A stretch of 64,000 bases of DNA from Saccharothrix carnea (GTDB taxonomy: Bacteria > Actinomycetota > Actinomycetes > Mycobacteriales > Pseudonocardiaceae). Positions 1 through 64,000 of the stretch are shown here, one piece after another (position 1 is the stretch's first letter; each line of letters starts with the position of its first letter). The position numbers were made by a program, and so were the translations under genes. The stretch is from NCBI RefSeq assembly GCF_003014735.1, contig NZ_PYAX01000002.1, positions 496,001-560,000 of the forward strand. Direction: 5' to 3'. The notes beneath the pieces are model-generated. The model was not told the origin of the DNA. It made no database searches and saw only the letters and a program-made list of their open reading frames with translations.

Positions 1-974
1 GGCAGGTCGTCGGGCAGCGGCACGGTCAGCACCGGGTCCCAGCCGCAGTCGGCCAGGTCGTCGGAGTGGAAGTGCACCGCCGCGTACCCGGCGTCGGCGT
101 GCCGCCAGTCCAGCACGTCGCCCGACCAGTCGTGCCCGGTCACGCCGCGCAGCGGGTGGTTGACCAGCGTGCCGTGCCGACCGTCGACCACGTCGAGCAA
201 CCGGTCGCCGCCGATGTCGCGGGACAGGTCCCAGTGCGCCCGCGCGCCGAGCTGCCAGGCAGGTGACGACGCGGCCAGCGCGTCCACGTCCGGCGGCACG
301 TCGGTGAACACGGACGGCCCGTCGAGCTTGCCGTCGAAGTGCCCGACCCGCTCGCCGTCCACCCGACGTGCGGCGAACAGCAGCGGCACGTCACCGGCGA
401 GCAGCGGACCGGCCGACACGGTCGTCGTCACCGTGGCCGCGTCCTCGTCGGCGAGCCTGGACAGGGGCCGCACCTCCAGCCGCGCGCCGTCCGGCCCGTA
501 CCCGCCGACGAGCAGGTACCAGCGGCGCAGGCGCAGCACCGGACCCGGCACGCGCACCACGCCGTTGCCGGTGCGCACGGCGAACTCCACCGTGCCGTCC
601 GCGAGCAACGCCAGCTCCGCGTGCGGCCCCGAGGCCGCGTCACCCTGGCTGAGCAGGCCCGCGCGGTCCGGTGGCAGGGCAGTCGGCCACACCCACGCGG
701 TGAACGTCACGGCCGTCCGCAGCGCGGGCGGGCGCGGCACGGCGCCGTACGAGCCGCGGTCGAAGTCCTGGTGCGGCACGGAGACCCGGTCCGGCACGTC
801 GACGTCGACCGGTGTGCGGACGGGCGCCACGCCGTCGTGGTCGATGCGCAGCACCCGCACGCGGGCGTCGGGCGTCGTCGCGCTGGCGTGCACGGTGATC
901 CGCTCGCCCGGCCGCGCGGACAACCGGTCGGTGTAGCCCACGACCGGGGCGTGCGTGTGGTCGACTGGCGCCAT
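1..974 (-). CDS. N,N-dimethylformamidase large-subunit-like protein (3' end outside window)
   Basis: The frame is open from an ATG at 974 to the left edge, giving the first 324 residues of a longer protein. The N-terminus (GYTDRLSARPGERI) and the stretch DVLDWRHADAGYAAVHFHSDD match, by recall, actinobacterial proteins annotated as N,N-dimethylformamidase beta-subunit-like. Residues about 85-240 look like a LamG/concanavalin-type insert (DRAGLLSQGDA, LRRWYLLVGGYGPDG). In that family the C-terminal part, not visible here, carries the hydrolase-like fold that cleaves formamides. It starts 1 nt after the SDR stop and is the ninth gene of the operon. True substrate unknown; amidase activity is family-level inference only. 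Confidence 0.7.
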   Translation of the reverse strand, partial: MAPVDHTHAPVVGYTDRLSARPGERITVHASATTPDARVRVLRIDHDGVAPVRTPVDVDVPDRVSVPHQDFDRGSYGAVPRPPALRTAVTFTAWVWPTALPPDRAGLLSQGDAASGPHAELALLADGTVEFAVRTGNGVVRVPGPVLRLRRWYLLVGGYGPDGARLEVRPLSRLADEDAATVTTTVSAGPLLAGDVPLLFAARRVDGERVGHFDGKLDGPSVFTDVPPDVDALAASSPAWQLGARAHWDLSRDIGGDRLLDVVDGRHGTLVNHPLRGVTGHDWSGDVLDWRHADAGYAAVHFHSDDLADCGWDPVLTVPLPDDL

Positions 975-975
975 C

Positions 976-1710
976 TCAGCTCCCCAGCAGTTGGCCGCCG
1001 TCGACCGGCAGCACGGTTCCGGTGACGTGCGCGGCCTGGTCCGACGCAAGCAGCAGCACCAGGGGCGCCAGGTCGTCGGTGGTGGCGATGCGGCGCAACG
1101 GGATCCGCGCCACCCACGGCGCGCGGACCGCCGGATCGGCCAGCACACCCGCGGTCAGCGGCGTCTCCACCGGACCGGGCGCGACCGCGTTGACCCGGAT
1201 GCCGTGCGGCGCGAGTTCCAGCGCGGCCGACCTGGTCAGCGCGTTCAGCGCGGCCTTGCTCGCCTCGTAGTGGCCCAGGCCCACGGTCGGCTGGAACGAC
1301 CCGGCCGAGCTGATGTGCACGATCGACCCGCCACGCCCGGCGTCCGCCATCACCTCGCCGACCGCCTGCGTGACCAGGAACGTGCCGCGCACGTTCACCG
1401 CCAGCACCGCGTCGAACGCGTCCAGCGGGAGCGTGAGCAGCGGACCGGCGCCACCGACCACGCCCGCCGCGTGCACCAGCACCCCGATCGGCCCCAGCTC
1501 GCCGACCGCTTTGCCGACCGCGCCGCGCACCGAGTCGTGGTCGCGCACGTCCATCTCCACGGCCAGCCCGCCGATCGCGTCGGCGACCCGTGCGGCGGCG
1601 GCGAAGTCCAGGTCCGCCACCACCACCCGGTCACCGCGCGCCGCCAGGGCGGTAGCGATCGCACCGCCGATGCCGCCACCGCCGCCGGTCACCACCGCGA
1701 CCTGGCCCAT
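976..1710 (-). CDS. SDR family NAD(P)-dependent oxidoreductase
   Basis: A 244-residue classical short-chain dehydrogenase/reductase. The cofactor motif TGGGGGIGGA lies near residue 8. The sequence also shows the internal VHAAG (NNAG-type), SSAGS with the catalytic Ser, YEASK with Tyr/Lys, and a C-terminal VDGGQ. A frame-compatible upstream extension exists, but the ATG at 1710 gives the standard SDR N-terminus and overlaps the methyltransferase stop as TGATG, so the two are translationally coupled. It probably oxidises or reduces an alcohol/ketone in the pathway encoded by this operon; the substrate cannot be read from the sequence. Confidence 0.9.
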   Translation of the reverse strand: MGQVAVVTGGGGGIGGAIATALAARGDRVVVADLDFAAAARVADAIGGLAVEMDVRDHDSVRGAVGKAVGELGPIGVLVHAAGVVGGAGPLLTLPLDAFDAVLAVNVRGTFLVTQAVGEVMADAGRGGSIVHISSAGSFQPTVGLGHYEASKAALNALTRSAALELAPHGIRVNAVAPGPVETPLTAGVLADPAVRAPWVARIPLRRIATTDDLAPLVLLLASDQAAHVTGTVLPVDGGQLLGS

Positions 1711-2675
1711 CACACGGCCTCCGCGATCACGACGCGCGGGCTGCCCGGCAGGGGACGGGTCTCCAGCACCTTCCAGCCGGTGTCGGCCAGCCACCCGTGC
1801 ACCTCGTCCTCCGGGTAGACCACCGTCCCGTCGATGACCAGGTACTCGCCGGCCAGCACGGGGTCGAGCCGCCGCGCGTCCTCGGCCAGGAGCAGGAAGT
1901 CCAGCACCAACAGCCGCCCACCGGGGTCGACGACGTCCCGTGCGGCGCGCAGGAACGCCTTGTTCCGCTCGGGGTCGAACCGGTGGATCACGTGCTCCAG
2001 CAGCACCGCGTCGTAGCGACCGGGCACCGGGCCGGTCAGCGGGTCGGCTTCGTGCACCGTGATCCGGTCGGCCAGCTCCGGCGGCACCGAGCCCCCGAGC
2101 AAATCCAGGAACTCGCGCGTGCCGACGAACGCGCCGGTCAGCTTGGGGTGCCGGGCCGCGGCCTCGGCCAGGAACGCGGTGGACAGCCCGCCGAGGTCGA
2201 GCACGCGCCGGTGCGGCCGGAAGTCGTAGTGCTCGGCGAGCATCACCGCGTGCAGCGAGTTGTAGGTCTGCACGCCGTTCATGAACACCCCTGTGCGTGC
2301 CTCGTCCAGCTCGAACGGTCCGGGCTCGGCGGTGCGCATCGACTGCGTGTAGTGCTGCCAGTGCGGGTAGCTGAGCGCGTCCCAGAACGCCAGGAACGGC
2401 CGCAGGTCCAGCCCGCGCCGCCCGGCCAGGTAGGTCGAGGTCGCGGAGGTGTTGCGGTAGCGGCCGTCCGCGTGCTCCAGCAGGCCGAGGCCCACCATCG
2501 CGTCGGCCAGGATGCGGGCCGAGCGCTCCGGCAGCTCGGCGCGTTCGGCCAGCTCCAGCACGGTCGCCGGACCGAGGTCGAGCGCGGCGAACACGCCCAG
2601 CTCGCTCGCGGCGAACAGCTGCTTGGCGGCCATGAATCCGGTCGCGACCGCCACCAGCGGCGTCGGGTCGGTCAT
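1710..2675 (-). CDS. SAM-dependent O-methyltransferase (COMT-like)
   Basis: A 321-residue protein with the plan of plant-COMT/actinomycete tailoring methyltransferases. An N-terminal winged-helix dimerisation region spans about 10-95 (FAASELGVFAAL, LAERAELPERSARIL). A Rossmann SAM-binding domain follows, with glycine motif VLDLGGLS near 160 and a later LLEHVIHRFDPERN acidic/His motif where such enzymes place the catalytic base. It lies between the alcohol dehydrogenase (10-bp gap) and the SDR (TGATG overlap). A methyltransferase of the biosynthetic type inside a transport/catabolic operon is unexpected. The acceptor may be a hydroxyl of the imported compound. Confidence 0.87.
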   Translation of the reverse strand: MTDPTPLVAVATGFMAAKQLFAASELGVFAALDLGPATVLELAERAELPERSARILADAMVGLGLLEHADGRYRNTSATSTYLAGRRGLDLRPFLAFWDALSYPHWQHYTQSMRTAEPGPFELDEARTGVFMNGVQTYNSLHAVMLAEHYDFRPHRRVLDLGGLSTAFLAEAAARHPKLTGAFVGTREFLDLLGGSVPPELADRITVHEADPLTGPVPGRYDAVLLEHVIHRFDPERNKAFLRAARDVVDPGGRLLVLDFLLLAEDARRLDPVLAGEYLVIDGTVVYPEDEVHGWLADTGWKVLETRPLPGSPRVVIAEAV

Positions 2676-2685
2676 CAGGTGTCTC

Positions 2686-3798
2686 CTAGTCCAGTCCGGG
2701 GTCGACGACGGCCTTGACCGCGGCCATCGACGCCATGTCCCTGATCGCCCGCTCCGCGCCCGACAGGCCGACCGGCGGGGAGAACAGGGCGTCGAAGTCG
2801 AAGCGGTCGGCGAACGCCGAGAGGAAGCGCAGCGCGCGGGCCAGGTCGCCGACGTCGCCGTTGAGCGAGCCGACGACCGTCAGCTCGCGGCCCATCACCA
2901 CGTCCATCGGCACGGGCGCGGGGTCCGGGCCGGCCAGCCCGACCACGACGTGCGTGCCGCGGCGGGCGCACATCAGCACGCCTTCGCGGTTGGCGGTGGG
3001 CGCGCCCGCGAAGTCCAGCACCAGGTCCGCGCCCCGTGCGCCGGTCAGCTCCTCGACCTGCGCGACGCGTTCGTCCGGGTCGGTCACGTCGGTGACGTCG
3101 ATCGTGGCGTCCGCGCCGAACCCCGCCGCCAGCGCGAGCCGGTTGGCGGGGCCGCCGAGGGTGATCACCTGTCCGGCACCGGACGCCCTCGCGTACGCGG
3201 TGGCGACCAGCCCCAGCGGTCCCGCACCCTGCACCACGACCGTGGCGCCGGGCTCGACGCCGCCCGCGTTGGCGAACGCGCGCACCACCGTCTTCACCGC
3301 GCAGCCCGCCGACGCCGCCCACGTGTCCGGCAGGTCGTCGGCGAGCACGATCCGGTGCGCGCCCGGCGGCACGTACGCGTACCGCGACAGGCCGCCGATG
3401 GCGAACGGCCACCGGTCGGCCCGCTGGGCGAAGCCGTAACCGCGTTGCGCGCACAGCACCGGCTCGTTCAGCACCGTGCACGCGTGGCAGTGCCCGCACA
3501 CCGATTCCGACCACACCACCCGGCTGCCCAGCTCGACCGGCTTGCCCAGCGCGTCACGCCCGGCGTCCGGGCCGAGCGCGACCGCCTCGCCCGCCATCTC
3601 GTGGCCGAGGATGATCGGCAGGCCCACGAACGGCATCGCGCCCTGCCACAGGTGCGCGTCCGTGCCGCACAACGTGGTGCGGGTGACGCGCACGATCGCC
3701 GAACCGGGCGGCAGGTCGTCCGGCAGCGGCACGTCCGCGATCTCCAGCGGTGCGGCGAACTCCCGCAGCACGGCCGCGCGGGTCACCTCGGGGTGCAT
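2686..3798 (-). CDS. Zinc-dependent alcohol dehydrogenase (MDR family)
   Basis: A 370-residue medium-chain dehydrogenase/reductase. Visible motifs are catalytic-zinc Cys in TLCGTDAHLW, GHEMAGE with the zinc His/Glu, a structural-zinc-like segment CGHCHACTVLNEPVLC, and a Rossmann motif VQGAGPLGL. Start ATG at 3798 gives the normal length; it lies inside the 3' end of the upstream hydrolase gene (16-bp overlap), so expression is coupled. It likely acts with the neighbouring SDR on oxidised intermediates. The four-Cys lobe looks slightly irregular (only three clear Cys), so the structural zinc may be partial. Confidence 0.88.
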   Translation of the reverse strand: MHPEVTRAAVLREFAAPLEIADVPLPDDLPPGSAIVRVTRTTLCGTDAHLWQGAMPFVGLPIILGHEMAGEAVALGPDAGRDALGKPVELGSRVVWSESVCGHCHACTVLNEPVLCAQRGYGFAQRADRWPFAIGGLSRYAYVPPGAHRIVLADDLPDTWAASAGCAVKTVVRAFANAGGVEPGATVVVQGAGPLGLVATAYARASGAGQVITLGGPANRLALAAGFGADATIDVTDVTDPDERVAQVEELTGARGADLVLDFAGAPTANREGVLMCARRGTHVVVGLAGPDPAPVPMDVVMGRELTVVGSLNGDVGDLARALRFLSAFADRFDFDALFSPPVGLSGAERAIRDMASMAAVKAVVDPGLD

Positions 3799-4541
3799 TC
3801 CGCCTCCCGGCTGTGCTCGGCGATGAACGCCAGGACCCGCCGCCACGCGTCCGCGGCGTGGTCGGCCTGGTCGGGCAGCGCGCCGTCGAAGAACGAGTGC
3901 GGCGCGCCCTCGTACAGGCGGAACTCGTGCGGCACACCGGCTTCGGCCAGTTCGCGGTCGAAGGCGAGGTTGTCGTCGACCGGCGTGAGCTGGTCCGCGC
4001 CCGCCGCCAGCACCAGCAGCGGCACGCGCATCCGCGGGATCAGCTCCCGGCACTCGGCGGGCCTGCCGTAGAAGCCGATCGCGCCGGCCAGGCGGGGTTC
4101 GAGCGCCGACTGGCCCCACGAGATCGCGCCGCCCAGGCAGAACCCCACCGTGAACGCCTCCGTGACGCCGAGCGCGAGCAGGTGGTCGACCGCGGCACGC
4201 ACGTCGGACAGCACGAGGTCGCGGTCGAGCCGTGCCGCGTGCGCGAACCCGTCGAATCCCGGTCCCCGCGCGTCGTCGTCGGCGATCCGGCCGTAGTAGT
4301 CGAGCACCACGGCGACCACCCCGGCCTCGGCGAACCCGCGCGCCAGGTCCCGGTAGAACTCGTGCGCGCCCCGCACGTCGGGCAGCAGCACGACCCCCGC
4401 GCCGGTCGGCTGCGCGGGCAGCGCCTGGTAGGTGAGCACCCGGGCGTCGTCGGCGGAGGTGAGGTGCACCTCGCCGGCCGACGCGACCTCACCGGACGGG
4501 CCCGGTGGTGCGGGTGGGCGCGACTCATCGGCGTGACACAT
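3783..4541 (-). CDS. Dienelactone hydrolase family alpha/beta hydrolase
   Basis: A 252-residue protein with dienelactone-hydrolase-family features. The nucleophile elbow is GFCLGG, with Cys in place of Ser as in true DLH enzymes. An Asp follows at GADQLTPVD and the catalytic His is in APHSFFD. The family hydrolyses lactones or activated esters, often at the end of aromatic ring-cleavage routes. It follows LivH by 21 bp and overlaps the alcohol dehydrogenase. The Cys nucleophile supports lactone hydrolysis, but a specific pathway cannot be named. Confidence 0.87.
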   Translation of the reverse strand: MCHADESRPPAPPGPSGEVASAGEVHLTSADDARVLTYQALPAQPTGAGVVLLPDVRGAHEFYRDLARGFAEAGVVAVVLDYYGRIADDDARGPGFDGFAHAARLDRDLVLSDVRAAVDHLLALGVTEAFTVGFCLGGAISWGQSALEPRLAGAIGFYGRPAECRELIPRMRVPLLVLAAGADQLTPVDDNLAFDRELAEAGVPHEFRLYEGAPHSFFDGALPDQADHAADAWRRVLAFIAEHSREAECTPR

Positions 4542-4562
4542 GGACGTTCCTCTCGAAGGGTG

Positions 4563-5429
4563 TCAGGCGACGGAGTCCCAGCGGTCCCCGCGCCGCGTCC
4601 ACAGCAGGACGGCGAGGATCACCAGGAACGGCAGGACGCCGCGGTACTGCTGCAGCGCGGTCACGGTGCTGGCCAGGCCTTGGAGCACACCGAGCGCGAC
4701 ACCGCCGGCGAACGTCCAGGCGAAGCTGCGGAACCCGCCGACCAGCGCGGCGGCCAGCGCGGGCGTGATGAGCAGGGCCTGCGAGCCGAAGTCGCTGGCC
4801 AGCTGCGGTGCGACGATCATGATCGCCAACGCGCCCGCGGCACCGGCCACGCCCCACACCACCATCGACAGCCGCGGCACCCGCACGCCGATCAGCTCGG
4901 CCGTCGTGGGCCGTTCCGACAACGCCCGCAGCAGCAGGCCGATGCGGGTGTGCTTGAGCAGCACGGTCGGCAGCACCGCGAACAGCACGGCGAGGACCAT
5001 GGTCACCACCGCGGTCCACGTGACGACCACACCGCCCACGGTCGCGGCGGGCGCGTCGAACGGGCTGGGGAACCGGTGCGGGTGCTGCGCGCCGAACAGT
5101 CGCAGGCCCACCGCGACGAGCCCGGTGTAGACCGCGATCGTGACCGCGGCCTTCACCCCTTCGCCGGCCTCGGAGAACCAGCGCACCATCACCACGCCCA
5201 GCCCCATGTGCAGCACGGCGGCGAACGCCAGGCCCGCCGGCACCGCGAGCACCAGTGGCAGGCCCTGCTCGTGCAGCACGACCATGGCGAACGCGCCGAA
5301 CGCGCCCACGGCGGCCTGCGCGAAGTTGACCACCGCGACGAGCCGGTAGGTGAGCAGGGTGGACAGGCCCATCAGGGCGTAGGCGCCGCCGGTGGCGAGC
5401 CCCGCGATGGCCGCGGACAGTTGCAGCAC
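4563..5429 (-). CDS. Branched-chain amino acid-type ABC transporter permease (LivH-like)
   Basis: A 288-residue membrane protein with about eight hydrophobic segments. It starts GLATGGAYALMGLSTLLTYRLVAVVNFAQ, the typical LivH N-terminus, and has the conserved RALSERPTTAELIGV cytoplasmic loop that contacts the ATPase. GTG start at 5429. It sits 10 bp downstream of the binding-protein gene and completes the importer together with LivF and the LivM-LivG fusion. The HAAT/Liv family also carries amides, urea and aromatic acids, so the substrate need not be an amino acid. Confidence 0.9.
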   Translation of the reverse strand: MLQLSAAIAGLATGGAYALMGLSTLLTYRLVAVVNFAQAAVGAFGAFAMVVLHEQGLPLVLAVPAGLAFAAVLHMGLGVVMVRWFSEAGEGVKAAVTIAVYTGLVAVGLRLFGAQHPHRFPSPFDAPAATVGGVVVTWTAVVTMVLAVLFAVLPTVLLKHTRIGLLLRALSERPTTAELIGVRVPRLSMVVWGVAGAAGALAIMIVAPQLASDFGSQALLITPALAAALVGGFRSFAWTFAGGVALGVLQGLASTVTALQQYRGVLPFLVILAVLLWTRRGDRWDSVA

Positions 5430-5439
5430 GGCGTTCCCC

Positions 5440-6594
5440 CTAGTCGGGCACGGTGATGAACGTGTCGTCCACGACCACCCAGCGCAGGCCGGTGAGGCGG
5501 ACGATCTTCGACGCCTGGTTGGGCGCGTGGCTCTCGCCCGGCCCGAACACGAACGGGCTGCCGAGCATCGGGTCCTCGATCGGCGTCATGTCGCGCAGCG
5601 CCGCGTTGACCGTGTCCCGGTTGATCTCGCCCCGGACGGTCTTGAGCACCTCGACCATGAACTTCGCCGCCAGGTAGCCGCCCTGGGAGAACGCGGTCGC
5701 CTGCGCGTCGGCTCGCGTCACCGCGTCGCGCCAGCCCTTGTTGGCCAGGCTGTCGGACGTGAACGGCTCGAACTCGCTGCCCGCGTACACGTTCAGGCCG
5801 AGGCTGCCGACCGCCTTGGCCACGCTGTCGGTGTAGGCGGGCGCGAGCAGCAGGAAGTCCACGTCGGTCATGCCCTGGGTCTTCGCCGCCTGCAGCCACG
5901 GCACGACCAGCTGCTCGGCCGGGTTGAACAGGATCGCGTCGCAGCCCGCCTGCTTCGCCTTGAGCAGGTACGGTGTCAGGTCGCCGCTCTGCTGCACGGT
6001 CATGTCGTTGACCTTCAGCCGCTGCCCGCTGAGCTGCTCCCAGCGCTCCAACGCGCCCTTGACCGCGTCCTCCGAACCGGGCAGCACGACGGTGAAGTTG
6101 CACACCGCCTTGGCGCCGAGCTTCTGCGACGCGTGCAGCAGCACGGCCGTCATCAGGGTGAACGGGCCGACGTTGACCGGCGCGATGTTGGGGCTCTGGA
6201 AGCACTTCGGGCTCGCCGCCACCGCCATCACCGAGCTGATGCCCGACTGGCGGTAGAACGCGTCGTTGACGTCGCAGTCGGTGAAGCTCGCCGAGCCCGC
6301 CATGGCGACCACGCCCGCGTCCTGCAGTTCCCGGGCCACCTGGGCGGTGCGCTGCGGGTTGCCCGCGTCGTCCTTGACGATGAACTCGATCTTCTTGCCG
6401 TTGACGCCGCCCGCCTCGTTCGCGTCGTCGAACACCCGTTGCGCGGTCTTGACGACCTCGGCGGTGATGAAGTTGCCGGTCAGCCCGGCGATCGCGCCGA
6501 TGCGGACGGTGTCGCCGGCGCCCGCGTCACCGCAGCCGGCCAGCGCGAGCGCCGCGGCGACCGCGAGCGTGACGGCCTTGGGTCGGTCTCTCAT
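5440..6594 (-). CDS. ABC transporter substrate-binding lipoprotein (Liv/amide type)
   Basis: A 384-residue protein with a lipoprotein signal: a charged start (MRDRPK), a hydrophobic stretch and the lipobox LALAGC, predicting lipid attachment at the Cys and an extracytoplasmic location. The mature part begins VRIGAIAGLTGNF and continues with the two-lobed periplasmic-binding-protein type 6 pattern (NAVRAELQ-like helices, DCDVNDAFY). Start ATG at 6594 overlaps the LivM-LivG stop as TGATG; a longer in-frame extension lies inside that gene and is rejected. It determines the specificity of the importer, but the ligand is not deducible here. Confidence 0.88.
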   Translation of the reverse strand: MRDRPKAVTLAVAAALALAGCGDAGAGDTVRIGAIAGLTGNFITAEVVKTAQRVFDDANEAGGVNGKKIEFIVKDDAGNPQRTAQVARELQDAGVVAMAGSASFTDCDVNDAFYRQSGISSVMAVAASPKCFQSPNIAPVNVGPFTLMTAVLLHASQKLGAKAVCNFTVVLPGSEDAVKGALERWEQLSGQRLKVNDMTVQQSGDLTPYLLKAKQAGCDAILFNPAEQLVVPWLQAAKTQGMTDVDFLLLAPAYTDSVAKAVGSLGLNVYAGSEFEPFTSDSLANKGWRDAVTRADAQATAFSQGGYLAAKFMVEVLKTVRGEINRDTVNAALRDMTPIEDPMLGSPFVFGPGESHAPNQASKIVRLTGLRWVVVDDTFITVPD

Positions 6595-8342
6595 CAGCTG
6601 TTCCCTTCGGGGGAGTGGGCAGGTGCGCCGAGGTACGCGGCGACCACGGCGGGATCGGCCAGCACCTCGTCGGGTGGGCCGGAGGCGATCACCCGGCCGA
6701 AGTCCACGACCACGAGCGAGTCGCAGGTGGACCGGACGAGCTCGATGTCGTGCTCGACCAGCAGCACGGCGGTGCCGAAGCGCTCGGGCAGTTCGGCGAG
6801 GCGTCGTTGGAGCAGGCGGGTCTCGGTGCTGGAGTGGCCCGCGGCGGGTTCGTCCAGCAGCAGGACGGGTGGGCGTCCGGCGGCGAGCCCGGCGACTTCC
6901 AGCAGGCGGCGGGTGGCCACGTCCACGACGTCCATCGGGGTGTCGGCGGTCGGGCACTCGAACAGCGCCAGCTGCTCGTCCACCTCGTCGCGGCTCAGCT
7001 TCCGGCCGGCGGCGACCTGCAGGAACATGCCGACGGACAGGGCGGTGGGCACGCGGAGCTGCTGGAAGCTGCGGCGCAGCCCGGCGCGGGCCCGGTGGTG
7101 GGCGGCGAGGCCGTCGACCGGGCGGCCGTCGAGCAGCACCGTGCCGTCGTAGCGGGTGGTGAAGCCGGTGACGGCGTTGATGAGGGTGGACTTGCCCGCG
7201 CCGTTCGGGCCGACCAGCCCGACCACGTGCCCCTTCGGCACGACCAGGTCCACGCCGTCCACCGCGGTCAACGCACCGAACCGCACCCGCAGGCCGCGCA
7301 CTTCGAGGGCCGCGCCGCCGCCTGAGCGTTGAATTCGGGTGCGCTGGACGTTGGACTCTCGCGTCGTGGGCGTTGGACTCTCGCGGGTTGGGGGGTGGGC
7401 ACGCGACTGGCGCTTGCGGCGGCGGGAGGCGCGCAGCAGGTCGGTCTGGCTACCGCCCAGGCGCAGCACCTGGATGGCGCCGATGCCGAAGAACAGCGCG
7501 CTGAGGTCCTGCGGGATGCCCAGAGCATCGATGATCACCGGGAAGACCGCGCCGATCAGGCCGCCCGCGATCGCGCCCTCGATGTTGTTCGTGCCGACGA
7601 ACAGGGCGATCGCGAAGAACGACACCGAGGCGAACGTGGCGAAGTTGCCCGCCGCGACCACCCCGAGCTGCCCGGCCATCAGCCCGCCGCCGACACCCGC
7701 GACGAACGCGCTCAGCGCGAACGCGGTCAGCTTGCCTCGCGCCACGCTGATGCCGTGCGCGGCGGCGGCCCGTTCGGAGTGCCGGATCTCCACCAGCGCC
7801 CCGCCCGCCCGGCTGCGGTCCAGCAACCACAGGCCGACGAAGATCGCGGTGACGACGGCGACGGTGAACACGAAGTACCCGCTGTCGTCGGTGAACCCGG
7901 CCGGTCGCCGCACGAAGTCGAACGTGTCCTGGCCGGGGAACGCGATGCCGGTGAACACGACGTCCAGCGCGGTGGCGAAGGCGAACGTGGCCACCGCCAG
8001 GTTCACCCCGCGCAGCCGCAGCGCCGGCAGCCCGATCACCAGGCCCGCGACCACGGCGGCCAGCCCACCCAGCGGCAGCCACGCGTAGAACCCGCCGGGC
8101 ACGTCGGCGACGTTCGCCCAGCCGACCACCCACGCGCCGATCGCGGCGAAGCTGAGCTGGCACAGCGAGATGACACCGGCGCGGCCCGTGATCAGGCCGT
8201 AGCTCTGCATGAACACCGTGGTCACGGCCGCGCCGGTGAGCAGGAACGTCACGTAGCTGGAGGCGAACCCGGCCACGCCGAAGGCGACCGCCGCGGCGGC
8301 GACCAGCCCGAGCACCAGGGGGTTGCGGACGGCAGTTCCCAC
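6594..8342 (-). CDS. Fused LivM-type permease and LivG-type ATPase
   Basis: One open frame of 582 residues joins a LivM-like permease (about 5-300; LTGRAGVISLCQLSFAAIGA, LALRG-type loop) to an ATP-binding domain (about 344-575). The ATPase has Walker A GPNGAGKST (378-386), Q-loop SFQQL, Walker B VLLLDEP (about 493-499) and H-loop His531. The expected signature LPYGQ/LSGGQ is absent: the aligned stretch reads DVVDVATRRLLEVAG. The basic, proline-rich linker (about 304-343) is encoded partly by a 22-bp-period repeat. GTG start at 8342, 1 nt past the LivF stop. In most genomes these are two genes; the fusion is continuous and unbroken here. Confidence 0.88.
   Translation of the reverse strand: MGTAVRNPLVLGLVAAAAVAFGVAGFASSYVTFLLTGAAVTTVFMQSYGLITGRAGVISLCQLSFAAIGAWVVGWANVADVPGGFYAWLPLGGLAAVVAGLVIGLPALRLRGVNLAVATFAFATALDVVFTGIAFPGQDTFDFVRRPAGFTDDSGYFVFTVAVVTAIFVGLWLLDRSRAGGALVEIRHSERAAAAHGISVARGKLTAFALSAFVAGVGGGLMAGQLGVVAAGNFATFASVSFFAIALFVGTNNIEGAIAGGLIGAVFPVIIDALGIPQDLSALFFGIGAIQVLRLGGSQTDLLRASRRRKRQSRAHPPTRESPTPTTRESNVQRTRIQRSGGGAALEVRGLRVRFGALTAVDGVDLVVPKGHVVGLVGPNGAGKSTLINAVTGFTTRYDGTVLLDGRPVDGLAAHHRARAGLRRSFQQLRVPTALSVGMFLQVAAGRKLSRDEVDEQLALFECPTADTPMDVVDVATRRLLEVAGLAAGRPPVLLLDEPAAGHSSTETRLLQRRLAELPERFGTAVLLVEHDIELVRSTCDSLVVVDFGRVIASGPPDEVLADPAVVAAYLGAPAHSPEGNS
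7327..7392. repeat. Three units of a 22-bp-period direct repeat inside the LivM-LivG linker
   Basis: Units begin at 7327, 7349 and 7371. The second and third share 15 identical bases (CGTTGGACTCTCGCG); the first shares CGTTGAATTC. A 22-bp period is not a codon multiple, so each unit is read in a different frame and three units restore phase (66 nt). The encoded linker is TRESPTPTTRESN-like. Sequences of this look occur, by my recollection, as intergenic repeats in Saccharothrix relatives; that is not checked. Confidence 0.8.
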
Positions 8343-8343
8343 G

Positions 8344-9057
8344 TCAGGCTCCGCTCTCGGAGGGTGTCTCGCCCAGGTACAGCGCCCGGAGCAGGTCTTC
8401 GTCGGCACGCAGCTCGGCCACGTCGCCGGAGAACACGACCTCGCCGCGGGCCATCACGTAGGCGCGGTCGGCGATGCCGAGCGCGAGCGCGGCGAACTGC
8501 TCGACCAGCAGCACGCCCACGCCGTCGTCGGCCAGCACCCGCACGGCCGTCGCCAGCCGTTCGACCACGATCGGGGCCAGGCCCAGCGACATCTCGTCGA
8601 CCAGCAGGAACCTCGGCTCGCCCAGCAGCGCCCGGCCGACGACCAGCATCTGCTGCTCACCGCCCGACAGCAGGCCGGCGGGCGCATCCAGCTGCTTGCG
8701 CAGTTCCGGGAACAGCTCCAGCACCCGGTCGGGACGTCGACCGGACCGGCACGCGGCGCGCAGGTTGTCCAGCGTCGACAGCTCGCGGAACACCGCGCGG
8801 TCCTGCTCGACGTGCGCGAGCCCGGCCCGCGCCCGCCGCCACGCCCGCAACCGGTCGATCCGCTCGTCGCCGAGCCTGATCTCGCCGGACGACAGCGGGA
8901 TCGCCCCGGACACGCCTTCCAGCAGCGTCGTCTTGCCCGCGCCGTTCGCGCCGAGCAACACGGTCACCGCGCCCTCGTCGACCCGCAGCGACACGCCGCG
9001 CACCACGGGCAGCCCGGCCCGGTCGACCGAAACGTCCTCAATGGACAACACACTCAC
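8344..9057 (-). CDS. Branched-chain amino acid-type ABC transporter ATP-binding protein (LivF-like)
   Basis: A 237-residue ATPase with Walker A GANGAGKT, Q-loop HVEQDR, intact signature LLSGGEQQM, Walker B FLLVDEMSLGLAP and a final VLLVEQF H-loop region (Gln where many have His). GTG start at 9057. It is the first gene of the nine-gene operon, so the promoter should lie in the 140 bp before it. Its intact signature contrasts with the degenerate one in the LivM-LivG fusion, so the two nucleotide sites of the transporter are probably unequal. Confidence 0.9.
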   Translation of the reverse strand: MSVLSIEDVSVDRAGLPVVRGVSLRVDEGAVTVLLGANGAGKTTLLEGVSGAIPLSSGEIRLGDERIDRLRAWRRARAGLAHVEQDRAVFRELSTLDNLRAACRSGRRPDRVLELFPELRKQLDAPAGLLSGGEQQMLVVGRALLGEPRFLLVDEMSLGLAPIVVERLATAVRVLADDGVGVLLVEQFAALALGIADRAYVMARGEVVFSGDVAELRADEDLLRALYLGETPSESGA

Positions 9058-9195
9058 GGATCCACCGTCCTGTCAGCACTGGCGGGGTGGTCGGCACAGC
9101 GTGGTCCGGGAGGGGTGGTCAGCCGGTCCGTAGAAATACCGAATTGCCCGACGAAGACCGGCGGAACAGGCGCTGACCTGCTAATGGGCAGCACT

Positions 9196-9227
9196 GAGCG
9201 CCCGAGGTCGGTCGACCTCGGGCGCTC
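9196..9227. terminator. Perfect 14-bp hairpin after the amine oxidase gene
   Basis: GAGCGCCCGAGGTC at 9196-9209 pairs exactly with 9214-9227 across a 4-nt loop. It lies 20 bp past the stop of the minus-strand amine oxidase gene and upstream of the Liv operon promoter, so it likely ends amine oxidase transcription. There is no U-tract, as usual in high-GC actinomycetes. Confidence 0.75.
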
Positions 9228-9247
9228 GGGAGCGATCTATCAGATGA

Positions 9248-11140
9248 TCAGTGCTCGCATGCGCAGGCCCCCGGCGGGCAGTGCGCGCAGGCGGCGAGGT
9301 CGGGCAGGTCCAGCGCCGGGTTGCGGTCGCAGAAACCCAGCGGCCGCAACCGGAAACCGCTGCGGTCGACCGGCATCACGGGCCAGTCCTCCGGCCGGGG
9401 CAGGTGGGTCGGCCCGAACACGTGCCACAGCACCACGTCGGTGTCCACCAGGTCGCGGTCCCGGGCCGTCCACGCGGGCAGCCCGGCACCGCCGGGGTGC
9501 TGGTTGGGGTGGTCGCCCGCCGGGAACCGCTCGTCCTCGGCGAACCGGGTCACCCACAGGTGCCGGGTGGCGAACGCGGCCCGTCCCGCCACGCTCGACC
9601 CCGGCTGCGCCAGCAGCGTCGGCCCAGGTGACGGCACGAGCTGGTAGGCGCGCGGCTTGCCCAGCCGGTTGCGGCTCTCCGCGCTGCGCACGACCCACGT
9701 GCGGCCGCGCGCGGCGTCGGCGGTGCGCGCGGCGACCGACTCCCGCTCCAGCACGGTGGCACGGGTGGTGAACGCGTTGCCGCGCGGGTTGTCCGACCCG
9801 GTCGGCAGGCCGACGAAGTCGACCTCCTCGACCGTGTTGGCCACGCCCGCCACCTCGACGTCGAGCCGGGCGCAGAACAGGTGCTGGTGCACCGGCGCGA
9901 CCAGGCCGGGCGCGACCGGTGCCGCGTACGGCGACTCCGGGCCCGCGCCGCAGAACACCACGCCGGTCGCCTTGGCCTCCAGTTCCACCGTGCCGTCGAG
10001 GTGGAAGTACCAGAAAAATCCGTAGTCGTAGTTGCCGACCGTGCTGAACGACGACACGACCAGCCGCCGCGCGCGGCGCGAGTCCGACGCGCCGGTGAGG
10101 ATGTTGGTGTGCTTCCACAGCACGCCGTCGTCCTCCTCGTGCAGGCAGATGGCCTGGGGGATGGTCACCGGGTGGCCGTGGTCGTCGGCCACGACGGCGT
10201 CGAAGTAGTGGATGACGCCCAGGCAGTCGCAGCCCAGCCGCAGCGGGTTCGCGTTCTTGCCCAGCAGGTACTCGCCCGCGTCGAAGTAGCTGATCCAGTT
10301 CCGCCACGGCGCCGGGTCGCCGTACGGCACGACCATCTCCGCCACCGACGCCCGGTGCAGCACCGAACGCCCGTCGAACGACACCCGGTGCAGCGTCAGG
10401 CCTTCACGGGCGTTGAACCCGACCCGGAACGTCCAGCCCTCCCACGTCACCTCACCGCCGTCGACGGTGAAGCTGACGCCTTCGGGCTGGGTGATCGAGA
10501 TCGGCTTGAGCGTGGTGCGCGGCGGCAGCCCGGTGTAGTTGCCGTGCTCGGGGGGCACCGGCACGTCGCCGTCGTCGAGGACCCGCAGCACCTCGCCGCT
10601 GATCAGGTCGACCTCGGCGAGCAGGCCCTCCACCGGGTGCGCCCACGGGCTGTCGTCCACGTGGTCGCGCAGGAACGTCAACGCCCGCAGGAACCGCCGC
10701 GGCTCGTCCTCGGCGAACGACCCGGGCGACAGTGGCGCGACGAACGCCAGCGACCGGTCCTCGACCCCGCGCCGCAGCAGCGCCTGCTGCCACCGCACGT
10801 CCGCCCGCACCAGCTCCGCGACCCGCTCGTACTCCTCGAACAGGATCGCCGCCCGGCCGTCGCCCGGGTCGAGGTCCCGCCACGTCACCTCACCCGTGCC
10901 GAGGTCGACCACGGCCTCACCGGTCGCGCCGGTGGCGACGTCCAGCAGCACCGCCCGCGCACGGCGGGTGACCGGGTCGCCGGGCCGGTGCGCGCGGACG
11001 GCGTCCTTGGCCGGTTCCACCGGCAGCACGCTCGGGAACCGGGTCGTGTCGCCGACCCGGCCCGCCGCCACGAGCGCGGCGCGGACCAGGGCGATCTCGT
11101 CGGCGGTGAGCGGGTCGAGCGGGTGCCGGGCGTCGGTCAT
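9248..11140 (-). CDS. Copper-containing primary amine oxidase
   Basis: A 630-residue copper amine oxidase, which oxidises primary amines to aldehydes with ammonia and hydrogen peroxide release. The topaquinone site is VGNYDYG, with the precursor Tyr at about 371. The catalytic base Asp is in YFDAGEY (about 287), and copper ligands appear as HQH (about 418-420) and a later His in GDHPNQHPG. Length fits bacterial family members. ATG at 11140 is chosen because longer in-frame options read through unrelated sequence. The C-terminus ends in a Cys-rich tail (CAHCPPGACACEH). No signal peptide, so it is cytoplasmic. It may feed amine nitrogen into metabolism. Confidence 0.93.
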   Translation of the reverse strand: MTDARHPLDPLTADEIALVRAALVAAGRVGDTTRFPSVLPVEPAKDAVRAHRPGDPVTRRARAVLLDVATGATGEAVVDLGTGEVTWRDLDPGDGRAAILFEEYERVAELVRADVRWQQALLRRGVEDRSLAFVAPLSPGSFAEDEPRRFLRALTFLRDHVDDSPWAHPVEGLLAEVDLISGEVLRVLDDGDVPVPPEHGNYTGLPPRTTLKPISITQPEGVSFTVDGGEVTWEGWTFRVGFNAREGLTLHRVSFDGRSVLHRASVAEMVVPYGDPAPWRNWISYFDAGEYLLGKNANPLRLGCDCLGVIHYFDAVVADDHGHPVTIPQAICLHEEDDGVLWKHTNILTGASDSRRARRLVVSSFSTVGNYDYGFFWYFHLDGTVELEAKATGVVFCGAGPESPYAAPVAPGLVAPVHQHLFCARLDVEVAGVANTVEEVDFVGLPTGSDNPRGNAFTTRATVLERESVAARTADAARGRTWVVRSAESRNRLGKPRAYQLVPSPGPTLLAQPGSSVAGRAAFATRHLWVTRFAEDERFPAGDHPNQHPGGAGLPAWTARDRDLVDTDVVLWHVFGPTHLPRPEDWPVMPVDRSGFRLRPLGFCDRNPALDLPDLAACAHCPPGACACEH

Positions 11141-11283
11141 GCCCGCAGTATCGGGCCGCGGCCGGCGCCTCCGCTTGGTCGTCGGCGCACCGGCGTTGAC
11201 CGGAAGCGAACGTGCGCGGGCAGCCAACCCGCGGGCGTCGAGGGACAAGACCGGCGGTGCGCCGCGCGATGAGACTCCCGACC

Positions 11284-12381
11284 ATGTCGACGGGTTACGC
11301 GTACCACGAGCTGTACGGCTGGCACGACACCGGCACGCACGCCGGCCTGCTGCCCGCCGACCCGCGCCGCGGCCTGCAGCCGCACCGGCACTTCGAGAAC
11401 GCCGAGGCCAAGCGCCGGGTGCACGAGCTCGTGGTGGCCACCGGCCTGGTCGACCGGCTCGTCCGGATCGCGCCACGGCCGGCCACCGACGACGAGATCC
11501 TGCTCGTGCACAGCCGGGCGTACCTCGATCGGCTGACGTCGTCGAACGACACCGGTGGCGACGCGGGCGACGGCGGCAGCCCGTTCGGCCCGGGCGGGCT
11601 GGACATCGCGCGGCTGGCCGCGGGCGGGGTCGTGCAAGCCGTCACGGCGGTGGTGGAGGGGCGCGTGGACAACGCGTACGCGCTGGTCCGGCCGCCGGGA
11701 CACCACGCGTTGCGCGACACCGGCATGGGGTTCTGCCTGCTGGGCAACATCGCCATCGCGGCGGCGGCCGTGCGGCTCAGCCACGGTGTCGAGCGCATCG
11801 CCGTGGTCGACATCGACGTGCACCACGGCAACGGCACGCAGGCCGCGTTCGCCGACGACCCCGCCACGCTGACCCTGTCCGTGCACCAGGACCGGGTGTT
11901 CCCGCCCGACTCCGGGCACGTCACCGAACGCGGCCCCGCCCTGCTCAACCTGCCGCTGCCACCGGGTACCGGCAACGGCGGCTACCTGGAGGCGGTGCGC
12001 CGGGTCGTGCTGCCCGCGCTGCGCCGGTTCCGGCCCGACCTGGTGCTGGTCGCGGCCGGGTTCGACGCCAACGCGGTCGACCCGCTGGCCCGGATGATGG
12101 TCACCGCGTCCGGGTACCGGGAGATCGCCCGGCTGCTGGTCGACGCGGCGGGGGAGCTGTGCGGCGGGCGGATCGCGTTCGCGCACGAAGGCGGCTACGA
12201 CCCGGTGTACGTGCCGTTCTGCGCGCACGCCGTGATCGAGGTGCTGGCCGGCGTGACCGAGCCGTTCCCGGACCCGTTCGAGGCGAACTTCGACCACCAG
12301 GGTCAGCAGGAGCTGCAACCGCACCAGGAGGCGGCCATCGTGGCGGCGGAGGCGCTGCTGCCCGAGGTGCCGATGGGGTGA
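11284..12381 (+). CDS. Class II histone deacetylase-like amidohydrolase
   Basis: A 365-residue protein of the arginase-deacetylase fold (HDAC/acetylpolyamine amidohydrolase/AcuC). It shows RPPGHHAL with the tandem active-site His, VDIDVHHGNGTQ with zinc Asp and His, and AAGFDAN with the last zinc Asp region. Start ATG at 11284 gives the standard opening MSTGYAYHELYGWHDTG; an ATG 15 bp upstream is possible. Bacterial members deacetylate polyamines or acetyl-lysine proteins. It is divergent from the amine oxidase gene, which fits a shared theme of amine metabolism, though that link is inference. Confidence 0.9.
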   Translation: MSTGYAYHELYGWHDTGTHAGLLPADPRRGLQPHRHFENAEAKRRVHELVVATGLVDRLVRIAPRPATDDEILLVHSRAYLDRLTSSNDTGGDAGDGGSPFGPGGLDIARLAAGGVVQAVTAVVEGRVDNAYALVRPPGHHALRDTGMGFCLLGNIAIAAAAVRLSHGVERIAVVDIDVHHGNGTQAAFADDPATLTLSVHQDRVFPPDSGHVTERGPALLNLPLPPGTGNGGYLEAVRRVVLPALRRFRPDLVLVAAGFDANAVDPLARMMVTASGYREIARLLVDAAGELCGGRIAFAHEGGYDPVYVPFCAHAVIEVLAGVTEPFPDPFEANFDHQGQQELQPHQEAAIVAAEALLPEVPMG

Positions 12382-12441
12382 GTGGATCTCATCCTTCCGA
12401 TATCTCGACCCCGTTCGACGGTGCCGCCTACGGTTCGTCGC

Positions 12442-13311
12442 ATGGCTTACGGCAAGGCTCTGCGCGAGGCCGTCGCGGCTCCCGGGACCACACCGCTGAT
12501 CGGCGTGTTCGACATGCTGTCGGCGTCGATCGCGGCCCGGCACTACGACGGGCTGTTCGTCTCCGGCTTCGGCTTCTCCGCCTCGCACTACGGCCTGCCC
12601 GACGTCGGCTTCATCGCCTGGCCCGACGTGGTCGGGTTCGTGCAGCGGATGCGCCTGGCGCTGCCCCGGCACCACCTGCTGGTGGACATCGACGACGGGT
12701 ACACCGACCCCGAGGTTGCCTGCCAGGTGGTCCGCGCGCTGGAGCAGGTCGGCGCGTCCGGCGTGATGCTGGAGGACCAGCAGCGGCCGCGCCGGTGCGG
12801 GCACGTCGAGGGCAAGCGGGTGCTGCCGCTGGAGCAGTACCTGGAGAAGCTGGACCTCGTGCTGGCGACCAGGACCGACCTGGTCGTCGTGGCGCGGACC
12901 GACGCCACCGACGAGGACGAGATGCTGCGCCGGGCCGCCGCGTTCGCCGAGACCGACGCCGACGTGGTCCTGGTCGAGGGCATGCCGTCGGTCGACGTGA
13001 TCCGCCGGGTGCGGCAGGCGGTGGGCGACAAGGCGCTGCTGTTCAACCAGATCGCGGGCGGCAAGTCGCCGAAGCTGTCGCTGGGCGAGCTGACCGGGCT
13101 GGGCGTCGACGTGGCGATCTACAGCACGCCGTGCCTGTTCGCCGCGCACGCCGCCATCGAGGACGCGATGGTGCGGCTCAAGGAACGCGACGGCGTGCTG
13201 CCGGCCGACTCGATCGACGTCGCCGAGTCGCAGGCCCTGCTGGAGCACAACATCAGCCGCCACCACGACGTGCCCGCACCACGCGCGTCCCAGCCCGCCC
13301 TGAGCCGCTGA
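12442..13311 (+). CDS. Isocitrate lyase/PEP mutase family protein
   Basis: A 289-residue TIM-barrel lyase of the phosphoenolpyruvate mutase/isocitrate lyase superfamily. It contains VDIDDGYTDP with the metal-binding acidic pair, MLEDQQRPRRCGHVEGK where the KKCGH-type active-site loop sits, and ARTDATDEDE. In this superfamily the enzyme cleaves or forms a C-C or P-C bond next to a 2-oxo acid. Start at the ATG of MAYGKALREAV; the in-frame upstream stretch up to the previous stop is not family-like. It is 60 bp after the HDAC-like gene. Oxaloacetate hydrolase, methylisocitrate lyase or carboxyphosphonate mutase activity cannot be separated by eye. Confidence 0.85.
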   Translation: MAYGKALREAVAAPGTTPLIGVFDMLSASIAARHYDGLFVSGFGFSASHYGLPDVGFIAWPDVVGFVQRMRLALPRHHLLVDIDDGYTDPEVACQVVRALEQVGASGVMLEDQQRPRRCGHVEGKRVLPLEQYLEKLDLVLATRTDLVVVARTDATDEDEMLRRAAAFAETDADVVLVEGMPSVDVIRRVRQAVGDKALLFNQIAGGKSPKLSLGELTGLGVDVAIYSTPCLFAAHAAIEDAMVRLKERDGVLPADSIDVAESQALLEHNISRHHDVPAPRASQPALSR

Positions 13312-13333
13312 ACCTGAGCCGCTGACCGCCGGG

Positions 13334-13570
13334 TCAGCCGGGGTCGCCGCGCCGCTTGCGGTGCACCACGCAGGCGAAGTCGACGACCAGACCGACCACG
13401 ATCACGCCCAGCAGCACCGCCGGCCACGTCAGGCCCGCGCGCACGCACAGCACCGCGGCCACGCCGTTGAACACGACGCCGAACCCGGCCAGCCACAGCC
13501 GCAGGGTCAACGCGCTGCGCGGCGGCGCCCGAGGCGGCAGGTCGTCATCCGGGTGACCGGCACCGGTCAC
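13334..13570 (-). CDS. Small two-TM membrane protein
   Basis: A 78-residue protein starting at a GTG that overlaps the DUF6221-like stop as GTGA, so it is coupled to that gene. Two hydrophobic helices (about 27-45 and 47-65) are followed by a basic tail HRKRRGDPG, predicting inner-membrane placement with a cytoplasmic C-terminus. I recognise no family. Confidence 0.6.
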   Translation of the reverse strand: MTGAGHPDDDLPPRAPPRSALTLRLWLAGFGVVFNGVAAVLCVRAGLTWPAVLLGVIVVGLVVDFACVVHRKRRGDPG

Positions 13571-13908
13571 GTCCGCCACTCCTCCTGCCAGCCGTGATGC
13601 GTTTCGTAGGCGGCGGCGAGCAGCAACAGCGCCGACCGGTCGGAGCCGCCCTCGACCTCCGCGCGCAGCCACCGCGCCTTCTCGGCGAACGGCACGGGCG
13701 CGTGCTGCTGCTGGGTGTGCGCCTCGCCGGGCACGAGCAGCAGCTCGCGGTCGTCGTCGGACCGCAGGATCGCCAGCCGTCCCCGGCGCTCGGCCTCGTC
13801 CAGCAGCGGCAGCTCCTCGCGGGCCAGCCGCTCCTCGTCCTCGGCCAGCCGGTCCAGCACGAACCGGCGCAGGTCCTCATCCGACAGTCGGTTCGGCTCC
13901 ACGTCCAT
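13567..13908 (-). CDS. DUF6221-like protein
   Basis: A 113-residue soluble acidic protein. The N-terminal LDRLAEDEERLAREELPLLDEAERRGRL helix and C-terminal AYETHHGWQEEWRT resemble the actinobacterial DUF6221 family, of unknown function. ATG at 13908 is chosen because the in-frame upstream extension reads back through the intergenic region towards the DHA2 gene. It forms a two-gene unit with the small membrane protein and is divergent from the exporter gene. Confidence 0.65.
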   Translation of the reverse strand: MDVEPNRLSDEDLRRFVLDRLAEDEERLAREELPLLDEAERRGRLAILRSDDDRELLLVPGEAHTQQQHAPVPFAEKARWLRAEVEGGSDRSALLLLAAAYETHHGWQEEWRT

Positions 13909-13985
13909 GGCCCTGGGGTATCCACTCCCACCCCGGCCACACGTCGCGGCGTGCGGGTGATCGAGGTGGCAGGTAGGAATAGGTG

Positions 13986-15443
13986 ATGACCAGCGCGTAC
14001 GAGCCCAACCCACGGCGGTGGAAGGCGCTCACGGTCACCCTCGTCGCCGGGTTCATGAGCCTGCTCGACGTGAGCATCGTGTCGGTCGCCCTGCCGTCGA
14101 TCCAGCACGGCCTCGGCACCACGCCGGCGGGCGTGCAGTGGGTCGTCTCCGGGTACGCGCTGGCGTTCGGCCTGGCCCTGGTGCCCGCCGGACGCCTGGG
14201 TGACGCGATCGGGCGACGGACGATGTTCCTCACCGCGTTGGGGGCGTTCGTGCTGTTCAGCGCCTTGGCCGGGCTCGCGCCGAGTACGGAGGTGCTGATC
14301 GTCGCCCGGCTCGCCCAGGGCATTTCGGCGGGTGCGCTGGCGCCGCAGAACTCGGCGCTGATCCAGCAGCTGTTCCGCGGCGCCGAACGCGGCCGGGCGT
14401 TCGGGTTCTTCGGCTCCACGGTCGGCATCTCCACGGCAGTCGGGCCGGTGGTCGGCGGCCTGATCCTGGCCGTGGCGGGCGAGGACGAGGGCTGGCGGTG
14501 GATCTTCTACGTGAACGTGCCGATCGGCCTGGTCGCGCTGGTGCTGGCGGCCCGCCTGCTGCCCCGCGCCCGCGGCGGCCCGCGTGGGCAGCTCGACCTG
14601 GTCGGCGCGGCTCTGCTCGGCACCGGTGTGCTGGCCGTGATGCTGCCGCTGGTGCTGGCCGAGGCGGGCGGGCTGGCGCGGCTGTGGTGGCTGTTCGGGC
14701 TCGGCACGGCGCTGCTCGTGCTGTTCGTGCGGTGGGAGCGGCAGGTCGCCGCGCGCGGCGGGAGCCCGATGCTCGACATCGCCCTGTTCACCGGCACGCC
14801 CGGTTACGGCACGGGGGCGTTGCTCGGGATGGTGTACTTCGTCGGGTTCGCCGGCATCTGGCTGGTGTTCGCGCTGTACTTCCAGACCGGGCTCGGTTAC
14901 ACGCCGTTGCAGTCGGGGCTGGCCGTGACGCCGTTCGCGGTCGGGTCGGCGGCGTCCGCGGTGGTCGGCGGGCGGCTGGTGGAGAAGTGGGGCCGCAAGC
15001 TGACCGTCACCGGGTTGACCCTGGTGGTGGCCGGGCTGGCGGTGACGGCGGTGGTGCTGCGGTTGGCGCCGCCGCACGTGGCCGGGTGGGTGGTCGCGCC
15101 CGCGTTGCTGGTGGCGGGCGTCGGCGGCGGGTGGGTGATCTCGCCGAACACCACGCTGACGCTGCGGCACGTGCCGGTGGCGATGGCGGGTGCGGCCGGT
15201 GGGGCGTTGCAGACGGGGCAGCGCATCGGCGCGGCGATCGGCACGGCGGCGTTGACCGGTGTGTTCTACCTGGTGCTGACCTCGTCCGGGCGGGATTTCC
15301 CGGTGGCGGTGTCGGTCGCGGTCGGCGGCGCGACGGTGGCCGTGTCGCTGGCTTTGGTGGTGGCGCTCGTGGAACTGCGCGCCCGACCGCGTTGTCCGTC
15401 CGCTGTGGACGGTGCCGAGCAGGCGGTGCCGGACGTGCCGTGA
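13986..15443 (+). CDS. MFS transporter, DHA2 (14-TM) drug exporter type
   Basis: A 485-residue protein with about 14 hydrophobic helices. Motif A-like GRLGDAIGRRTMFL and the DHA2-type FMSLLDVSIVSVALPSIQ in the first helix are clear. The family exports toxic compounds or metabolites by proton antiport. A GTG one codon upstream (13983) is an alternative start. The MFS gene is followed 27 bp later by the M20 peptidase gene on the same strand. No adjacent TetR regulator is present. Confidence 0.92.
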   Translation: MTSAYEPNPRRWKALTVTLVAGFMSLLDVSIVSVALPSIQHGLGTTPAGVQWVVSGYALAFGLALVPAGRLGDAIGRRTMFLTALGAFVLFSALAGLAPSTEVLIVARLAQGISAGALAPQNSALIQQLFRGAERGRAFGFFGSTVGISTAVGPVVGGLILAVAGEDEGWRWIFYVNVPIGLVALVLAARLLPRARGGPRGQLDLVGAALLGTGVLAVMLPLVLAEAGGLARLWWLFGLGTALLVLFVRWERQVAARGGSPMLDIALFTGTPGYGTGALLGMVYFVGFAGIWLVFALYFQTGLGYTPLQSGLAVTPFAVGSAASAVVGGRLVEKWGRKLTVTGLTLVVAGLAVTAVVLRLAPPHVAGWVVAPALLVAGVGGGWVISPNTTLTLRHVPVAMAGAAGGALQTGQRIGAAIGTAALTGVFYLVLTSSGRDFPVAVSVAVGGATVAVSLALVVALVELRARPRCPSAVDGAEQAVPDVP

Positions 15444-15470
15444 GGGGTGCGGTGCGGGCACGATGGCGGG

Positions 15471-16556
15471 ATGGACCTGTTACCGCTGATCGAACGGCTG
15501 CTCGGGCTCCGCTCGACCGCCGACCGGCCGGACGACCTGCGTCGGGCGTTGGATCTCGTGCTCGACGTGGTCGGACCCGGGTTCACCGTGGAGCGGTTCG
15601 AGTCGGGCGGCAAGCCGAGCGCGCTCGTCTACGTGGGTGAACGCCGTCCGCACTTCCGGGTGATCTTCAACGCTCACCTGGACGTGGTGCCCGGCACGGA
15701 CGACCAGTTCCGGCCGCGGCGGGACGGCGACCGGCTCATCGCCCGGGGCGCGCAGGACATGAAGCTGTCCGCGCTGGTGCTGGCTTCGGTGTTCCGGGAC
15801 CTGGCCCCGCGGCTGCCTTACCCGATCGGGTTGCAGTTGGTGACCGACGAGGAGGTCGGCGGGCGTGACGGCACGCTGCACCAGCTGGAGCAGGGCGTGA
15901 CGGCGTCGTTCGTGGTGATCGGGGAGCACAGCGCGCTTCGGGTGGTGGCCGAGTCGAAAGGGCTGATCACCGTTCGGCTGCACGCGGTGGGCCGTGCCGC
16001 GCACAGCGCGTACCAGTGGCTCGGCGACAACGCGGTGCTGAAGGTGATGCGCGCGGTCGACCGGGTGCTCACCGCGTACCCGGTGGCGGCGGTGGAGGAG
16101 TGGCGGACCACGGTCAACGTCGCCCGGATCTCGTCCGGGAACCAGGCGCTCAACCAGGTGCCCGCCGACGCGACCGCGTGGCTGGACGTCCGCTTCCCGC
16201 CCGAGGACACCGACTTCACCGGCCGCACGCGGGAGGAGGTCGCCGCCCACTTCACCGCCCTGTGCCCACCGGGCGTCACGGCCGAGGTCGACCACGTCGA
16301 GCCGCCGCACCGGGCTGCCGCAGCCGGTCCCGACCTGCTGGCGTTGCAGCGCGCCGCCCGTGCCCAGGGGTACTCGGGTGAGCTGCTGCGCAAGCACGGC
16401 GCGGCGGACTCGCGGTTCTACTTCCAGCGCGGGATCGACGCGGTGATCTTCGGCGTGGGTGGTGACGGGCAGCACGGGCCGGACGAGTACGCCGACCTGA
16501 CCACGGTCGAGCCGTACCGGCGGGCGTTGATCTCGTTCCTGGAGGGCATTGCGTAA
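15471..16556 (+). CDS. M20 family metallopeptidase
   Basis: A 361-residue M20/ArgE/DapE-type amidohydrolase. The sequence shows FNAHLDVVPG with a zinc His/Asp, the GAQDMKLSALVL segment with the bridging Asp, VTDEEVGG with the catalytic Glu pair, and a dimerisation insert around ESKGLITVRLHAVGRAAHSA. ATG at 15471 gives the family start. It likely hydrolyses an acyl-amino acid or dipeptide. The stop codon lies inside the ArsR operator that follows. Confidence 0.9.
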   Translation: MDLLPLIERLLGLRSTADRPDDLRRALDLVLDVVGPGFTVERFESGGKPSALVYVGERRPHFRVIFNAHLDVVPGTDDQFRPRRDGDRLIARGAQDMKLSALVLASVFRDLAPRLPYPIGLQLVTDEEVGGRDGTLHQLEQGVTASFVVIGEHSALRVVAESKGLITVRLHAVGRAAHSAYQWLGDNAVLKVMRAVDRVLTAYPVAAVEEWRTTVNVARISSGNQALNQVPADATAWLDVRFPPEDTDFTGRTREEVAAHFTALCPPGVTAEVDHVEPPHRAAAAGPDLLALQRAARAQGYSGELLRKHGAADSRFYFQRGIDAVIFGVGGDGQHGPDEYADLTTVEPYRRALISFLEGIA

Positions 16557-16577
16557 CGCGTAACCCAGTGGTTACGC
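16551..16577. promoter_or_regulatory. Candidate ArsR autoregulatory operator
   Basis: GCGTAACC at 16558-16565 and GGTTACGC at 16570-16577 form a perfect inverted repeat around a 4-nt CAGT core. Another GCGTAAC precedes it at 16551. It lies just ahead of the ArsR start, where autoregulated ArsR-family operators usually lie, and overlaps the peptidase stop codon. Confidence 0.65.
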
Positions 16578-16585
16578 TTCTGGGT

Positions 16586-17098
16586 GTGGACGAGGTGGCT
16601 GGCGCGATCGCCGACCCCGTGCGGCGGGAGATCCTGGAGATGCTGCGCGCGGACGCGCGGTTGTCGGCCGGGCAGATCGCCGAGCGGTTCGCGATCAGCC
16701 GTCCCGCGGTGAGCCGGCACCTGCGGGTGCTGCGGGAGAGCGGGCTCGTGCGCGACGAACTGGCGGGCAGGCAGCGGTTCTACGTGCTCGACGCCTCCCG
16801 GTTCGCGCCACTGACCCGGTGGCTGGCGTCGTTCGACGAACCCACCGAACCCACCGCTTGGACACACCGCCTCGACGCACTGGAAACCGAGGTCTACCGC
16901 ACCCGCCGCGACCGCCGCGCCGCCGACCAGGGTGCGGCCGACCAGCGCGTGGCCGACCAGGGCGCCGCGGACCACCGCGTCACCGACCGCCGAGCCACCG
17001 ATCCACCTGCCGACGACCGCCGTGTTGCCGATCACCGGGTTGGCGACCACCGCGCCGTCGATCCCCCTGCCGACGAAGTCAAGGAGCACTCCGCATGA
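16586..17098 (+). CDS. ArsR family transcriptional regulator with pentapeptide-repeat tail
   Basis: A 170-residue protein. Residues 1-75 are a winged helix (DPVRREILEMLRADARLSAGQIAERF, ISRPAVSRHLRVLRESGLV, RQRFYVLDA). There are no metal-binding Cys, so it belongs to the ArsR/SRPBCC-partner group, not the arsenic sensors. GTG at 16586 is preferred over the GTG at 16568, which falls inside the operator. After about residue 110 the protein is a low-complexity repeat. It is coupled to the SRPBCC gene by ATGA overlap, a well-known pairing. Confidence 0.88.
   Translation: MDEVAGAIADPVRREILEMLRADARLSAGQIAERFAISRPAVSRHLRVLRESGLVRDELAGRQRFYVLDASRFAPLTRWLASFDEPTEPTAWTHRLDALETEVYRTRRDRRAADQGAADQRVADQGAADHRVTDRRATDPPADDRRVADHRVGDHRAVDPPADEVKEHSA
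16919..17086 (+). repeat. 15-bp coding tandem repeat in the ArsR gene
   Basis: About eleven imperfect 15-bp units of the type GCCGACCAGGGTGCG encode xxDxx pentapeptides: AADQG, AADQR, VADQG, AADHR, VTDRR, ATDPP, ADDRR, VADHR, VGDHR, AVDPP. The central Asp is kept in every unit while the others vary. The unit is exactly five codons, so copy number can change without frameshift. Confidence 0.85.
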
Positions 17099-17595
17099 GC
17101 CCGATCCCCACCGGTCGCCTGTTCCGCACCGACCAGGGCAGTGACCTGGTGCTCACCCGCACGTTCCGCGCGCTCGCCGACGACGTGTGGGCGAGCCTGA
17201 CCGAGCCGGAGCGCACCGCCCGCTGGTTCGGCCCCTGGGAGGGCGAGGCCGCGCCGGGCCGCACGGTGAAGGTGCAGATGGTGTTCGAAGAGCAGGAGCC
17301 GTGGATGGAGGTCCGCATCGACGCCTGCGACCCGCCCCGGCGGCTGGCGTTGTCGATGGTGGACGAGGCGGGCACGTGGCGGATGGAGCTGTTGCTGTCC
17401 GAAGTGGACGGTGTGACGGAGTTGCGGCTGGTGCACCACCTCTCGACCGAGGAGGGCATCGGCGAGGTCGGCCCGGGCTGGGAGTACTACCTCGACATGC
17501 TGGCCGCCTCCCGCGCCGGCACGCCCCTGCCCGCTTTCGACGACTACTACCCCTCCCAGAAGGCCTACTTCGAGGACCTGACCACCGCCGACTGA
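17095..17595 (+). CDS. SRPBCC (AHSA1-like) domain protein
   Basis: A 166-residue protein with the START/SRPBCC helix-grip pattern: VLTRTFRALADDVWASLTEPERTARWFGPW, then alternating strands and a long C-terminal helix. Such proteins bind hydrophobic ligands. When paired with ArsR regulators they probably sense or modify the effector. ATG at 17095 overlaps the ArsR stop. No catalytic residues can be assigned. Confidence 0.85.
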   Translation: MSPIPTGRLFRTDQGSDLVLTRTFRALADDVWASLTEPERTARWFGPWEGEAAPGRTVKVQMVFEEQEPWMEVRIDACDPPRRLALSMVDEAGTWRMELLLSEVDGVTELRLVHHLSTEEGIGEVGPGWEYYLDMLAASRAGTPLPAFDDYYPSQKAYFEDLTTAD

Positions 17596-17615
17596 GGGTG
17601 CTTCAGCCGGGTGCT

Positions 17616-17963
17616 TCAGCCCTGCCCGACGTCGACCACGCAGAACAGGTTGCCCTCCGGGTCGGCCAGGACGACGAAATCGGCCCCCGGCGGGTAGGTC
17701 CACGGGACGCGCTCGGCGCCGAGCCCGATCAGCCGCTCGACCTCTGCCCGCAACTCGGCTTCACCGCTGACGTGCAGGTCGAGGTGCGTCCGATCGGTCT
17801 CGTCCAGCGTGATGGACGGCCCGGTACCGTCTTCCGGGGCCAGGACGGGGCTCTCGTCGCCGACTGGCCCGTTGACCAGGTGGTAGCCGAGGGCTCCGCT
17901 CCAGAACTCCGCTGCCCGCCGGGGGTCGTCGACCTTCAGGACCACGCTTCCGATGTGTGCCAT
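17616..17963 (-). CDS. VOC family (glyoxalase/bleomycin-resistance fold) protein
   Basis: A 115-residue protein with one beta-alpha-beta-beta-beta pair: GSVVLKVDDPRRAAEFWSGALGYHL at the start and FVVLADPEGNLFCVVD at the end, the usual closing strand with a metal-type Asp/Glu. ATG at 17963 gives the standard start. It is convergent with the SRPBCC gene and 22 bp from MerR. Role (metal enzyme or ligand sequestering) unknown. Confidence 0.87.
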   Translation of the reverse strand: MAHIGSVVLKVDDPRRAAEFWSGALGYHLVNGPVGDESPVLAPEDGTGPSITLDETDRTHLDLHVSGEAELRAEVERLIGLGAERVPWTYPPGADFVVLADPEGNLFCVVDVGQG

Positions 17964-17985
17964 CGGTCCATTGTCGGCCACCCGG

Positions 17986-18387
17986 TCAGCCGGGGATGCG
18001 GGCGGCGACCTTGGCCTGGAAGTCGGGGCACGCGGTGATGTCCTCGGCCTCGCAGTCCATCGCGTGCTCCAGCACCGACAGCGACGCCCGCAGGGAGGCG
18101 ATCCGCTCGGCCAGCCGGTCGTGGTGCTCGCGGTAGAGCGCGCGTCGGGTCGGGCGGTCGGCCGTGGCGGCGAACAGCAGCCGCACCTGGTCCAGGCCGA
18201 GCCCGGCGTCCTTGGCGAGCAGGATCATCGCGATCCGCGCCTCGTCCGCCGGCCCGTACCGCCGCCGCCCGTTCGCGTGGCGGCGCGGTGCGAGCAACCC
18301 CGTGTCCTCCCAGTGCCGCAGGACGTGCGTGGCCAGCCCGAACCGCTCGGCCACCGTGCCGATCGACATCTCCTCGCTTGACTTCAT
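17986..18387 (-). CDS. MerR family transcriptional regulator
   Basis: About 133 residues. The MerR helix-turn-helix runs from SIGTVAERFGLATHVLRHWEDTGLLAPRRHANGRRRYGP; a coiled dimerisation helix follows (REHHDRLAERIASLRASLSVLEHAM). The C-terminus has Cys in DCEAEDITACPDF, possibly ligand- or metal-related. ATG at 18387 lies within the operator palindrome and has no Shine-Dalgarno. ATG at 18369 (MSIGT) is an alternative with GAGGAG directly abutting it. It is divergent from the methyltransferase, its likely target. Confidence 0.85.
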   Translation of the reverse strand: MKSSEEMSIGTVAERFGLATHVLRHWEDTGLLAPRRHANGRRRYGPADEARIAMILLAKDAGLGLDQVRLLFAATADRPTRRALYREHHDRLAERIASLRASLSVLEHAMDCEAEDITACPDFQAKVAARIPG

Positions 18388-18408
18388 GTCGACATGAAGT
18401 TGCACAGT
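18378..18408 (+). promoter_or_regulatory. MerR-type promoter with 20-bp palindrome
   Basis: Positions 18381-18400 form a perfect 20-bp palindrome (half-site ACTTCATGTC). A -35-like TTGACT at 18378-18383 is separated by 19 bp from a weak -10 CACAGT at 18403-18408, the long spacing that MerR activators correct. Direction is towards the methyltransferase. Confidence 0.6.
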
Positions 18409-18453
18409 CGGTGGTGTTGTCAACCCCGCCGATCACGCAGCCGAGGAGCCCCC

Positions 18454-19014
18454 GTGTCCGACCACGCGTCCACCTACTTCGACCGGAAGCGCAGCGCGTC
18501 CTACGACCGCCGGGCCGCCCGCCTCCTCGGCGGCCTGTACCGGCGGGTCGCCGCCGACGTCACGGCGCTCGCTCCTCCCGGCGCGGTCGTGCTCGACGTC
18601 GGCACCGGCCCGGGACGGCTGCTGCACCAACTCGCCGCCCGTCGAGCGGACCTGGTGCTGGGCGGTGTCGACCTCTCCGCCGACATGGTGGCCGTCGCCG
18701 ACGCCGCCGCCGGCGCTTGGTCGTCACGCATCACGTTCCAGGTCGCCGACGTGACATCGTTGCCGCAGCCGGATGACAGCGTGGACTTGATCGTGTCGAC
18801 GTTGAGCATGCACGAGTGGCCGGACCACCGTCGTGCGGTGGCCGAGCTGTGGCGGGTGCTGCGTCCCGGCGGCCTCCTGCTGGTGTACGACTTCCGCTTC
18901 GCACGCTTCGAACGCGAAGCCTTCTCGGACTTCGCCCGCCTCCGCCGCGTCCCGGTGCGCCTGAAGTGGTGGCCGGTGGCCCTGTTCGCCGGCGTGACCG
19001 CCGCCAAGCACTGA
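18454..19014 (+). CDS. Class I SAM-dependent methyltransferase
   Basis: A 186-residue UbiE/type-11 methyltransferase with SAM motif VVLDVGTGPGRLLHQL, GVDLSADMV (acidic ribose-binding Asp), DSVDLIVSTLSMHEW and VLRPGGLLLVYDFR. GTG start at 18454 is supported by GAGGAG at 18443-18448. It is probably activated by the divergent MerR regulator. Substrate not evident. Confidence 0.87.
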   Translation: MSDHASTYFDRKRSASYDRRAARLLGGLYRRVAADVTALAPPGAVVLDVGTGPGRLLHQLAARRADLVLGGVDLSADMVAVADAAAGAWSSRITFQVADVTSLPQPDDSVDLIVSTLSMHEWPDHRRAVAELWRVLRPGGLLLVYDFRFARFEREAFSDFARLRRVPVRLKWWPVALFAGVTAAKH

Positions 19015-19122
19015 TCCGCACGGCGTTGGCTGCGCATTTCGGCAGGTAGGGGTACGGTCGGTGGACGCAGCGGGTTGAGCCAGCAGCCACTGCCTTCTTC
19101 GACCCCGAGGAGGCTGCGGGCA

Positions 19123-19527
19123 GTGAGAACAGAACCTTTCGGGCACCCGTTCCGGGTGGACCGCCAAGTGCACGGTTATGCCGTTGTCGTGCGCGTCGCC
19201 GGCGAGGTCGACGCGATGACCGTCCGCGAGTTGAGACACGAGATCGCGGTCGGCCTGGCCCTGGCCACCCCACCGGCCCCGGTCGTCGTGGACCTGAGCG
19301 ACGTCGACTTCTTCGCCGCCGCCGGCCTGAACGAACTCCACCGCGGCCACCTGGCAGCGCAGGCCGCCGGCGTGCCACTGCGCGTCGTCGCCAGCCACCG
19401 CCACGTCCTGCGGCCCTTCGAGATCAGCGGCCTGGACCGGGAGATCACCCCCTGCCCGACCCTGGCCGAAGCCCTGGTGGTCCACACCCCCCGAGGCCTG
19501 CGCCGCTTCGCCCTGCCCGCCACCTGA
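19123..19527 (+). CDS. STAS domain protein (anti-sigma factor antagonist family)
   Basis: A 134-residue protein whose STAS fold spans about 15-115 (VVRVAGEVDAMTVREL, VVVDLSDVDFFAAAGLNEL). The loop that in SpoIIAA/RsbV holds the phosphorylated Ser (DSSG) reads AAAG, so partner switching by serine phosphorylation is unlikely. GTG start supported by GAGGAGG at 19107-19113. No cognate anti-sigma kinase lies nearby. An atypical or constitutive antagonist is an inference. Confidence 0.82.
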   Translation: MRTEPFGHPFRVDRQVHGYAVVVRVAGEVDAMTVRELRHEIAVGLALATPPAPVVVDLSDVDFFAAAGLNELHRGHLAAQAAGVPLRVVASHRHVLRPFEISGLDREITPCPTLAEALVVHTPRGLRRFALPAT

Positions 19528-19870
19528 ACAAGCAGCCGACGCGAGCCCCGACACCACCCGCTTGACGGAAACGCCCCGCAGTCGAAGCAGACGCGCGCGA
19601 GCGGCGGAAAGCGTGCGGGAAGAAGACCGGCCACCGCCGCAGTGCACCCACGAGCAGCAGGACCGGGCCGAGGATCAGGGTGGCCGCGCAGATCCGGCGG
19701 CCGAGGAAGGTGTAGGTCATGGCAGTGACGATGCCGGCGGGGGACCGGACGCGAATCGGTCCACGGTCCGGGATCTCAGGTCGGACCAGGGGTCTGATGA
19801 GGCCGCAGCCGGTGGCGGCCGGGTCGGCGAACAGCGGCCCTCGCCGCTCTCGCCTCAGTACGCTGCCCCG
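19528..19870. other. Gene-poor stretch with possible membrane-protein remnant
   Basis: There is no convincing intact gene in these 343 bp. On the minus strand from the ATG at 19720 a short coding-like piece reads MTYTFLGRRICAATLILGP with a hydrophobic continuation. It then turns into arginine-rich sequence, as after a frameshift. It could be the degraded start of a small membrane protein, or chance. Confidence 0.25.
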
Positions 19871-20263
19871 GTGATCAGCTACGAGTGGCGCGGCCGGTTC
19901 GACAACCCGGAGGTCGACGCACTGCACGCGGAAGGGTTCGACCACGACCCCCTGGACGACGACTGGTGGGGCCAGGTCACCCGGCACAGCCTCGGCTGGG
20001 TGACCGCACGCCGTGGCACCACCCTGGTCGGGTTCGTCAACGTCGCGTGGGACGGCGCGGTCCACGCCTTCATCCTCGACACCCTCGTCACCGCCGCCGA
20101 GCGCCGCCAAGGCGTCGGACGGCAACTCGTCGCCGAGGCCGTGGCCGGCGCCCGCGCCGCCGGCTGCGAGTGGCTGCACGTCGACTTCGACGACCACCTC
20201 AAGCGGTTCTACTTCGACAGCTGCGGGTTCCAGCCGACCCACGCGGGGCTCATCGCGCTGTGA
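19871..20263 (+). CDS. GNAT family N-acetyltransferase
   Basis: A 130-residue acetyltransferase. The acetyl-CoA motif A is RRQGVGRQLVAEAV (Q/RxxGxG/A), following ILDTLVTAAE, and the C-terminal part YFDSCGFQPTHAGLIAL is typical. The GTG at 19871 fits the start ISYEWRGRFDN. It is close to the upper end of single-domain GNAT proteins that acetylate small amines or protein N-termini. It is followed 74 bp later by the catalase gene. Confidence 0.86.
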   Translation: MISYEWRGRFDNPEVDALHAEGFDHDPLDDDWWGQVTRHSLGWVTARRGTTLVGFVNVAWDGAVHAFILDTLVTAAERRQGVGRQLVAEAVAGARAAGCEWLHVDFDDHLKRFYFDSCGFQPTHAGLIAL

Positions 20264-20337
20264 ACGACCGGGCGCCACCGCGTGTAGGTCGCTCCACCAC
20301 GGGTAGTCGGCGTGGGACTGCCGACGAGGAGGAGCAC

Positions 20338-22608
20338 GTGGACGCGTTCAAGCCCGCCAAGGCCGTGAAAGAAGCCCTGGACAAGGCCGCGGAGAAGGTC
20401 GCCGACCTGGTCACGCCACCGGTCCCCGGCGCGCCGGGCAGCGCGCCGCCCCCGGTCGAGCCGCCGGACGAGCCGCAGGGGCCACTGCCGCGCAAGCCCG
20501 ACCAGGCGTCACCCCAGACCCGGACCGCGACCGGCGCGGAGACCGGCGCCGCGGCCGACACGCGGGAACAGCGGGGCGAGTACCTGACCACGTCCACCGG
20601 CGCGCGGCTCTACGACACCGACCACTCCCTCAAGGCCGGTGCCCGCGGACCGACACTGCTGCAGGACCACCACCTGCGCGAGAAAATCACCCACTTCGAC
20701 CACGAACGCATTCCCGAACGGGTGGTTCACGCGCGAGGTGCCGCCGTGCACGGCGTCTTCGTCGGCTACGGCAGCGCCACGAACGTGTGCAAGGCCGCAT
20801 TCCTGGCCGAAGGCGTGACCACGCCGGTGTTCACCCGGTTCTCCACGGTCGTGGGCTCCCGCGGCTCGGCCGACACGGTGCGCGACACCCGCGGTTTCGC
20901 CACGAAGTTCTACACGTCCGAGGGAACCTTCGACCTGGTGGGCAACAACATCCCGGTGTTCTTCATCCAGGACGGCATCAAGTTCCCGGACATCATCCAC
21001 GCCGCCAAGCCGCACCCGGACCGGGAGATCCCGCAGGCGCAGAGCGCGCACGACACGTTCTGGGACTTCGTCTCCAGCCACACCGAGGCCACCCACCACG
21101 TCATGTGGCAGATGTCCGACCGGGCCGTGCCGCGGTCCTACCGGATGATGGAGGGCTTCGGCGTCCACACGTTCCGGCTGGTCGACGCCGAAGGCGGCAC
21201 GTCGCTGGCGAAGTTCCACTGGAAGCCGAAGCTGGGCGTGCACTCCCTGCTGTGGGAGGAGGCGCAGCTGATCGCGGGCGTCGACCCCGACTTCCACCGG
21301 CGCGACCTGTTCGACGCGATCGAGTCCGGCGCGTACCCGCAGTGGGAGCTGGGCATCCAGGTGTTCCCGGACACCCCGGAGCAGACCTTCGACGGCATCG
21401 ACCTGCTCGACCCGACCAAGATCGTGCCGGAGGAGCTGGCGCCGGTGCAGCCGGTCGGCATGCTCACGCTCAACCGCAACACCACCAACTACTTCGCCGA
21501 GACCGAGCAGGTGGCGTTCCACGTCGGCCACCTGCCGCCGGGCATCGACGTGACCGACGACCCGCTGCTGCACGCGCGCCTGTTCTCCTACATCGACACG
21601 CAGCTGAGCAGGCTCGGCGGGCCGAACTTCAACCAGATCCCGATCAACCGGCCGCACGCGCCGGTCAACGACATGCTGCGGGACGGCTTCCACCAGCACG
21701 CCGTGCACAGCGGTGTGGCCCCGTACAAGCCGAACACCCTCGACGGCGGCTGCCCGTTCATGGCCGGCGTGGAGACCGGTGCGTACGTCGAGGTCCCGCA
21801 GGTGGTCGCCGAGGGCGTCAAGGAGCGGAGCGCGCCCGCGTCGTTCGAGGACCACTTCACCCAGCCACGGCTGTTCTACCGGAGCCTGAGCCCGGTGGAG
21901 AAGGAGCACCTGGTCCGGGCGTTCACGTTCGAGCTGGGCAAGTGCTACGAGCAGGCGATCCGGGAACGCCAGCTGCGCGTGCTGGCCAACGTGGACGCCG
22001 AGTTGTGCGCCCTGGTGGCGGCCGGTCTCGGGCTGCCCGCCCCCGAGGCGACCGAGCCCGCCGCCGAGGTCGCGCCCAGCCCCGCGTTGTCGCAGCTGGG
22101 GCAGGTGTGGCCGGCGGACGGCCGGCTGATCGGCATCGTCGTGGACGCGGACGACCCGGCGAGCCTCGACGGGCTGCACACCCTGCGCCAGACGATCACC
22201 GCGGGCGGCATGGTCCCGCTGGTCATCGCCGCGCGCGGCGGTGAGCTGGAGGACGGCCTGGTGGCGCAGCGGACGTTCCTCACCGCCCGCTCGGTCGAGT
22301 TCGACGCGTTGCTGCTGGCCGCCGCACCGCCGCCCGCCCCCGACGCGCTGCCGGTCCGTGACGCGAAGGCCGGTGCGCCCGCCGTCACCGTCGACCCGCG
22401 CGTGGTGCTGATGGTCCAGGAGTGCTACCGGCACGCCAAGGCGATCGGCGTCTGGGGCAACGCGGAGGCAGCCCTGGTGGAGGCCGGTGTCGCGCCGGAC
22501 GAGCCCGGCATCGTCGCCGGTCAGACCCCGGCGGACGTGTTCGCCGAGGTTCAGACCCTGCTCGGCACGCACCGCGTGTGGGACCGGTTCCCGGCGACCG
22601 TGGCCTGA
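20338..22608 (+). CDS. katE: Large-subunit (clade 2) catalase, HPII type
   Basis: A 756-residue haem catalase that dismutates hydrogen peroxide. The core shows the distal His in VVHARGAAVHGVF, Asn in LVGNNIPVFF and the proximal haem Tyr in RLFSYIDTQLSRLGG. After about residue 590 a C-terminal class-I-glutamine-amidotransferase-like flavodoxin fold (RLIGIVVDADDP, GMVPLVIAARGG) marks the large-subunit clade. GTG at 20338 with a strong GAGGAGGAG before it. The first 75 residues are charged and proline-rich. A convergent terminator follows. Confidence 0.93.
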   Translation: MDAFKPAKAVKEALDKAAEKVADLVTPPVPGAPGSAPPPVEPPDEPQGPLPRKPDQASPQTRTATGAETGAAADTREQRGEYLTTSTGARLYDTDHSLKAGARGPTLLQDHHLREKITHFDHERIPERVVHARGAAVHGVFVGYGSATNVCKAAFLAEGVTTPVFTRFSTVVGSRGSADTVRDTRGFATKFYTSEGTFDLVGNNIPVFFIQDGIKFPDIIHAAKPHPDREIPQAQSAHDTFWDFVSSHTEATHHVMWQMSDRAVPRSYRMMEGFGVHTFRLVDAEGGTSLAKFHWKPKLGVHSLLWEEAQLIAGVDPDFHRRDLFDAIESGAYPQWELGIQVFPDTPEQTFDGIDLLDPTKIVPEELAPVQPVGMLTLNRNTTNYFAETEQVAFHVGHLPPGIDVTDDPLLHARLFSYIDTQLSRLGGPNFNQIPINRPHAPVNDMLRDGFHQHAVHSGVAPYKPNTLDGGCPFMAGVETGAYVEVPQVVAEGVKERSAPASFEDHFTQPRLFYRSLSPVEKEHLVRAFTFELGKCYEQAIRERQLRVLANVDAELCALVAAGLGLPAPEATEPAAEVAPSPALSQLGQVWPADGRLIGIVVDADDPASLDGLHTLRQTITAGGMVPLVIAARGGELEDGLVAQRTFLTARSVEFDALLLAAAPPPAPDALPVRDAKAGAPAVTVDPRVVLMVQECYRHAKAIGVWGNAEAALVEAGVAPDEPGIVAGQTPADVFAEVQTLLGTHRVWDRFPATVA

Positions 22609-22620
22609 GCCCTCACGACA

Positions 22621-22656
22621 TCCGCCCCGCCGCCGATCACCCGGCGGCGGGGCGGA
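22621..22656. terminator. Bidirectional terminator between catalase and the GH-like gene
   Basis: Perfect 15-bp stem: 22621-22635 pairs with 22642-22656 around a 6-nt loop (ATCACC). It lies between the convergent stops at 22608 and 22663 and can serve both genes. Confidence 0.85.
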
Positions 22657-22662
22657 CCGCGG

Positions 22663-24237
22663 TCAGCGGGCGATGAGGCGGGCCATGATCCTCTCGTGCG
22701 CGTCGAGCGTCGCGGGCAGGCGGGCGACCGGCGTGTCCTCGACCCACAGGCCGAACGTCATGAGCCCGGCCACCCGGGGGTGCCGCTCGGCCAGGGCCAG
22801 GTACTCCCACTGCAGCCGGGCGAGGTCCGCGTCGGTCTGGAAACCGGCGGCGGTGCCGCACGCCCGCAGCGGCGCCGCCCGGGGGAACAGGTAGACCTGC
22901 TGGTGCGGCTCGAGGTTCGCTTCGAGCGAGTTCAGCAGGCCCTCCACGGACGAGACGGGCTCGCAGTACTCGTCGAACCCGACCCAGTCGACCTCGGTGG
23001 GCACGTCCATCGCGGCGACGTGCTTCCCGGCCTCCACCAGCATCACCTTCGCGCCGGGGAACCTCGCCTTGATCGCCCTGGCCGCGGTCGCCAGGTCCGC
23101 GGACCGCGCGCCGTGGTGGAACGGCTCGTCCAGCAGGTAGAACGCGGCGACCCGCTCGTAGCGCGGCTCGACCGCCGCCGCGAGCCGTTCCCACCGCTGC
23201 GCGTACTCGGGGTGCAACCGGCAGTCCGGGCTGTCGGCGGCGTCGCAGCCGGTGAAGAACTCGAACCCGGTGTAGACCGCGCACGACGCCGGCCCGCACG
23301 AGTCCAGCACCTCCGGCGCGTACCGGGCGTAGTCGCTGATGTTGACGTGGTTGAGGTTCGACCGGCCGGACACCTCGGGCAGGTGGTTGCCCAGGGCCGG
23401 GGTGAGGCGCGCGGCGAAGTGGCCGAAGTGCCGCACGGACGAGTCGGGCGGCGGTGTGAGGGCGCTGTTGTCCACCGCGGACACCGCCAGGTCGTCGAAC
23501 GTCGACGTGGCGTTCGGGTCGTCCAGGTAAGCGCCCAGGAACAGCGTCGGAGAGGCTGGGAACGGCCGCGACAGCGTGACGGGGAACGCGGGCGCGTCGT
23601 TCACCGCCACGGTCGCGACGTGATCGCCGGGACGAGCCGTCACCGTGACCGCGAACCGGCCACCGTCCGGCTGGGCCCGGCCGCGGCCCGCCGCCGCGCC
23701 GCCGTGGAAGGCGTCGACCACGCCGGTGGACCGGACGAGCACGCCCAGGTCGACCTCGCCGTTGGTGGCGTAGCCGGAGCTGTTCCGGTCCGCCGTCAGC
23801 ACCAGCGAGGCCCACTGCCCCGACGCGGTGTCGCCGACCACGGGGTCGACCACGGCCCGCACGGCGATCGACCCGTCCGCTCCCGCGACGACCGGCGCGT
23901 CCAGCCGCACCGCCGAGTGGCCGAGCCAGAACGACAGCGTGCCGGGCCGGTTGGAGTGGTTGACCTGCGAGTACCACGGCCGCGGCGCCGAGGCCGGGTA
24001 CCAGACGCCCGACGTGCGGGTGTAGGTCACCCCGCGCTGCTCGCCCACCTGCCGCCGGGCCAGGCCGTCGTTGAGCCCGTAGGTCGGGTCGAGGTCGACC
24101 GCGCCGTCGAAGGAGTCGGTGAACCTCGGCGCGGCGGCCGGTGCGGGCGATGCCGCCGCCACCCCGGCGCCGAGCAGGACCACGACGGCCGCCGCGGCGA
24201 CCGCACGCCAAGACCGAGAATTTCCGCGCACGCGCAT
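22663..24237 (-). CDS. Secreted glycosidase-like protein with concanavalin-type and TIM-barrel-like domains
   Basis: A 524-residue protein with a Sec signal (RSWRAVAAAAVVVLLGAGVAAASPAPAAA). Residues about 38-255 look like a LamG/concanavalin carbohydrate-binding fold (FTDSFDGAVDLD, FLGAYLDDPNATSTFDDLAVS). Residues about 265-520 look like a TIM-barrel hydrolase: acidic residues in AFYLLDEPFHHG and WVGFDEYCEP are candidate catalytic positions at strand ends. I cannot assign a GH family. The upstream gene is a secreted sugar dehydrogenase in the same direction, with a terminator between them. Confidence 0.7.
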   Translation of the reverse strand: MRVRGNSRSWRAVAAAAVVVLLGAGVAAASPAPAAAPRFTDSFDGAVDLDPTYGLNDGLARRQVGEQRGVTYTRTSGVWYPASAPRPWYSQVNHSNRPGTLSFWLGHSAVRLDAPVVAGADGSIAVRAVVDPVVGDTASGQWASLVLTADRNSSGYATNGEVDLGVLVRSTGVVDAFHGGAAAGRGRAQPDGGRFAVTVTARPGDHVATVAVNDAPAFPVTLSRPFPASPTLFLGAYLDDPNATSTFDDLAVSAVDNSALTPPPDSSVRHFGHFAARLTPALGNHLPEVSGRSNLNHVNISDYARYAPEVLDSCGPASCAVYTGFEFFTGCDAADSPDCRLHPEYAQRWERLAAAVEPRYERVAAFYLLDEPFHHGARSADLATAARAIKARFPGAKVMLVEAGKHVAAMDVPTEVDWVGFDEYCEPVSSVEGLLNSLEANLEPHQQVYLFPRAAPLRACGTAAGFQTDADLARLQWEYLALAERHPRVAGLMTFGLWVEDTPVARLPATLDAHERIMARLIAR

Positions 24238-24310
24238 ACCCCCTGATGATCACCCCTGTGCGGACCGATGCTGGTGGGTGGTCAGGCGGGCGCGCAAGCG
24301 GCTTCGGTGA

Positions 24311-24338
24311 ACCGGCCGCGGCAAGCACCGCGGCCGGT
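24311..24338. terminator. Hairpin after the sugar dehydrogenase gene
   Basis: ACCGGCCGCGG at 24311-24321 pairs perfectly with 24328-24338 across a 6-nt loop, 11 bp past the stop of the minus-strand gene. Confidence 0.75.
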
Positions 24339-24348
24339 CCCCGTCACG

Positions 24349-26637
24349 TCAACAGATCAGGCACAACGAGTAGTTCGCCCGGTACGTGGTGGCGCTCGCC
24401 GGTGCGACGATGTTGTGCGTCTGCGCGCCGCCGTCGGACCAGCTGCCGTACCGGTAGCGCAGGCCGAGCGGGCCGCTCTGCGGGCTCGGCGCGCTGATCG
24501 AGTTGTTCGACCCGACGATGACCGTGCGGGTGAACGGCGTGGTCTGCGCCGTGCCGCCGACGCTGAGCTGCAACCCGCTGGGGTTCGACGTGAACGTCAG
24601 CGCCACCGTCTGCGGGTCGAGCTTCGTCGTGGTGCTCTTCGCGCGGCCCGACGAGTCCGTGGCGGTCAACGTCAGGTCGAGGTACGACGGGTACTCGTGG
24701 TCCGGTGCGATGAACGAGCCCGACGCCACCCCCGACCAGTTCTGCACCACGTGCTCGTGGCACGAACCGCTGGTCGCGCAGTGCTGGATGCTCAGCTTCC
24801 AGCTCAACGCGGACGCGGGCAGCGCGCCGTCCTGCGGGTCGGTCGCGTGCCCGGAGAACGGCACGTTCTGGCCCACCGACCAGTTCAGCGGCGCGGTCGG
24901 CGTGTCGATCACCGGCACGGGGTCTTCCGAGACCGGTGTGCCGACCGTGACCGTGATCGCGGTCGTGCCGGACGCGCCCGCCTGGTCGGTCACCCTGAGC
25001 CGGACCGTCACCGCGCCCTGCGTCGTGTACGTGCGGGTCGGGGTGGTGGAGGTGGAGTCGTCGTACTGGCCGTCCCCGTCGAGGTCCCACGCGTAGCTCA
25101 GCGTGTCGCCGGGGTCCGGGTCGGTCGAACCGGTACCGCTGAACTGCACGGCCAGCGGCGCGGCCCCGGACTGCGGGGTGGCGGTGGCGACCGCGGTGGG
25201 TGCCCGGTTGCCGGTCGGGTAGCTGACGCGGCGCAGCTGGCCCGCGCCCAGCGCGAGGTAGAACAGGTCGCCGCCGGGTCCCGCGGTGATCTGCACCGGG
25301 ACGTTCACCCCGGTCACGAACGGCACCAGCTTGGCCGGGTCGGGCTGGCCGGCGGTGGTCTGCATGGCCCAGATGCAGCCGCGCGAGCTGTCGGCGAAGA
25401 ACAGCGCGCCGTCGTAGGCGGGCGGGTAGTTGCTGCCCGCCTCGAACGCGATGCCGGACACCGAGGAGCCGCCGGTCGGGCACGGGTCGGTGGCCACGAC
25501 CTTCGCCGAGTGGTTGTAGGCGTAGTACGGCGTGGTCTGGCCCGCGCCTGTGTAGAGCGACTCGCACAGGGTCAGGTTGGCGCCGTCGTAGCCGCCCTGG
25601 CGGGCCGAGCCCTCGTAGCAGGGCCAGCCGAAGTTCTCCGCCGTCGCGTCGTTCACGTCGGCGATCCGGTTGATCTCCTCCCACGTGTTCCAGCCGACGT
25701 CGCCCGCCCACAGCTCCTCGGTGCCGGGGCGGAAGGCGAAGCGGAACTGGTTGCGCATGCCGTGGGCGATGACGCGCTTGGCGTTGGCGTCGGCGTTGCC
25801 CGCGAACGGGTTGCCGGGCAGGCCGGCGCCCGTGTCGGGGTCGATGCGGACGATCGTGCCGTCGAGGCTCACCGGCTCACCGGACGGGCGGCGGATCGAC
25901 TGCGCGCGCAGGGCGCCGCCGCGGGCGGTGGGTGCGGTGAGGTTGGTGCCCGCGGGCGACGGCGGGTCGGCGCACGGGTTGCCGACCTGGCCGTAGTCGG
26001 TGAAGTTGAAGCTCGCGCCGTCACCGCCGCCGACGTAGAGGCCGCCATCGGGGCCGAAGACGACCGTGCCGATGGAGTGGCTCGGGTACTGCTGGCACCA
26101 GTCGGTGACCAGGGGCTGCTCGGCGGTCATGGTGCCGCCGGAGCCCATGGTCAGCTTGGACACCCGGCCGGTGACCACGCAGCCCTGGTCGGTGGCGCCG
26201 GGCGGGGTCGGACACTGGTCGCCCCAGCGCGGGTGCGTGCCGCCGGGCACGGCGTCGTAGGTGTAGGCGACGTAGACGTACGGGCGAGTCGGGAACTGCG
26301 GGTCGACGGCCAGGCCGAGCAGGCCGCGGTCCCAGAAGTCCTGGGTCTGCGGGCGGAGGTCGGCGAACACGGTGGCGGTGGTGTCGGCGAGCGAGTCGAA
26401 GACCTTGACCAGACCGCTCTTCTCGGCGATGAACACCCGGCCGTCAGGTGCGAACGAGACGGCGGTCGGGCCGGCCAGGCCCCCGATCGCGAGGGTGTCG
26501 GTGAAACCGGTCGGGACGGCGGCGGTGGCCGTTGGGGGGAGCGCCACCGTGGACGCGGCGAGCAGGAGAGCCGCGGTGGCCACGGTGGTGACGCGTCTCG
26601 AACGGGGTGGGAGCTGGGTGCGGCGGGGTAAACGCAT
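24349..26637 (-). CDS. Secreted PQQ-dependent sugar dehydrogenase-like protein with PKD domain
   Basis: A 762-residue exported protein. The signal peptide ends near ALPPTATAA. Residues about 45-480 form a soluble-glucose-dehydrogenase-type six-bladed propeller (LAGPTAVSFAPDGRVFIAEKSG, RGLLGLAVDPQF, AHGMRNQFRFAF, DVGWNTWEEIN). It is followed by a PKD domain (about 490-570, AVQFSGTGSTDPDPGDTLSYAWDLDGDG) and a C-terminal beta-rich region ending in an odd Cys tail (CLIC). The family oxidises sugars using PQQ or acts on cell-surface glycans. No PQQ biosynthesis genes are present nearby. Confidence 0.87.
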   Translation of the reverse strand: MRLPRRTQLPPRSRRVTTVATAALLLAASTVALPPTATAAVPTGFTDTLAIGGLAGPTAVSFAPDGRVFIAEKSGLVKVFDSLADTTATVFADLRPQTQDFWDRGLLGLAVDPQFPTRPYVYVAYTYDAVPGGTHPRWGDQCPTPPGATDQGCVVTGRVSKLTMGSGGTMTAEQPLVTDWCQQYPSHSIGTVVFGPDGGLYVGGGDGASFNFTDYGQVGNPCADPPSPAGTNLTAPTARGGALRAQSIRRPSGEPVSLDGTIVRIDPDTGAGLPGNPFAGNADANAKRVIAHGMRNQFRFAFRPGTEELWAGDVGWNTWEEINRIADVNDATAENFGWPCYEGSARQGGYDGANLTLCESLYTGAGQTTPYYAYNHSAKVVATDPCPTGGSSVSGIAFEAGSNYPPAYDGALFFADSSRGCIWAMQTTAGQPDPAKLVPFVTGVNVPVQITAGPGGDLFYLALGAGQLRRVSYPTGNRAPTAVATATPQSGAAPLAVQFSGTGSTDPDPGDTLSYAWDLDGDGQYDDSTSTTPTRTYTTQGAVTVRLRVTDQAGASGTTAITVTVGTPVSEDPVPVIDTPTAPLNWSVGQNVPFSGHATDPQDGALPASALSWKLSIQHCATSGSCHEHVVQNWSGVASGSFIAPDHEYPSYLDLTLTATDSSGRAKSTTTKLDPQTVALTFTSNPSGLQLSVGGTAQTTPFTRTVIVGSNNSISAPSPQSGPLGLRYRYGSWSDGGAQTHNIVAPASATTYRANYSLCLIC

Positions 26638-26821
26638 GGTCCGTTTTGTTCCCTTCGTGACACCTTTGGGTGAGCACGGAAGGGTGACATGCGAGTTGGT
26701 GGTTACGCACTGCTTTGTCGGGTGGGTGTCGGGCTACTGTCCGGTCTCATTCGAGCGGACTATCGGTGACCCCGATAATTCGGTCCAGGCATCGTCCGTC
26801 CGGTGGGTGCGCGTTCGGCGT

Positions 26822-27700
26822 TCAGCCCAGTACGGCGTCGCGCTCGGTCTTCCCCCGGGTCAACAGGAACCCGGCCGCCGCGGCGAGCGGGAACATCACC
26901 ACGCCGTAGACGGCGGCCGGCACGGCCAACTGCTCGCTGCCGAGCACGGTCAGCGCGACCGTGATCGCCAACGTGCTGTTGTGCACGCCGACCTCGAACG
27001 CCGACGCCACCGCCTGCCGCTTGCCGACCTTCGCCAGCCGGGGGACCAGGTAGCCCGCGGTGAGGCTGCACGCGCAGAACAGCACGGTCACCAGCCCGAT
27101 GTCGGCCAGGTAGCCGCCGATGTTCTCCAGCTCGGCGACGATCGTGCCCGCGATCACGGCCACCAGCACCACCGCCGAGAAGATCCGCACCGGCTTGTCC
27201 GCGCGGTCCGCGAACGCCGCCGACCAGCGGCGCACCAGCATGCCCAGCACCACCGGCACCAGCACGATCGCGAACACCTGGGCGACCTTGCCGAACTCCA
27301 ACCCGACCGCGCCCTCCGCCGCCGGCTCGAAGTGGTCGAGGGCGAAGTTCACCACCAGCGGCAGCGTGATCACGGCGAGCACCGAGTTCACCGCGGTCAG
27401 CGTGATGTTGAGCGCGACGTCACCGCGGAACAGGTGGCTGAACAGGTTCGCCGTCGTGCCACCGGGTGACGCGGCGAGCAGCATCATGCCGACCGCCAGC
27501 ACCGGGTTCAGGCCCAGCGCCACCACCAGTCCGAAGCACACCAGCGGCAGCAGGACCAACTGGGTGGCCAACGCGACCGCCACCGCACGCGGCTGGCGGG
27601 CGATCCGGGCGAAGTCGGCGACCGTCAGCGACAACCCGAGCCCGAACATCACCACGGCCAGCGCGATCGGGAGGCCGACGCTCGTCAGTGCGGAATCCAC
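26822..27700 (-). CDS. Bile acid:sodium symporter (BASS) family transporter
   Basis: A 292-residue membrane protein with about nine or ten helices. It contains MMLLAASPGGTTANLFSHLF, the Na+-site crossing motif of BASS proteins, and EVGVHNSTLAITVAL, the second crossing motif. The family takes up organic anions such as pyruvate, pantoate or keto acids with sodium. GTG at 27700 follows AGGTGA by 5 nt. GTG at 27709 is an alternative. Confidence 0.88.
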   Translation of the reverse strand: MDSALTSVGLPIALAVVMFGLGLSLTVADFARIARQPRAVAVALATQLVLLPLVCFGLVVALGLNPVLAVGMMLLAASPGGTTANLFSHLFRGDVALNITLTAVNSVLAVITLPLVVNFALDHFEPAAEGAVGLEFGKVAQVFAIVLVPVVLGMLVRRWSAAFADRADKPVRIFSAVVLVAVIAGTIVAELENIGGYLADIGLVTVLFCACSLTAGYLVPRLAKVGKRQAVASAFEVGVHNSTLAITVALTVLGSEQLAVPAAVYGVVMFPLAAAAGFLLTRGKTERDAVLG

Positions 27701-27860
27701 GGCGATCACCTGCGTTTCTGCGTCGAACCCGGGGCGGGAGGAGCGCATCCTCCCCCAGAACGGGACGAATCGGGAGGTTCGAGGCCGGTTCGATGACATT
27801 CGGTGATCAAGCGGCGGTCCGGTGACCTGAACGGTGGTCGGAAGCGTCCGCGTCCGGTGG

Positions 27861-28085
27861 TCACTCCTTGCGGGACACCAGCGGCGACTGGCCGGGGGAC
27901 GTGGTCAGGGGGTGGGCCACCGGCGCGCCGAAGCCCGCGGACGTGAGCCAGTCGGTGATCTCGTCCGTGCCGTAGACCGGTCGGCCGCCAGGAACTCGTC
28001 CAGGTCGGTCACCGAGTCGTCCACCAGCACCGGGACATCGCCGGGTCGTCCCGGCCGACGGGTCCCGCAACCAGGCCGCGATCAT
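27861..28085 (-). pseudogene. Remnant resembling the C-terminus of an O-methyltransferase
   Basis: The C-terminal stretch GTDEITDWLTSAGFGAPVAH and its continuation to VSRKE resembles the last part of COMT-like methyltransferases (compare EDEVHGWLADTGW in the gene at 1710-2675). Upstream, coding character jumps frame: another frame gives VPVLVDDSVTDLDEFLAAD. No intact start or SAM domain remains. I read it as a frameshifted fragment; the identification is weak. Confidence 0.35.
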
Positions 28086-28086
28086 T

Positions 28087-28100
28087 TGTTATCGCTAACA
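28087..28100. promoter_or_regulatory. LacI-type operator, distal copy
   Basis: TGTTATCGCTAACA has perfect TGTTA/TAACA half-sites around TCGC, the format of LacI/GalR-family operators for hemicellulose sugars in actinomycetes. It is 120 bp from the second copy, a distance that could allow looping. Confidence 0.6.
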
Positions 28101-28206
28101 GACTGGCGTGCCGCAGCCGATCGGCCCAGCCTGTCGAACCTCTTCGACACCACGGGTTTGGGTTGAAGCGGAAGCCGTGCGGCTATTGAACCGTCGCAGA
28201 TCCTGC

Positions 28207-28220
28207 TGTTAGCGTTAACA
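28207..28220. promoter_or_regulatory. LacI-type operator, proximal copy
   Basis: TGTTAGCGTTAACA with flanking C and G (28206-28221) forms CTGTTA/TAACAG half-sites around GCGT. It lies about 155 bp before the GH43-type start and probably overlaps its promoter. The likely regulator is an arabinose- or xylose-responsive LacI protein encoded elsewhere. Confidence 0.65.
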
Positions 28221-28375
28221 GGCGCGCTGCCGGGTGGACGGTGATCCTGGCCCACCCACAGCCGCGACCCGCCGTCCCTCCGGCACCACCCCCACCACAC
28301 CCTCCGGCGAATGAGACTCCCCCGGGGCGGGTGCCTCCTGCCCTCCCGGGGCTCCCTGTGAAAGGCACACGGCTG

Positions 28376-29743
28376 ATGCTGCAACGACGCACACTGCTGG
28401 CCGGAGGCCTCGCCTCACTGGCGCTGGCCCGGACCGGGATCGCCGCGGCGGCGCCCGGTGACTCCGCCTACGTGATGGGCTACTTCACCGAGTCGCCGAA
28501 CCGCCTCGCCGACCGCTACTCGCTGCACCTGGCGGTGAGCACCGATGGGCTGAACTGGGTTCCGCTCAACCAGGGCAACCCCGTCGCCACCCCCACGGGG
28601 GGTACCGGTGGTCTGCGGGACCCGTTCATCCTGCGCAAGCAGAACGGTGGGTTCGTGGTGCTGGCCACCGACCTGACCGGTACGGACTTCACCCGGCAGA
28701 ACCAGTACATCCACGCCTGGGACTCGGCCGACCTGAGGTCGTTCACCAACTACCGGCGGCTGAAGATGCACTCGATGCCGACGCACACGTGGGCGCCGGA
28801 GGCGTTCTGGGACGCGTCCCGCGGCCAGTACGGGATCCTGTACTCGGCCAACAGCGGCGGGCGGGACGCGTTCTACGTCAACTACACCACCGACTTCGTC
28901 ACGGTCGGCGCGCCGCAGTTGTTCTTCGACCCCGGCTTCAACGTGCTGGACGCCACGATGCACGTCGGCAACGGCACGAACTACCTGTACTACAAGAGCT
29001 TCGCCGACGGACGCCTCTACGGCGCGCGTTCCGGCACGCTCAACCCGCGCAGCTTCGACCGCGGTACCTACACCACGGGTGTGGTCAGCGGCGGCATCGA
29101 GGCGCCGATCGTCGTCAAGGCGCACAACCGCGACGAGTGGTGGCTGTGGGGCGACTCGTTCTCCCCGGTCAACGGCGAGCTGTACGCGTGGCGCAGCGGC
29201 GACATCAACACCAACTCGTGGTCACCGCTGACCAAGGCGCAGTACACCCAGCCGCTCAACGCCAAGCACCCCACGATCTGCGGCATCACCGCCACCGAGC
29301 ACGCCAACCTGCTCTCGCGGTGGGGCGCGCCGACGTGGAACCGGATCAAGTCCTACAACTTCCCCGACCACCTGATCCGGCACGCCGACAACGTGGGCCG
29401 CATCGACCCGTACCCGTTCGACCCCTACCAGGACTCGCAGTGGCGCCTGGTCCCCGGCCTCGCCGCCTCAGCCGGCGTGTCGTTCCGCTCGGTCAACTAC
29501 CCCGACCGCTACCTGCGCCACGTGAACTACGCGCTCACCCTGGCGGCCAACGACGGCAGCTCCACCTTCGCCGCCGACGCCACCTTCCACCGCGTCCCCG
29601 GTCTGGCGGACCCGGCGTGGACGTCGTTCCGGTCGCACAACTTCCCCGACCGCCACCTCCGGCACGCCGGCTACGTCCTGCGCATCGACCCGATCAGCAC
29701 GGCGACGGACCGCGCGGACGCCACGTTCCAGGTCGGCCACTGA
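28376..29743 (+). CDS. Secreted GH43-type arabinofuranosidase-like protein with AbfB domain
   Basis: A 455-residue exported protein; the signal has a twin-Arg-like start (MLQRRTLLAGGLASLALA) ending near AAAAP. Residues about 30-320 match a five-bladed GH43-like propeller: TPTGGTGGLRDPFILRKQNG with the base Asp, MPTHTWAPEAFWDASRGQYG, and GGIEAPIVVKAHNRDEWWLW. Residues about 325-455 are an AbfB arabinose-binding trefoil (SFRSVNYPDRYLRHVNYAL, SFRSHNFPDRHLRHAGYVL repeats). It probably releases arabinose from arabinoxylan outside the cell. Two LacI-type operators precede it. Confidence 0.85.
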   Translation: MLQRRTLLAGGLASLALARTGIAAAAPGDSAYVMGYFTESPNRLADRYSLHLAVSTDGLNWVPLNQGNPVATPTGGTGGLRDPFILRKQNGGFVVLATDLTGTDFTRQNQYIHAWDSADLRSFTNYRRLKMHSMPTHTWAPEAFWDASRGQYGILYSANSGGRDAFYVNYTTDFVTVGAPQLFFDPGFNVLDATMHVGNGTNYLYYKSFADGRLYGARSGTLNPRSFDRGTYTTGVVSGGIEAPIVVKAHNRDEWWLWGDSFSPVNGELYAWRSGDINTNSWSPLTKAQYTQPLNAKHPTICGITATEHANLLSRWGAPTWNRIKSYNFPDHLIRHADNVGRIDPYPFDPYQDSQWRLVPGLAASAGVSFRSVNYPDRYLRHVNYALTLAANDGSSTFAADATFHRVPGLADPAWTSFRSHNFPDRHLRHAGYVLRIDPISTATDRADATFQVGH

Positions 29744-29766
29744 CCCAGCGGTCAAGGCCGATCAGG

Positions 29767-29805
29767 CTGTGGGCGCGGCACCTCGGCGGCGTGCCGCGCC
29801 CACAG
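29767..29805. terminator. Strong hairpin after the GH43-AbfB gene
   Basis: CTGTGGGCGCGGCAC at 29767-29781 pairs perfectly over 15 bp with 29791-29805, with a 9-nt loop, 24 bp after the stop codon. Confidence 0.85.
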
Positions 29806-30125
29806 AGCCCTTCATCCCGGCAGTGGCCCAGGGCGCGGGCGATGTCCTGCTCCACGATCTCGACCATGCCGGCGCGGTGGGGGAAGTCGCCGTCCAGCAG
29901 GCGCAACGGTCCGGCCACCAGCGAGAGGTAGGTGGCCAGCCGGGCCGGGCCGGGTCGAGGTCGGGGTCGGCGAGTGGCGGTAGCGCGGACCTGGTCGAGG
30001 CTGCGGCCACGCTGTCGACGAGCATCCCCGCGGTGGCCGACCGCTCGCGGGTTCTCGGGGTGGACTCCCCGGGCCCGGCGGTGACCATCCGGGACGCGAT
30101 GCGGCGCGTTCCGCGCGAACCGCGC
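29806..30125 (-). pseudogene. Possible frameshifted gene remnant of unknown function
   Basis: Two minus-strand frames hold adjoining natural-looking peptide: GMLVDSVAAASTRSALPPLA through ADPDLDPAR in one frame, then LATYLSLVAGPLRLLDGDFP through HRAGMVEIVEQDIARALG in another. The switch point is near 29940, as if by a single-base change. No start, Shine-Dalgarno or family could be recognised. Apart from this the stretch holds nothing I can name. Confidence 0.25.
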
Positions 30126-30135
30126 TGAACCGGCG

Positions 30136-30930
30136 TCACGGCAGGATCGAGTCGACGTAGCCGCCGTCGACGCGGACCGCCGCGCCGGTGGTCGCCGAGG
30201 CTTGCGGGGAGGCCAGGTAGACCACCAGGTTGCCGATCTCCTCCGGCTCGATCAGCCTGCCCAGCAGGGACTGCGGGCGGTGCACGCGCATGAATTCCCG
30301 CTGGGCCTCCTCCCACGGCAGGGTGCGGTCGACCAGTTGGTAGACGAAGTCCTCCACGCCGCCGGTGTGGGTCGGACCCGCGATCACGCAGTTCACCGTG
30401 ACCCCGCTGCCCGCGGCCTCCTTGGCGAAGCCGCGCGACACGCCCAGCAGCGCCGTCTTCGACACGCCGTAGTGGATCATCTCCGCCGGGATCACCACGG
30501 CCGAGTCGCTGGCGATGTACTGGACCCGGCCCCACCCGCGCTCGCGCATCCCGGGCAGGTAGGCGCGGGTCAGCCGGACGGCCGCCAGCACGTTCACCTC
30601 GAAGTACCGTCGCCACTCGTCGTCGGTGATCTCCAACGCGGGCCGCGGGCCGAAGACGCCGACGTTGTTCACCAGCACGTCCACCTCGGGCAACGCCGAG
30701 ACCAGCGCCGCCGCACCCTCCGCCGTCGAGACGTCCGCCGCCACGCCGAGCGCGTCCGCGCCCGGTACGACCTCGCGCAGCCGGGCCACCGCCTCGTCCA
30801 CCACGTCGGGCCGGCGGCCGTTCACCGCAGTCCGCGCACCGGCCCGCGCCAACGACACCGCGATCGCCTCGCCGATGCCCTGCGTCGACCCGGTGACCAG
30901 CGCCGTCTTCCCGCTCAGATCCAGGTGCAT
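30136..30930 (-). CDS. SDR family oxidoreductase
   Basis: A 264-residue classical SDR with TGSTQGIGEAIA, VDVLVNNVGVFG, IASDSA with the catalytic Ser, YGVSK (Tyr/Lys) and VDGGYVDSILP. Start ATG of MHLDLSGKTALVTG. It begins 37 bp after the PLP decarboxylase stop and may be the third gene of the GPH transporter/decarboxylase unit. Substrate unknown. Confidence 0.9.
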   Translation of the reverse strand: MHLDLSGKTALVTGSTQGIGEAIAVSLARAGARTAVNGRRPDVVDEAVARLREVVPGADALGVAADVSTAEGAAALVSALPEVDVLVNNVGVFGPRPALEITDDEWRRYFEVNVLAAVRLTRAYLPGMRERGWGRVQYIASDSAVVIPAEMIHYGVSKTALLGVSRGFAKEAAGSGVTVNCVIAGPTHTGGVEDFVYQLVDRTLPWEEAQREFMRVHRPQSLLGRLIEPEEIGNLVVYLASPQASATTGAAVRVDGGYVDSILP

Positions 30931-30967
30931 GCCGACCATGCTGGCCCAACCGGCGCACCGCCGCCGG

Positions 30968-32368
30968 TCACGAGTACAGCGCGCCCAGGAACTCCACCAG
31001 CAGCCGTTCCCGCAACGCCGGGCTCGCCGCCGCGAGCAGGGCGTTCACCGCGGCCATCCGCTCGGGCAGCACGCCGTCACCGCCGCCCATCCCGGCCGCC
31101 GCGAGCAGCCCGGCGAACTCCTCGGGGGTGAGCGAGTCCGGGGCCAGCCCGCCGACGAACGCCAGGACCTCGGGCGCCACCCGCACCGGTCCGGCCTCGG
31201 TCGCCGCCTCCACCGACGCGCGCAGGTCGGCCAGCAGTTCCGACTCGTGCCCGGCATTCGCCGCGGTGACGGTGAGGTGCAGGTTGGCGGGGGAGGAGCG
31301 GTGGGCGAACTGCGGCTGGACGTACCAGTTCCGCGCCTTCATCTCGTCGGCCACGGTGAACACGTCGAAGTCGTCCCGGGCGGCCGCGACCGCCAGCAAC
31401 GTCGCCGACGGCGTGCCCAGCACCCGCAACCCGTCGATCTTCGCGATGCCCTCGCGCAACACCCGCGTGCTCTCCAACGCCTGACGTGCCAGCGAGCGGT
31501 ACCCGTCGTCACCGATGTGCCGCAGCACCGCCCACGCGGCGGCCAGTGGTCCACCTGATCGGGTGGACTGGGTGGTCGAGTTCAACATCGTGTAACCGGG
31601 CCACGCGGCCGACGCGAAGTACTGCGACCGGCGCAGGTCGGCCGACGCGTGCAGCAGCACGGACGTTCCCTTCGGGCAGTACGCGTACTTGTGCAGGTCC
31701 ACCGAGATGCTGGTGACGCCCGGCACGGAGAAGTCGAACGGCGGCACGTCCGGCGCGTGCGGCAGCACCCACCCGCCGATGCACGCGTCCACGTGGCAGC
31801 GCACGCCGCGCTCCAGAGCCGCAGCCGCGATCTCGGTGACCGGGTCGACCACCCCGTGCGCGTACGACGGCGCACTGGCCACCACCAGCACGGTGGAGTC
31901 GTCGATCGCCGCCGCCATCGCCTCCGGGTCGGCCCGGAACGTCTCGGGGTCGACCGGCACCGCGATCGCCCGCACGCCGAAGTAGTGCGCGGCCTTGTGG
32001 AACGCCGCGTGCGCGGTCTCCGGCAGCACCATCGACGGACGCGCCACGTCCGGCCGCGCGTCCCGGGCCGCGACCACCGCGAGCAGGCACGACTCGGTGC
32101 CACCGGAGGTGACCGTGCCGACCGTCCCGTCACCACCGCCCAGCAGCCGGGCGGCGGTCCGCACCACGTCGTTCTCCAGCCGCAGCAGGCTCGGGAACGC
32201 GGTCGGGTCGAGCCCGTTCACCGACGACGCCAACGCGTGGGCGGACGCTGCCAGCTCGTCCAGCCCCGGCAGCGCGCTGTCGTACACGTACGCGAGCGTG
32301 CGGCCGCCGTGGGTGGGCAGGTCACCGGCCCGCAACGCACGCAGCTCGGCCAGGACGTCGTCGGTCAC
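30968..32368 (-). CDS. PLP-dependent decarboxylase/lyase (group II, sphingosine-phosphate-lyase/tyrosine decarboxylase-like)
   Basis: A 466-residue fold-type I PLP enzyme. It shows GTVTSGGTESCLLAVVAARD (phosphate-binding Ser/Gly), CHVDACIGGWVLP (Asp pairing with the pyridine N) and SVDLHKYAYCPKG with the Schiff-base Lys. The Thr-Ser-Gly-Gly-Thr-Glu-Ser motif is typical of archaeal tyrosine/aspartate decarboxylases and sphingosine-1-phosphate lyases. GTG start at 32368 overlaps the transporter stop as GTGA. Coupling to a GPH transporter suggests it acts on the imported compound. Confidence 0.85.
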   Translation of the reverse strand: MTDDVLAELRALRAGDLPTHGGRTLAYVYDSALPGLDELAASAHALASSVNGLDPTAFPSLLRLENDVVRTAARLLGGGDGTVGTVTSGGTESCLLAVVAARDARPDVARPSMVLPETAHAAFHKAAHYFGVRAIAVPVDPETFRADPEAMAAAIDDSTVLVVASAPSYAHGVVDPVTEIAAAALERGVRCHVDACIGGWVLPHAPDVPPFDFSVPGVTSISVDLHKYAYCPKGTSVLLHASADLRRSQYFASAAWPGYTMLNSTTQSTRSGGPLAAAWAVLRHIGDDGYRSLARQALESTRVLREGIAKIDGLRVLGTPSATLLAVAAARDDFDVFTVADEMKARNWYVQPQFAHRSSPANLHLTVTAANAGHESELLADLRASVEAATEAGPVRVAPEVLAFVGGLAPDSLTPEEFAGLLAAAGMGGGDGVLPERMAAVNALLAAASPALRERLLVEFLGALYS

Positions 32369-33627
32369 GCGGTCTCCTCACGCAGCAGGGGCAAAGCCGC
32401 CAACGCCAGCACGGCCGGGATGACGGTGAAACCGAGCAGCGCGGCGGTGACCGCGCCGGAGGACTGCACGGCCGAGCCGTCGGTGCTCGCGACGTACCCG
32501 CCCAAGGCCAGGACCAGCCCGTACACACCGGGACCGAGCGCCAGCCCCAACGTCTCACCGGCCGTCCACACCCCGGAGAGCAGCCCCGCGCGCGTGGCGC
32601 CGGTCCGCCGTTCCTCCGCGGTGATCACGTCCGGCAGCATGGCCAGCGGGAACACCTGCATGCCCGCGTAGCCCACGCCGATCACGGCCATCAGCCCGAG
32701 CACCGCCGCCACGGGCAGCACCCGTGACGCGGTCAGCCCGGCCACCGCGACCGCGAACAGCACAGAGGCCGCTACCAGCCCGACCCGCTTGCCGTGCCGT
32801 CGCCCGACGCGTTGCCACAGCGGCATCACCAGCAGCGCCGGTCCGACGAACCCGGCGAACAACGCCGTCTGCAACCCCGGCTCGCCCAGCACCAGCCGGG
32901 CGAAGTAGTCCACGCCCGCGAGCATCGTGCCCAGCCCTACGGCCTGCACCACGAACACGGCCAGCAGCAGCCGGAACGGCCGCGACCCGCGCACCGCCGC
33001 CACCAACTCGCCCACACCGGCACCCGTCGACACCCGCCGTGACGCCGGCACACCCCGCGTGCCCGCATAGGTGGCCACCGCGCCGACCACCATCAGCAGC
33101 GCGACCGCGACACCCATGACGCGATAACCGGCCGCGTCACGCACCGCCGGCGCACCCGCACCGCTGACCAGGATCGCCAACGCCAGGATCGCCATCCGCC
33201 ACGCCATCAGCCGGGTGCGCTCGTCGTAGTCCTCGGTGATCTCCGCGGCCATCGCCACGTACGGCACCTGGAAGAACGCGTACGCCGTCGCACACGCCAG
33301 GAACACCACCGCCACGTACACCACCGCGCCCGTCCCGGTGAACGGCCCGGCGAACAGCAGCGCGAACAACACCGCCGTCGCGACACCGCCCCGCAGCAGG
33401 AACGGCCGCCGCACGCCGACCCGGTCGCTGAGCCGACCGGCGACGGGGTTGAACAGCACGTCCCACGCCTTCGGCACGAGCACCAGCAGGCCGGCGACGG
33501 CGGCGGGCACGGCCAGGCTGTCGGTCAGGTACGGCAACAGCAGCAGCCCGGGCACGGTGCCGAACGCGCCGGTGACGAACGACCCGGTCGCATATCCCGC
33601 CCTGGTACCGCGAGTGATCAGCCGCAT
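32365..33627 (-). CDS. GPH-type MFS transporter
   Basis: A 420-residue, roughly 12-helix transporter of the glycoside-pentoside-hexuronide:cation group: PKAWDVLFNPVAGRLSDRVGVRRPFLL is the family signature, with the second-half loop WQRVGRRHGKRVG. Start ATG at 33627 gives the family start. First gene of the transporter/decarboxylase pair. Confidence 0.87.
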   Translation of the reverse strand: MRLITRGTRAGYATGSFVTGAFGTVPGLLLLPYLTDSLAVPAAVAGLLVLVPKAWDVLFNPVAGRLSDRVGVRRPFLLRGGVATAVLFALLFAGPFTGTGAVVYVAVVFLACATAYAFFQVPYVAMAAEITEDYDERTRLMAWRMAILALAILVSGAGAPAVRDAAGYRVMGVAVALLMVVGAVATYAGTRGVPASRRVSTGAGVGELVAAVRGSRPFRLLLAVFVVQAVGLGTMLAGVDYFARLVLGEPGLQTALFAGFVGPALLVMPLWQRVGRRHGKRVGLVAASVLFAVAVAGLTASRVLPVAAVLGLMAVIGVGYAGMQVFPLAMLPDVITAEERRTGATRAGLLSGVWTAGETLGLALGPGVYGLVLALGGYVASTDGSAVQSSGAVTAALLGFTVIPAVLALAALPLLREETA

Positions 33628-33691
33628 AGGCGGAAGAGTTTCGCATTTCACCCAGGACCGGCGCGAGGGCCACTTCGGGAGCCCGGACGGG

Positions 33692-33709
33692 CGTTGCTTG
33701 AACGCAACG
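33692..33709. promoter_or_regulatory. Inverted repeat upstream of the GPH transporter
   Basis: CGTTGC and GCAACG flank TTGAAC, 65 bp upstream of the transporter start. It could be an operator for the transporter/decarboxylase unit. No regulator is adjacent. Confidence 0.4.
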
Positions 33710-33739
33710 ATAGCTTCAGTGCAGACCGAGAGAAGCATT

Positions 33740-33772
33740 CCGGGGCCGGACGGACGAACCGCCCGGCCCCGG
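33740..33772. terminator. Terminator of the carbohydrate operon
   Basis: CCGGGGCCGG at 33740-33749 pairs with CCGGCCCCGG at 33763-33772; the loop also holds an inner CGG/CCG pair. It is 8 bp past the GH16 stop on the minus strand. Confidence 0.75.
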
Positions 33773-33780
33773 TCGCGGCA

Positions 33781-35163
33781 CTAGCTCGCGGGCACCGTGT
33801 CCACGTGGTCCACGCCCGACGAGCGGTAGCCCGTCACGCGGGACTGGACCTGGGCCGGGCTGAGCACCTGGTCCTTGGCGAAGTACACGTAGTCCACGTG
33901 CTGCTGGTAGGCGCGGTCACCGGGGGCGCCCGCCAGGCCGCCCGAGATGAACCACAGGTTGAAGTTGATCGACATGGGCGTCTCCGGGTAGTACTTGTCG
34001 CCGTGGTCGGCCACCTGCGCGCCGTCCACGAAGTACTTCACCCGGCCACCGGACACCTGGATCACCAGGTCGTGCCACCCGGCGTAGCTCTGCCGCTGCT
34101 CGGTGTGGATGTTGTCGGCGAGCCAGGGCTCGTTGCGGTAGGTCTCCCAGGTCGTCTCGTACAGGATGTTCGCGGGCTCGCCCCACCCGCCGTTGGGCAG
34201 GTACTCGAAGTCGATCTCGCCGTAGTTCGGGTCGAGGTCGCTGTTCAGCGGCGTGATGGTGAAGAACGTCTGCACCACGTGGTCGCCATCGGGGCCGTAG
34301 ACCGGCGCGTCGGAGAACTTCACCCGGGCCGCGTACGTGCCCTCGAAGAACTTGCGCTGGTGGAACAGTTCGGTCTGGCGCGCCGAAGACCCGTTGTTGG
34401 ACGATTCCAGCCGCATCGACTTCTGGCCGTCCACGGTCGGGAACGTCACCTGCGCCGGGTCCCACACCGCGCCGGGCACGCCCGGACCGCCGCCGCCCGA
34501 GCGGACCGTCCAGCCGCGCTGCGAGATCCGCGAGTCACCGGAACCGGTGTAGTTGAAGTCGTCGAACAGCGCCGGGCCGTTCGGGTTCGGCGGGGTCGAG
34601 GACGTGGTGGTCGTGGTGGGACCGGTGCCGCCGGGCCCGGTGCCCCACAGCAGGGTGGCGCCGCGGTGCACGGTCACCCGTGACCACGCCGAGTAGGTGC
34701 CGGCGGCGCGGAACGAGTAGTCGTCGGTCTGGGTGATCGGACCCCAGTTCGACCGGTAGAACCGCAGTTGCAGGTCACCGGTGTCGGCGCCGGGGCCGAG
34801 CGAGCCGGCGCCCGCGGTGAACCCGACCTCCAGGTACCGGTCGGCGGTGCCGCCGGTCAGCGTGCCGAACGTGCCGGTGACGTTGCCGCAACCGCGCACC
34901 GCCCACGAGCACGCGAAGCGGTAGCCGACGTCCGGCGTCTCGCTCTTGAAGTAGTAGCGGACCTTCACCTCGCTCAGCGGCACGGTCGTGCCGCCGGTGT
35001 TGACCAGCTTGAACCACGGTTCGACCTGGTCGGTCGTGGCACCGGACGCGCTGGTCCGGTACTGGGCGGTGACCGAGTCGGCGGCCAACGCCATCGGTGC
35101 GGCCACCAGCGCGGCGACGGACACCGCGGCGGCGCCGATCGCGGCGATCATGCGTGCGTGCAC
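33781..35163 (-). CDS. Secreted CBM3-GH16 beta-glucanase-like protein
   Basis: A 460-residue exported protein. The signal peptide ends near APMALAA. Residues about 29-150 resemble a CBM3 cellulose-binding domain (VTAQYRTSASGATTDQVEPW, FKLVNTGGTTVPLSEVKVRYYF). A Thr/Pro linker (TTTTTSSTPPNPNG) follows, then a GH16 domain from about 200 with the catalytic ExDxE motif YGEIDFEYL. GH16 enzymes cut beta-1,3/1,4-glucans. GTG at 35163 has GAGGAG 8 nt upstream. It starts 17 bp after the GH20 stop, so it is the last gene of the operon. Confidence 0.88.
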   Translation of the reverse strand: MHARMIAAIGAAAVSVAALVAAPMALAADSVTAQYRTSASGATTDQVEPWFKLVNTGGTTVPLSEVKVRYYFKSETPDVGYRFACSWAVRGCGNVTGTFGTLTGGTADRYLEVGFTAGAGSLGPGADTGDLQLRFYRSNWGPITQTDDYSFRAAGTYSAWSRVTVHRGATLLWGTGPGGTGPTTTTTSSTPPNPNGPALFDDFNYTGSGDSRISQRGWTVRSGGGGPGVPGAVWDPAQVTFPTVDGQKSMRLESSNNGSSARQTELFHQRKFFEGTYAARVKFSDAPVYGPDGDHVVQTFFTITPLNSDLDPNYGEIDFEYLPNGGWGEPANILYETTWETYRNEPWLADNIHTEQRQSYAGWHDLVIQVSGGRVKYFVDGAQVADHGDKYYPETPMSINFNLWFISGGLAGAPGDRAYQQHVDYVYFAKDQVLSPAQVQSRVTGYRSSGVDHVDTVPAS

Positions 35164-35180
35164 TTCGGTTTCTCCTCAAG

Positions 35181-36665
35181 TCAGCAGGGTGGGACAGGGG
35201 AGCGGGCGTCGTCCTCCTTCCTGGGCAGGGGCACGGACAGCGCGCTCAGGCGGCCGGTGTGCGCGCGCATCCGTTCGGTGAAGTCGGTCCAGGAGGGGCG
35301 TTGCGCCCAGAGCGTGTCGGCCAACGCCGCCAGCCGCGGGTACGCCAGCCGTTCCAGGTGCCGCGCGGTCGGCACGTACTCCGTCCACAGGGCGCACTGG
35401 GCGCCGAGCACCCCGGCGGGCAACGGCAGGTGGTAGACGTCGTGCGAGGTCACGACCAGGCCGGGTTGACCGGCGGGTTCGTCGGGGTCGGCGGACTGCG
35501 GGTAGTCCAGGTAGGTGGACCGGTGCGGTGTCATCACCACGTCGTGCCCGAGGTCCATGGCCGTCCGCGCGTCGGCCGCGTCACGCCACGGCATCACGAT
35601 CGCGCGCGGGTCGCCGATCGGTTCCCACGACACCGGCACCCGTCCGCGTTCCACCACGTGGTCGGCCATCGCGCGCAGGAACCAGCCGTGCAGCTCGTGC
35701 GGCCCGGCCAGCCCTTCGCGCCGGACCCGCCGCGCCGCACCGGGACTGGACTCCCACTCGACGGTGGGGCATTCGTCGCCGCCGAGGTGGACGTGCGGGC
35801 CGGGGAACACCTCCACCACCTCGTCCAGCACGTCCCGGCAGAACTCCAGCACGGCGTCGTGCACCCCGAACACCGCGTCGCTGATGCCCCACCCCGTCCA
35901 CACCGGCAACCGCCGGCGGGGGAAGTTGCCCAGTTCCGGGTAGGCGGCCAGGGCGGCGCGGGCGTGGCCGGGCATCTCGATCTCCGGCACGATCCGCACA
36001 CCGCGTTCGTCGGCGTAGGACACCAGCGCGGTCAGCTCCGCGCGGGTGTACGAACCGCCGTGCGGCACGCCGTCGCCCATGCTCTCGGCCCGCCACGCGC
36101 CGACCGACGTCAGCTTCGGGTGGCGCGGCACCGGCATCCGCCAGCCCTGGTCGTCGGTCAGGTGCAGGTGCAGCACGTTCAGCTTGTGCACGGCCATCAG
36201 GTCGACGAACCGCCGCAGCACCGCGACCGGCTGGAAGTGCCGTGCGACGTCCAGCAGCACGCCGCGCCACGGCAGCCTCGGCGCGTCGCGCACGTCCACC
36301 CCCGGCAACGTCCAGTCCACTCCGGACACCGGCCGCGAGCCCAGCGCCCGGGGGGACAGCAGTTGCCGGATCGTCTGCACGCCGTGTGCGAGCCCGTGCC
36401 GCGTGGCCGCGCGCAACACGACCGCGTGCTCGTTCACGGTGAGCGCGTAGCCCTCGTCGCCGAGCCCGACCAGCCGGTCGTCCAGCGCGAACACCACCCG
36501 CCCGTCCTCGTGCAGCGGCAGCGGCAGGCCGGTCGACGGTCGCAGCAGCGCGCGCAGCAGCCTGGCCGCGCCCTCGGCGCCGGGCGTGGCCCGGATCGCC
36601 GTGTCGCGGTCGAGCGTGAACCGGCCGTGCCGCCGGATCAGCCGCGTCGGTCGTGGCACGATCAC
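35181..36665 (-). CDS. GH20 beta-N-acetylhexosaminidase, cytoplasmic
   Basis: A 494-residue GH20 enzyme. It has the N-terminal GH20b-type domain (about 1-125) and a TIM barrel with VHLGGDECPTVEW, where the Asp-Glu pair stabilises and protonates the N-acetyl-assisted reaction. Other family motifs are LDVARHFQPV, HLHLTDDQGWRMP and EIEMPGHA. No signal peptide, so it acts inside on imported chitobiose-like sugars. GTG at 36665 follows a G-run Shine-Dalgarno and lies 18 bp after the MalG-type permease. The 3' gene is the GH16. Confidence 0.92.
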   Translation of the reverse strand: MIVPRPTRLIRRHGRFTLDRDTAIRATPGAEGAARLLRALLRPSTGLPLPLHEDGRVVFALDDRLVGLGDEGYALTVNEHAVVLRAATRHGLAHGVQTIRQLLSPRALGSRPVSGVDWTLPGVDVRDAPRLPWRGVLLDVARHFQPVAVLRRFVDLMAVHKLNVLHLHLTDDQGWRMPVPRHPKLTSVGAWRAESMGDGVPHGGSYTRAELTALVSYADERGVRIVPEIEMPGHARAALAAYPELGNFPRRRLPVWTGWGISDAVFGVHDAVLEFCRDVLDEVVEVFPGPHVHLGGDECPTVEWESSPGAARRVRREGLAGPHELHGWFLRAMADHVVERGRVPVSWEPIGDPRAIVMPWRDAADARTAMDLGHDVVMTPHRSTYLDYPQSADPDEPAGQPGLVVTSHDVYHLPLPAGVLGAQCALWTEYVPTARHLERLAYPRLAALADTLWAQRPSWTDFTERMRAHTGRLSALSVPLPRKEDDARSPVPPC

Positions 36666-36682
36666 GAATCCCCCCAACGGTG

Positions 36683-37504
36683 TCAGCCCTTGACCGCGCC
36701 GCCGACGATCCCGGTGGTCACCCGGCCCTGGAGCACGAGGAACACCAGCAGCACCGGCAGCATGAACAGCGTCGAGGCGGCCATGGTGGCGCCCCAGTCC
36801 GTGCCGAACGTGTTGCTGAACGACGACAGCCACACCGGCAGCGTGCGGTCGTCCTGGTCCTTGATGATCAGCACGTTGGCGAAGGCGAACTCGTTCCACG
36901 CGGTGATGAACCCGAACAGCGACGTCGCCAGCAGGCCGGGCGCGAGCAGCGGGAACACCACGCGCCGGAACGCCTGCGCCCGTGAGCACCCGTCGACCAG
37001 CGCGGCCTCTTCGAGGTCGACCGGGATGGCGGCGAGGAACCCGCGCAGCGTCACCACCGTGAACGGCAGCGTGATCATGAAGTAGACCAGCGTGAGCATC
37101 CAGAGCGTGTCGAGCATCCCGGTGTCGCGGGCGATCACGTAGATCGGGATGAGCAGTGCCTCCCACGGCGTCATCTGCGCCACGAACACCATGAGGATGA
37201 ACCCGCGCCGCCCCTTCCACCGCAGCCGTGCCACGGCGAACGCCGCCAGCAGGGCCACCACCAGCGACAGCAGCACGGCACCGCCGGCGACCAGGATGCT
37301 GTTGCGCCAGAACGACCAGAACCCCTGCGCGGACACCGCCGTGCCGAAGTGCTCGAAGGTCAGCGACAGCGGCAGGAACGTCGGTGTGGCGGCCTGGATG
37401 TCCCGGGTCGGCTTGAACGCCGTCAGCACCATCCAGTACACCGGGAACACCGACACCACGAACACCACCACCGCGGCCACCGCGCGCAGCACCCGGCCGG
37501 TCAC
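36683..37504 (-). CDS. Carbohydrate ABC transporter permease (MalG type)
   Basis: A 273-residue inner-membrane permease with six helices. The EAA loop is DLEEAALVDGCSRAQAFRRVVFPLLAPG, and FPVYWMVLTAFKP is the typical start. GTG at 37504 overlaps the upstream permease stop as GTGA. The operon has no ATPase gene; such importers in actinomycetes normally use a shared MsiK-type ATPase from elsewhere. Confidence 0.92.
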   Translation of the reverse strand: MTGRVLRAVAAVVVFVVSVFPVYWMVLTAFKPTRDIQAATPTFLPLSLTFEHFGTAVSAQGFWSFWRNSILVAGGAVLLSLVVALLAAFAVARLRWKGRRGFILMVFVAQMTPWEALLIPIYVIARDTGMLDTLWMLTLVYFMITLPFTVVTLRGFLAAIPVDLEEAALVDGCSRAQAFRRVVFPLLAPGLLATSLFGFITAWNEFAFANVLIIKDQDDRTLPVWLSSFSNTFGTDWGATMAASTLFMLPVLLVFLVLQGRVTTGIVGGAVKG

Positions 37505-38454
37505 GAGACCTCCTCCTGCCGGTACATCTGGCGGAAGTACGCCAGCAGCGCGAGCACGAGCAGCAGCACCATGAGCATCGACACCGCCGCGCCCAGGTCG
37601 TAGCGCTGCAACGACTGCGCGACCTGGAACGCGTACACCGGCAACGTCGTGGTGGCCTGCCCCGGCCCGCCCTGCGAGATGACCCAGATCTGCACGAACG
37701 CCTTGACCACCCAGATGACCTCCAGGCAGGTGATCAGGCCGAACATGGCCCGCAGCACGGGGAACGTGATGGAGGCGAACACCCGCCAGGCGCCCGCGCC
37801 GTCCATCCGCGCGGCCTCGTACAGCTCGGACGGGATCGTCACCATGGCCGCGTACAGCGACAGCGCCGCGAACGGCACCGACTGCCACACGATCAACGCC
37901 ACCAGGATGGCGAACGTGGCCGGGCCGTCGGCGAACCACGTGTAGTCGCGGTAGCCCTCGAACCCGAGCCGGACCAGCGCCCAGTTGACCACGCCGAGCC
38001 GGGACTGGAACAGCCATTGGAACACCGTGGTCGCCGCGATCACCGGCGTGGCCCACACCAGCACCAGCCCGGACATGACCAGCAGCCGGGTCCACTTGCC
38101 CAGCCGCACCAACAGGAGTGCGACCAGGGTGGACAGCACCATGATCAGCACGACGTTGACCGCGGTGAACACCAGCGTCCGCCGGACCACCGCCCAGAAC
38201 TCGGGATCGGTCAGCACCCGCGTGTAGTTGGCCAGGCCGACGAACCGCGCGTCGCCGCGCACCAGCTGCGGCAGGCCGAACTCCTGCAGTGAGATGATCA
38301 CGTTGCGGACCAGCGGGTACAGCAGCAGGAACCCGGTGGCCAGCACGGTCGGCGCGATCAGCAGGTACGGCCACCAGGACGTGCGGCGGCGCCGTGGCGG
38401 GGGAGGGGTCGACGGCGGGCGGCGCTCGACCGCCCGCGTCAGCGTCGTCGTCAT
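37501..38454 (-). CDS. Carbohydrate ABC transporter permease (MalF type)
   Basis: A 317-residue permease with six helices and the EAA loop ELYEAARMDGAGAWRVFASITFPVLR. N-terminal 25 residues are proline/arginine-rich and cytoplasmic. It starts 1 nt after the binding-protein stop. Confidence 0.92.
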   Translation of the reverse strand: MTTTLTRAVERRPPSTPPPPRRRRTSWWPYLLIAPTVLATGFLLLYPLVRNVIISLQEFGLPQLVRGDARFVGLANYTRVLTDPEFWAVVRRTLVFTAVNVVLIMVLSTLVALLLVRLGKWTRLLVMSGLVLVWATPVIAATTVFQWLFQSRLGVVNWALVRLGFEGYRDYTWFADGPATFAILVALIVWQSVPFAALSLYAAMVTIPSELYEAARMDGAGAWRVFASITFPVLRAMFGLITCLEVIWVVKAFVQIWVISQGGPGQATTTLPVYAFQVAQSLQRYDLGAAVSMLMVLLLVLALLAYFRQMYRQEEVS

Positions 38455-38455
38455 G

Positions 38456-39700
38456 CTAGGCGCCCGAGTTGAGCGCCTGGGTGATCACCCGGTCCGCCTC
38501 GGCCGCGGCGGTCGCCGGGTCGGCGCCGGTCAGCACCGCGGTCAGGAACTCCTTGATCGGGTTGCGCGCCTCGACGGCCGCCCAGTTCGGCGAGTTCGGC
38601 GTGGCGTGCCCGTTGACCGCGCCCGCCGCCATCGCCGCCGCGCCGGGGTCGTCGCCGACCGCGCTCGCCAGCGAGGTCCGGTTGGGCACGTAGTTCATCG
38701 CCTTGGCCAGCTCGACCTGCCACTTCTCCCCGGCCAGCGCCTTGACCACGGCGTACGCGCCGTCCTGGCGGGTCGAGGCGAGCGGGATGATCAGGTCGGA
38801 GCCGCCGGTGAACACCGCGCCCGGGGTGGCCGCGGTCTTGCCGGGGACGGGGAAGAAGCCGAGCTTGTCGGCCAGGTCGGGGTTGGCCTTGGCGACGAGC
38901 TTCGCCGCGCCCGGCACGGCGATGAACTGCGCGACCTTCCCACCCGCGACCACGTCGGTCTGCTGCGGCTTGGCCTCGTCGGAGTCCTTCGGCCCGTCAC
39001 CCAACGCCTGGAGCTTCTGGTAGAAGTCCGCGCCCGCCAACGCTTCCGGCGTGTTGAGCGAGCCGGCCCACTTCTCGCCGTCCTGCTCGGCGAGGTCGCC
39101 GCCCTCGTCCCAGACGAACCCGGCGAGCACGTACCAGTTCTGGCCGGGCAGGTAGATGCCCTGGGTGTCGCCTTGATCCAGCTTGGCGGTGGTGGCCAGC
39201 CACTCGTCCCGAGTCTTCGGCGGCGTCACCCCGGCCGCCTCGAACAGGTCCTTGCGGTAGATGACGACCCGGTTCGCCGCGTAGAACGGGATGCCGAACT
39301 GCTTGCCGCCCACCGCGCCCGGCTCGGCCAGGCCGGGGATCCAGTCGTCGCCGCCCAGCTCGCCGACCTTGTCCGACAGGTCGGTGACGCCGTCGCTGGC
39401 CGCGTACTGGGCGACCTGGGTGTTGCCGACCTCGATCACGTCCGGCGGGTCGGTGCTGGCCAGCGCGCTGGTCACCTTCTGGGTGATGCCGTTCCACTCC
39501 TGGACCTGGATCTTCACGTCGAGTTCGGGGTGCTCGCGCTCGAACTCGGTCTCGAAGCGGCTGACGAAGTCGTCGGTGGCCGAGTCCTTCATCAGCCAGA
39601 CGGTGATCTCCTGCCGGCCGCCGGACGCGCCCGGCTCGGCACCGCAGGCGGACAGGGCGACCAACGACGCGAGGACGAAGGCGACGGGGCGGTTCGACAC
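38456..39700 (-). CDS. Sugar ABC transporter substrate-binding lipoprotein
   Basis: A 414-residue group-1 sugar-binding protein. Lipobox LVALSACG predicts a lipid-anchored extracytoplasmic protein. The body shows EITVWLMKDSATDDF, FEREHPELDVKIQVQEWNG and GIPFYAANRVVIYRKDLFEAAG. GTG start at 39700 with GAGGTGA upstream. With the neighbouring GH20 and DasR-like regulator, chitobiose or a related amino-sugar oligomer is the likely ligand; beta-glucan fragments are possible given the GH16. Confidence 0.9.
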   Translation of the reverse strand: MSNRPVAFVLASLVALSACGAEPGASGGRQEITVWLMKDSATDDFVSRFETEFEREHPELDVKIQVQEWNGITQKVTSALASTDPPDVIEVGNTQVAQYAASDGVTDLSDKVGELGGDDWIPGLAEPGAVGGKQFGIPFYAANRVVIYRKDLFEAAGVTPPKTRDEWLATTAKLDQGDTQGIYLPGQNWYVLAGFVWDEGGDLAEQDGEKWAGSLNTPEALAGADFYQKLQALGDGPKDSDEAKPQQTDVVAGGKVAQFIAVPGAAKLVAKANPDLADKLGFFPVPGKTAATPGAVFTGGSDLIIPLASTRQDGAYAVVKALAGEKWQVELAKAMNYVPNRTSLASAVGDDPGAAAMAAGAVNGHATPNSPNWAAVEARNPIKEFLTAVLTGADPATAAAEADRVITQALNSGA

Positions 39701-39717
39701 GTCTCACCTCTCAGCTG

Positions 39718-39727
39718 ACCAATTGGT
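39718..39727. promoter_or_regulatory. ACCAATTGGT palindrome near the binding-protein start
   Basis: A perfect 10-bp palindrome 18 bp upstream of the binding-protein gene, with ACCA/TGGT half-sites of the kind bound by HutC-type GntR regulators. Confidence 0.5.
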
Positions 39728-39795
39728 AAACTCAGGTGGAGCGTGTCGAAGATGGCATAGACCAATGTGGCAGTCAACACCCAGTTCACAGCGGT

Positions 39796-39807
39796 GAGAG
39801 CGCTCTC
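39796..39807. promoter_or_regulatory. LacI-type palindrome GAGAGCGCTCTC
   Basis: A perfect 12-bp palindrome in the middle of the divergent spacer. It resembles the CebR operator (TGGGAGCGCTCCCA), suggesting a second input from a cellobiose/beta-glucan regulator encoded elsewhere. Confidence 0.55.
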
Positions 39808-39828
39808 GATCTTCGCATGAACGGACCT

Positions 39829-39852
39829 GACCACTGGTCTGACATACTGGTC
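39829..39852. promoter_or_regulatory. GntR/DasR-type half-site cluster
   Basis: GACCACTGGTC (39829-39839) is a palindrome whose right half ACTGGTC is repeated directly 13 bp later (39846-39852). ACTGGTC is the half-site of the DasR responsive element. It lies 29 bp before the regulator start, fitting autoregulation. Confidence 0.55.
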
Positions 39853-39880
39853 GGCGACCGGCAAGACGAAGGCAGGCGGC

Positions 39881-40693
39881 ATGGCCGAACCGATCCTCAA
39901 GCGCGAACGGGTGCGCGACTACCTGCTCGAACTCATCGAGACGCACCCACCGGGCGCGCCCATCCCGGCCGAGCGCGTGCTGTGCCGCCAGCTCTCGGTG
40001 TCCAGGCCCACGCTGCGCTCGGCGGTGGACGAACTGGTCAACACCGGCCTGCTGGTCCGCCAGCACGGCCGCGGCACGTTCGTCGCGCCCGCCAAGATCA
40101 CCCAGGAGCTGGTGTCGGGCGACCGCGCGATGACGGTGCCGCAGGCGGGCGGCGCGTGGACGAGCCGGGTGCTGGAGCACGCCCGCGTCCCGGCCGGCGC
40201 GCGGGTCGGCCGCAGGCTGCGCGTGTCGCCGGCCGCCGAGATCACCTACATCGCCCGGCTTCGCCTGGTCGACGGCGCGCCGATGGCGATCGAGTACCTG
40301 CACGTGCCGGTCGCCGTGGCACCCGGCCTCACGGTCGAGGACATGGAGTCGGGCAACTTCTACGACCGCCTCGCCGACCACGGCGTGCACGTCAGCGACG
40401 CGGTGCAGTCCATCGAGCCCACGGTCACCAACGACGCCGAGTCGGAGCTGCTGGGCGTGCCGGTGTTCGCGCCCGCGCTGCTGTTCGAGCGGCTGACCAA
40501 CGACACCACCGGCCGGCCGGTCGAGTACGTGCACTCGCTGTACCGGGGCGACCGCTACCGGATCGTCTCCCGGCTGTCGCTCGCGCCTTCGGCGCCCTCG
40601 CCCGGCGCGCGGACCGGCCACCACCCCGGCATCCCGCCCGGTGACCTGTCGTCCGGCCCGGTCCGCTCGGCCACCACCGGTGACGTCCAGTAG
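39881..40693 (+). CDS. GntR family regulator, HutC/DasR-like
   Basis: A 270-residue regulator. The winged helix (about 5-70) shows IPAERVLCRQLSVSRPTLRSAVDELVNTGLLVRQHGRGTF and is followed by a UTRA effector domain (about 90-235; SRVLEHARVPAG, FERLTNDTTGRPVEYVHSLYRGDRY). UTRA domains bind phosphorylated sugars; in DasR the effector is glucosamine-6-phosphate. The final 35 residues are a low-complexity tail. It is divergent from the carbohydrate operon, its likely target. Confidence 0.9.
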   Translation: MAEPILKRERVRDYLLELIETHPPGAPIPAERVLCRQLSVSRPTLRSAVDELVNTGLLVRQHGRGTFVAPAKITQELVSGDRAMTVPQAGGAWTSRVLEHARVPAGARVGRRLRVSPAAEITYIARLRLVDGAPMAIEYLHVPVAVAPGLTVEDMESGNFYDRLADHGVHVSDAVQSIEPTVTNDAESELLGVPVFAPALLFERLTNDTTGRPVEYVHSLYRGDRYRIVSRLSLAPSAPSPGARTGHHPGIPPGDLSSGPVRSATTGDVQ

Positions 40694-40771
40694 CCCTCGG
40701 TCGTTGCCCGTGCGACCGGCCGCCCGTGCTGCCAGGATGGGCCCGCCCGGACGACCTTCGAGGAGGACACG

Positions 40772-41179
40772 GTGACCTCTCGGCTCAACCCGTACATCAG
40801 CTTCGCCGGCAACGCGCGCGAGGCGATGGAGTTCTACGAATCGGTCTTCGGCGGCACGCTGCGGCTCAACACGTTCGGCGAGTACGGCGACCCCGACGCG
40901 CCCGAGGCGGAGAAGATCATGCACGGCATGCTGGAGACGGCCGGCGGTTACACGATCATGGGTGCCGACACCCCGCCCGGCATGCCCCTCACCGCGGGCG
41001 ACAACGTCACCATCAGCCTCAGCGGTGACGACTCCGACGAATTGCGCGGCTACTGGGACAAGCTGTCCGACGGCGGCACCGTCAGCGTGCCGCTGGAGAA
41101 GCAGATGTGGGGCGACGAGTTCGGCGCCTGCCAGGACCGCTTCGGCATCTCCTGGATGGTCAACATCAGCGGCACCTGA
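40772..41179 (+). CDS. PhnB-like VOC family protein
   Basis: A 135-residue glyoxalase-fold protein of the PhnB/3-demethylubiquinone methyltransferase-like group: LNPYISFAGNAREAMEFYESVFGG at the start and EFGACQDRFGISWMVNIS at the end. GTG start after AGGAGG at 40761-40766. Function in this group is mostly unknown. Confidence 0.9.
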   Translation: MTSRLNPYISFAGNAREAMEFYESVFGGTLRLNTFGEYGDPDAPEAEKIMHGMLETAGGYTIMGADTPPGMPLTAGDNVTISLSGDDSDELRGYWDKLSDGGTVSVPLEKQMWGDEFGACQDRFGISWMVNISGT

Positions 41180-41201
41180 GCGCGCCCGCCGCCCGGCCTC
41201 G

Positions 41202-41207
41202 TACCAT
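41202..41207 (+). promoter_or_regulatory. -10 element for a leaderless BlaI transcript
   Basis: TACCAT ends 6 nt before the GTG at 41214, the position expected when transcription starts at the first codon. No Shine-Dalgarno precedes that GTG. Confidence 0.5.
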
Positions 41208-41213
41208 CGGCAC

Positions 41214-41567
41214 GTGGTGAACCGGCTTGGCGAGTTGGAACGGGCGGCGATGGACGTCCTGTGGGACCGCGGCGAGCCGGTCGCGGTGCGGGACGTCGTG
41301 CGCGCGTTGGCCGACCGCGACCTCGCCTACACGACCGTGATGACGGTGCTGAACCGGTTGGCGAAGAAGGGTTTCGTCCGCCGCGAGGCGGGTGAGGGCC
41401 GCGCCTGGTACTACGCGCCGGTGGCCAGCCGCGAGCAGTACGTGGCCCGGTTGATGCTGGACGCGCTGTCGCTGACCGGCGACCGGGAGACCGCGCTGGC
41501 GCACTTCGCGCAGTCGATGACCCCGCCCGAGGCGGAGGCGCTGAGCCAGGCGTTGGACGAGCGGTGA
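41214..41567 (+). CDS. blaI: BlaI/MecI/CopY family transcriptional repressor
   Basis: A 117-residue winged-helix repressor: ERAAMDVLWDRGEPVAVRDVV, AYTTVMTVLNRLAKKGFVRREAG and GRAWYYAPVASREQYVA, then a C-terminal dimerisation region. Translation seems leaderless (GTG 41214 or 41217). It overlaps the M56 peptidase gene as GTGA. Such pairs respond to cell-wall stress: the membrane peptidase leads to BlaI cleavage and derepression. Confidence 0.9.
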   Translation: MVNRLGELERAAMDVLWDRGEPVAVRDVVRALADRDLAYTTVMTVLNRLAKKGFVRREAGEGRAWYYAPVASREQYVARLMLDALSLTGDRETALAHFAQSMTPPEAEALSQALDER

Positions 41568-42445
41568 ACGCCGCGCTGCACCTGGCGGCGACGCTGGTGC
41601 TGTGCGTGGCGGTGGCGGGTCCGCTCGCCCGTGCCCGGTGGGTGTGGCGCGCACCGCGCACCGGGATCCTGCTGTGGCAGATGCTCGGCCTGTCCTGGGC
41701 GCTGTCCGCGGTCGGACTGCTGCTCGCCCTCGGCCTCGCCCCGTACGACGCACCCATCCCGGTCGCGCTGGCCCGGTGGGTGGACGACGCGGTGCGCGGC
41801 GACGTGACGCCGTTCGCGGTGCTGGTCGTGCTCGGCCTGCTGTCCGCGCTGGACCTGGTGATCGGTCTGGTGTGGACGTGGTGCTCGGTGCTGCGGGTGC
41901 GGCGCAGGCACCGCGACGTGCTGGCCCTGGTCGCCCGCCGGGACGACGCCGCGCCCGGTGCGTTCGTGCTCGACCACCCGCACGTCGTCGCCTACTGCGT
42001 GCCCGGCGCCCGGTCGGCCGTCGTGCTCAGCTCGGGCGCGCTGACCGCGTTGACCCGCGACCAGGTGGACGCCGTGCTGGGGCACGAGCACGCGCACGGG
42101 CGTGAGCGGCACGACCTGGTGCTGCTGCCGTTCAGCGCGTTGTGCGCGGTGCTGCCGAAGGTCCGCCTGGTCCGGTCGGTCGCACGGGCGGTGGCGTTGC
42201 TGGTGGAGATGCGGGCCGACGAGAGCGCGAGCCTGCGGCACGGTGCCCAGCCGCTCGCCGCGGCGCTGCGCAGGTTCGGCTCGGCACGCCCGCCCGAGGG
42301 TGCGCTGGGCGCGGCCGACGTCGCGGTGGAAGCCCGGTTGGACCGCCTGGCCGGCCTGCCGCCGCTGCCCGGCGCGCTGCGGTGGTCCGCCCTGGTCACG
42401 GGGCTGGTGCTGGTGTCGACGCCGTTGAGCTTCCTGGTCCGTTGA
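41564..42445 (+). CDS. M56 family (BlaR1/MecR1-like) membrane metallopeptidase
   Basis: A 293-residue membrane protein with three or four helices and a cytoplasmic zinc-protease motif GHEHAHGRERHD (HExxH) at about 168-179, then EMRADESA with the third ligand. No extracellular penicillin-binding sensor domain is present, as in other actinobacterial homologues. It probably inactivates BlaI. GTG start coupled to BlaI. Confidence 0.88.
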   Translation: MNAALHLAATLVLCVAVAGPLARARWVWRAPRTGILLWQMLGLSWALSAVGLLLALGLAPYDAPIPVALARWVDDAVRGDVTPFAVLVVLGLLSALDLVIGLVWTWCSVLRVRRRHRDVLALVARRDDAAPGAFVLDHPHVVAYCVPGARSAVVLSSGALTALTRDQVDAVLGHEHAHGRERHDLVLLPFSALCAVLPKVRLVRSVARAVALLVEMRADESASLRHGAQPLAAALRRFGSARPPEGALGAADVAVEARLDRLAGLPPLPGALRWSALVTGLVLVSTPLSFLVR

Positions 42446-42472
42446 ACTGCGGGCGAACCCTCTCCGAGGGCT

Positions 42473-42504
42473 ACTACAACGTGTAGTGCTACGTTCTGTA
42501 GTAG
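42473..42504. promoter_or_regulatory. BlaI-like operator pair
   Basis: ACTACAACGTGTAGT (42473-42487) has perfect ACTACA/TGTAGT halves. A second element, CTAC-N5-GTAGTAG (42489-42504), follows directly. Both match the TACTACA/TGTAGTA half-sites of BlaI/MecI boxes. They lie 22 bp upstream of the next gene, so that gene and ccsB are probably BlaI targets. Confidence 0.7.
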
Positions 42505-42525
42505 TCATCTCGGAGGGGTTGTTCG

Positions 42526-42906
42526 ATGATCCAAGTCCTGGCGACCGCGTTGACGGTCGTCGCGGTGGCCGCCGCGCTCTGGGCGCTGGTGCTGGCCGTG
42601 CTCGACCACCCGATCACCTTGCGCACCAAGCCGACGCTCGGGCTGGCCGGTGTCGTCCTGCTGCTGGAGGTCGGGCTGCTGGTACAGGCCGTGATCGGCG
42701 TGGTGGCGCTGCTCGGCTCGGACCGCGAGCTGGACCGGGCGACGTTCGCCGGCTACCTGGTCGGCGTGGCCGTCGTGCTGCCGCTCGGCGCGGTGTGGTC
42801 GGTCGCCGAACGGTCGCGGTGGGGCGCGGGCGTGCTGACCGTGACGTGCCTGAGCGTGCCGGTGATGGTCCTGCGGCTCAACCAGCTGTGGGCCGGCCAT
42901 GGGTGA
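42526..42906 (+). CDS. Four-TM membrane protein under BlaI-like control
   Basis: A 126-residue integral membrane protein with four helices (about 3-25, 38-62, 72-92, 98-118). No catalytic motif or family recognised. It overlaps the ccsB start by 8 bp. The BlaI-like boxes just upstream suggest a cell-envelope stress role. Confidence 0.8.
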   Translation: MIQVLATALTVVAVAAALWALVLAVLDHPITLRTKPTLGLAGVVLLLEVGLLVQAVIGVVALLGSDRELDRATFAGYLVGVAVVLPLGAVWSVAERSRWGAGVLTVTCLSVPVMVLRLNQLWAGHG

Positions 42907-43780
42907 CCGCCTGGCGACGCCCGCCCTGCTCAGCGACTGGCTGTTCACCAGCGCGTTCGGCGTCTACATGCTCGCCGCCCTGCTGTGCTCGGCCGAGTAC
43001 GCCCTGACCAGGCACGCGGCGGCCCCGCCGTCGTTCGCGGTGCGGCTGGGGCGGTCCGGTGTCGCGCTGACCGTCCTGGGTGGACTGCTGCACCTCGGCT
43101 CGGTCGCGCTGCGCGGTGTCGCGACCGGCCGCGTGCCGTGGGGCAACATGTACGAGTACCTGTCCGCGGTCGGGCTCATCGCCGTCGTCGCGTGGCTGTA
43201 CGTGGTGTCCCGGTACGACCTGCGCCGGATGTCGGTGTTCGTGCTGCTGCCGATCGCGTCGCTGCTGTTCCTGGCGGGCAACCGGCTCTACGCCGAGGCC
43301 GCGCCGCTCGTGCCGCCGCTGCGCTCGTACTGGATCGTCGTCCACGTCGCCGCGGCGATCATGGCCAGCGGCGTGTTCCTGCTGTCCGGTGTGGTCAGTG
43401 CCCTGCACCTGGTCGGCAGCGGCGAGTTCGCGCGCAAGGGCAAGCCGCGCCCGACCCGGCTGCCGCCCGCCGAGGAGCTGGACAAGATCGCCTACCGCAC
43501 GGGTGCGGTCGGGTTCCTGACGCTGACGTTCGCGATCATCACCGGCGCGGTGTGGGCCGAGCAGGCGTGGGGCCGGTTCTGGGGCTGGGACCCGAAGGAG
43601 ACGGTCGCGTTCGTGTCGTGGGTCTGCTACGCCGCCTACCTGCACGCCCGTGCCACGGCGGGCTGGCGTGGCCGGCGCTCGGCGTGGCTGAACGTCGTCG
43701 GCCTGGTCGTGGTGCTGTTCAACCTGTTCTTCGTCAACCTGGTCGCGGTCGGCCTGCACTCCTACGCGGGGGTCGACTGA
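42899..43780 (+). CDS. ccsB: Cytochrome c biogenesis protein CcsB
   Basis: A 293-residue haem-handling membrane protein with about eight helices. The tryptophan-rich WWD segment reads AWGRFWGWDPKET, with flanking His residues (HLGSVALRG, LHARAT) as haem ligands. CcsB works with CcsA/ResB in attaching haem to apocytochromes c. ATG at 42899 overlaps the preceding gene. The 3' end overlaps the convergent GlxA-type gene by 19 bp. No ResB is nearby, so the partner is elsewhere. Confidence 0.88.
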   Translation: MGDRLATPALLSDWLFTSAFGVYMLAALLCSAEYALTRHAAAPPSFAVRLGRSGVALTVLGGLLHLGSVALRGVATGRVPWGNMYEYLSAVGLIAVVAWLYVVSRYDLRRMSVFVLLPIASLLFLAGNRLYAEAAPLVPPLRSYWIVVHVAAAIMASGVFLLSGVVSALHLVGSGEFARKGKPRPTRLPPAEELDKIAYRTGAVGFLTLTFAIITGAVWAEQAWGRFWGWDPKETVAFVSWVCYAAYLHARATAGWRGRRSAWLNVVGLVVVLFNLFFVNLVAVGLHSYAGVD

Positions 43781-44724
43781 GCGGGTCGGCGGAAGGCGGA
43801 GCGGTAGGCGTGGGGGTTGGTGCCGACGACCCGCTTGAACCGGTCCCGGAACGCGGTGGGCGAGCCGAAGCCGACCCGTGCGGCGATCCGGTCGACCGGG
43901 TGGTCGGTGGCCTCCAGCAGGTGCTGCGCCCGGCGGATGCGCGTGAGGTGCAGCCACCGCAGCGGTGTCGTGCCGGTCTGCTCGCGGAAGCGGCGGTTGA
44001 GGGTGCGGGTGCTCATGCCCGCCCGCGCGGCGATCCGGTCCAGGCTCAGGTCGTGCGCGCAGTTGTCCTCCATCCACCGCAGCACGGGTTCGAGCGCGGA
44101 ACCGCGGGGCGCGGGCGGCTGCTCGTGCACGATGAACTGGGCCTGACCGCCCTCGCGTTCCAGCGGCATCACCGACAGGCGGGCGGCGTCGGCGGCGACC
44201 GCGGAGCCGTGGTCCCGGCGGATCAGGTGCAGGCACAGGTCCAGCCCGGCGGCGGCACCGGCCGAGGTGAGCAGCCGGCCGTTGTCCACGTAGAGGACGT
44301 CCGGGTCCACGTCGATCCCGGGGTGACGTGCGGCGAGCGCGGCGGCACCCGCCCAGTGGGTCGTGGCGCGCAGCCCGTCGAGCAGGCCGGTCGCCGCGAG
44401 GATGAACGCGCCCGAGCAGATGGACGCGAGCCGCGCGCCACCCGCGTGCGCGCGCCGGAGCGCGTCCAGTACCTCGTCCGGGACCCGCGCGGTGCCGTCA
44501 GCGCAACCGGGCACGATCACCGTGTCCGCGTCGGCCACGGCGTCCAGGCGGTACGGCGCTTGGAGGGTGAACGCGCCCGCGTCGACCGTGGGCGTGACAC
44601 CGCAGATCAGGACGCGGTAGGCGGGTTCGCCCTCGGGCAGTCGGACGCGGGTGAACACCTCGATCGGCGTGGACAGGTCGAACGGCACCACTCCGTCGAG
44701 GGCGAGCACGGCCACGGTGTGCAT
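43762..44724 (-). CDS. GlxA family AraC-type regulator (DJ-1/PfpI + HTH)
   Basis: A 320-residue regulator. Residues about 1-170 are a DJ-1/PfpI amidase-like domain (VAVLALDGVVPFDLSTPIEVF, LASICSGAFILAATGLLDG with the nucleophile-position Cys). Residues about 215-315 are an AraC double helix-turn-helix (LSLDRIAARAGMSTRTLNRRFREQTG). Members often control amino-acid-derivative or carnitine catabolism. It is divergent from the ceramidase gene. Confidence 0.9.
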   Translation of the reverse strand: MHTVAVLALDGVVPFDLSTPIEVFTRVRLPEGEPAYRVLICGVTPTVDAGAFTLQAPYRLDAVADADTVIVPGCADGTARVPDEVLDALRRAHAGGARLASICSGAFILAATGLLDGLRATTHWAGAAALAARHPGIDVDPDVLYVDNGRLLTSAGAAAGLDLCLHLIRRDHGSAVAADAARLSVMPLEREGGQAQFIVHEQPPAPRGSALEPVLRWMEDNCAHDLSLDRIAARAGMSTRTLNRRFREQTGTTPLRWLHLTRIRRAQHLLEATDHPVDRIAARVGFGSPTAFRDRFKRVVGTNPHAYRSAFRRPAQSTPA

Positions 44725-44885
44725 GCGGGGACCGTAGCGCCGCGCCGTCGAGCGGTGGCGTCACTCCGGCTGGAACGTCCCGCGCAGGACTGACGAAGGC
44801 TTGCCCGCGTGGCCCGGATCACCTACCGTCGAGTAAAAGTGAAGACGTTTCGCGTATGGCGAACCGGGTTGGTCGGGGAGTGCGG

Positions 44886-46892
44886 ATGCGGGTCTCACGA
44901 CGGTCGTTGGCGGCAACGGCGCTGGTCGGCGCGCTGGTCGTGGTCGGGCTGCCGGTCGCGGACGCCGCGCCGGAGCCCTACCTGGTCGGCCGGGGCATCG
45001 CCGACGTCACCGGTCCCGCCGCCGAGAACGGGATGATGGGGTACTCGGCGTTCGACCAGAAGACCACCGGCATCCACCAGCGCCAGCGCTCCCGCGCGTA
45101 CGTCGTGGTCGACCAGGCCACCGGCAAGCGCGTCGCGTACGTCAACGCGGACCTGGCGATGATCTTCCGCGCGGTGCAGGAAGAGGTGCTGGCCAAGCTC
45201 CAGGCCCGGTACGGCTCGCTCTACACCCGCGAGAACGTGCTGCTGTCCGCCACCCACACGCACGCCGGGCCGGGCGGCTACTCGCACAACCTCGCCTACA
45301 ACCTCTCGATCCTCGGCCTGCAACCGCAGACGCTCGCCGCGATCACCGATGGCATCACGGAGTCGATCGTGGCGGCGCACGAGGACCTCAAGCCCGGCGA
45401 GCTGTCGCTGGGACGCGGCGAGCTGACCGATGCCAGCGTGAACCGCTCGCGGGTCGCGTTCGAGCGCAACCCCGACAAGGGCCACTTCCCCCGGGCCATC
45501 GACCCGGCGATGACGGTGCTGAAGTTCCGGCAGAACGGCGCGGACGTCGGCGCGATCAGCTGGTTCGCCACCCACAACACGTCGATGACCAACAAGAACA
45601 CGCTGATCAGCCCGGACAACAAGGGTTACGCGTCCTACCAGTGGGAGCACGACGACCGCGGTGTGCGGTACCTGGAGGACCGGCCCGGGTTCGTCGCCGC
45701 GTTCCCCAACACGAACGCGGGCGACATGTCGCCGAACCTCGACCTGCGCCCCGGTTCCGGGCCGACCGAGGACGAGGTCGAGAACACCCGGATCATCGGC
45801 GAGCGGCAGAACCGCAAGGCGCAGCAGGTGTTCGCCGGACCGCAGACCCCGGTCACCGGCTCGGTGGACTACCGGATGCGGTTCGTGGACATGTCCGCGG
45901 TCACGGTCGACGGCCGGTACACCACCGACGGCAGGCCCGGCACCACGTGCCCTGGCGTGGTCGGCGCGTCCACCATGGCGGGCAGCGTGGAGGACGGCCC
46001 CGCGATCCCCGGCTTCAGCGAGGGCATGACGAGCCCGCTGAAGGCGCTGTTCGAGCCGCTGGACGTCGAGGTGCCGCAGTGGCTGCGCGACTGCCAGTAC
46101 CCGAAGGCGTCGCTGGTGCCGACCGGGCTGGTGCAGGCCACGCCGAACGTGCTGCCGCTGCAGATCGTGAAGATCGGGCCGCTGCACCTGGTCGCCGTGC
46201 CGGGCGAGGTGACGATCGTGGCCGGTCTGCGGATCCGGCGCGCGGTGGCCGCCGAGGCGGGCGTGCCGCTGGAGAACGTGCTGGTGCAGGGCTACGCCAA
46301 CGACTACAGCCAGTACGTGACCACGCCGGAGGAGTACGACCTCCAGCAGTACGAGGGCGGCTCCACGCTGTTCGGCCGCCACACCCTGCCCGCCTACCAG
46401 CAGGAGTTCGCCGAGCTCGCCGCGTCACTGCGGGCGGGCACGCCCCTGGCTCCCGGCGCGACGCCGACCAAGCCGCCGTTCACCGGCATCAACCTCCAGA
46501 CCGGCGTGGTGTTCGACGACAAGGCGCCGTGGCACTCGTTCGGCCAGGTGCTGACCCAACCCGCCGCCGGCTACGCCCGCGGCCAGACCGCCACGGCGGT
46601 GTTCGTCACCGGCCACCCGAAGAACAACCTGCGCCGCAACGGCACGTTCCTGGAGGTCCAGCGCCTGGTCGGCGGCACGTGGACGCGGCACGCCGACGAC
46701 GGCGACTGGTCCACCCGCTACCGCTGGCAGCGCGAGGGCGTGGCGAACTCCACCGCCACGATCACGTGGACCATCCCGGCCGACACCCCGGCGGCGCAGT
46801 ACCGCATCGTGCACCACGGCGACTGGAAGAGCGGCTGGACCGGCGCGATCACCCCGTTCAGCGGCACGACCAGAACGTTCACCGTCGGCTAG
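44886..46892 (+). CDS. Secreted neutral ceramidase
   Basis: A 668-residue exported neutral/alkaline ceramidase. The signal peptide ends near PVADAAP. Motifs are LLSATHTHAGPGGYS with zinc His, WFATHNTSM and NTNAGDMSPNLD with the catalytic Ser (GDxSPN). A C-terminal immunoglobulin-like domain follows (about 530-668). It cleaves the amide of ceramides. ATG at 44886 is preferred: GGGGAG lies 5 nt upstream. The ATG at 44856 would add 10 residues ahead of the signal. Confidence 0.9.
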   Translation: MRVSRRSLAATALVGALVVVGLPVADAAPEPYLVGRGIADVTGPAAENGMMGYSAFDQKTTGIHQRQRSRAYVVVDQATGKRVAYVNADLAMIFRAVQEEVLAKLQARYGSLYTRENVLLSATHTHAGPGGYSHNLAYNLSILGLQPQTLAAITDGITESIVAAHEDLKPGELSLGRGELTDASVNRSRVAFERNPDKGHFPRAIDPAMTVLKFRQNGADVGAISWFATHNTSMTNKNTLISPDNKGYASYQWEHDDRGVRYLEDRPGFVAAFPNTNAGDMSPNLDLRPGSGPTEDEVENTRIIGERQNRKAQQVFAGPQTPVTGSVDYRMRFVDMSAVTVDGRYTTDGRPGTTCPGVVGASTMAGSVEDGPAIPGFSEGMTSPLKALFEPLDVEVPQWLRDCQYPKASLVPTGLVQATPNVLPLQIVKIGPLHLVAVPGEVTIVAGLRIRRAVAAEAGVPLENVLVQGYANDYSQYVTTPEEYDLQQYEGGSTLFGRHTLPAYQQEFAELAASLRAGTPLAPGATPTKPPFTGINLQTGVVFDDKAPWHSFGQVLTQPAAGYARGQTATAVFVTGHPKNNLRRNGTFLEVQRLVGGTWTRHADDGDWSTRYRWQREGVANSTATITWTIPADTPAAQYRIVHHGDWKSGWTGAITPFSGTTRTFTVG

Positions 46893-46939
46893 CGCCGGTG
46901 GCGGCCGGGAACCTCCACCAGGGCGCCTCCCGGCGCTAG
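46889..46939. terminator. Inverted repeat spanning both convergent stop codons
   Basis: CTAGCGCCGG at 46889-46898 pairs with CCGGCGCTAG at 46930-46939. The TAG stop of the ceramidase and the TAG stop of the DUF6098 gene both lie inside the arms. The 31-nt loop contains further GGTGG/CCACC pairing. Confidence 0.6.
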
Positions 46940-47373
46940 CCCTCGCGGTCCAGCGGGCCCCAGTTCGTGGCGGCGTGCTCGTCCACCAGGCGCTCGCACT
47001 CGGCCAGCGCCTCGTCGGTGATCCACCCGATCGGGTGACGGCACTCGACCAGGGGCTCGTTGTCCGGGCCGCGGCCGACCTCGTCGCCCTCCAGGATCCA
47101 CGGCCGGGTGCCCGGACCACGGCGTTCCCGCAGGTGGCGGTAGTCGTGCAGGCGGCGGGCGACCCACAGCCGCAAGGGTCGGTCACCCCACCACGGTTCG
47201 ATCGCCAGCGAGTTGGCGGACAGACCGGGCAGCCGCACGCCGCTCAGGCCGTCCCGGCTGCACCGGTCGCTGTCCGCCTCCGGGCCCTGTGACCAGCGCA
47301 CGTACAGCTCACGCGCGGGTGCCCGGTCCTCGACCAGGGCGACCAGGTCGGCGAGGTCGGCGAAGGTGCGCAT
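46936..47373 (-). CDS. DUF6098 family protein
   Basis: A 145-residue protein with the DUF6098 pattern: ELYVRWSQGPEADSD, GLSGVRLPGLSANSLAIEPWW, RPLRLWVARRLHDYRHLRE and GPDNEPLVECRHPIGWI. Function unknown. It is divergent from the Rieske-FAD gene. Confidence 0.85.
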   Translation of the reverse strand: MRTFADLADLVALVEDRAPARELYVRWSQGPEADSDRCSRDGLSGVRLPGLSANSLAIEPWWGDRPLRLWVARRLHDYRHLRERRGPGTRPWILEGDEVGRGPDNEPLVECRHPIGWITDEALAECERLVDEHAATNWGPLDREG

Positions 47374-47434
47374 GAGCCGGGGTTACCGCGTGGGCGGAGG
47401 TTCGAACGCGGATGGCCCGGGTATCAGCTAAAGC

Positions 47435-48943
47435 ATGACCGAAGCGACCACGACTGCCCGCCACTCCCTGTGGTCGGAAGCTATCCCGCACGGCCGGTTC
47501 CCCGTGCTCAACGGTGAGACCGCGGTGGACGTCGCGGTGGTCGGCGGCGGCATCGCCGGTATCACCACGGCGTTGCTGCTCAAGCGCGCGGGCCTGCGGG
47601 TCGTGGTGGTGGAGGCCGACCGGGTGGGCAGCGGTGTCAGCGGCAACAACACCGCCAAGGTCACCGCCCTGCAGTCCACTGTGTACTCGACCATCGAGCG
47701 CAAGCACGGCGCCGAGGCCGCGGCGGACTACGCCAACGGCAACACGGCCGCCGTGGAGAGGGTCGCGTCGCTGGTGTCCGAACTGGGCCTCGACTGCGAC
47801 CTGCGGCGGCTGCCCGCGTACACCTTCGCGTTCGACGAGCAGGACCTGCCCACGATCGAGGACGAGGCCAAGGCCGCGGTCAAGGCGGGGCTGCCGGTGT
47901 CCCGCGATCGCGGCGAGCTGATGGGCGTGCCGTTCCCGGTGGCCGGTGCGGTGCGGCTGGACGACCAGCTGGCGATCCACCCGGTGAAGTACGTGCGCGG
48001 CCTGGCCGAGGTCGTGGACGGCGACGGCTCGCGGGTCTACGAGGCGAGCCGGGTGCTGCGCATCGAGGACGGCACGCCGACCCGCGTCCACACCGACCGG
48101 GGCACGGTCGTCGCCGAACGAGTGGTGATCGCCACGCACTACCCGATCCTCGACCGGGGCCTGTACTTCGCCCGCCTGGAGCCGATGCGCTCGTACTGCG
48201 TGGCGGTCCGGCTCGCGTCGGGCACACCGCCGACGGGCCTGGCGATCAGCGCGGGCAGCCCGACGTGGTCGCTGGCGCGGTCCGGCGACCTGCTGATCGT
48301 GGCCGGGCAGGGCCACCCGACCGGCGAGTCGCCCGGTGAGCCGTACGACGAGCTGACCAAGTTCGCCGCCGAGCACTGGGACGTCGCCGAGGTCACCCAC
48401 CGCTGGTCCGCGCAGGACCCGACCTCCTACGACAACCTGCCGATGATCGGCCCCTACACACCGGGATCGTCCACGTTGTACGGCGCGACCGGGTTCATGA
48501 AGTGGGGCTTGAGCAACGGCACCATGGCCGCCGAGCTGCTGACCGACCTCGTCGTGGGCCGGGAGAACCCGTTGGCCGACCGGTTCAGCCCGCACCGGCT
48601 GAGCCTCGGGTCGGCGCCCAAGCTGGCGAAGCTGAACGCGAAGGTGGCCGTCGACCTGGTCGGCGACCGGCTGAAGTCGGCCGAGGTCGACTCGGTGGCG
48701 GACGTGCCGGTCGGCGAGGCGCGGGTGGTGCGCGACGGCTCCGGCAAGGCCGGGGTGTACCGGGACGAGACGGGAGGCGTGCACGGCGTGTCGTTGCGCT
48801 GCACGCACCTGGGCTGCCTGGTGCGGTTCAACTCCGCCGAGCGCAGCTGGGACTGCCCGTGCCACGGGTCGCGGTTCGACGTGGACGGCGCGGTGCTCGA
48901 AGGCCCGGCGACCAAGCCGCTGCCGCGCCGCGATCCCGCCTGA
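47435..48943 (+). CDS. FAD-dependent oxidoreductase with C-terminal Rieske domain
   Basis: A 502-residue fusion. Residues about 30-370 are a DAO-type flavin oxidoreductase ([41 protein letters not shown]). Residues about 400-500 form a Rieske [2Fe-2S] domain with CTHLGC and CPCHGSRFD ligands. Electron transfer between flavin and Rieske centre is expected. It is coupled to the ligase gene (TGATG). Substrate unknown. Confidence 0.9.
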
Positions 48944-50016
48944 TGACGGTGGGTGTCGAGGAGGAGTTCCTCCTCGTGGATCCGGCGACCCGGCGTCCGG
49001 TGGCCCGTGCGGCCGACGTCCTGGCACGCGTGCGAGACCTGCCGCCGGGCGCCCAGGCGCACCGCGAGCTCAGCGGCGCGCAGGTGGAGTTCGCCAGCGG
49101 TGTGTGCAACGACCTGGGCGAGTTGCGCGACCAGCTCGTGGCGGGTCGGCGCGCGCTGGCCGACGCCGCGCGTGCCGAAGGGCTGTGGCTGGTCGCGTCG
49201 GGCTCACCGCCGCTGGCCGACCCACGACCGGTGTTGAGCGCGGGGGAGAGGTTCGAGCGGGTCGGGGCGGTGTACCGCGCCCAGGTGGACGGCTACCAGT
49301 GCTGCGGCTGCCACGTGCACGTCGGCGTGCCCGAACCGGAGACCGCCGTGCACGTGGTCAACCACCTCCGGCGGTGGCTGCCGACGCTGCTCGCGCTGGG
49401 CGGCAACTCGCCGTTCGACCGGGACCGCGACACCGGGTACGCGAGCTGGCGGATGATGGACCAGGCGCGGTTCCCCGGCTCGGGCGTGCCGCCGTTCTGC
49501 CGCACCGCCGCCGAGCACGCCGCCCGCGTCGCCAGGCTGGTGGACAGCGGCGCGCTGGTGGACGCGAGTCAGACGTTCTGGCTGGCCAGGCCGTCGCCGA
49601 GGTACCCGACCGTGGAGGTGAGGGTCGCCGACACCGCCGCCACCGTCGACCACTCCGTGCTCCAAGCGGGCCTGACCAGGGCGCTGGTCGACACGGCGCG
49701 GACGGCCGGAGCCGCACCGGAGCTGGACGACCAGGTGCTGGCGGCGGCCGTGTGGTCGGCGGCCCGTTACGGGCTGACCGGTCCGGGCGTCGACCCGCTC
49801 ACCGCGCGGCAGGTGCCCGCCGTCGAGCTGGTGGAGTCCTTGCTGGAGCACGTGTCCGACGCGCTCGGCGACGACCGCGAGCCGATCCACGCCCTCGTGC
49901 GCGACGTGCTCGACCGCGGCACGGGCGCACAGCGGCAGCTGAGCGCGGGATCACCCGAGGCCGCGGTCGATCTGCTCGCGTGCGCACCGACCGGAACGGG
50001 TAGTCCACGGGCATGA
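48943..50016 (+). CDS. Carboxylate-amine ligase, YbdK/glutamate-cysteine ligase type 2
   Basis: A 357-residue GCS2-family enzyme: TVGVEEEFLLVDPATRRPVAR start, REL-type ELSGAQVEFASGVC, CCGCHVHVGVPEPE and the C-terminal PTVEVRVADTAATVD. The family joins a carboxylate to an amine with ATP, as in gamma-glutamylcysteine formation. It is coupled on both sides: TGATG with the Rieske-FAD gene and ATGA with the HDO gene. True glutathione-type ligase or an unrelated acyl-amine ligase cannot be decided. Confidence 0.87.
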   Translation: MTVGVEEEFLLVDPATRRPVARAADVLARVRDLPPGAQAHRELSGAQVEFASGVCNDLGELRDQLVAGRRALADAARAEGLWLVASGSPPLADPRPVLSAGERFERVGAVYRAQVDGYQCCGCHVHVGVPEPETAVHVVNHLRRWLPTLLALGGNSPFDRDRDTGYASWRMMDQARFPGSGVPPFCRTAAEHAARVARLVDSGALVDASQTFWLARPSPRYPTVEVRVADTAATVDHSVLQAGLTRALVDTARTAGAAPELDDQVLAAAVWSAARYGLTGPGVDPLTARQVPAVELVESLLEHVSDALGDDREPIHALVRDVLDRGTGAQRQLSAGSPEAAVDLLACAPTGTGSPRA

Positions 50017-51011
50017 CCACTGTGGACCCTGCTCTCGACCGCGCCGTGCTGCCCGCGCCGCGCGGCCCCCTGTCCGCCGCCGTGCTGGACGCCCTGCGCG
50101 CCGACCCGACGGCGACCGGCCTGCCGTCGCCCGGGTCGCCCGACCCATACGGCGAAGACCTGCAACTGGCCCTGCACGTGTGCTACGAGCTGCACTACCA
50201 GGGCTTCGCGGGCGTGTCGGACGACTGGGAGTGGGATCCTGAGCTGCTGAGGTTCCGCGCCGCGCTCGAACGGGTGTTCCTCGACGCGCTGCGCGCCGAC
50301 GTGCCCGGTGGCGCGGACATCGACGGCGTGCTGGACGAACTGCTGGTCGAACCGGTCGACGGTGTCGGCGTGAGCCACTTCCTCAAGGACGAGGGTGAGT
50401 GGTGGCACATGCGCGAGTACCTGGTGTTGCGCTCGATCTACCACCTCAAGGAGGCCGACCCGCACGCGTGGGTGATCCCCCGGCTGCGCGGTTCGGCGAA
50501 GGCTGCCCTGGTGGCGGTGGAGTTCGACGAGTTCGGCGGCGGGCGCGGCGACCGGATGCACTCGCGGCTGTTCGCCGACCTGCTCGTGGGCGCCGGGCTG
50601 GACCACGGCTACCTGCGGTACCTGGAGCACGCGCCCGCCGTGATGCTGGCGACGGTGAACCTGATGTCGCTGTGCGGGCTGCACCGGTCGCTGCGCGGAT
50701 CCCTGGTCGGGCACTTCGCCGCCGCCGAGATCACCACCGCGCCCAGTGCCGCCCGGATGGCCAAGGCGTTGGCGCGGCTGGACGCGCACCCCGACTGCGT
50801 CGAGTTCTTCACCGAGCACATCGAAGCCGACGCGGTGCACGAACAGGTGATGCGGCGGGACGTGATCGGCGACCTGCTGGCCCGTGAGCCGGAGCTGACC
50901 GAGTCCGTGGTGTTCGGCGTGCAGGCCACGGAACTGCTCGAACAGCGACTCGGCGACCACCTGCTCGGCGCGTGGGAAGAGGGGCAGACGGCGCTCCGCC
51001 TGCCCCTCTAG
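50013..51011 (+). CDS. Haem-oxygenase-like diiron (HDO) family protein
   Basis: A 332-residue all-helical protein of the iron-containing redox enzyme/HDO family. Metal-ligand-type Glu/Asp/His fall in three helices at about 135-151 (REYLVLRSIYHLKEADPH), 170-185 (EFDEFGGGRGDRMHSRLF) and 264-283 (EFFTEHIEADAVHEQVMRRD). Relatives desaturate, hydroxylate or cleave amino acids and amines (SznF, BesC, UndA). ATG overlaps the ligase stop. The product of the adjacent ligase is a plausible substrate. Confidence 0.88.
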   Translation: MTTVDPALDRAVLPAPRGPLSAAVLDALRADPTATGLPSPGSPDPYGEDLQLALHVCYELHYQGFAGVSDDWEWDPELLRFRAALERVFLDALRADVPGGADIDGVLDELLVEPVDGVGVSHFLKDEGEWWHMREYLVLRSIYHLKEADPHAWVIPRLRGSAKAALVAVEFDEFGGGRGDRMHSRLFADLLVGAGLDHGYLRYLEHAPAVMLATVNLMSLCGLHRSLRGSLVGHFAAAEITTAPSAARMAKALARLDAHPDCVEFFTEHIEADAVHEQVMRRDVIGDLLAREPELTESVVFGVQATELLEQRLGDHLLGAWEEGQTALRLPL

Positions 51012-51021
51012 GGAATCGGGG

Positions 51022-51219
51022 TCAACGTCGTTTGCGGTGGCTCGTGTCGCACAGCGGGTAACGCTTGCTGCGGCGGCACGCGCACACCGCGACGACGAAC
51101 CGGTCCGACCGCACCACCGTCCCGTCGTCCGACCGCAGCTCCACCGGCCCCTCCACCAGGACGGGACCACCGGGCACGACGGTCACCACCCGGACGTCCT
51201 GCTCACGCGGCGTCGGCAC
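51022..51219 (-). CDS. CDGSH iron-sulfur domain protein
   Basis: A 65-residue protein ending with CACRRSKRYPLCDTSH, the three-Cys-one-His CDGSH [2Fe-2S] motif (CxCxxSxxxPxCDxxH). The N-terminal half is beta-rich. GTG start at 51219 lies inside the end of the methyltransferase gene (17-bp overlap), so expression is coupled. Convergent to the HDO gene, 10 bp apart. Likely a small electron-transfer or redox-sensor protein. Confidence 0.88.
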   Translation of the reverse strand: MPTPREQDVRVVTVVPGGPVLVEGPVELRSDDGTVVRSDRFVVAVCACRRSKRYPLCDTSHRKRR

Positions 51220-51850
51220 GGATCACCACCAGTTCCTCGTGTTCCTGACCGTTGTCGATGAGCCCGCGCCGGGCCAACCACGCCGCCCTCCCGCGCATCA
51301 CCGGTCCGAACGCGACCGTGCGGCGGGCCACCACCGACGCCTTCAACCCGCCACCGCGCAACTGCCGCAGCGTGACGTCCGGATCGCACAACGCCGAGTG
51401 CACGATCAGGCCCATGCCCTTGTCGGCCAACAACAGCGGCAGCACCGCGCACAGCCGGTCGAGCACGCTGCGCCCGTCCGGCCCGGCGTCCCAGGCGCGT
51501 GCGCGCCCCCGCACCGGCACGTCGACGCTGGGCACGTACGGCGGGTTCGCCGTGACCACGTCGAACTCGCCCTGCCCGACCAGGTCACCGAAGTCACCGT
51601 GCCGCACGCGCACGGTCAACCCGCGCAGCCGGGCGTTGACCCGGGCGGCGAGCAGGGCGCGCCTGCTCAGGTCCACCGCGGTGATCTCGCTCGCGCCGGC
51701 CAGTCCCGAGGCGACCGCCAACGCGCCGGTGCCGGTGCACACGTCGAGCACCCGCCCACCACGGGGCATCCCGGCCTCTTCCAGCGCCTCGGCCATCAGC
51801 CACGTGTCTTCCTGGGGCCGGTACACGCCCGGCGGCCTCCACAACCACAT
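51203..51850 (-). CDS. HemK2/MTQ2-type protein methyltransferase
   Basis: A 215-residue class I methyltransferase with VLDVCTGTGALAVASGLAG, ITAVDLSRRALLAARVNARL and VVTANPPYVPS, the NPPY motif used to methylate Gln or Asn side-chain amides. Starts with the typical YRPQEDTWLMAEAL segment. Likely a release-factor-type glutamine methyltransferase paralogue; the coupling to CDGSH suggests a different substrate. Confidence 0.88.
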   Translation of the reverse strand: MWLWRPPGVYRPQEDTWLMAEALEEAGMPRGGRVLDVCTGTGALAVASGLAGASEITAVDLSRRALLAARVNARLRGLTVRVRHGDFGDLVGQGEFDVVTANPPYVPSVDVPVRGRARAWDAGPDGRSVLDRLCAVLPLLLADKGMGLIVHSALCDPDVTLRQLRGGGLKASVVARRTVAFGPVMRGRAAWLARRGLIDNGQEHEELVVIRADAA

Positions 51851-51942
51851 AGGACTGTGGTTCCCGGACGTCGGGCCGGCAAACGGGAGGAATGGACCGC
51901 GCCGTACGGGGAATCCCCTTGTCCCGGAGGCAGGGAGGTCGG

Positions 51943-52710
51943 ATGGGCGTGGTCGAAGCGGCCCGTGCGGTGGCCCGCGAGCAGGTGCTGGTGGCGATGC
52001 TCGGCAACATCCCCCGCCTGCTGGCCGACCCGGTCTGGCGGGTCACCGACCCGGACGAGGGACGCGGGCTCGGCGTGCTGCTGATACCGGGTTTCGGCTT
52101 CGGCGACTGGAGCCTGCAACTGGCCCGCACCTGGCTGCGCAAACGCGGTTACCTGCCCAGCAGGGCGCGGATCGGGATGAACGTCGGCTGCACGTCCGAG
52201 CTGGTCGACCGCCTGGAACGCAGGGCGGAGGCGCACGCCGAGGCGACCGGCGGCCGGGTCGTGCTGTTCGGGCAGAGCCGCGGCGGCGGTCTGGCCAGGC
52301 TGGTGGCCGTGCGCAGGCCGGACGTCGTGCGCGGACTGGTCATGCTCGCCAGCCCGGTGCTGGACCAGCTGGGAGCGCACCCGAGCGTGGTGCGGGTGGC
52401 GCGGAAGCTGGCCAGGTTGTCACGGGCGGGCGTGCCCGGCCTGTTGGACGAGGACTGCTTCGCGGGCGCGTGCTACGACACCAACTCGACCGCCATGGCC
52501 GAGCCGTTGCGGGTGCCCGCCGTGGCCGTGTTCTCCCGCAACGACCTCATCGCGCCGTGGGAGCTGTGCGCCGACCCGTGCGCGGACTGCGTCGAGGTGG
52601 CCAGCACGCACACCGGCATGGGCCTGGACCCCGAGGTGTACCGGCTCCTGGCGCCACGACTGGCCGCGTGGGCGCGGAACCGGGAACCGGCGGTCTCGGT
52701 GGCGAGCTGA
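51943..52710 (+). CDS. Alpha/beta hydrolase
   Basis: A 255-residue hydrolase with nucleophile elbow LFGQSRGGGLA (Ser), an Asp at FSRNDLIAPW and the final His in ASTHTGMGL. ATG at 51943 has GGGAGG upstream. No membrane anchor. Related to PGAP1/esterase-like lipases; substrate unknown. Convergent to the desulfurase gene. Confidence 0.85.
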   Translation: MGVVEAARAVAREQVLVAMLGNIPRLLADPVWRVTDPDEGRGLGVLLIPGFGFGDWSLQLARTWLRKRGYLPSRARIGMNVGCTSELVDRLERRAEAHAEATGGRVVLFGQSRGGGLARLVAVRRPDVVRGLVMLASPVLDQLGAHPSVVRVARKLARLSRAGVPGLLDEDCFAGACYDTNSTAMAEPLRVPAVAVFSRNDLIAPWELCADPCADCVEVASTHTGMGLDPEVYRLLAPRLAAWARNREPAVSVAS

Positions 52711-52722
52711 CCCCGCGTCGGC

Positions 52723-54072
52723 CTACCGCGTCGGCGGCACGTGCAGCCGGGAGCCGGTGGCCTCGGTGCTCGGCCACCACGCGCCGTCCTCGGCGACGTA
52801 GAACAGCCGCGGCCCGATCTCGCTGATCGTGCGCACCGCGTCCACCAACCGGTCGACGTGGTCCACGCCGATGCCCAGGCCGAGACTGGCGCGGACGGCC
52901 GTGCGCTCGCCCGACAGGTGCCTGGCCAGCGGCCTCGCGCAGAAGTCGCCGTGCCGGACGCCGATGCCGTACTCCACCGACAGGGCGGTCGCGAGCAACG
53001 CCGAGTCCACGCCGTCCACGGTGAACGCGACCATCGCCACCCGTTCGCTGGTGGTGCCGAACAACGACACCTCGACCACCTCCGGTATCTCGGCCAGCCC
53101 CGAGCGCAACCGGTTGAGCAGCACCGATTCGTACGGCATCACCGAGTTCCAGGCGGTCTGCAGCGTCTGGCACGCCGCCGCCAACGCCACCGCGCCGACC
53201 ACGTTCGCCCCGCCCGCCTCGTGCCGGGCCGCACCCGATGCCCACGTCACCGTGCCGTCGCCGACGTGCACCGTGGCGCCGCAGCCCGCCAGGTGCGGCC
53301 GTGCGGCGGCCAGCCAGTCCGGCCGTCCCGCCAGCACGCCGATGCCGAACGGCGCGTACATCTTGTGCCCGCTGAACGCCACGTAGTCCACGTCCAGGGC
53401 GGTGATGTCGATCGGCTGGTGCGCGGCCAACTGCGCCGCGTCCACCGCGATCCGCGCGCCGTGCCGGCGGCACAGCGCGACGATGTCCTCCAACGGCATC
53501 AGCTCGCCGGTCACGTTGAGCACCGCGCTGACCGCCACCAGCACGGGCCCGCCGAGCGTGCGCAGCGCGTCGTCCAACGACGCCAGCATGTCCTCCACCG
53601 ACGACGGGATCGGCAGCCGGTGCACGTCCTGCCACGGCAGCAGCAGGGCGTGGTGCTCGCTGGAGAACACCACCACCGTCGTGCCGTCCGGGACGGCCAT
53701 CGCCAGCAGCTTCACCGCGTCGGTCGTGTTGCGGGTGAGTACCAGGTAGTCGTCGTCCCGGCAGCCGATGAACGCGCGGACCACGCGCCGCGCCTCTTCG
53801 AACCGGGCCGTGGACATCGCCGACAACGTGCCCGAACCCTCGTGCGCGCTGGCGTACCACGGCAGGAACGCCTGCGCGGCCTCGGCGACGGCGACCATGC
53901 ACGGCGCGGTGGCGGCGTGGTCGAAGTTCGCGAACGACGCCGTCGCGCCGGAGCCCAGCGGCACCTGGAGGTCCGCGCCGAGCACGGCGGGCAGCACCGA
54001 CCGCGCGCCCTCGGTCGGCCGGTGCTGGGCGAACGGCCTGACCGTCCGGTCCGGGTCGAGGAACAGGGTCAC
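52723..54072 (-). CDS. SufS-like class V aminotransferase/cysteine desulfurase
   Basis: A 449-residue fold-type I PLP enzyme. It has LTRNTTDAVKLLA (phosphate loop), VDAAQLAAHQPID with Asp211, FSGHKMYAPFG with Schiff-base Lys237, and RHGDFCARPL with Cys378 at the SufS persulfide position (RxGHHCA). The conserved Cys supports sulfur removal from cysteine or an analogue rather than simple transamination. GTG start overlaps the cysteine-synthase-like stop as GTGA. Last gene of the SAT/JAMM-exporter operon. Confidence 0.85.
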   Translation of the reverse strand: MTLFLDPDRTVRPFAQHRPTEGARSVLPAVLGADLQVPLGSGATASFANFDHAATAPCMVAVAEAAQAFLPWYASAHEGSGTLSAMSTARFEEARRVVRAFIGCRDDDYLVLTRNTTDAVKLLAMAVPDGTTVVVFSSEHHALLLPWQDVHRLPIPSSVEDMLASLDDALRTLGGPVLVAVSAVLNVTGELMPLEDIVALCRRHGARIAVDAAQLAAHQPIDITALDVDYVAFSGHKMYAPFGIGVLAGRPDWLAAARPHLAGCGATVHVGDGTVTWASGAARHEAGGANVVGAVALAAACQTLQTAWNSVMPYESVLLNRLRSGLAEIPEVVEVSLFGTTSERVAMVAFTVDGVDSALLATALSVEYGIGVRHGDFCARPLARHLSGERTAVRASLGLGIGVDHVDRLVDAVRTISEIGPRLFYVAEDGAWWPSTEATGSRLHVPPTR

Positions 54073-55049
54073 CGCGCTTCTCCGGCGAGTGAGCCCTCGG
54101 CGAAGGCGACATCCGCGTCGACGTCCTCGGGCAGCGCGTCCAGGTAGTCGTGCACGCCGTCGTAGGCGAAGGTCAGCACCCGCGACCCGGCGGGCAGCGT
54201 CCGCGCCACCCGGCACGCGGCCACCAGGTTGGCCGCGGACGAGATCCCGACAGCCAACCCTTCGGTCCGCATCACGCGCTGCATCATCTGCCGCGCGTCC
54301 TCGAACGACACCTGCTCCTCGTCGGTGATCAGACTCAAGTCGAGCACCGCGGGCACCAACCCGACCGCCAAGCCCTGGATCGGGTGCGTGACGAACCTGT
54401 TCTCCCGCAACGAACAACCCTCCGGCTGCACGGCCACGATCCGCATCGACGGGTTGTGCTCGGACAGCACCCGGCCGACACCGGTGAGGTGACCGCCCGT
54501 GCCGACACCGGCGACCAGCGCGTCCGGCAGCCGTGCCCCGAGCGCGTCCATGATCTCCACCGCCGTGGTCCGCTCGTGGATCGCCGGGTTCGCCGGGTTG
54601 GCCTGCTGGTTGAGCATCACCCAGTCCGGGTTGTCGAACAGCAGCCCCAACGCCATCTCGGCGTGCGAGTTGTTTCCCAGCGTGTGGTCGGACAGCCGCA
54701 CCTCGGCGCCGTAGCTCCGCAGCAACCGCTGCTTGGCCGGGCTGTAATTGTCCGGGATCACCAGCACCAGCCGGTAACCCAGGATCGCCGCCGCCATGGC
54801 CAGCCCGATGCCGGTGTTGCCGCCGGTGGACTCGATGATCGTCTGCCCGCTGCCGCGGACCAGCTCACCGTCCTTCTCCGCCTCCAGGATCATGTTCAAC
54901 GCGATGCGCACCTTGTGGCTGCCACCGGGGTTGAGCAGCTCCAGCTTCACCAGCAGTTCGCGGTCCAGGTCCGGTGCCAGCCGGGACAGCCGCACGATCG
55001 GCGTGTCGCCGATCGCGTCCAACACCGAGTCGGCGATGCCCTTGCCCAT
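54069..55049 (-). CDS. Cysteine-synthase-family PLP enzyme
   Basis: A 326-residue fold-type II PLP enzyme. PLP Lys46 lies in NPGGSHKVR, where canonical CysK/CysM read NPGGSVKDR. ESTGGNTGIGLA binds the substrate carboxylate, and VAGVGTGGHLTGVGR binds the phosphate. The family replaces the acetoxy group of O-acetylserine by sulfide or another nucleophile; CysM-type enzymes use a thiocarboxylated carrier protein. It follows the JAMM fusion by 3 bp. The SHK change suggests an altered nucleophile or acceptor. Confidence 0.88.
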   Translation of the reverse strand: MGKGIADSVLDAIGDTPIVRLSRLAPDLDRELLVKLELLNPGGSHKVRIALNMILEAEKDGELVRGSGQTIIESTGGNTGIGLAMAAAILGYRLVLVIPDNYSPAKQRLLRSYGAEVRLSDHTLGNNSHAEMALGLLFDNPDWVMLNQQANPANPAIHERTTAVEIMDALGARLPDALVAGVGTGGHLTGVGRVLSEHNPSMRIVAVQPEGCSLRENRFVTHPIQGLAVGLVPAVLDLSLITDEEQVSFEDARQMMQRVMRTEGLAVGISSAANLVAACRVARTLPAGSRVLTFAYDGVHDYLDALPEDVDADVAFAEGSLAGEAR

Positions 55050-55052
55050 GTC

Positions 55053-56498
55053 TCACTCCTGCTTGGCGTGCGGGGGGACGGTTTTCTCGCGCGGCGCGCC
55101 GAAGGTCGCGATCGCGGTGTAGCGGCCGAGGTCGGCGTCGAAGTCGAACAGCCGCGCGCCGAGCACCTCGTCCCGCGAGGTGTCCACGACGAGGTGGCGC
55201 ACCGGGTAGACCGGCGTGCCCTCGTAGACGGCGAACCGGTGGTCCTCGTCGCTGAAGTACGCGCCCGCGTCGGGGTGCGAGTGGTAGATCACGCGGACCG
55301 GGTCGTCGCCGTCGAACGAGTCCTCCAGCTCGCGCAGGTCGTCCACGCCGAACGCGTACCCGGTCCGGCTCTCCCGGTCGTAGACCCCGGGCCGGTCCTC
55401 GATCACGTTGACGCAGTCCTTCACGCCGCTGTCCCGGATGAACCCGCACGCCTCGGACGGGTAGCGGGCCAGCACGTGCCGGTAGACCTCGGCGAGCGCC
55501 GCGTCGGTCGGCCGCCCGTCGTCGACCGCGGGCACGACGGCGGCGTTCGCGGGCGGTGGCAGCGCCTTGCGCTGGTTCCACTGCGTCACGCCGAACGCGC
55601 CCAGGATCACCAACGTCAGCAGCACGTCGACCCAGCCGAACGACGCACCCTCGATCACCACGGCCAGGAACTGCGCGATGATCGGGAACAGCACGAACGC
55701 GAACGACACGATGACCGTGTCCATCCGCTGGAGCAGCCAGAAGTACACCGCGAAGCCGATGGCGGACGCCACGATGCCCAGGTAGATCGTCGCGCCGACG
55801 CTGCGGGCGGTGAACGCCTCCGCGCCGGGCCGTTCGACGATCAGGCCCAGGCCCGTGAGCAGCACGCCGCCGACGGCCATCGGCATCGTGTTCAACGTCA
55901 GCGCGGGCATCCGGCCGCCGTGCTTCTTGATCATGATGTAGGCCAGCGCGTGGATCACCGCCGCGCCCAGCAGCGCGGCCACGCCGATCACGTTCGTCAC
56001 CGCGACGCCCTGCGAGTGCACGATCAGCGTGCCCAGCGCGGCGAACGCGACCAGCACGGCGGCGGCCTGCGTCGTGGTGATGCGCGTGCGCAGGATCGGC
56101 ACGCTGAACACGATCATCAGGATCGACACCGACGACACGCAGATCGACGCCAGGCCGGACGACACGTACAGCTCGCCGTAGTTGAACAGGAAGAACGGCA
56201 CGGTGAAGTAGCAGCCGACCATGAAGGCGAAGAACCAGCCCATGCCGCTCGGGTAGCGCAGCGGCTTGCGCAGCACGAGGCAGGCCGCGATGAACGCCGG
56301 CCCGGCGACGATGAAGCGCAGGCCGGACGCCGTGAGCGGCGGCATGTCGGTGATCGCGAGCTTGATCGCGATCCAGGTCGAGCCCCAGATCAGCACGACG
56401 GCGACGAAGCTCACCGCGATCAACGCCTTGTGCTGCGGGGGACGACCGGGCGTCGAGGCGGCGGCGGGCCGCGGCGCCTCGATCTCAGGAGCGGACAT
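55053..56498 (-). CDS. EamA/DMT exporter fused to a JAMM (Mov34/M67) isopeptidase
   Basis: A single 481-residue frame. Residues about 25-310 are ten-helix EamA permease (IWGSTWIAIKLAITDMPPL, RFIVAGPAFIAAC; second repeat after about 165). Residues about 330-460 are a JAMM domain with all catalytic positions: Glu349 in YPSEACGF, then H406-S-H408, Ser416 and Asp419 in the HxHx7SxxD motif. DMT proteins have a cytoplasmic C-terminus, so the peptidase faces the cytosol. JAMM enzymes such as Mec release cysteine from the carrier CysO; EamA members export cysteine and O-acetylserine. Between the SAT gene (85 bp) and cysteine synthase (3 bp). Confidence 0.9.
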   Translation of the reverse strand: MSAPEIEAPRPAAASTPGRPPQHKALIAVSFVAVVLIWGSTWIAIKLAITDMPPLTASGLRFIVAGPAFIAACLVLRKPLRYPSGMGWFFAFMVGCYFTVPFFLFNYGELYVSSGLASICVSSVSILMIVFSVPILRTRITTTQAAAVLVAFAALGTLIVHSQGVAVTNVIGVAALLGAAVIHALAYIMIKKHGGRMPALTLNTMPMAVGGVLLTGLGLIVERPGAEAFTARSVGATIYLGIVASAIGFAVYFWLLQRMDTVIVSFAFVLFPIIAQFLAVVIEGASFGWVDVLLTLVILGAFGVTQWNQRKALPPPANAAVVPAVDDGRPTDAALAEVYRHVLARYPSEACGFIRDSGVKDCVNVIEDRPGVYDRESRTGYAFGVDDLRELEDSFDGDDPVRVIYHSHPDAGAYFSDEDHRFAVYEGTPVYPVRHLVVDTSRDEVLGARLFDFDADLGRYTAIATFGAPREKTVPPHAKQE

Positions 56499-56583
56499 CG
56501 GAGCGGGATCTCCAGACTGGATTCATGGGTGTGCTGGTCGGGCGCGACGGCGGGCCGCGGGTGACCGGACCGGTGGTGGCGGT

Positions 56584-57591
56584 TCAGCCGGCCGCGGTGC
56601 GGGGCAGCGGGGCCACCCGCGACTTGCGGGCCAACGGGATGCCGACGGTCACCTCGGACCCGCCGTGGCTGACCCGGATGTGCGCCACCGAGCGCAGCCC
56701 GCGCGCCCGCGGCGAGATCTGGAACGTGAGGCACTTGGCGTTGTTCTGCAGCACGGACCAGTCCCCCGCGGCCAGCGGCAGCTGGGTGGGCCCGAGCAGC
56801 TGCACCTCGAGGCCCGGGCGGTCGAGGTCGTTGCCGTGCAACCGGAAGCGGTACTCGCCGAGCCCTTCCACGCCGTAGACGGTGATCGGGCGCGGGCCCG
56901 CGACCATCTGGTACTGGTGCAGCACGGCCACCTGGGCGCCGGCGGGCACGTTCGAGCGCACCAGGGCGTGGCTGCCGATCATGACGTCGTCGCCGACCGT
57001 GATCGGACCGAGCACGCGGGCGAACCCGCCGACCTGCACCCGGTCGCCGAGCGTGGGGTGCCGCCTGCCCGCGGCGTTGTCCGCGATGCCCAGCGCCCCG
57101 AGCACCACGCCCTGCAGGATGTAGCAGTCCGCACCGATGGTGGCGTCCTCGCCGATCACCGTGCCGATGCCGTGGTCGATGATGAACCGGGGGCCGATGG
57201 TCGCGCCGGGGTGGATCTCCACGCCCGTGCGGACCTTCGCCGCTTCGGAGATCTTGCGGGCCAGCACGCGTTGCCGCCACTGGTCGCCGCACGGCGTCGT
57301 CAGCACCTCGTGCGCGACGCGATAGGCCAGCACGGCCTCGAAGCACGCGTACGCCTCCAGCACGTACTGCCACGAGCCCAGGCTCGCCGGGTCGCGCCGC
57401 GCGAGCGCCAGCAGGTCGCCGACTGCCAGGTCGGCGGCGCGCCGGACCAAGGCGGCGGAATCGAGACCGAGTGCGGCCGAATCGGACGCGTGCGGTGCGA
57501 GCACGTTCTCCGCCACCCGAACTATTTCCGGGTAAGCGGCGTCCGGTTCCCGATCAACGGGACAGGCGGACTCCTCTCGAACGACAGACAC
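56584..57591 (-). CDS. Serine O-acetyltransferase with extra C-terminal domain
   Basis: A 335-residue left-handed beta-helix acetyltransferase. VRTGVEIHPGATIG, FIIDHGIGTVIGE with catalytic Asp139-His140, and GDRVQVGG coils span about 120-225. It makes O-acetylserine from serine and acetyl-CoA. After about 235 an unusual beta-rich domain of 90-100 residues follows (VYGVEGLGEYRFRLHG, QISPRARGLRSVAHIRVSHG), resembling an IPT/TIG or filamin-like fold not found in CysE. GTG start with GGGGGA 5 nt upstream. First gene of the four-gene operon. Confidence 0.85.
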   Translation of the reverse strand: MSVVREESACPVDREPDAAYPEIVRVAENVLAPHASDSAALGLDSAALVRRAADLAVGDLLALARRDPASLGSWQYVLEAYACFEAVLAYRVAHEVLTTPCGDQWRQRVLARKISEAAKVRTGVEIHPGATIGPRFIIDHGIGTVIGEDATIGADCYILQGVVLGALGIADNAAGRRHPTLGDRVQVGGFARVLGPITVGDDVMIGSHALVRSNVPAGAQVAVLHQYQMVAGPRPITVYGVEGLGEYRFRLHGNDLDRPGLEVQLLGPTQLPLAAGDWSVLQNNAKCLTFQISPRARGLRSVAHIRVSHGGSEVTVGIPLARKSRVAPLPRTAAG

Positions 57592-57985
57592 CGGTTCCCC
57601 CTAGTCAACAGATGATGTCGCGGTCGGCGACATTACCTCGGTTTCCACACTTCGGCGACCGCAGTTTTGCGGCTCGGCTCGGCCGACCGGGCGGCTTGTT
57701 GCGCCGATCGGTCGCACTTCGTTACGCCGTCATCGGGCACGTTCACTGCATTGGCCCAGTGGCGGAGATCGAGATTAACGTAGATTAATAAATCCGAAAC
57801 ACATCGTAGTGCGATACTTCACCCGGATGTCCCAACGACCTGCATGCGCGAACTATATGGCCAGGTCACGTGGCATAACCGGCCTGTCCTCCGGCTTGCC
57901 CGGTCCGCTAGCATCCCGTCATCGCACCCTTGGCCGCCCGGTCGACCGGCGGCCGCAATGGTCGTGCGGGTACTGGGGAGGCACG
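57592..57985. other. Divergent control region between the SAT operon and the methyltransferase gene
   Basis: 394 bp without a gene. It contains the inverted repeat at 57615-57633 and an AT-rich island at about 57770-57815 (attaacgtagattaataaat), the lowest-GC stretch I noticed in the window, which may carry promoters. Confidence 0.6.
57615..57633. promoter_or_regulatory. Inverted repeat before the SAT operon
   Basis: ATGTCGC (57615-57621) and GCGACAT (57627-57633) are perfect 7-bp halves around GGTCG, 23 bp upstream of the SAT start codon. Candidate operator or leader hairpin. Confidence 0.45.
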
Positions 57986-58813
57986 TTGTCCGGGGGTTTG
58001 TCGCAGCCTGCCGTGGATTTCCACGCCTTCGAGTTGTCGCGCTGGCAACGCGTGGTGGACAGATATCACCGATCCTGGGGCGAGTTGACCGGTTCAGCCG
58101 GTTCGGGACTGCTCGACGTGATCGGCGTCGAGCCCGGAACGCGGTTGCTGGACGTCGCGACGGGACCGGGATATGTCGCGGCTGCGGCTTCCCGAAGAGG
58201 GGCGCGGTCGGTCGGTGTCGACTTCTCCGCGCCGATGGTCGCGAAAGCGCGGGCGTTGTTCCCGGAGGTCGAGTTCCGCGAGGGCGACGCGCTCGACCTG
58301 CCGTTCGGCGACGGCTCGTTCGACCGGGTCGTGATGAACTTCGGGCTGCTGCACCTGGGCGACCCGGAGCGGGCGATCCGGGAGGCGTTCCGGGTCCTGG
58401 TGCCCGGCGGGGTCTTCGGCTTCACGGTGTGGGCGTCGCCGGAGGAGGCGGTGGGGTTCTCGCTGCTCTCCGACGCGATCATGGAGTTCGGCGAGCCCGT
58501 GGAGCTGCCCGAGGGTCCCGACTTCTACCACTACAGCGAGCCGGACAACTGCCGCGCGTCGCTGGCCGCCGCGGGGTTCGTCGACACCGGTGCCGAGGTG
58601 CTGGACCTCGACTGGCACCTGGCGAGCGTGGACGACCTGTTCCCGGCGTACCGGCAGGCGACCGTGCGCACCGGTGCCCTCCTGGACGGCCAGAGCGACC
58701 GCGACCGTGAGAAGATCGAACTGCGGGTGCGGGAGACGGCGGCGCGGTTCTCGGACGGGGACGGCGGGCTGGTGATCCCGATGCCCGCGGTCGCGGTCCG
58801 GGGTCGGAGGTGA
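57986..58813 (+). CDS. Class I SAM-dependent methyltransferase (UbiE type)
   Basis: A 275-residue methyltransferase with RLLDVATGPGYVAAAA, SVGVDFSAPMV, LPFGDGSFDRVVMNFGLLHL and VLVPGGVFGFTVWASP. The start is taken as TTG at 57986, which follows GGGGAGG by 4 nt; longer in-frame upstream sequence is not family-like. It is divergent from the SAT operon and could modify its product. The hemerythrin gene follows. Confidence 0.85.
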   Translation: MSGGLSQPAVDFHAFELSRWQRVVDRYHRSWGELTGSAGSGLLDVIGVEPGTRLLDVATGPGYVAAAASRRGARSVGVDFSAPMVAKARALFPEVEFREGDALDLPFGDGSFDRVVMNFGLLHLGDPERAIREAFRVLVPGGVFGFTVWASPEEAVGFSLLSDAIMEFGEPVELPEGPDFYHYSEPDNCRASLAAAGFVDTGAEVLDLDWHLASVDDLFPAYRQATVRTGALLDGQSDRDREKIELRVRETAARFSDGDGGLVIPMPAVAVRGRR

Positions 58814-58841
58814 GCGGGTCATCGAACCGTCGTCGCGGCTG

Positions 58842-59282
58842 GTGGCGTTCGGCAACCAGCTCGTGCAGGCGCACATCGCGCTGCGCGAGCGGCTGGAGTC
58901 GCTGAGGGACGGGCTCGTGGACGGCGCGGAGGTCGCCGACCTGCGGTCGCACTGCCTGTCGTTCTGCGCCGCCGTGCAGCGGCACCACGTCGCCGAGGAC
59001 GACGGCGTGTTCCCGGTGCTGGCCCGGGAGCACCCGGAGCTGCGGTCGGTGCTGGACGAGCTGGGCCGTGATCACCGGATCGTGTCCGACGCGTTGAGGG
59101 CGCTGGGCGAGTCCGTCGACGCCGATCCGGTGGCGTTCCGGCGCGAGGTCGACAGCGTGGCCGCGTTGCTGGAAACCCACTTCACCTATGAGGAGCGCAA
59201 GATCGCGGACGTGCTGTCGGCGTTGACCGGGCGGCTCGACGCGGCCGACGCGGCGCTGATCACGCGCGCCACGACGGTGTGA
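58842..59282 (+). CDS. Hemerythrin domain protein
   Basis: About 146 residues, a four-helix HHE cation-binding protein: QAHIALRERLESL, HHVAEDDGVFPVL (HxxxE), RDHRIVSDALRAL and HFTYEERKI provide His/Glu ligands of a diiron site. GTG at 58842 is the first usable start, but family-like sequence (VIEPSSRL) continues upstream in frame to the methyltransferase stop without a standard start codon, so the true start is uncertain. Confidence 0.83.
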   Translation: MAFGNQLVQAHIALRERLESLRDGLVDGAEVADLRSHCLSFCAAVQRHHVAEDDGVFPVLAREHPELRSVLDELGRDHRIVSDALRALGESVDADPVAFRREVDSVAALLETHFTYEERKIADVLSALTGRLDAADAALITRATTV

Positions 59283-59383
59283 CGAAAGTTCGTTGATCAT
59301 TCACTCTGACGTGTGATCTTTCGTGCGATCCTGCCTGCGTGCGGCCACCCTGCGCCGCCGCACCCGGGAGGAGACACCTCATC

Positions 59384-60559
59384 GTGCGACTACGACCCCT
59401 GCTGAACCCGCTTGCCGTTGTCGTTTCCGTGACGGCCGTCGCCGCGGCCCTGCTGATCCCCACCGCGGCCGCCGGTGCCACGCCGATCACCGTCGCCCAG
59501 GCCCTCGGGCAGCAGAACGGCGCGTCCGCCACCGTGCGCGGTTACGTCGTCGGGCAGCCCACCGCCACCGACACCGTGGTGCGGTCCGGCTTCCCCTCCG
59601 ACTACGCGCTGGCGCTGGCCGACTCGCCGACCCAGGCGAGCACGAGCCAGATGCTGTACGTGCAGATCACGTCGGCGTTCCGGGCCCAGTGGGGCCTGCG
59701 GACCAACCCCGGCCTGCTCGGCACGCGGATCGACGTCACCGGTCCGCTGACCGCCTACTTCTCGCACCCGGGCCTGACGTCGCCGACTGCGTTCGCCCTC
59801 GCGGGCACCACGCCGACGTCCACCACGACCGCGCCCACCGTGACGTCCACGACGACACCCGGCGGCGGCTACGACGACACGTACTACCGCAACGCGCTCG
59901 GCAAGAGCGGCGCGTCGTTGAAGACGGCGTTGAACGGGATCATCCGCACCAACACCAAGCTGTCGTACGACCAGGTGTGGGAGGCGTTGAAGGTCACCGA
60001 CCAGGACCCGAACAACAGCGCCAACGTGATCCTGCTCTACACCGGGCGCTCGCAGGGCAAGACCACCAACGGCGGTGACCCGGACGACTGGAACCGGGAG
60101 CACGTCTGGGCGAAGTCCCACGGCGACTTCGGCACCGCGACCGGTCCGGGCACCGACATCCACCACCTGCGGCCCACCGACGTCTCGGTGAACGCGGAGC
60201 GCGGGAACAAGGACTTCGACCTGGGTGGTTCGCCGGTCGGCGAGGCTCCGGGCAACTACACCGACGCCGACTCGTGGGAGCCGCGCAACGCGGTCAAGGG
60301 CGATGTCGCGCGGATGCTGTTCTACATGGCGGTGCGGTACGAGGGCGGCGACGGGTACCCGAACCTGGAGATGAACAACAACGTCAACAACGGCACCGCG
60401 CCGTACCACGGCAGGCTGTCCGTGCTGCTGCAGTGGCACGCGCAGGACCCGCCGGACGCGTTCGAGAAGCGCCGCAACCAGGTGATCTACGACCGCTACC
60501 AGCGCAACCGCAACCCGTTCATCGACCACCCGGAGTGGGCCGCGTCGATCTGGGGCTAG
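59384..60559 (+). CDS. Secreted endonuclease I-type nuclease with N-terminal OB-like domain
   Basis: A 391-residue exported protein. The signal ends near PTAAAGA. Residues about 35-135 resemble the DUF6359/OB-fold module (ITVAQALGQQNGASATVRGYVVG). A Thr-rich linker (TPTSTTTAPTVTSTTTPGGG) follows. The rest is an endonuclease I catalytic domain with DWNREHVWAKSHGDF, the H/N metal-site motif, and TDIHHLRPTDVSVNAERGN. It degrades extracellular DNA/RNA. GTG start with GGGAGGAG upstream. Confidence 0.9.
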   Translation: MRLRPLLNPLAVVVSVTAVAAALLIPTAAAGATPITVAQALGQQNGASATVRGYVVGQPTATDTVVRSGFPSDYALALADSPTQASTSQMLYVQITSAFRAQWGLRTNPGLLGTRIDVTGPLTAYFSHPGLTSPTAFALAGTTPTSTTTAPTVTSTTTPGGGYDDTYYRNALGKSGASLKTALNGIIRTNTKLSYDQVWEALKVTDQDPNNSANVILLYTGRSQGKTTNGGDPDDWNREHVWAKSHGDFGTATGPGTDIHHLRPTDVSVNAERGNKDFDLGGSPVGEAPGNYTDADSWEPRNAVKGDVARMLFYMAVRYEGGDGYPNLEMNNNVNNGTAPYHGRLSVLLQWHAQDPPDAFEKRRNQVIYDRYQRNRNPFIDHPEWAASIWG

Positions 60560-60719
60560 GCAGCGCTCGGCACCCGGACGCCCGTCCTCGTTTCCCCCGG
60601 CTGGGGTGCGGGGTCGGGCGTTCCTGCTGCTCGGGGAGTAGATCACCCGATCCGGTGTTGACCGTTCACGCACCCTCTGTTCGAATGAACGCATCGCGTG
60701 TTCGGACAAGGGGGATGTC

Positions 60720-61595
60720 ATGAGGGCCGGGATCACGATCCTGCCGGAGTACCGCTGGGCCGAGGCGAGGCCGCGGTGGCTGGCGGCGGAGGCGTACGGG
60801 TTCGCCCACGCCTGGACGTTCGACCACATCGGGTGGGGGCCGCTGGTCGACAGCCCGTGGTACGGCTCGGTGCCGACGTTGGCCGCGGCGGCGTCGGCGA
60901 CGTCGCGGATCGAGCTGGGTTTCATGGTCGCGTCGCCGAACTTCCGGCACCCGGTGCCGTTCGCGCGGGACCTGCTGGCGTTGGACGACCTGTCGGACGG
61001 CCGGGTCACGGTGGGTATCGGCGCGGGCGGGGTGGGCGGCTACGACGTGGAGGTGTTCGGCGGCACGACCAAGGCCGCGAGCCCGGCGCGTCGGTACGAG
61101 GAGTTCGTCGAGTTGTCGGACGCTTTGCTGAGCAAGGACCGGGTCGACTACTCCGGCGAGTACTACACGGCGGTGGGCGCCCGGAACGCGCCGGGGTGCG
61201 TACAACGGCCGCGCATGCCGTTCGTGCTGGCCGCGAACGGTCCGAAGGGGTTGGCGTTGGCCGCGCGGCACGGCCAGGGGTGGGTGACGTTGGGTACCGC
61301 GCGCGAGTCGCTGGACGCCTGGTGGAAGTCGTTGGCCGAGCTGTCGGCCCGGTTCGATGAGGCGTTGGCCGCCGCGTCGCGTGATCCGGGCGCGGTGCGT
61401 CGGTTCGTGCAGACCGACGCCGCGCCGGTGTTCTCGTTGTCGAGCGTGGAGTGCTACCGCGATTTCCTGGGCAGAGCGGACGAGTTGGGCTTCACCGACG
61501 TGCTGGCGCCGTGGCCGCGGGCGGAGGGGCCGTTCGCGGGTGACGAGGCGATCCTGGAGGTGGTGGCGGCCGAGGTGCTGCCGACGTTGGCGTGA
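60720..61595 (+). CDS. LLM-class flavin-dependent oxidoreductase
   Basis: A 291-residue luciferase-like TIM barrel (F420- or FMN-dependent). Typical segments are FAHAWTFDHIGWGP, ATSRIELGFMVASPNFRHP, SDGRVTVGIGAGG and PFVLAANGPKGLALAARHGQG. Cofactor not determined; the actinomycete context favours F420. It lies 5 bp convergent to the PLP decarboxylase gene. Confidence 0.9.
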   Translation: MRAGITILPEYRWAEARPRWLAAEAYGFAHAWTFDHIGWGPLVDSPWYGSVPTLAAAASATSRIELGFMVASPNFRHPVPFARDLLALDDLSDGRVTVGIGAGGVGGYDVEVFGGTTKAASPARRYEEFVELSDALLSKDRVDYSGEYYTAVGARNAPGCVQRPRMPFVLAANGPKGLALAARHGQGWVTLGTARESLDAWWKSLAELSARFDEALAAASRDPGAVRRFVQTDAAPVFSLSSVECYRDFLGRADELGFTDVLAPWPRAEGPFAGDEAILEVVAAEVLPTLA

Positions 61596-61599
61596 CGGC

Positions 61600-63000
61600 T
61601 CACGTGCCGGCGCAGGCGTCGGCGATCGCGGCGTGGATCCTGACCAGGTCGGGCGGACCGGTGCGCCAGTTGCTGACGGCGGCGCGCAGGGCCGGCTGTC
61701 CGTTGTAGACGGTGGGGGTGAGGAAGGTCTCGCCGGTGGCGGCGATGCGGCGGGCGGCTTCGGCGACGCGTTCGGGGGTGGGTGAGTCGGCGAGGGTGAA
61801 GCAGACGACGTTGAGCCGGACCGGTGCGAGGAGGCGGACGCCGGGGGTGTCGGCGAGCAGGTCGCCGAGGCGGCGGGCGAGTTCGACGGTGCGTTCGACG
61901 ATGCTGCGGTGGCCGTCCTGCCCGTAGGCGGTGAGGGTGAACCACGTGGCGAGGGCGCGCAGGCGGCGTGAGTTCTCGGGGGTGAGGTGGACGAAGTCGG
62001 GGTTCTCGGTCGGCAGGCCGAGGTAGGCGGCCGAGTTGCGGAAGACCTGGACCTGGAGGTCGCGGCGGCGGGTGAACTGGACGGCCGCGTCGTAGGGCAC
62101 GTTGAGCCACTTGTGCAGGTCGACGCAGACGGAGTCGGCTTCGGCGAGGCCGTCCACGAGGTGGGCGAAGGAGGGGGAGAGGGCGGCGAACCCGCCGAAC
62201 GCGGCGTCGACGTGCAGCCAGAACGGCGTTCGTGAGCGCAGGTCCGCCAGGGCGCGGAGGTCGTCGAAGTCGGCGGTGTTCACGGTGCCGGCGTTCGCGA
62301 CGACGATGGCGGGCGTGCCGTCGAGTTCGGCGGCGAGCCGGGTGACGTCGATGGCCTCGCGGTCGGGCAGGGTGGGCACCGGGCGCAGGCTGTCCCGGCC
62401 GAGCCCGAGCATCGACAGCGCCTTGTAGGTGCTGGAGTGCGGTGCGCCCGAGTACACCCTGACAGGGCCGAGCGCGCCGACGCCCGAGTCGGCGACCGAC
62501 ACCCCGAGCTGCTCGCCGAGCCACTCCCGGCCGAGGGCGAGGCCGACGAAGTTCGACATCGTCGCGCCGGTGACGAAGGCGCCCGCGTGTGCGTCGCCGA
62601 GCCCGAACATCCGGGCCAGCCACCGCACGGTCTGCCGTTCGAGGTCCGGGGCGGAGGATCCGTCGCTCGCGGCCGGGTTCTGGTCGAACACCGCGGCCAG
62701 CCAGTCGCCCGCGACGGCGGCCGGCGTGCTGCCGCCGGTGACGAACCCGAGGTACCGGGGACCGGCCGAGGCGGAGAACCCGGGTGCCCACCGGCGCGCG
62801 AACGCGTCCAGCGCGCCCGCGAAACCCTCGCCGGTCATCGGCAGCGGTTCGTCCCCGACCGGCACGCCCTCAGGGGGTACGACCGGGCGTGCGTGCAGGG
62901 AGGACAGGATCGAGGCCGCGTAACGGGAGGTGGTGTCGAGCACGTCGGGTGCGTCCGCCGGGTCGGGCAGGTCGGTCGCGGTGGTCACGTCGTCCAGCAC
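61600..63000 (-). CDS. PLP-dependent group II amino-acid decarboxylase
   Basis: A 466-residue fold-type I decarboxylase. GAFVTGATMSNFVGLALGRE, LHVDAAFGGFAAL (Asp) and SVCVDLHKWLNVPYD with the Schiff-base Lys identify the family (aromatic amino acid/glutamate/2,4-diaminobutyrate decarboxylases). GTG at 63000 after GGAGG; a longer in-frame start at 63069 is less likely. No dedicated transporter adjacent. Confidence 0.9.
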   Translation of the reverse strand: MLDDVTTATDLPDPADAPDVLDTTSRYAASILSSLHARPVVPPEGVPVGDEPLPMTGEGFAGALDAFARRWAPGFSASAGPRYLGFVTGGSTPAAVAGDWLAAVFDQNPAASDGSSAPDLERQTVRWLARMFGLGDAHAGAFVTGATMSNFVGLALGREWLGEQLGVSVADSGVGALGPVRVYSGAPHSSTYKALSMLGLGRDSLRPVPTLPDREAIDVTRLAAELDGTPAIVVANAGTVNTADFDDLRALADLRSRTPFWLHVDAAFGGFAALSPSFAHLVDGLAEADSVCVDLHKWLNVPYDAAVQFTRRRDLQVQVFRNSAAYLGLPTENPDFVHLTPENSRRLRALATWFTLTAYGQDGHRSIVERTVELARRLGDLLADTPGVRLLAPVRLNVVCFTLADSPTPERVAEAARRIAATGETFLTPTVYNGQPALRAAVSNWRTGPPDLVRIHAAIADACAGT

Positions 63001-63166
63001 GGAACCTCCAGTCGGAGAAGCGGGTACGTCCGACCCTAGGCACGGCGACGGGCCGGTGTCCCGGTCCACTTCACCGAAACTGGCCCTCCCGCCCGGTACC
63101 TCCGGCTCTGGTGGACGCCCGGTTCCGGCGTGCCACCCGGCCGCTCCCGGAACACCGGACAGGGGG

Positions 63167-64000
63167 CTACCCTCCGCCGTTCCGCGCGAACCGCACGACG
63201 ATGTCGCGGACCACGTCGGCGAACCGGTCGAGGTCGGCTACGTCGGCGTGCTCGCCGCGCGCGTGCGCGTTGTTGGCCTCCAGCGATCCGGGGCCGAGGA
63301 CGGCGGTGTGCGCGCCCGGCACGTCGGCCAGCCAGATCGCGTCGCAGGTGAACGCGGGCTCGTGCGCGGGCCAGCGCGGCACGACGGCGTCCAGCAGCGG
63401 CACGTCCTGCGGCGGCAGCGCGGGCAGCCCGCGCTTGCGCCACACCAGCCGGGTGATGTCGACGGCGTCGACGGCGGTGCGGTGGAACGGCGGCACGCCG
63501 CGGAAGCGGGCGGTGAACTCGGCCAGCCCTTCCCGCAGCGCGGCGTCCAGTGCGACGGCCAGCACCCGCGCGGACGCCGTGCTGCCGTAGGACAGGTTCA
63601 GCCGCAGGTCACCGCTGCCGTACACGCGGTTGTGCAGCCGGCCGGTGTGCAGCCCGGCGACGCACACCTGGCCGTCCGGCACGCGTCCGGCCAACGCGCC
63701 CGCCAGGTGCTGGGCGAGGAACCCGAGCAGCACCGACGCGTTGTGCCCGGCCTGCGGCCGGTCGTCGATCGCGTCGTCGCCCCGCACCTGCACGCACGCC
63801 GTCATCGCGGCCGTCGACCGCGGCAGGTAGCGCAGCCCGGTCGGCTCGCAGAACACGTTCAGGCTGCCGTGGTACCCGGCTTCGACCAGCGGACGGGTGC
63901 CGAACACGCCCATCGCGCCGCCCTCCTCGCCGGACACGGCCTGGATCAGCACGCTGACATCCCGCCCCACCGCCGGATCGGTCATCGCGGCGCGGACACC
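63167..64000 (-). CDS. M20-type metallopeptidase/amidohydrolase, 5' end outside window
   Basis: The last 277 codons of a gene entering from the right edge; the frame is open to 64000. It shows VLIQAVSGEEGGAMGVFG with the catalytic Glu pair and metal ligand, a dimerisation lid region, and AFTCDAIWLADVPGAHTAVLGPGSLEANNAHARGEHADVADL with the C-terminal zinc His. Related to ArgE/DapE/CPG2 deacylases. The ATG at 63985 is internal. Confidence 0.85.
   Translation of the reverse strand, partial: GVRAAMTDPAVGRDVSVLIQAVSGEEGGAMGVFGTRPLVEAGYHGSLNVFCEPTGLRYLPRSTAAMTACVQVRGDDAIDDRPQAGHNASVLLGFLAQHLAGALAGRVPDGQVCVAGLHTGRLHNRVYGSGDLRLNLSYGSTASARVLAVALDAALREGLAEFTARFRGVPPFHRTAVDAVDITRLVWRKRGLPALPPQDVPLLDAVVPRWPAHEPAFTCDAIWLADVPGAHTAVLGPGSLEANNAHARGEHADVADLDRFADVVRDIVVRFARNGGG

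Follow-up and report, generated by a model that had tools for sequence, protein, structure and literature searches.

A rare, conserved fusion of an EamA-type permease with a JAMM isopeptidase-type domain in a putative variant sulfur-carrier cysteine operon

To our knowledge, the JAMM peptidases that act in ubiquitin-like systems are either soluble on their own or components of soluble complexes. If one were joined to a small-molecule transporter, a ubiquitin-like carrier would be linked to export.

The chemistry of CysO, CysM, Mec and MoeZ, with desulfurases as possible sulfur donors, is described in PMC3227635. Thiocarboxylation requires an accessible glycine end on the carrier (PMC6006322; PMC3227635), and in platensimycin producers capped carriers need a JAMM enzyme (PMC6006322). 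Iyer, Burroughs and Aravind (2006; PMC1779556) listed an uncharacterised operon class, 4c, comprised of a ThiS/MoaD carrier, an E1-rhodanese, a JAB protein and a cysteine synthase; P. aeruginosa (‘Paer’) was listed under this class and sulfur transfer coupled to cysteine production was suggested. The P. aeruginosa genes PA2100 to PA2106 are annotated as MdrR2, EamA, Mov34/JAMM, MoeB, cysteine synthase, acetyltransferase and AlaS-domain protein (PA2100-PA2103: PMC9431628; PA2101-PA2104 and PA2106: PMC9866376; PA2104 and PA2105: PMC13256707). PA2104 is a probable cysteine synthase in PMC12800425, where it is guessed that PA2104 or PA1061 supports growth; PA2104 is not named in PMC12895370. In PMC9431628, N-acetylcysteine (NAC) changed P. 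aeruginosa expression by a log2 of +1.7 (PA2101), +1.2 (PA2102), +0.8 (PA2103) and +0.7 (PA2100), and PA2104-PA2106 were missing from the response table. The NAC response was set aside as a weak thiol signal: NAC is interpreted there chiefly as chelating zinc, and zinc starvation dominates the data (PMC9431628).

The window analyzed here is a stretch of 64,000 nucleotides from Saccharothrix carnea. On its minus strand, positions 55053..56498 encode a 481-aa protein in a single open reading frame with Pfam EamA and Prok-JAB matches. The unbroken frame joining a permease to a JAMM domain, claimed in the original prediction from the letters of the DNA, is thus present. The permease half (residues 22-312; 55563..56435, minus strand) contained two EamA repeats, and the ten-helix EamA/DMT permease first proposed was recovered as a DMT fold by model with ten predicted transmembrane helices; loop charge gave an N-in/C-in topology. 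The best solved-structure match of this half was 5i20, which we take to be YddG. The linker (residues 313-326; 55521..55562, minus strand) was of low confidence (pLDDT <50 at 313-321 in the structure model) and varied in length among relatives, with gapped columns in an alignment of fused proteins (A1). Residues 327-467 (55098..55520, minus strand) adopted a JAMM fold in the predicted structure, covering the stretch (330-460) on whose fold the original prediction had staked its case. This half was placed on the cytoplasmic side by a positive-inside count on the predicted topology. The full-length model had a pTM of 0.57, with the mutual orientation of the two domains uncertain.

The JAMM signature is EXnHS/THX7SXXD (PMC300881). 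Residues E349, H406, H408, S416 and D419 of the window protein fit this signature, and residues 406-419 read HSHPDAGAYFSDED. The Glu349 codon lies at 55452..55454 (minus strand), Glu349 being the putative acid/base by analogy with the role given in PMC300881, and the HSHx7SxxD motif (His406-Asp419) lies at 55242..55283 (minus strand). All five residues, which the original prediction had picked out, were invariant across the 23 rows of A1. Alignment A1 was comprised of the window protein and 22 of 24 fused clusters from one search; P0006 and P0023 (shorter) and P0025 (a different fusion) were omitted. The motif was kept in 26 of 26 fused clusters found (P0006, P0023, P0080 and P0081 by eye). 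P0026, a 228-aa fragment encoded on a 1.1-kb contig and likewise starting within permease sequence, is not in this count. P0025 (Myxococcota, 396 aa) joined a JAMM domain with a similar YHSHPDAGAYFS stretch to PF14306, presumably an ATP-sulfurylase PUA-like domain, a possible sulfur link.

Between the window gene and the genes of L088, L107, L108 and L089, dN/dS was 0.13, 0.13, 0.20 and 0.32 for the EamA half and 0.24, 0.25, 0.14 and 0.40 for the JAMM half. These ratios point to purifying selection on both halves. Judged from its sequence, the fusion is probably functional.

Fused proteins were named from Saccharothrix, Actinosynnema, Actinocrispum, Actinokineospora, Melissospora and Nonomuraea, plus a Streptosporangiaceae MAG; the possibility raised at the outset, that the halves are separate in every relative, was contradicted by the 26 fused clusters. 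The JAMM half was found in 6 of 390 Pseudonocardiaceae genomes (E 1e-20), always in a long open frame. In a separate draw, a whole-protein query matched 5 of 150 genomes (E 1e-20), with three full-length matches and two to the permease only. The class-level draw (1 of 394 genomes) and the phylum-level draw (1 of 396) each returned the window genome. Among the viral contigs searched, no relative was confirmed.

The fusion gene is the second gene of a minus-strand operon. The first gene encodes a serine acetyltransferase (SAT)-like protein of 335 aa with a C-terminal extension (56584..57591). The fusion gene is followed by a cysteine synthase-like PLP enzyme (CysK-like; 326 aa; 54069..55049) and a SufS-like cysteine desulfurase (52723..54072; 449 aa if the start is GTG). 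Successive genes are separated by 85 bp and 3 bp and finally overlap by 4 bp; this overlap, of the desulfurase GTG with the CysK stop, was chosen to match L108. On the plus strand, a divergent class I SAM methyltransferase (57809..58813; Methyltransf_11 5e-24), its true start probably internal, adjoins the operon next to the SAT-like gene; such a neighbor is present in five of the six fusion genomes. The same order, including the methyltransferase, was found in L088, L107 and L108 from the window's genus and in Actinocrispum (L008/L089). The Actinokineospora locus (L109) contained SAT, EamA-JAMM and CysK genes, then an AlaX gene (tRNA_SAD 2.1e-9) in place of the desulfurase, and gave no desulfurase or methyltransferase match over 19.5 kb (tblastn 1e-5). 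Elsewhere in the window, 47435-48943 (plus strand) encodes an FAD-dependent oxidoreductase with a C-terminal stretch that resembles Rieske iron-sulfur models, under their cut-offs.

A search of genome contigs revealed at least 80 loci, a sample. Among the loci listed there was one fusion (L008), 42 loci with a match over both halves, and 37 others. The 42 were proteobacterial (L009-L047, L049, L050 and L052). Among the matches listed, all 42 carried a divergent MocR-type regulator and, in order, EamA, JAMM, carrier-E1-rhodanese, CysK, SAT and AlaX genes. EamA and JAMM were adjacent separate genes, sharing an open frame in 0 of the 42 listed. JAMM and carrier-E1 shared one frame in 29 of the 42, all Pseudomonas, as a protein of ~630 aa (L020: 10966-12855, 629 aa, by Pfam of the L020 protein). 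The carrier Gly-Gly lies inside the chain in L020 and 28 other Pseudomonas loci, a carrier polyprotein that would need cutting. The JAMM motif, with the same HSHx7SxxD pattern, was found in 42 of the 42 partners listed, and YPEE(C/A)CG surrounded the Glu in 40. Neither the operon context nor these split loci, 42 of 42 among the matches listed, had been part of the original prediction.

Loci with an EamA match only gave no JAMM, CysK, SAT or AlaX match among those listed (0 of 35; tblastn 1e-10; some stretches short). Some carried other genes, namely E1 (L087), aminotransferase V (L051 and L070) and MocR-like (L053). Loci L061 and L071 had matched via JAMM, not EamA. JAMM was located beside a cysteine synthase-like sequence in both L061 (7012-10400; Deltaproteobacteria MAG) and L071 (9068-10460; Omnitrophica MAG); an E1-like sequence was also present in L061, and a matching permease in neither.

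Three enzymes of the window operon were each below their best NCBIfam cut-off and so lie off the main line of their own family. The SAT-like protein (TIGR01172, CysE, 2.5e-43; 147.9 vs 210.65 bits) matched solved SATs at 2e-29 over residues 58-223 and kept the DHG..IGE and RHP motifs. The DHG/RHP motifs were kept in six of six actinobacterial loci and, among the matches listed, in 42 of 42 proteobacterial loci. Loss of the SAT catalytic His was considered and rejected: solved SATs have a similar stretch, and DHG/RHP were kept throughout (42/42 and 6/6). The CysK-like enzyme (PALP 1.1e-73; TIGR01136, cysKM, 5.3e-86) scored 288.7 vs 344.15 bits, and its GGSHK and GGNTG loops were common to the 42 of 42 proteobacterial partners listed. 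In the CysK-like enzymes of both phyla these stretches read NPGGSHK and GGNTG, and in the genome's CysM-like protein NPTGSIK and SGNTG. By sequence the CysK-like enzymes of both phyla are a distinct subfamily, which may use another acceptor. The SufS-like protein (Aminotran_5 4.5e-73 for a 421-aa version) scored 243.5 vs 475.1 bits against the sufS model. Both active-site residues of the SufS type were there: the Cys of HGDFCARP, which aligned with the Cys of the solved SufS-type enzymes 8kg1 and 6mri and was kept in five of five loci carrying the gene, and the PLP Lys (SGHK).

The EamA half scored 37.4 bits against the NCBIfam O-acetylserine/cysteine exporter model NF008523 (cut-off 472); its best NCBIfam model was YedA (81 bits, below the cut-off of 270). 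The sequence does not bear out the original label of ‘cysteine-type exporter’; a cysteine link is supported by the SAT-, CysK- and SufS-like neighbors. We infer a cysteine cargo from the operon alone, not from the permease sequence.

The window genome contained three PF02597 carriers (CysO, MoaD and ThiS), all ending in GG-stop, and had no PF02597 or PF00899 match at the operon. The CysO gene adjoins genes for a Mec-like JAMM protein and a CysM-like protein (named by place and look), the three lying side by side (G000:C3, L090:6155-7930). With this separate set present, the window operon is a second carrier-type set. A MoeZ-like E1-rhodanese is encoded elsewhere in the genome (L094). The five other fusion genomes (G1139 repeats G131) each contained four or five PF02597 matches, none near the operon. 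A carrier with a Gly-Gly end and an E1-rhodanese are available in trans in the window genome and within the operon in proteobacteria, there with the Gly-Gly internal.

At its N terminus, the proteobacterial E1 protein carries a CysO-like domain. The window-genome CysO matched that of L020 at 45% over 47 aa (2e-8; 39 domains), and in hhalign with the L020 carrier domain CysO reached 92% (7e-7) and the genome's own MoaD 0.9%. Pfam ThiS matched this domain weakly (L015, 16.9 bits vs a cut-off of 22.5; L020, no match). The domain ended in LATSGG, LAASGG or LASAGG, and a linker of ~13-33 residues led from there to the E1 domain. An internal Gly-Gly was found in 41 of the 42 loci listed (39 through a pattern, L012 and L047 on inspection by eye); L045 was left out of the count, a frame change breaking its gene. 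Residues 90-116 around the Gly-Gly had pLDDT <50 in a model of the L015 carrier-E1-rhodanese, which was weak (mean pLDDT 66.7, pTM 0.49, 7 rows) and was used for the disordered Gly-Gly linker only. Because an accessible glycine end is needed and the Gly-Gly is internal, the carrier-E1 chain should have to be cut, and the adjacent JAMM is the obvious candidate for cutting it.

The EamA tree placed the fused permeases as sister to the proteobacterial operon permeases against the outgroup (100/97), each forming one group (99/96 and 100/99). This tree contained 23 actinobacterial rows, 16 of 42 operon rows and 33 of 35 outgroup rows (two lost to the length and stop filter); it was midpoint-rooted with long outgroup branches, and the outgroup was only the matches listed by the contig search. 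The JAMM tree was built from 17 of 23 fused rows and 11 of 42 operon rows. It grouped the fused JAMMs with the free actinobacterial ones (100/99) and did not resolve a sister relation between fused and proteobacterial-operon JAMMs. The L071 row in this tree is probably the wrong ORF (branch 9.57). Three free JAMMs fell within the fused group, an apparent sign of fission or repeated fusion. The free JAMMs (P0027-P0031) were 58-64% identical, and the named ones were actinobacterial. In Actinosynnema sp. NPDC023658, an unfused permease (P0073) and an unfused JAMM (P0028) were each listed with 10,992 bases as the longest contig and are probably neighbors. Overall, both phyla keep permease, JAMM, CysK and SAT together, and the fusion partner of JAMM is the permease in actinobacteria and the carrier-E1 in part of the proteobacteria. 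The fusion is not essential, since split forms occur in most of the relatives found.

Our preferred reading is that an EamA/DMT permease and a full-motif JAMM domain in one chain cut cysteine off a ubiquitin-like sulfur carrier at the membrane's inner face and export it through the permease half, a proposal on which our confidence is evenly balanced. The SAT would make O-acetylserine. A MoeZ-like E1-rhodanese, acting in trans, would convert the Gly-Gly end of the carrier, which is likely CysO, to a thiocarboxylate; the sulfur would likely come from the SufS-like desulfurase. The CysK-like enzyme would supply the amino-acid backbone to form carrier-Cys, the JAMM half would hydrolyze carrier-Cys, and the EamA half would export the released product. 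Having these last two steps in one chain would keep cytosolic free cysteine low. We infer a direct hand-over of product from JAMM to permease. In the proteobacterial version JAMM would likely also free the carrier, the Gly-Gly being inside the carrier-E1 chain. We offer more tentatively the wider picture in which JAMM would clip a thiol amino acid off the carrier at the entrance to the EamA channel and the product would bypass the cytosolic pool, an export-dedicated carrier pathway in two phyla with JAMM fused to the exporter (actinobacteria) or to carrier and E1 (many Pseudomonas).

The preferred reading draws support from the permease-JAMM-CysK-SAT grouping, present in 42 of 42 listed loci vs 0 of 35 EamA-only loci. 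Confidence was held at an even balance because of the existing CysO-Mec-CysM-like set, the desulfurase, AlaX and the methyltransferase, and the failed exporter model. A second set needs a reason in a genome that has one; the operon desulfurase would consume cysteine in a route that makes it, a futile cycle unless the purpose is export or a different thiol amino acid; plain cysteine does not account for AlaX and the methyltransferase, which hint at another product; and the actinobacterial operon is without a carrier or E1 gene.

Several of these points fit a different cargo, in which the CysK-like enzyme and JAMM would yield a modified or non-protein thiol amino acid (e.g., S-methylated, or with another backbone) that is released and exported, AlaX guarding against mischarging. 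AlaX occurs in 42 of 42 proteobacterial loci listed and in Actinokineospora, the divergent methyltransferase occurs in five of six fusion genomes, and a plain cysteine-to-cysteine cycle is odd beside a desulfurase. The CysK-like enzymes, under the cysteine synthase cut-offs, have TGGNTG or SGGNTG vs TSGNTG in the genome's own CysM-like protein. The kept SAT motifs, however, make O-acetylserine the simplest acceptor, and in the loci read the two phyla shared no tailoring enzyme other than AlaX, which occurs in one actinobacterial genus; we find a different cargo somewhat doubtful. Alternatively, JAMM might trim a capped or fused sulfur carrier in the manner of QbsD or PtmS1, with the permease fusion being operon compaction only. 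Cutting is needed where the Gly-Gly is internal (41 of 42 listed proteobacterial loci, with the L015 linker disordered in a weak model), capped carriers need JAMM in platensimycin producers (PMC6006322), and the five other fusion genomes hold four or five PF02597 matches each. The actinobacterial operon is nonetheless without such a carrier and still keeps the JAMM motif in 26 of 26 clusters. As the three window-genome carriers end in free Gly-Gly, a trimming protease is left without a visible client there. A hydrolase of carrier-Cys has one, and release of cysteine is preferred for this reason; trimming as the whole explanation seems improbable.

The fusion might also be an accident tolerated because equal amounts are needed, with JAMM working in the cytosol and the permease exporting overflow O-acetylserine or cysteine with no hand-over. 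The separate genes of 42 of 42 listed proteobacterial loci, and apparently of Actinosynnema sp. NPDC023658, agree with this, as does the low-confidence linker of variable length; the fused form is kept, however, in proteins from six named genera with purifying selection on both halves, and we hold an accident to be quite unlikely. Coupled release and export of carrier-bound cysteine remains our preferred reading. The fusion itself is real, rare and conserved, and joins an isopeptidase-type enzyme to a transporter within a variant sulfur-carrier cysteine pathway.

With the mycobacterial CysO/CysM/Mec/MoeZ pathway (PMC3227635) the system shares JAMM, a CysO carrier, an E1-rhodanese and a CysK/CysM-type PLP enzyme; the window operon adds a JAMM-fused exporter and a SAT, and its carrier and E1 lie outside the operon. 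Among solved structures, its CysK-like enzyme is closer in score to the CysK type than to CysM (9jxu, 248.8 vs 3dki, 167.4 bits). The proteobacterial operon belongs to class 4c as defined in PMC1779556, all 42 loci listed having the contents of that class; the window operon, without a PF02597 or PF00899 match, falls outside it. The words permease, acetyltransferase and AlaX are absent from the main text of PMC1779556, and an EamA-JAMM fusion is not among the class contents given in the available part. PA2100-PA2106 agree with the 42 proteobacterial loci in order and annotation, the likeness being one of order and annotation, not of sequence, and in the annotation sources available the P. aeruginosa genes are separate, unlike the fused window gene. 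The QbsD/QbsE, PdtG/PdtH and PtmS1 systems also pair JAMM with a Gly-Gly carrier and an E1-rhodanese; in them, according to PMC6006322 and PMC1779556, sulfur goes to a thiocarboxylic acid via a ligase and JAMM uncaps the carrier. With the EamA/YdeD and YddG-type DMT amino-acid exporters the fusion shares the DMT fold and ten helices, as predicted here; it differs in missing the O-acetylserine/cysteine exporter equivalog and in carrying a peptidase domain. An EamA-JAMM fusion was not found in the open literature searched, most subscription papers lying outside that search. An operon type that was tabulated for P. aeruginosa as uncharacterised in 2006, and that the matches listed here show in 42 proteobacterial loci, becomes a testable proposal, that carrier-bound cysteine, or a relative of it, is made for secretion, and the actinobacterial fusion is the evidence linking permease and peptidase directly. 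The pathway belongs to a known kind, and its novelty lies in the exporter partner and the fusion.
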